20,431 bases of DNA. Origin: Anaeromyces robustus. Its lineage: Eukaryota; Neocallimastigomycota; Neocallimastigomycetes; Neocallimastigales; Neocallimastigaceae. The notes below the pieces were generated by a model. The model was given only the letters and a program-made list of their open reading frames with translations. It made no database searches and was not told where the DNA came from. Below are positions 1 to 20,431 of the stretch, piece by piece. The stretch is from positions 75,001-95,431 of the forward strand of contig MCFG01000267.1 in NCBI GenBank assembly GCA_002104895.1, written 5' to 3'. Numbering within the stretch: position 1 is the stretch's first letter; every line of letters begins with the position of its first letter. Both the position numbers and the translations under genes were made by a program.

Positions 1-1498
1 TACTAAAAAAACTACTACTACTACTAAGAAACCAACTACCACTACTACTAAGAAACCAACTACCACTACTACCACTAAGAAACCAACTACTACTACTACT
101 ACAAAAAAATCAACTACCACTACTACCACTAAGAAACCAACTACCACTACTACCACTAAAAAGACCACTACTACTACTACTACAAAAAAAACAACTACTA
201 CTACTACCACTAAAAAGACCACTACTACTACTACTAAAAAGACTACCACTACTACAAAAAAGGTAACTCCAACTGGTAAAATTTCTGATGATGGTCTTTG
301 TGGTCCAAATAATGATAATAAGATTTGTCCATCTGATAAATGTTGTTCTCAATATGGTTACTGTGGTAAAACTAGTGAATATTGTGGTACTGGTTGTCAA
401 AGTGGTTTCGGTAAATGTGATGATGGTAAGTCAACCACAACAACAACTCCAAAAACTCCAACTGGAAAAATTTCTACCAATGGAAGATGTGGTAAAGATA
501 ATGGAAACACTGTTTGTCCAGATGATTTATGTTGTTCCCAATATGGTTATTGTGGTGAATCTTCTGAACACTGTGGTACCGGTTGTCAATCTGAATTTGG
601 TCAATGTAAAACTGTTGCTGCCAAAAATCCAGGAAAACCAGGAGAAGTTTCTACCAATGGTAGATGTGGTCCAGATTATGGATACACTGTTTGTCCAAAT
701 AATCAATGTTGTTCCAAACATGGTTATTGTGGTACTAAAGATGAACACTGTGCTCCAGGTTGTATTAAAGATTATGGTAAATGTAATGTTTATGATTTCA
801 AAACTTACAAAACAAAACCAGCTACTTCATTTAAATACTATGAAAAATGTATTAATGAAAATGAATGGGCTCTTACCTACGATGATGGACCATACGAATT
901 TGATATGGATTTACTTGATTTACTTAAGAAAAAAGGTGTTAAAGCCACTTTCTTCCTTAATGGTCATAATATGATTCCAGTATATGATAAACAAGGTCAA
1001 GATATTGTAAAGAGAATATACAACGATGGTCATATTGTTGCTTCTCATACTTGGTCCCATGCCAATATTGAAGAAATATCTGATGAAGAATTAGTTGAAG
1101 AAATGCTTGCTCTTGATATTTATTTCGAAAAACTTATTGGTAAAAGACCAGCCTTCATGCGTCCACCATATGGTGCTGGTGATGGTAATAAAAGAGTTGG
1201 TGAAACTCTTAAAAAACTTGGTTACAGTGCTGCTATTACATGGAATGTTGATACTTTAGATTGGGATAAGACTGGTGATATTGATTATGCTCTTAGTGTA
1301 TTCAAAAAGAAGTTAACTACTAATGGTAAATCAAATAAAAAACCAGCTATTTCCTTAAATCATACTTATTACAGTGGTATTACTAAGGATATTTTACTTA
1401 AATTAACTGAAGCTGAAATTGATTATATGTTAGAATTAGGTTATAAACCAGTTACTATGGATAGATGTCTTGGTCTTGATGCTTATCAAAAATTATAA
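1..1498 (+). CDS. Chitin-binding polysaccharide (chitin) deacetylase, 5' end outside window
   Basis: Secreted or wall-bound enzyme predicted to remove acetyl groups from chitin or another N-/O-acetylated polysaccharide (carbohydrate esterase family 4). The frame is open from base 2 to the TAA at 1496-1498, about 498 residues, with no start or signal peptide in the window. Order: Thr-rich linker (residues 1-90) broken by KK pairs; three 8-Cys-type chitin-binding type 1 domains at about 94-139, 157-202 and 216-261, each with CG..., CCSQYGYCG-like and GC...C signatures; then a NodB domain. All five NodB motifs are present: TYDDGP (D294, D295), HTWSH (H349, H353 metal ligands), RPPYG (from R387), DTLDW (417-421) and NH at H454. 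The catalytic domain therefore looks intact. No intron interrupts the 1.5 kb seen. An ATG at 905 would give only a piece of the NodB domain and is not the real start. Whether the substrate is fungal chitin or plant acetyl-xylan cannot be decided; the chitin-binding domains favour chitin. Confidence 0.93.
2..268 (+). repeat. ACT/ACC-rich coding repeat encoding Thr-Lys linker
   Basis: The repeat of ACT, ACC and AAG/AAA codons encodes runs of 5-7 Thr separated by KK or KKP. It is in frame with the downstream chitin-binding domains, so it is a coding linker rather than a free microsatellite. Such Thr-rich stretches are usually O-glycosylated spacers in fungal secreted enzymes. The repeat continues to the left edge of the window, so its full length is unknown and may vary between strains. 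Confidence 0.85.
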
Positions 1499-2210
1499 AT
1501 TTAATTAAATCTTGAAATTATACTTTTTTTTTAGTATATATTTAAAGCATATCTATCTAAATACTTCTTTTTTTTTTTTTAATAATAATAATAAATAATT
1601 ATATCAATGAAAAAAGAAAAAGAAGAGAAATATAAGTAGAATATAAAATATTTATAATGTATTATACATAGTTACTTTATAAATCTTTTATATAAAAAAA
1701 ATGATAATAATAATGATAATAGATAATTTTGTAATAAAAAAAAAATTAAAAATAAAAATAAGAAATAAAAATAAAAAATATAATGATTTAAAAAAAATAA
1801 TAATAATAAATAAATAAATAGGTTTTTAATATCTAATAATAATGTAATTATTAAAAGTTTTTTAAAAAAAAGAATTTTTATATAACTATTTCAATAATTA
1901 ATAAACTAATTATTAACTTTTTTATTAAAAAAAAAATTTGTTTTTTTTTTTTCTTCTTTGAATGATTAAAAATTCATATTTAAACTATTAAAAGTTTGAT
2001 TGAATTAAATCAAAAAAAAATAATAATAATAAAAATAAAGAAAAAATAATAAAATATTAAAAATAAAAAGAAAAAAGAAAGAAAAATCTAATTAAATAAC
2101 TATATAAAATAAAAGTAATTAATGTGGAAAAAAAATTATAAAAAAAGAATTATTTCTTTATTATTATTTTATATTATTTTATATAAAGTAATATTAATCT
2201 AATATAATAA

Positions 2211-2245
2211 TATAATAAAATAAAATAAAATAAAATAAAATAAAA
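2211..2245. repeat. (TAAAA)n microsatellite
   Basis: About six to seven uninterrupted 5-nt units of TAAAA in the convergent spacer. Confidence 0.8.
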
Positions 2246-2700
2246 GGATTAAAAAAAATGAAAACAAAAAAAATAAAAAATAAATAATATAAAAGTTATT
2301 ATTGATTATTGTATTTTGTATGACTATGTCTAGTTTATTAATATATATACATTATTTTAAATTAATTTCAATAAAACTTTACACAATATTTCTCTATAAT
2401 ATATATATATAAAATATATAAAATAACAAATAATAAATAACAAATAACACAATAAAAATTTTATTTATATTTTTTATTATCATTACTATATTTATGTTAT
2501 ATTACAATAGTTTTTCTTTAATATAATATACAATATATAAAAATAGTTTTAATTTAGCTTTATAATTTTAAATTTTAAATTATAGTTACTAAATAATAAA
2601 AAAATTATGAAAAAATATAATAATAAAAATAAAAAATTAATATATTATAAGTATAAAATAAAATAAAATTTGAAATAAATGAATGAAATAATAAAAAATA

Positions 2701-2800
2701 ATAAAATGTATGGCATAATAATAAAAAAAAAAGAAAAAAAACTAAAAAATAATAAAATGTATGACATAATAAAAAAAAAGAAAAAAAAACTAAAAAATAA
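2701..2800. repeat. Two-copy tandem duplication of about 50 bp
   Basis: The unit begins AAAATGTATGGCATAAT and continues through A-rich sequence and ACTAAAAAATAA. It is followed directly by a second copy with ATGACATAAT in place of ATGGCATAAT and a slightly shorter A tract. It lies just downstream of the stop codon of the - strand gene, probably in or after its 3' UTR. Confidence 0.75.
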
Positions 2801-2811
2801 ATCTATAATGC

Positions 2812-11483
<8,672 letters not shown>

Positions 11484-11690
11484 TTTTTATAATGTATAAA
11501 TAACAATAACAATTATAAAATTATTGGTTTGTTATTATTATTTTTATTTTAATCACTAAAATGCTTAAAAATATAAAATTTTTAAAAAAACCTTTCAATT
11601 TTTTTCTTTTTTTTTTTTTTTAATTTCAGTAATTTATTATACATACATTTTAAATTTTTAAAATATTTATAGTTTGCGCATTTTTTTTAT
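11484..11690 (-). promoter_or_regulatory. Presumed 5' flank of the 33-exon gene
   Basis: AT-rich sequence immediately upstream of the predicted start ATG (11481-11483, - strand), with a T tract near 11600. I see no distinctive TATA box against the background, so only its position supports a promoter role. Confidence 0.3.
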
Positions 11691-12125
11691 AGACTTATCA
11701 TGTGATTTTCACATGAATGTATCGGAATTAAATTCCCTGCCTTACCTTTTCGGCGTCGACGCCCTTGGTATATTCATATATTTTACATTTGTACTTAAAC
11801 CCTAACGCTAACTTAATAACGGGTCCAGTCTACAAGCCCCACATATGAATAGTAGTCACCAAGGAAACCGCCCAATAATTTAGAGCCGCACCCCACATTA
11901 TTAGACTTAAAGATCTACTCATATACTTATATTATTTAATGAGGCGTGAGTAGCTACGCCTCAAATACTATACCTGTGCACTACCTTGCCACAGTGTAAA
12001 ACCCGTGAAGGAGAAAACCACTTGTGCTTGGGGTAGATGCGGTGTCGATCCAGAAGCCTTATGTATGCTAAGGAAACGCCTTAACAACCAGGATAGAAAC
12101 TGGTCGACTATAGTTTGCTGATAAA
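11691..12125. other. GC-richer non-coding island with several inverted repeats
   Basis: This patch is much richer in G and C than its surroundings and has no protein-like frame on either strand. It holds TCATGTGA-ttt-TCACATGA (11698-11716), the perfect 12-nt palindrome GGCGTCGACGCC (11752-11763) and TGAGGCGT/ACGCCTCA with an 8-nt loop (11940-11963). The word TCGGCGTCGA is shared with both LTRs of the element at 13488-18690, so this may be a relic of a related retroelement. I cannot identify it. Confidence 0.5.
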
Positions 12126-13090
12126 TAATGAAATTTTTATAGTACTTTTAATTATAATATTAACTTTTAAAAATTCTAATTAGTTTTATTTATTATTATT
12201 CTCTATAATTTATTATTAATTTACTTTAATTATAATTATTTTCTAAACTTCAAATAATTAATAAATTTTAATATTATATTGAATTATCATTTAAAATAAT
12301 TAATAACATTAATAAAAAAATAATAAGATTATTAAATTATATTTTAAAACAATATCTTTATCATTATTATCTTAAACTAAATCAATTCTTAAAAATATTA
12401 TTGAATATTAAATTTATATAAATTATAAACAATTTATAATTAATATTATAAAAATAATAAACGATTCTAAAATATTTTAATTAAATAATATGACTCGAAA
12501 ATAGTTTCTAAAAACACTTTTAAAATACCTTCTAAATACTTTTTAAATATTCTTTACACTTAAACATTTCTAAATTAGAAATAACAACTAATTTTATTTA
12601 CTTTATAAATAAATAAACAGTTTATCTTTATAATTTTATTAATAATATTATTTATTTTTATTATTTATTTTATTATTATTTTTATACATTTTTACTTATT
12701 TTATTCAATAATTTTTAATTATTTTATTTATATTTTTATAAATACTTGTATTATTTTATTTATTATTGTAAATAGTTTAATTTTAAAGAAAAATATAAAT
12801 ACATGTAAATATTTTTATGTAAATTAATTCTTTACTACTATTTTTAATAATAGCTTAGTCATAAATATAATAAATTAATAATTATTAGAATAAATTACTA
12901 AATTAAAATATATAATCAACATAAAATAATTTAGTTAAGAATAAAACTACTATTTAATAAATAATAATAAATTTAATAAAATTTTAATAAATAAATTTTA
13001 TATTTTAAACTTAATAATAAAACTGTGTTTTTATAAAACAATTTTAGTGTTTAAATTTACAATCTACTGGAAAATAACTTAGACAGTTAT
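12126..13090. other. AT-rich DNA, nothing recognised
   Basis: Smooth AT-rich sequence with almost no long homopolymers or microsatellites, unlike the introns and spacers to the left. No coding signal is seen on either strand. Confidence 0.5.
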
Positions 13091-13245
13091 TCTGAAAATA
13101 CATAGGTAATATCACTTTCTTCCCTATAAAGAATTAAGATATTACCATTTTGTATTATTGGTCCTTCGAACCGGAGCCAGACAAAAAGCCACCTGGAATA
13201 TCGAAGAACTTTGAAAAGCCGCCGACAAACTCTCGGTCAAATAAT
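13091..13245. other. GC-richer patch with hairpin, possible retroelement relic
   Basis: It begins with a strong hairpin (13105-13146). It continues with a segment (about 13161-13186) whose reverse complement contains GTCTGG, TCCGG, TTC and GAAGGACCA in the same order as the 3' internal end of the nearby retrotransposon (14181-14212). It is probably a degenerate end of a related element. There is no open reading frame. Confidence 0.4.
13105..13146. repeat. Hairpin: 9-bp perfect stem GGTAATATC/GATATTACC
   Basis: The outer stem is GGTAATATC (13105-13113) with GATATTACC (13138-13146). An inner stem TTCTT/AAGAA is separated from it by ACT on one side and TTAA on the other. A second hairpin with the same plan but different stem bases occurs at 19191-19226. 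Confidence 0.65.
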
Positions 13246-13502
13246 TAAAAATAAATAAAATATTAGATAATAAAAATTAATAATAAAATATTATTGATAA
13301 ATAAATATAATTGCTAAAAATTAATTCTCAGATTAATTAAGTTAACATTTATAATAGAATTAAATAAATCACTGTGTAACCTATTACAATTTATATATAA
13401 AATAATTATAAATATTATAGAATAAAAATTTATACTCAGATAAAATAAATTAATACATAAATAAAATTAATAAAAATTTTCATGTAATGTAACGGAACGG
13501 TA

Positions 13503-13594
13503 GTTCCAATATTACAATTGACACCGATATTGAAAACGTACACGAAAAGAAAATAAAATAAAAGAAAGTTAATTATACTTTGTAATATCGGAAC
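13503..13594 (-). repeat. LTR inverted repeat, 15-bp arms (U5 hairpin)
   Basis: GTTCCAATATTACAA (13503-13517) and TTGTAATATCGGAAC (13580-13594) are inverted copies with one difference. In the sense (- strand) RNA that position is a G-U pair, so the RNA stem is complete. The same hairpin is in the other LTR, just before the primer-binding site. Confidence 0.65.
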
Positions 13595-14079
13595 ACCTTT
13601 CCTTTGTTAACCCGGAAGGTCGGCGTCGATATATATTAGTATAATTTTAATTTATTTTTTATTTAAAATTTGTTTTATTAGAATATAGTTTTATTAATTA
13701 TTAATAACTAATCTTTGTAGTATTTCGAACTACTTATGAATTAATTATTACTAATATATATAAAGTTATAAAAGAATAAAAGCACAAAGAAAAATATTTT
13801 AACTAAAAGTTTTACACCTATTTATACTTTTTGCGGAAAAATAGTTTTAAAAATAAAAGTTCATAAAAATAATAAAAAATTGCTAGAAACTAAGATATTT
13901 TGATATAAAATGAATCTCATAGAAAAATAAAGAAATATTATATAATTTTTTCTTAAAGTTTCTAATTCTATTCCATGTAATTCTATAAAGAGATACAGAA
14001 ATAAAATACAGAAACAAATACAGAATAAAATACAGAAATTTATAATAAATAAATTTAAAATAAAATTTTTATAAAATTT

Positions 14080-14152
14080 GGAACAAGGTGTGAGTCGAAC
14101 CCAGAGTGTTCGCCCAGATGGTCATAGTTACTAACCACTAGACCATGGTTAC
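14080..14152 (-). other. tRNA-like module in the 3' LTR (box A and box B)
   Basis: 73 nt on the - strand, the size of a tRNA. TGGTCTAGTGG matches box A at the position of tRNA base 8 onward, and GGTTCGACTC matches box B at tRNA-like spacing (33 nt between). The D-loop words TAGTGGTTAGTA resemble tRNA-Asp/Glu. The acceptor ends GTAACCA and TTGTTCC pair at only about 5 of 7 positions, and I find no convincing anticodon or T stem. It is a tRNA-derived or tRNA-mimicking sequence rather than a working tRNA gene. Confidence 0.6.
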
Positions 14153-14180
14153 TATTTTACTAATTGAGAGATTCGTTACA

Positions 14181-14192
14181 TGGTCCTCCTTC
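14181..14192 (-). promoter_or_regulatory. Candidate polypurine tract next to the 3' LTR
   Basis: In the sense strand GAAGGAGGA is followed by CCA and then the LTR start TGTAACG. It is in the right place for plus-strand priming. The three non-purine-only bases before the LTR make it imperfect. Confidence 0.4.
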
Positions 14193-14507
14193 AGGATTCG
14201 GATACCAGACGAATCTTAAAACTAGGCTAAACTATACTAAGAAAAATTTTAACTAAATTTTTAAACTATACTAAAACTATACTATATAGGTGTAAAAATA
14301 ATATAATTTGATATTAATAAAAATACATGAATATTAATAAAATACATGAATATTAATAAAGTTTACATGGTATTAATAATAATAATAAGCTAAACTAAAC
14401 TAAACTAAACTAAGATTTAAACTAATAATAATACTAAGTTTGATATTAATAAAAATATTGATAGAATAAGATTAATAGTTGAGATTCATTATTTAAGTTT
14501 TTCTTTT
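14193..14507. repeat. 3' interior of the retroelement with short tandem repeats
   Basis: Non-coding AT-rich tail between the gag-pro stop and the purine tract. It contains a duplicated ATACATGAATATTAATAA unit (about 14321-14360) and a (CTAAA)n run of about four to five copies near 14390-14413. There is no trace of a pol gene. Confidence 0.6.
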
Positions 14508-16445
14508 TCATTTTGATTTATTTTTAACAAAGTAACAAAGTAAATTTTCAGGTGGTTTATCTTCATAAGGGAGGTATGCATCAAGTTTAAATTCTTTAAA
14601 TTTGTTGTTTTGTTTTCTTTTGTATTTAATTGATTTTGAATTACAGATTACAAAGTATGAAGAGTTGTTAATAATTTCTTTTGAATTTGCTAAGAAAAAA
14701 TTTTGACATGTAGAATATTTATTTGATTTTGAATAAAAATTTGAATTTGGTTTATTATTATCATTCACACTCTCCTTCGAAAAGATTGGATTATTGGGTT
14801 TTGAAAAATTAATATTTTGAATAGGTTGATTTGAAGAATTTGATTTTGAGCAAGAATTAGGATTGCCAGAGGAAACAGATTGATTACCAGATTTCAGATT
14901 ATTACAAGAATTATTATTAAAAGAATCGTTACTAAGATTAACAGAGTTACAAGGAGAATTACTAGAGTTAACAGGATTACAAGAATTTGTACTAAGATTA
15001 ACAGGATTATTACAAGAATTTTTTCTAGGAAGTACACAAGAGTTAGAAACATAAGTTGGTTTATTATTATTTTTCAAAGGTTGTGAATTAATTGATTTTG
15101 TACGTTCTGAGTGGAAACAAGAAGTATTACAGAAAGATTTATTGCCAGAGTGATTATCAAGATTATTATTATTTTTAGAATGAGGTTTACAAGATTTATC
15201 AGATTTTGTATTTTGAGAATTCGTCACGAATGAATTTGGGAGTATTAAACAATTTGAAAGACAGTAATTTGAATTGAAAGTTATTTCTTTAGTTGTAAAA
15301 TTGATAGAGGGATTGTGAGTTACGAGCCAATCTATTCCAAGAATACCACAATACGAAGGTAGATCCACAATATAGAATTCTGTTTTACAAAGGTGATTTT
15401 TATATTTCAACGAGATGGGAAACGTTTTACCAAAAATTGTTTGATTTCCGGCTACTCCAGAAACGGCAGGAAAAGTAGAATCAGAATCAAAAGGAATATT
15501 GTTTTCTTTAGCAAAGTGTATATCCATAAGATTTAATTGAGAACCTGAATCGATGAGTAGTTTAGCATTGCAAGAAGAGTTTAAAGTTTGTAGATTGAAT
15601 TCGGCAACTGGAGCATTCAAAGATGGATCATCAGAAAGTCTAGGTCTTGATTTTGGTTTGGATTCTGGATTGGAAATAAAAGCATTGCTGGAAGAGGGTT
15701 TATTATCATCTTCATTCACTTTATTCTTTAAAGGGCAATTATTAACTTGATGGTTTTTTGATCCACAGTAGAAACAAAGATGTTCTTTTCTTCTTCTTTC
15801 TTTTTCATCACGAGTCATTGTTTCATTGGATTTACTTGAGGAAAATTGAAACGAACTAGAATGGCGACCAGAGGAGTGATTACTTGAATTATTCGATTTA
15901 AAATATTGATTATGAGTAAAAAGTCTTAAATCTATACGAGAAGCTATGGTTTGAAGAGAGAATAAGGATTGTGGTCCAGGAAACATTTCTAAGATTCTAG
16001 TTGCAATATTGTCGTTTAATCCTGCGAGAAAAGCATCCATTTTAGCAGCTTCATTCCAAGAAGAGTCATCTGCATATTTATTGAACTCCAGGATGTAGCT
16101 TCTTACATCTCCAAGACGTCTCTGTTTAATGGTTCTGAGCTTTTGGTTTGCTATGAAGGTTGAATCATAATTTCCAAAGGTAGCTTTAAACTTGGATATA
16201 AACGCTTCATAGTCATCTAAACATGGGTCCACATTTTCAATTAAAGTTGCGGCCCAATTCATTGCAGAACCGTAAAGTCTGGAAATGATGTATGCAACCT
16301 TAACTGGATCTTCAGAAAATTTTTCTGGTTGCAACATGAAGACAAGGTTCATTTTTGCAAGGAAGCCTTTAAAGAAACGACGGTCTCCAGCGAATCCATC
16401 TTTGTACGTAACATTTAAATTGAAAAAATTATCTTCGTTTATCAT
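14508..16445 (-). CDS. Retrotransposon Gag-protease polyprotein, 645 aa
   Basis: Structural protein of the retroelement particle fused to an aspartic protease. Residues about 25-175 resemble the Retrotrans_gag capsid domain (W64 in MNWAATLIE; FISKFKATFG; SYILEFNKYA). A basic, Ser-rich stretch leads to a CX2CX4HX4C zinc knuckle (C224, C227, H232, C237) for RNA binding. The retropepsin domain (about 293-390) has the active-site triad DSG (D299-G301) and the Ty3/gypsy-type ILGIDWL (368-374) followed by HNP. Residues about 395-600 are Asn/Ser-rich low complexity, and a short KPPENLL-containing tail precedes the TGA. There is no reverse transcriptase after the protease where Ty3-like elements have it. 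The ORF is intact, with no frameshift or internal stop. The first ATG (16443-16445) suits the capsid N-terminus. About 330 nt separate its stop from the 3' LTR. Confidence 0.93.
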   Translation of the reverse strand: MINEDNFFNLNVTYKDGFAGDRRFFKGFLAKMNLVFMLQPEKFSEDPVKVAYIISRLYGSAMNWAATLIENVDPCLDDYEAFISKFKATFGNYDSTFIANQKLRTIKQRRLGDVRSYILEFNKYADDSSWNEAAKMDAFLAGLNDNIATRILEMFPGPQSLFSLQTIASRIDLRLFTHNQYFKSNNSSNHSSGRHSSSFQFSSSKSNETMTRDEKERRRKEHLCFYCGSKNHQVNNCPLKNKVNEDDNKPSSSNAFISNPESKPKSRPRLSDDPSLNAPVAEFNLQTLNSSCNAKLLIDSGSQLNLMDIHFAKENNIPFDSDSTFPAVSGVAGNQTIFGKTFPISLKYKNHLCKTEFYIVDLPSYCGILGIDWLVTHNPSINFTTKEITFNSNYCLSNCLILPNSFVTNSQNTKSDKSCKPHSKNNNNLDNHSGNKSFCNTSCFHSERTKSINSQPLKNNNKPTYVSNSCVLPRKNSCNNPVNLSTNSCNPVNSSNSPCNSVNLSNDSFNNNSCNNLKSGNQSVSSGNPNSCSKSNSSNQPIQNINFSKPNNPIFSKESVNDNNKPNSNFYSKSNKYSTCQNFFLANSKEIINNSSYFVICNSKSIKYKRKQNNKFKEFKLDAYLPYEDKPPENLLCYFVKNKSK

Positions 16446-16488
16446 TGTTGTTTTATTTTTGGTTTTAACTAAGAATTCAAATTGTTTA

Positions 16489-16899
16489 TTAAGGTAAATT
16501 TAAATTTTAATTTCGCTTTTTATGCCTTACAACTTAAAAATAAACCGGCAAAAGCTACTAACTAGAGGTATATACTAGACCTCGAAATAAATATTAAAAC
16601 TATATAATTAAAGTCGCTTCACTTTCACGACCAACCTCCAGCCTTCGGTGACTGAAGTTCCTTATTTGCCAGAGCTTACGAAGATATTGAACTTGAACGT
16701 CCGATATTGCAGTGCTTTTTATCACACAACAATTCCTTCCCCCAAGAAAGCGTGCTTTTCACACTACCCACTTTTATCAATACCTAAGTAACTAATTGAC
16801 TATAGTTTCTTAACCTACTAGAAACTAGTTACTTACGCCAAACACTCTGTATATGAGCTCTAAACGCTCCTAGTATATTTTACAAATAATTTACCTTAA
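16489..16899. repeat. 411-bp GC-richer segment bounded by 12-bp inverted repeats
   Basis: TTAAGGTAAATT at 16489-16500 is perfectly inverted as AATTTACCTTAA at 16888-16899. The interior is clearly richer in G+C than its surroundings and carries its own hairpins. No target duplication is clear, so it may be a small insertion or a structured part of the leader. Confidence 0.45.
16785..16835. repeat. Two-stem hairpin in the gag leader
   Basis: The outer arms TAAGTAACTA (16785-16794) and TAGTTACTTA (16826-16835) are perfect inverted copies. The inner arms TAGTTTCT (16803-16810) and AGAAACTA (16820-16827) form a second stem, leaving an 8-nt bulge on one side. Confidence 0.6.
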
Positions 16900-17153
16900 A
16901 AATTAAATAAATATTTGATTACACAGAAGTTTACAAAGATGTTTTTTTTTTCTTTTAATAATTTTTTCTATTTCACACTGCTGTTCTTTCAGTTTATCAA
17001 CTTACTCGAGCTGAATGTAGGACTTACGTCTGAGCCTACCAGCGAGGGCCAATGTGAAACTCGAAATTTAATTATAAAAGAAAAAAGACAGTATAAAAAT
17101 AAGGATCCTCAGAATGATTCTCCTTATTAAAAATTTTATTAAGTTTATAAATA

Positions 17154-17157
<4 letters not shown>

Positions 17158-17195
<38 letters not shown>
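17158..17195. repeat. 38-nt poly(T) tract
   Basis: Uninterrupted T run on the + strand, poly(A) in the sense of the retroelement, in the middle of its leader. It could be slippage or the tail of a small retroposed insert. Confidence 0.85.
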
Positions 17196-17196
<1 letters not shown>

Positions 17197-17359
17197 ACTA
17201 GAAAAAATTTTTTTGAAAAATAATTTAATTTATCTATTCTATAATTTATTCATTCACTTAATTTTTTATAATAATTTATTTAATTTATTAATATTCATTC
17301 ACTTAATTTAATTTATTTAATTTTTTTAATTTAATTTTATTAATTTTCCGAAAATATTA

Positions 17360-17490
17360 CTGGCAAGGTAGTACAAAATCTTTTTCAAATGCTATGGGGT
17401 ACACTATTTTTATCTTTGGGTAGTACAAGGAAAATTTTTCAAAATGTTACACAAGGAAAATTTTTTAACTATTCTAGGGTGGTACAAAAT
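17360..17490. repeat. Degenerate tandem repeats in the leader
   Basis: Related words recur about every 25-35 nt: GGTAGTACAAAAT, GGGGTACACTA, GGGTAGTACAAGGAAAA, TTACACAAGGAAAA and GGGTGGTACAAAAT. They look like a diverged tandem array. Confidence 0.5.
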
Positions 17491-17998
17491 TTCCAATAAC
17501 TAAGGTTTCTAAGTAGTTCAAAGGCAATTCAAAGTAAAGTAGCTAAGACTAAGGAGAGAAACTAGGCGGTAGTTCTAAGAACTTGGTTAAACTAAGGACG
17601 GGTGGAATCTGGGTGCTTTATTTTTTTACTTTATCAAGAAAAATTTTTATTCGAGAAGGATACTTGATAGGATGGATACTAGAATTATTCAAGAAAAGTA
17701 GACAAAGGGTAAACAAGAAGTAGACAAGACTAAGACAAGACTAAAAACTAGGATTATACAAGGTAGATAACTGGTAATCAAAACTAGGATAGAAGTATTC
17801 AAGGGATTAGAGATTATTACTAGAAAAGGTAGTATCCAGAGACTAAGAAAAGTAATATTCTAAGATTAAGACTAAAGAAGTAATATCCAAAGGTAGTTCT
17901 AAAAGGCGGTAGAATCCAATAAAAGGTAGAAACTAAAAATTGGTAGCAGATTCCAAAATTTTCGACACTAAGGTTCCAGGCGGTGTTTCTTTTGTTGG

Positions 17999-18008
17999 GT
18001 GCTTTTAT
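17999..18008 (-). promoter_or_regulatory. Primer-binding site, probably self-primed
   Basis: Sense sequence ATAAAAGCAC immediately follows the ...GTTACA end of the 5' LTR. It does not start with TGG as a tRNA primer site would. Its perfect complement lies within both LTRs, placed downstream of the TATA box. Confidence 0.65.
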
Positions 18009-18296
18009 TGTAACGGAACGGTAGTTCCAATATTACAATTGACACCAATATTGAAAACGTACACGAAAAGAAAATAAAATAAAAGAAAGTTAATTATACT
18101 TTGTAATATCGGAACACCTTTCCTTTGTTAACCCGGAAGGTCGGCGTCGATATATATTAGTATAATTTTAATTTATTTTTTATTTTAAAATTTGTTTTAT
18201 TAGAATATAGTTTTATTAATTATTAATAACTAATCTTTGTAGTATTTCGAACTACTTATGAATTAATTATTACTAATATATATAAAGTTATAAAAG

Positions 18297-18307
18297 AATA
18301 AAAGCAC
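18297..18307 (-). promoter_or_regulatory. Candidate transcript 5' end / self-primer sequence
   Basis: On the - strand this reads GTGCTTTTATT. It is perfectly complementary to AATAAAAGCAC at 18009-17999 (sense), the first interior bases after the 5' LTR plus its last base. In Tf1-type elements the first bases of the RNA fold back and prime reverse transcription in this way. The start site itself is inferred. Confidence 0.6.
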
Positions 18308-18340
18308 AAAGAAAAAATATTTTAACTAAAAGTTTTACAC

Positions 18341-18349
18341 CTATTTATA
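18341..18349 (-). promoter_or_regulatory. TATA box of the 5' LTR
   Basis: TATAAATAG on the - strand, a match to the TATA consensus in a region where TA-rich words are common. It gains weight from its position: about 42 nt upstream of the GTGCTTTTAT that is complementary to the primer site. Confidence 0.6.
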
Positions 18350-18602
18350 CTTTTTGCGGAAAAATAGTTTTAAAAATAAAAGTTCATAAAAATAATAAAA
18401 AATTGCTAGAAACTAAGATATTTTGATATAAAATGAATCTCATAGAAAAATAAAGAAATATTATATAATTTTTTCTTAAAGTTTCTAATTCTATTCCATG
18501 TAATTCTATAAAGAGATACAGAAATAAAATACAGAAACAAATACAGAATAAAATACAGAAATTTATAATAAATAAATTTAAAATAAAATTTTTATAAAAT
18601 TT

Positions 18603-18675
18603 GGAACAAGGTGTGAGTCGAACCCAGAGTGTTCGCCCAGATGGTCATAGTTACTAACCACTAGACCATGGTTAC
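18603..18675 (-). other. tRNA-like module in the 5' LTR (box A and box B)
   Basis: Identical copy of the 73-nt module in the other LTR, with both internal Pol III promoter boxes unchanged. In sense orientation it sits near the beginning of U3, upstream of the TATA box. Confidence 0.6.
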
Positions 18676-18690
18676 TATTTTTACTAATTG

Positions 18691-19184
18691 TGATAAAGAA
18701 TGAAATTTATAAAAATATAATTAATATTTGCTGAATTTCAAAAATATTATAAAATTATTAAATATAATTATATAAAATATTTAATTATTTAAATAATATT
18801 TAATATAAACAAATTATTTATTTTAACTATTTAATGTTCTTAATTTTAATAAATTAATATTTTATTTATAAACAAACTTAAAAATAAGAAAATAATATAA
18901 AAAAAAATGAAAAATTAATATTTTAAAAATTGTTAATAATATATAAAATAATTAGAATAATAATAATAATTAGAATAATAATATTATTTAAAATAACTAC
19001 TAGATTAATAATAATTAAAGATTATAATAACAAATTTTATAATGTTTTTAATAACTAGATTTTAATATTTTTAATACATAAACGAGATGTATTAAATAAA
19101 TTTATAATTTTAATAAAAATAATTTTAAAACAAAAATACTAAACTTAATAAATTTCTTTTAAATTTTATAATTAAATCTTGAAC
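18691..19184. other. AT-rich flank of the retroelement, nothing recognised
   Basis: Smooth AT-rich DNA without coding signal. A TAATAATAATTAGAA duplication near 18955-18985 is the only small repeat noted. Confidence 0.5.
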
Positions 19185-19580
19185 AATGAAGTTATCACTT
19201 TCTATTTAATAGAATTAAGATAATTTCAACATTGTTTCAATGGTGGAGAATCCGGGCGAGATGTGGATTACTTTCTACGGATGTGGATAATCCTCTAGCC
19301 TTTTAGCCTTTTTGATCTACTGTGTAGCTAACCTTTAGGCTTGGAAAATATATAAGCAACCTTATATATCTACCTTGTTCCCCAAAAGCAAACTCACAGA
19401 CTCTCTTTGAATAAAACAACAAGAATAAAATACAATAAATTAACACATAATAAATATTATTATAAATTATATAATAAAAAGTAGATTAAATGTGGAATAT
19501 GCCTAATATTCCCAACAGTTAATCGAATATATAGTTATACTAGATGTGAAGTTATAATTACTCCCAACAGCTAGCCAATG
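19185..19580 (+). other. GC-richer patch resembling part of an LTR
   Basis: It starts with a hairpin (19191-19226) and continues with a TATA-like AAAATATATAAGC near 19346. Then come ACCTTGTTCC and several AATAAAA words, and finally TGTGGAATATGCC and ATATTCCCAACA (19492-19517), which has the CCCAACA end seen in many LTRs. CTCCCAACAGCTAGCC follows near 19561. No second copy is in the window and no gene is visible. Confidence 0.35.
19191..19226. repeat. Hairpin related to the one at 13105-13146
   Basis: TTATC (19192-19196) pairs with GATAA (19219-19223), and the inner TTCTAT pairs with ATAGAA around a TTA loop. The ACT and TTAA junctions match those of the hairpin at 13105-13146. Confidence 0.55.
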
Positions 19581-20431
19581 ACTATATAATTATATAAAAT
19601 AATAATATTTAACAATTTAATTATTACCAATTATAAAAATTTAAAACCAAATATATTACACCATATATTAAAATATATTAAAATATATTGTTAAAATATA
19701 ATATAATATATATTTACAATAATATATATTAAAAATTTAATGTCAAATTTATTCAGAAATAACCCATATAAAATATTTTAAAATATTTTTACTAATGTTT
19801 CTAAAATATTAATTATAATATTAGGTATTCTATAAATATTATAATAAATCAAATTAAAGCCGAAAATTCTATAATATTAAATATTCTATATAAATAATAT
19901 TATAAAGCCATAGCAATATAATATATGACAAGTTTCTATTTACAATATTATATTACAAAAGTTAATTACAATGAAGAATTAATTAATAAAATCCATAAGA
20001 AGTAACTTTTAAATGAAACAAAGCTCTAAAATATTTACTGAGAAGAATAGTTATAGAACAAAATATAATAATTACTTAAGAGAAATCCCCAAAAATATAT
20101 TAATTGTGGATATACTTAAAGAAAGAAAATAAAAAGAACTTTAAATAATAATTAAAACTAATAATATTTTATGAATTGTGGATAATATTATTGTATGAAC
20201 TTATAAAGAATTAATAATGAATACTTAAAGTCTTAACTCGGAATATAAAATAAATTAAAAATAAATTAATGGAAGACATTTTAATAATACAAGCTCAACA
20301 GTTTTATTAAATTAAAACAAATAAATAATAATTAAAAGATAATTAATTTTTATAAATTCCATTCTTTATAGAATATTTTAATAATCAATAACTTCATGGG
20401 TCGAAGTTTATACTTAACCGCCGAGGAATTG
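19581..20431. other. AT-rich DNA, no gene seen; GC-richer patch at the right edge
   Basis: No protein-like frame on either strand. From about 20391 the sequence becomes richer in G+C (TCATGGGTCGAAG, ACCGCCGAGG), like the starts of the other islands, but the window ends there. Confidence 0.5.

Follow-up and report, generated by a model that had tools for sequence, protein, structure and literature searches.

The window, i.e., the whole 20,431-nucleotide stretch of Anaeromyces robustus DNA that we analyzed, contains a long terminal repeat (LTR) retrotransposon that reads leftward on the minus strand. Its features, in the order in which the element is read, are the following.

18009..18690, minus strand: 5′ LTR, from which the first ~14 bases (TGTAACGAATCTCT) are absent and to which other sequence adjoins
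18608..18676, minus strand: tRNA-like stretch in U3, with an A-box-like TGGTCTAGTGG at 18668-18658 and a B-box-like GGTTCGACTC at 18624-18615, also present in the 3′ LTR
18349-18341, minus strand: TATA box TATAAATAG, 42 nt upstream of the predicted RNA start
18307-18297, minus strand: self-primer GTGCTTTTATT, predicted RNA nt 1-11, at the start of R
18131..18150, minus strand: U5 arm of a second helix, with the internal-loop CC at 18140-18139
18009-17999, minus strand: primer-binding site (PBS) AATAAAAGCAC, the last LTR base and 10 interior bases, predicted RNA nt 299-309, followed by CC
17961..17982, minus strand: arm downstream of the PBS that can pair with the U5 arm, with the internal-loop CC at 17973-17972
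16446..17998, minus strand: leader of ~1.55 kb from the PBS to gag, including a 38-nt A run
14508..16445, minus strand: gag open reading frame (ORF) with a protease-like part, 645 aa
14181..14192, minus strand: polypurine tract GAAGGAGGACCA, directly ahead of the 3′ LTR
13488..14180, minus strand: 3′ LTR, TGTAACG...CGTTACA

A complete LTR of this family, which we call family A, is ~693-696 bp long and starts TGTAACG, and an alignment of the two LTRs of the window element shows 1 substitution and 3 gap columns in 682 columns. The 645-aa ORF between them matches Retrotrans_gag, DUF4939, and Ty3_capsid above the cut-offs, with aspartyl protease matches just under the cut-offs. No ORF for a reverse transcriptase (RT) or integrase is present between the LTRs of the window element, and none was seen in the other copies of the family that we fetched (ORFs of at least 180 codons, on the element's strand and between the LTRs). 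The 5′ LTR ends ...CCGTTACA at 18009, and the interior begins at 18008. This boundary agrees with the target duplications of eight LTRs tagged as solo: taking the LTR to end ...CA, a 5-bp duplication matches at 5/5 bases in four of them, at 4/5 in one, and at 1-2/5 in three, which fits a final A that belongs to the LTR and a primer complement that overlaps the LTR by one base.

Several further observations concern the same stretch of DNA. The shortened 5′ LTR abuts ...TTTATCA at 18690/18691, and 18 further TATCA junctions occur in the genome within 2 bases of the equivalent point, just ahead of the tRNA-like stretch; the window junction carries an extra A and so falls outside those 18. The same junction point in the LTR head also concerns five sampled loci (L009, L011, L022, L024, and L027), and the window's flank is found again ahead of an LTR of another family (F) in L024. 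A copia-like insertion was considered as an explanation for the lost LTR head and rejected, in that there are 18 TATCA junctions but 0 matches to the other end that would be expected. The leader (16446-17998) contains 15 TACC motifs, 13 of them within its first 640 nt, and CTACC-like repeats are also present in the leaders of families B and C; a PBS-like AATAAAGCACCC lies within the leader at 17622-17611 on the minus strand, 386 nt past the LTR. At the other end of the window, positions 2-1498 hold an open frame with three repeated cysteine-rich units, which we take to resemble chitin-binding modules, and then an apparent polysaccharide deacetylase, after a Thr/Lys-rich repeat.

The interior of the element opens with ATAAAAGCAC (18008-17999). 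The original prediction held that these 10 bases, or 11 once the last LTR base is added, are the perfect complement of a site in the LTR that lies about 42 nt downstream of a TATA box. Self-comparison and a script confirmed the complementarity to be exact and measured 42 nt from TATAAATAG to the start of the primer. Among the 17 11-mers whose first base lies between 5 bases ahead of and 11 bases past the last base of the LTR, the junction 11-mer alone has a complement in the LTR, and has it once. Both the window (GC content 0.193) and the 70-Mb genome are AT-rich, as fits a gut fungus. The complement was present in 10 of 20,000 simulated LTRs of equal dinucleotide make-up, a count that leaves the TATA spacing out.

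This junction is repeated throughout the genome. A 20-mer spanning the LTR end and the PBS has 51 exact and 3 one-change occurrences, counted as matches without the copies being inspected singly; at 2-3 changes it also picks up the junctions of families B, D, and H, and a reversed control gave 6 matches at up to 3 mismatches. Within the window and 20 genomic regions, 10 of the 12 family A copies that bear a PBS pair 11/11 with their own LTR, and the copy in L009 is almost a duplicate of that in the window. The remaining two (L016 and L017) have one PBS base changed and the LTR unchanged, and these unmatched single changes, together with one in a copy of family E (L020), are read here as probable later mutations. 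One alternative, which concerns this copy and not the mechanism, takes the window element to be dead and its signal to be left over, as a fossil, from an ancestor that was active. We regard this as a real, if lesser, possibility: the copy has no pol and its 5′ LTR lacks the first ~14 bases, and against this stand the LTR comparison (1 substitution, 3 gap columns), an open gag frame, and a junction found 51 times unchanged in the genome.

The original prediction had named, as a test, whether the primer site and the start of the LTR covary among relatives. We scanned 190 kb of sampled sequence for a TATA motif, an 11-mer 28-69 nt on, and the complement of this 11-mer after a C 120-600 nt later. 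The scan returned 23 rows, with 0, 1, 5, 1, and 0 rows in five shuffles; 16 rows fell at 15 real LTR/PBS junctions in six families (A, B, C, E, F, and G), and the other 7 were set aside as pairings, at the tRNA-like stretch, between LTR copies in opposite orientation. Families B and C had first been recognized by LTR similarity. Five further families (D, H, I, J, and K) were added from regions near LTR heads and RT genes, where 6 of 16 primer rows were accepted; 10 primer rows (three with a TATA match) and 2 of 4 stem rows were dropped because they had no ..AC|AAT LTR end oriented like the nearby LTR or RT. As these rows and the shuffles show, the primer scan picks up some chance matches. Of the 7 regions fetched near RT genes, 4 regions upstream of RT matches (L031-L037) gave a self-primer (L032 and L037, which are one family, L033, and L036), and in L031 a PBS at the region's edge was later confirmed.

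Across the resulting 11 LTR families, which carry 10 distinct primers (that of family D is identical to the window family's), all 121 of 121 primer:PBS cells pair, 7 of the 11 positions are changed on both sides, and 0 of 100,000 partner permutations are equally good. The 121/121 is partly built in, since it was through the 11-mer scan itself that eight of the families came to be located (E, F, and G picked by the scan; D and H by their LTR head and I, J, and K by a nearby RT, and then scanned), and the permutation counts overstate independence, since LTR heads are common to A, B, C, D, and H, and one primer to A and D. For this reason, two predictions carry more weight. In family B, the PBS was predicted from the start of R, the prediction was recorded beforehand, and it was then borne out in the sole B copy with an interior. 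In a twelfth family (L), the primer GAGTTTTTATT was deduced from the PBS in L031, a prediction that went unrecorded, and was then found once in DNA fetched later, 35 nt below TATAAATA. The primer and the start of the LTR thus covary as proposed, in 11 families and in a twelfth by prediction, and on this evidence the self-priming signal looks real and of a known type.

The composition of the site is also regular. A TATA motif lies 36-45 nt above the predicted start in all 11 families (some have extra TATA matches), and this spacing suggests that the RNA starts at the first base of the primer. All primers end in the same four bases, TATT, and the first base is G in 10 of 11 families, the primer of family I being readable as a 12-mer that begins with G. 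Ten of the 11 families have a C directly behind the stretch complementary to the 11-nt primer, compared with a C content of 0.07-0.27 over the next 200 nt. This C would have no template in the base ahead of the predicted RNA start in eight of the ten, where that base is T or C, and could have one in F and I, where it is G.

A second helix accompanies the first. In all 11 families U5 can pair with a sequence downstream of the PBS, with a loop that lies 27-37 nt beyond the last base of the LTR. Over 14 helix positions, selected after the helices were seen, 152 of 154 cells pair, 12 positions are changed on both sides, and 0 of 100,000 permutations are equally good; the first six families alone gave 96 of 102 cells over 17 positions, and in I, J, and K the AT-rich DNA offered other helices of similar length, from among which this one was chosen. 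The helix is interrupted by a 2x2 internal loop, which is CC/CC in 8 of the 11 families, CT/CC in J and K, and TC/CG in I, and which keeps its position while the other bases of the helix vary freely. A scan of the 190 kb for the CC/CC helix that ignored the primer, with the motif taken by eye from six of the families scanned, gave 20 matches, 19 of them at PBS sites, compared with 1, 0, and 2 in shuffles; the remaining match is on the plus strand of L013, away from any PBS. The 19 sites include four at which the 11-mer is spoiled, either by a one-base change (L016, L017, and L020) or by an LTR truncating R (L017, minus strand).

The primer:PBS pairing and the second helix interleave, so that the fold would be a pseudoknot. 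Free folding was tried as independent proof and rejected: the primer:PBS pairing had a mean probability of 0.66 in the native sequence, 0.97 in body-shuffled controls, and 0.0 with a scrambled primer, and since the shuffled bodies pair better than the native one, folding adds nothing to the complementarity. In the available text of PMC10085805, the Tf1 “pretzel” comprises three duplexes, the central one being primer:PBS, with PBS-adjacent sequences paired with the LTR. Two of these three parts are seen in our families, i.e., primer:PBS and a duplex that joins the LTR to sequence beyond the PBS, the latter in 11 families with positions selected post hoc.

These data bear on a second alternative, in which the complementarity is the relic of an ancestral short inverted duplication at the LTR edge with no role in priming. 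A match does not by itself show function, and it is on this ground that such a relic might be proposed; ten primer sequences in 11 families, a similar TATA spacing, a constant place at the end of the LTR, and a second helix that likewise changes on both sides all argue against it, and we consider it highly improbable.

In the remaining alternative, which we judge the least credible, the site downstream of the LTR serves to bind a host tRNA as primer, and its match to the LTR is coincidental. Priming by tRNA is the commoner mode, and another gypsy family in this genome, with a different gag (L034), has TGGCGCCCAACGTGGGG upstream of its ORF, which by eye resembles a tRNA-type PBS. The TGG typical of the PBS in tRNA-primed Ty3/gypsy elements does not occur in the 17 bases from the last base of the LTR in any of the 11 families; compared with 16 sampled tRNA genes (drawn from 63 scored of 2,506 candidates), the sites of six families have a longest exact complement of 5-6 nt, and the family A site has at best 5/18 matches to a tRNA 3′ end. 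This tRNA sample is small, with few isotypes, and the tRNA-type control in L034 likewise finds no partner in it, so that the 16-gene comparison does not decide. Against tRNA priming stands also that changes in the PBS from family to family go with those in the LTR, which served to predict the PBS.

Two relatives, families D (L038) and H (L039), have a self-type PBS and share the LTR head and gag type of the window family, and their open frames match RT, RNase H, integrase, SH3_Tf2-1, and Chromo (Pfam); we call them autonomous on the basis of these domains. In D and H the chromodomain is found at the C-terminal end of the integrase; the window element itself has no integrase. The best solved-structure match of the pol of D is Ty3 (7q5b, E 2.4e-163), and the window gag has its Ty3_capsid match. 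Ty3 itself is tRNA-primed and is not known to have a chromodomain. As a separate observation, the sampled locus L012 contains at 2289-3440 an ORF with RNA_helicase and Parvo_NS1 matches, possibly a viral Rep-like remnant, that runs into a truncated LTR of the window family.

According to the available parts of three papers (PMC10085805, PMC4600332, PMC7175516), Tf1/sushi chromoviruses (Tf1, Tf2, Tj1, Tosmo, and Tcry1) are primed by an 11-nt RNA 5′ end, as predicted here, have a PBS that adjoins an LTR ending CA and PBS-adjacent sequence paired with the LTR, as found here, and encode a chromodomain integrase, as do relatives D and H. A ~11-nt RNA 5′ segment complementary to a PBS that abuts the 5′ LTR is present in the window element, taking the RNA start as predicted. 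The window family fits the Tf1/sushi group, a putative affinity that comes from SH3_Tf2-1 and Chromo in the pol of D and H, the window element having no pol. The original assignment to a Tf1/sushi-type self-priming arrangement is accordingly upheld by the co-variation and by the predictions in B and L, with the affinity drawn from the relatives. Unlike Tf1/sushi elements, the window copy has no pol and its U3 has tRNA-like boxes. We also count as a possible difference the C-rich 2x2 loop in the U5/downstream stem, the fold of Tf1 being taken from the general descriptions in these sources.

The tRNA-like boxes set these LTRs apart in a further respect. For the U3 stretch, neither Rfam (E up to 5) nor ARAGORN made a tRNA call, and Rfam found no tRNA in the LTRs of five other loci; the single tRNA there, in L019, lies outside the LTRs. 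A B-box motif occurs 197-325 nt above the predicted RNA start, upstream of the TATA box, in 9 of 11 families (all except E and I; chance rate uncomputed). An LTR-head pattern with both the A-box and the B-box has 324 matches in the genome, compared with 0 for the reversed pattern, and among the matches listed it belongs to families A, B, C, D, F, and H. LTRs containing a tRNA-like sequence are reported from fungi in the Helenus TRIMs, as far as described in the available text of PMC10886601, and in this our families are alike. Helenus elements are, in the same text, short, protein-less, and tRNA-primed, whereas those described here are long gypsy elements with a self-type PBS, D and H having full pol, and the 645-aa ORF and self-type PBS of the window element likewise place it outside this class.

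Taken together, we consider it very probable that the window element is a pol-less copy of a family of Ty3/gypsy chromovirus type whose reverse transcription is self-primed as in Tf1. From the sequences we infer that transcription would start at the G at 18307, and that the first 11 nt of the RNA would fold back onto the PBS straddling the LTR/interior junction. U5 would pair with sequence ~30 nt past the PBS, the two helices interleaving as a pseudoknot, and the second helix would hold the complex. RNase H would then nick the RNA after about nt 11, as in Tf1 (available text of PMC7175516), and the freed 11-mer would prime minus-strand DNA. As the window copy has no pol, these enzymes would have to come in trans from an autonomous relative; family D, with its full pol, has a primer identical to that of the window copy. 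The PBS of a new copy would itself be made from the primer, so that the mechanism, and not selection alone, would lead one to expect an exact match.

Self-priming, the 11-nt length, the position of the PBS, and the extra duplex are already known for Tf1/sushi elements, and self-priming was first shown in one yeast element, Tf1 (available text of PMC4600332). Among the open-licence papers listed by our searches we saw no report of self-priming in anaerobic fungi. What may be less expected is the internal loop rich in C, together with the C that follows the PBS and the tRNA-like boxes in U3. Speculatively, and with considerable doubt, two of these could be new parts of self-priming, the 2x2 loop being recognized by the RT/RNase H that cuts the primer, and the C after the PBS being an imprint left by RT on copying the capped 5′ end of the primer.

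With these findings the Tf1-type mechanism gains a fungal genome that holds about a dozen families, with ten different self-primers among them. A set of this kind is a natural alignment from which to learn what matters in the fold. A family that bears the signal and has no pol would, if mobile, imply that its primer is cut and used by the enzymes of another element.
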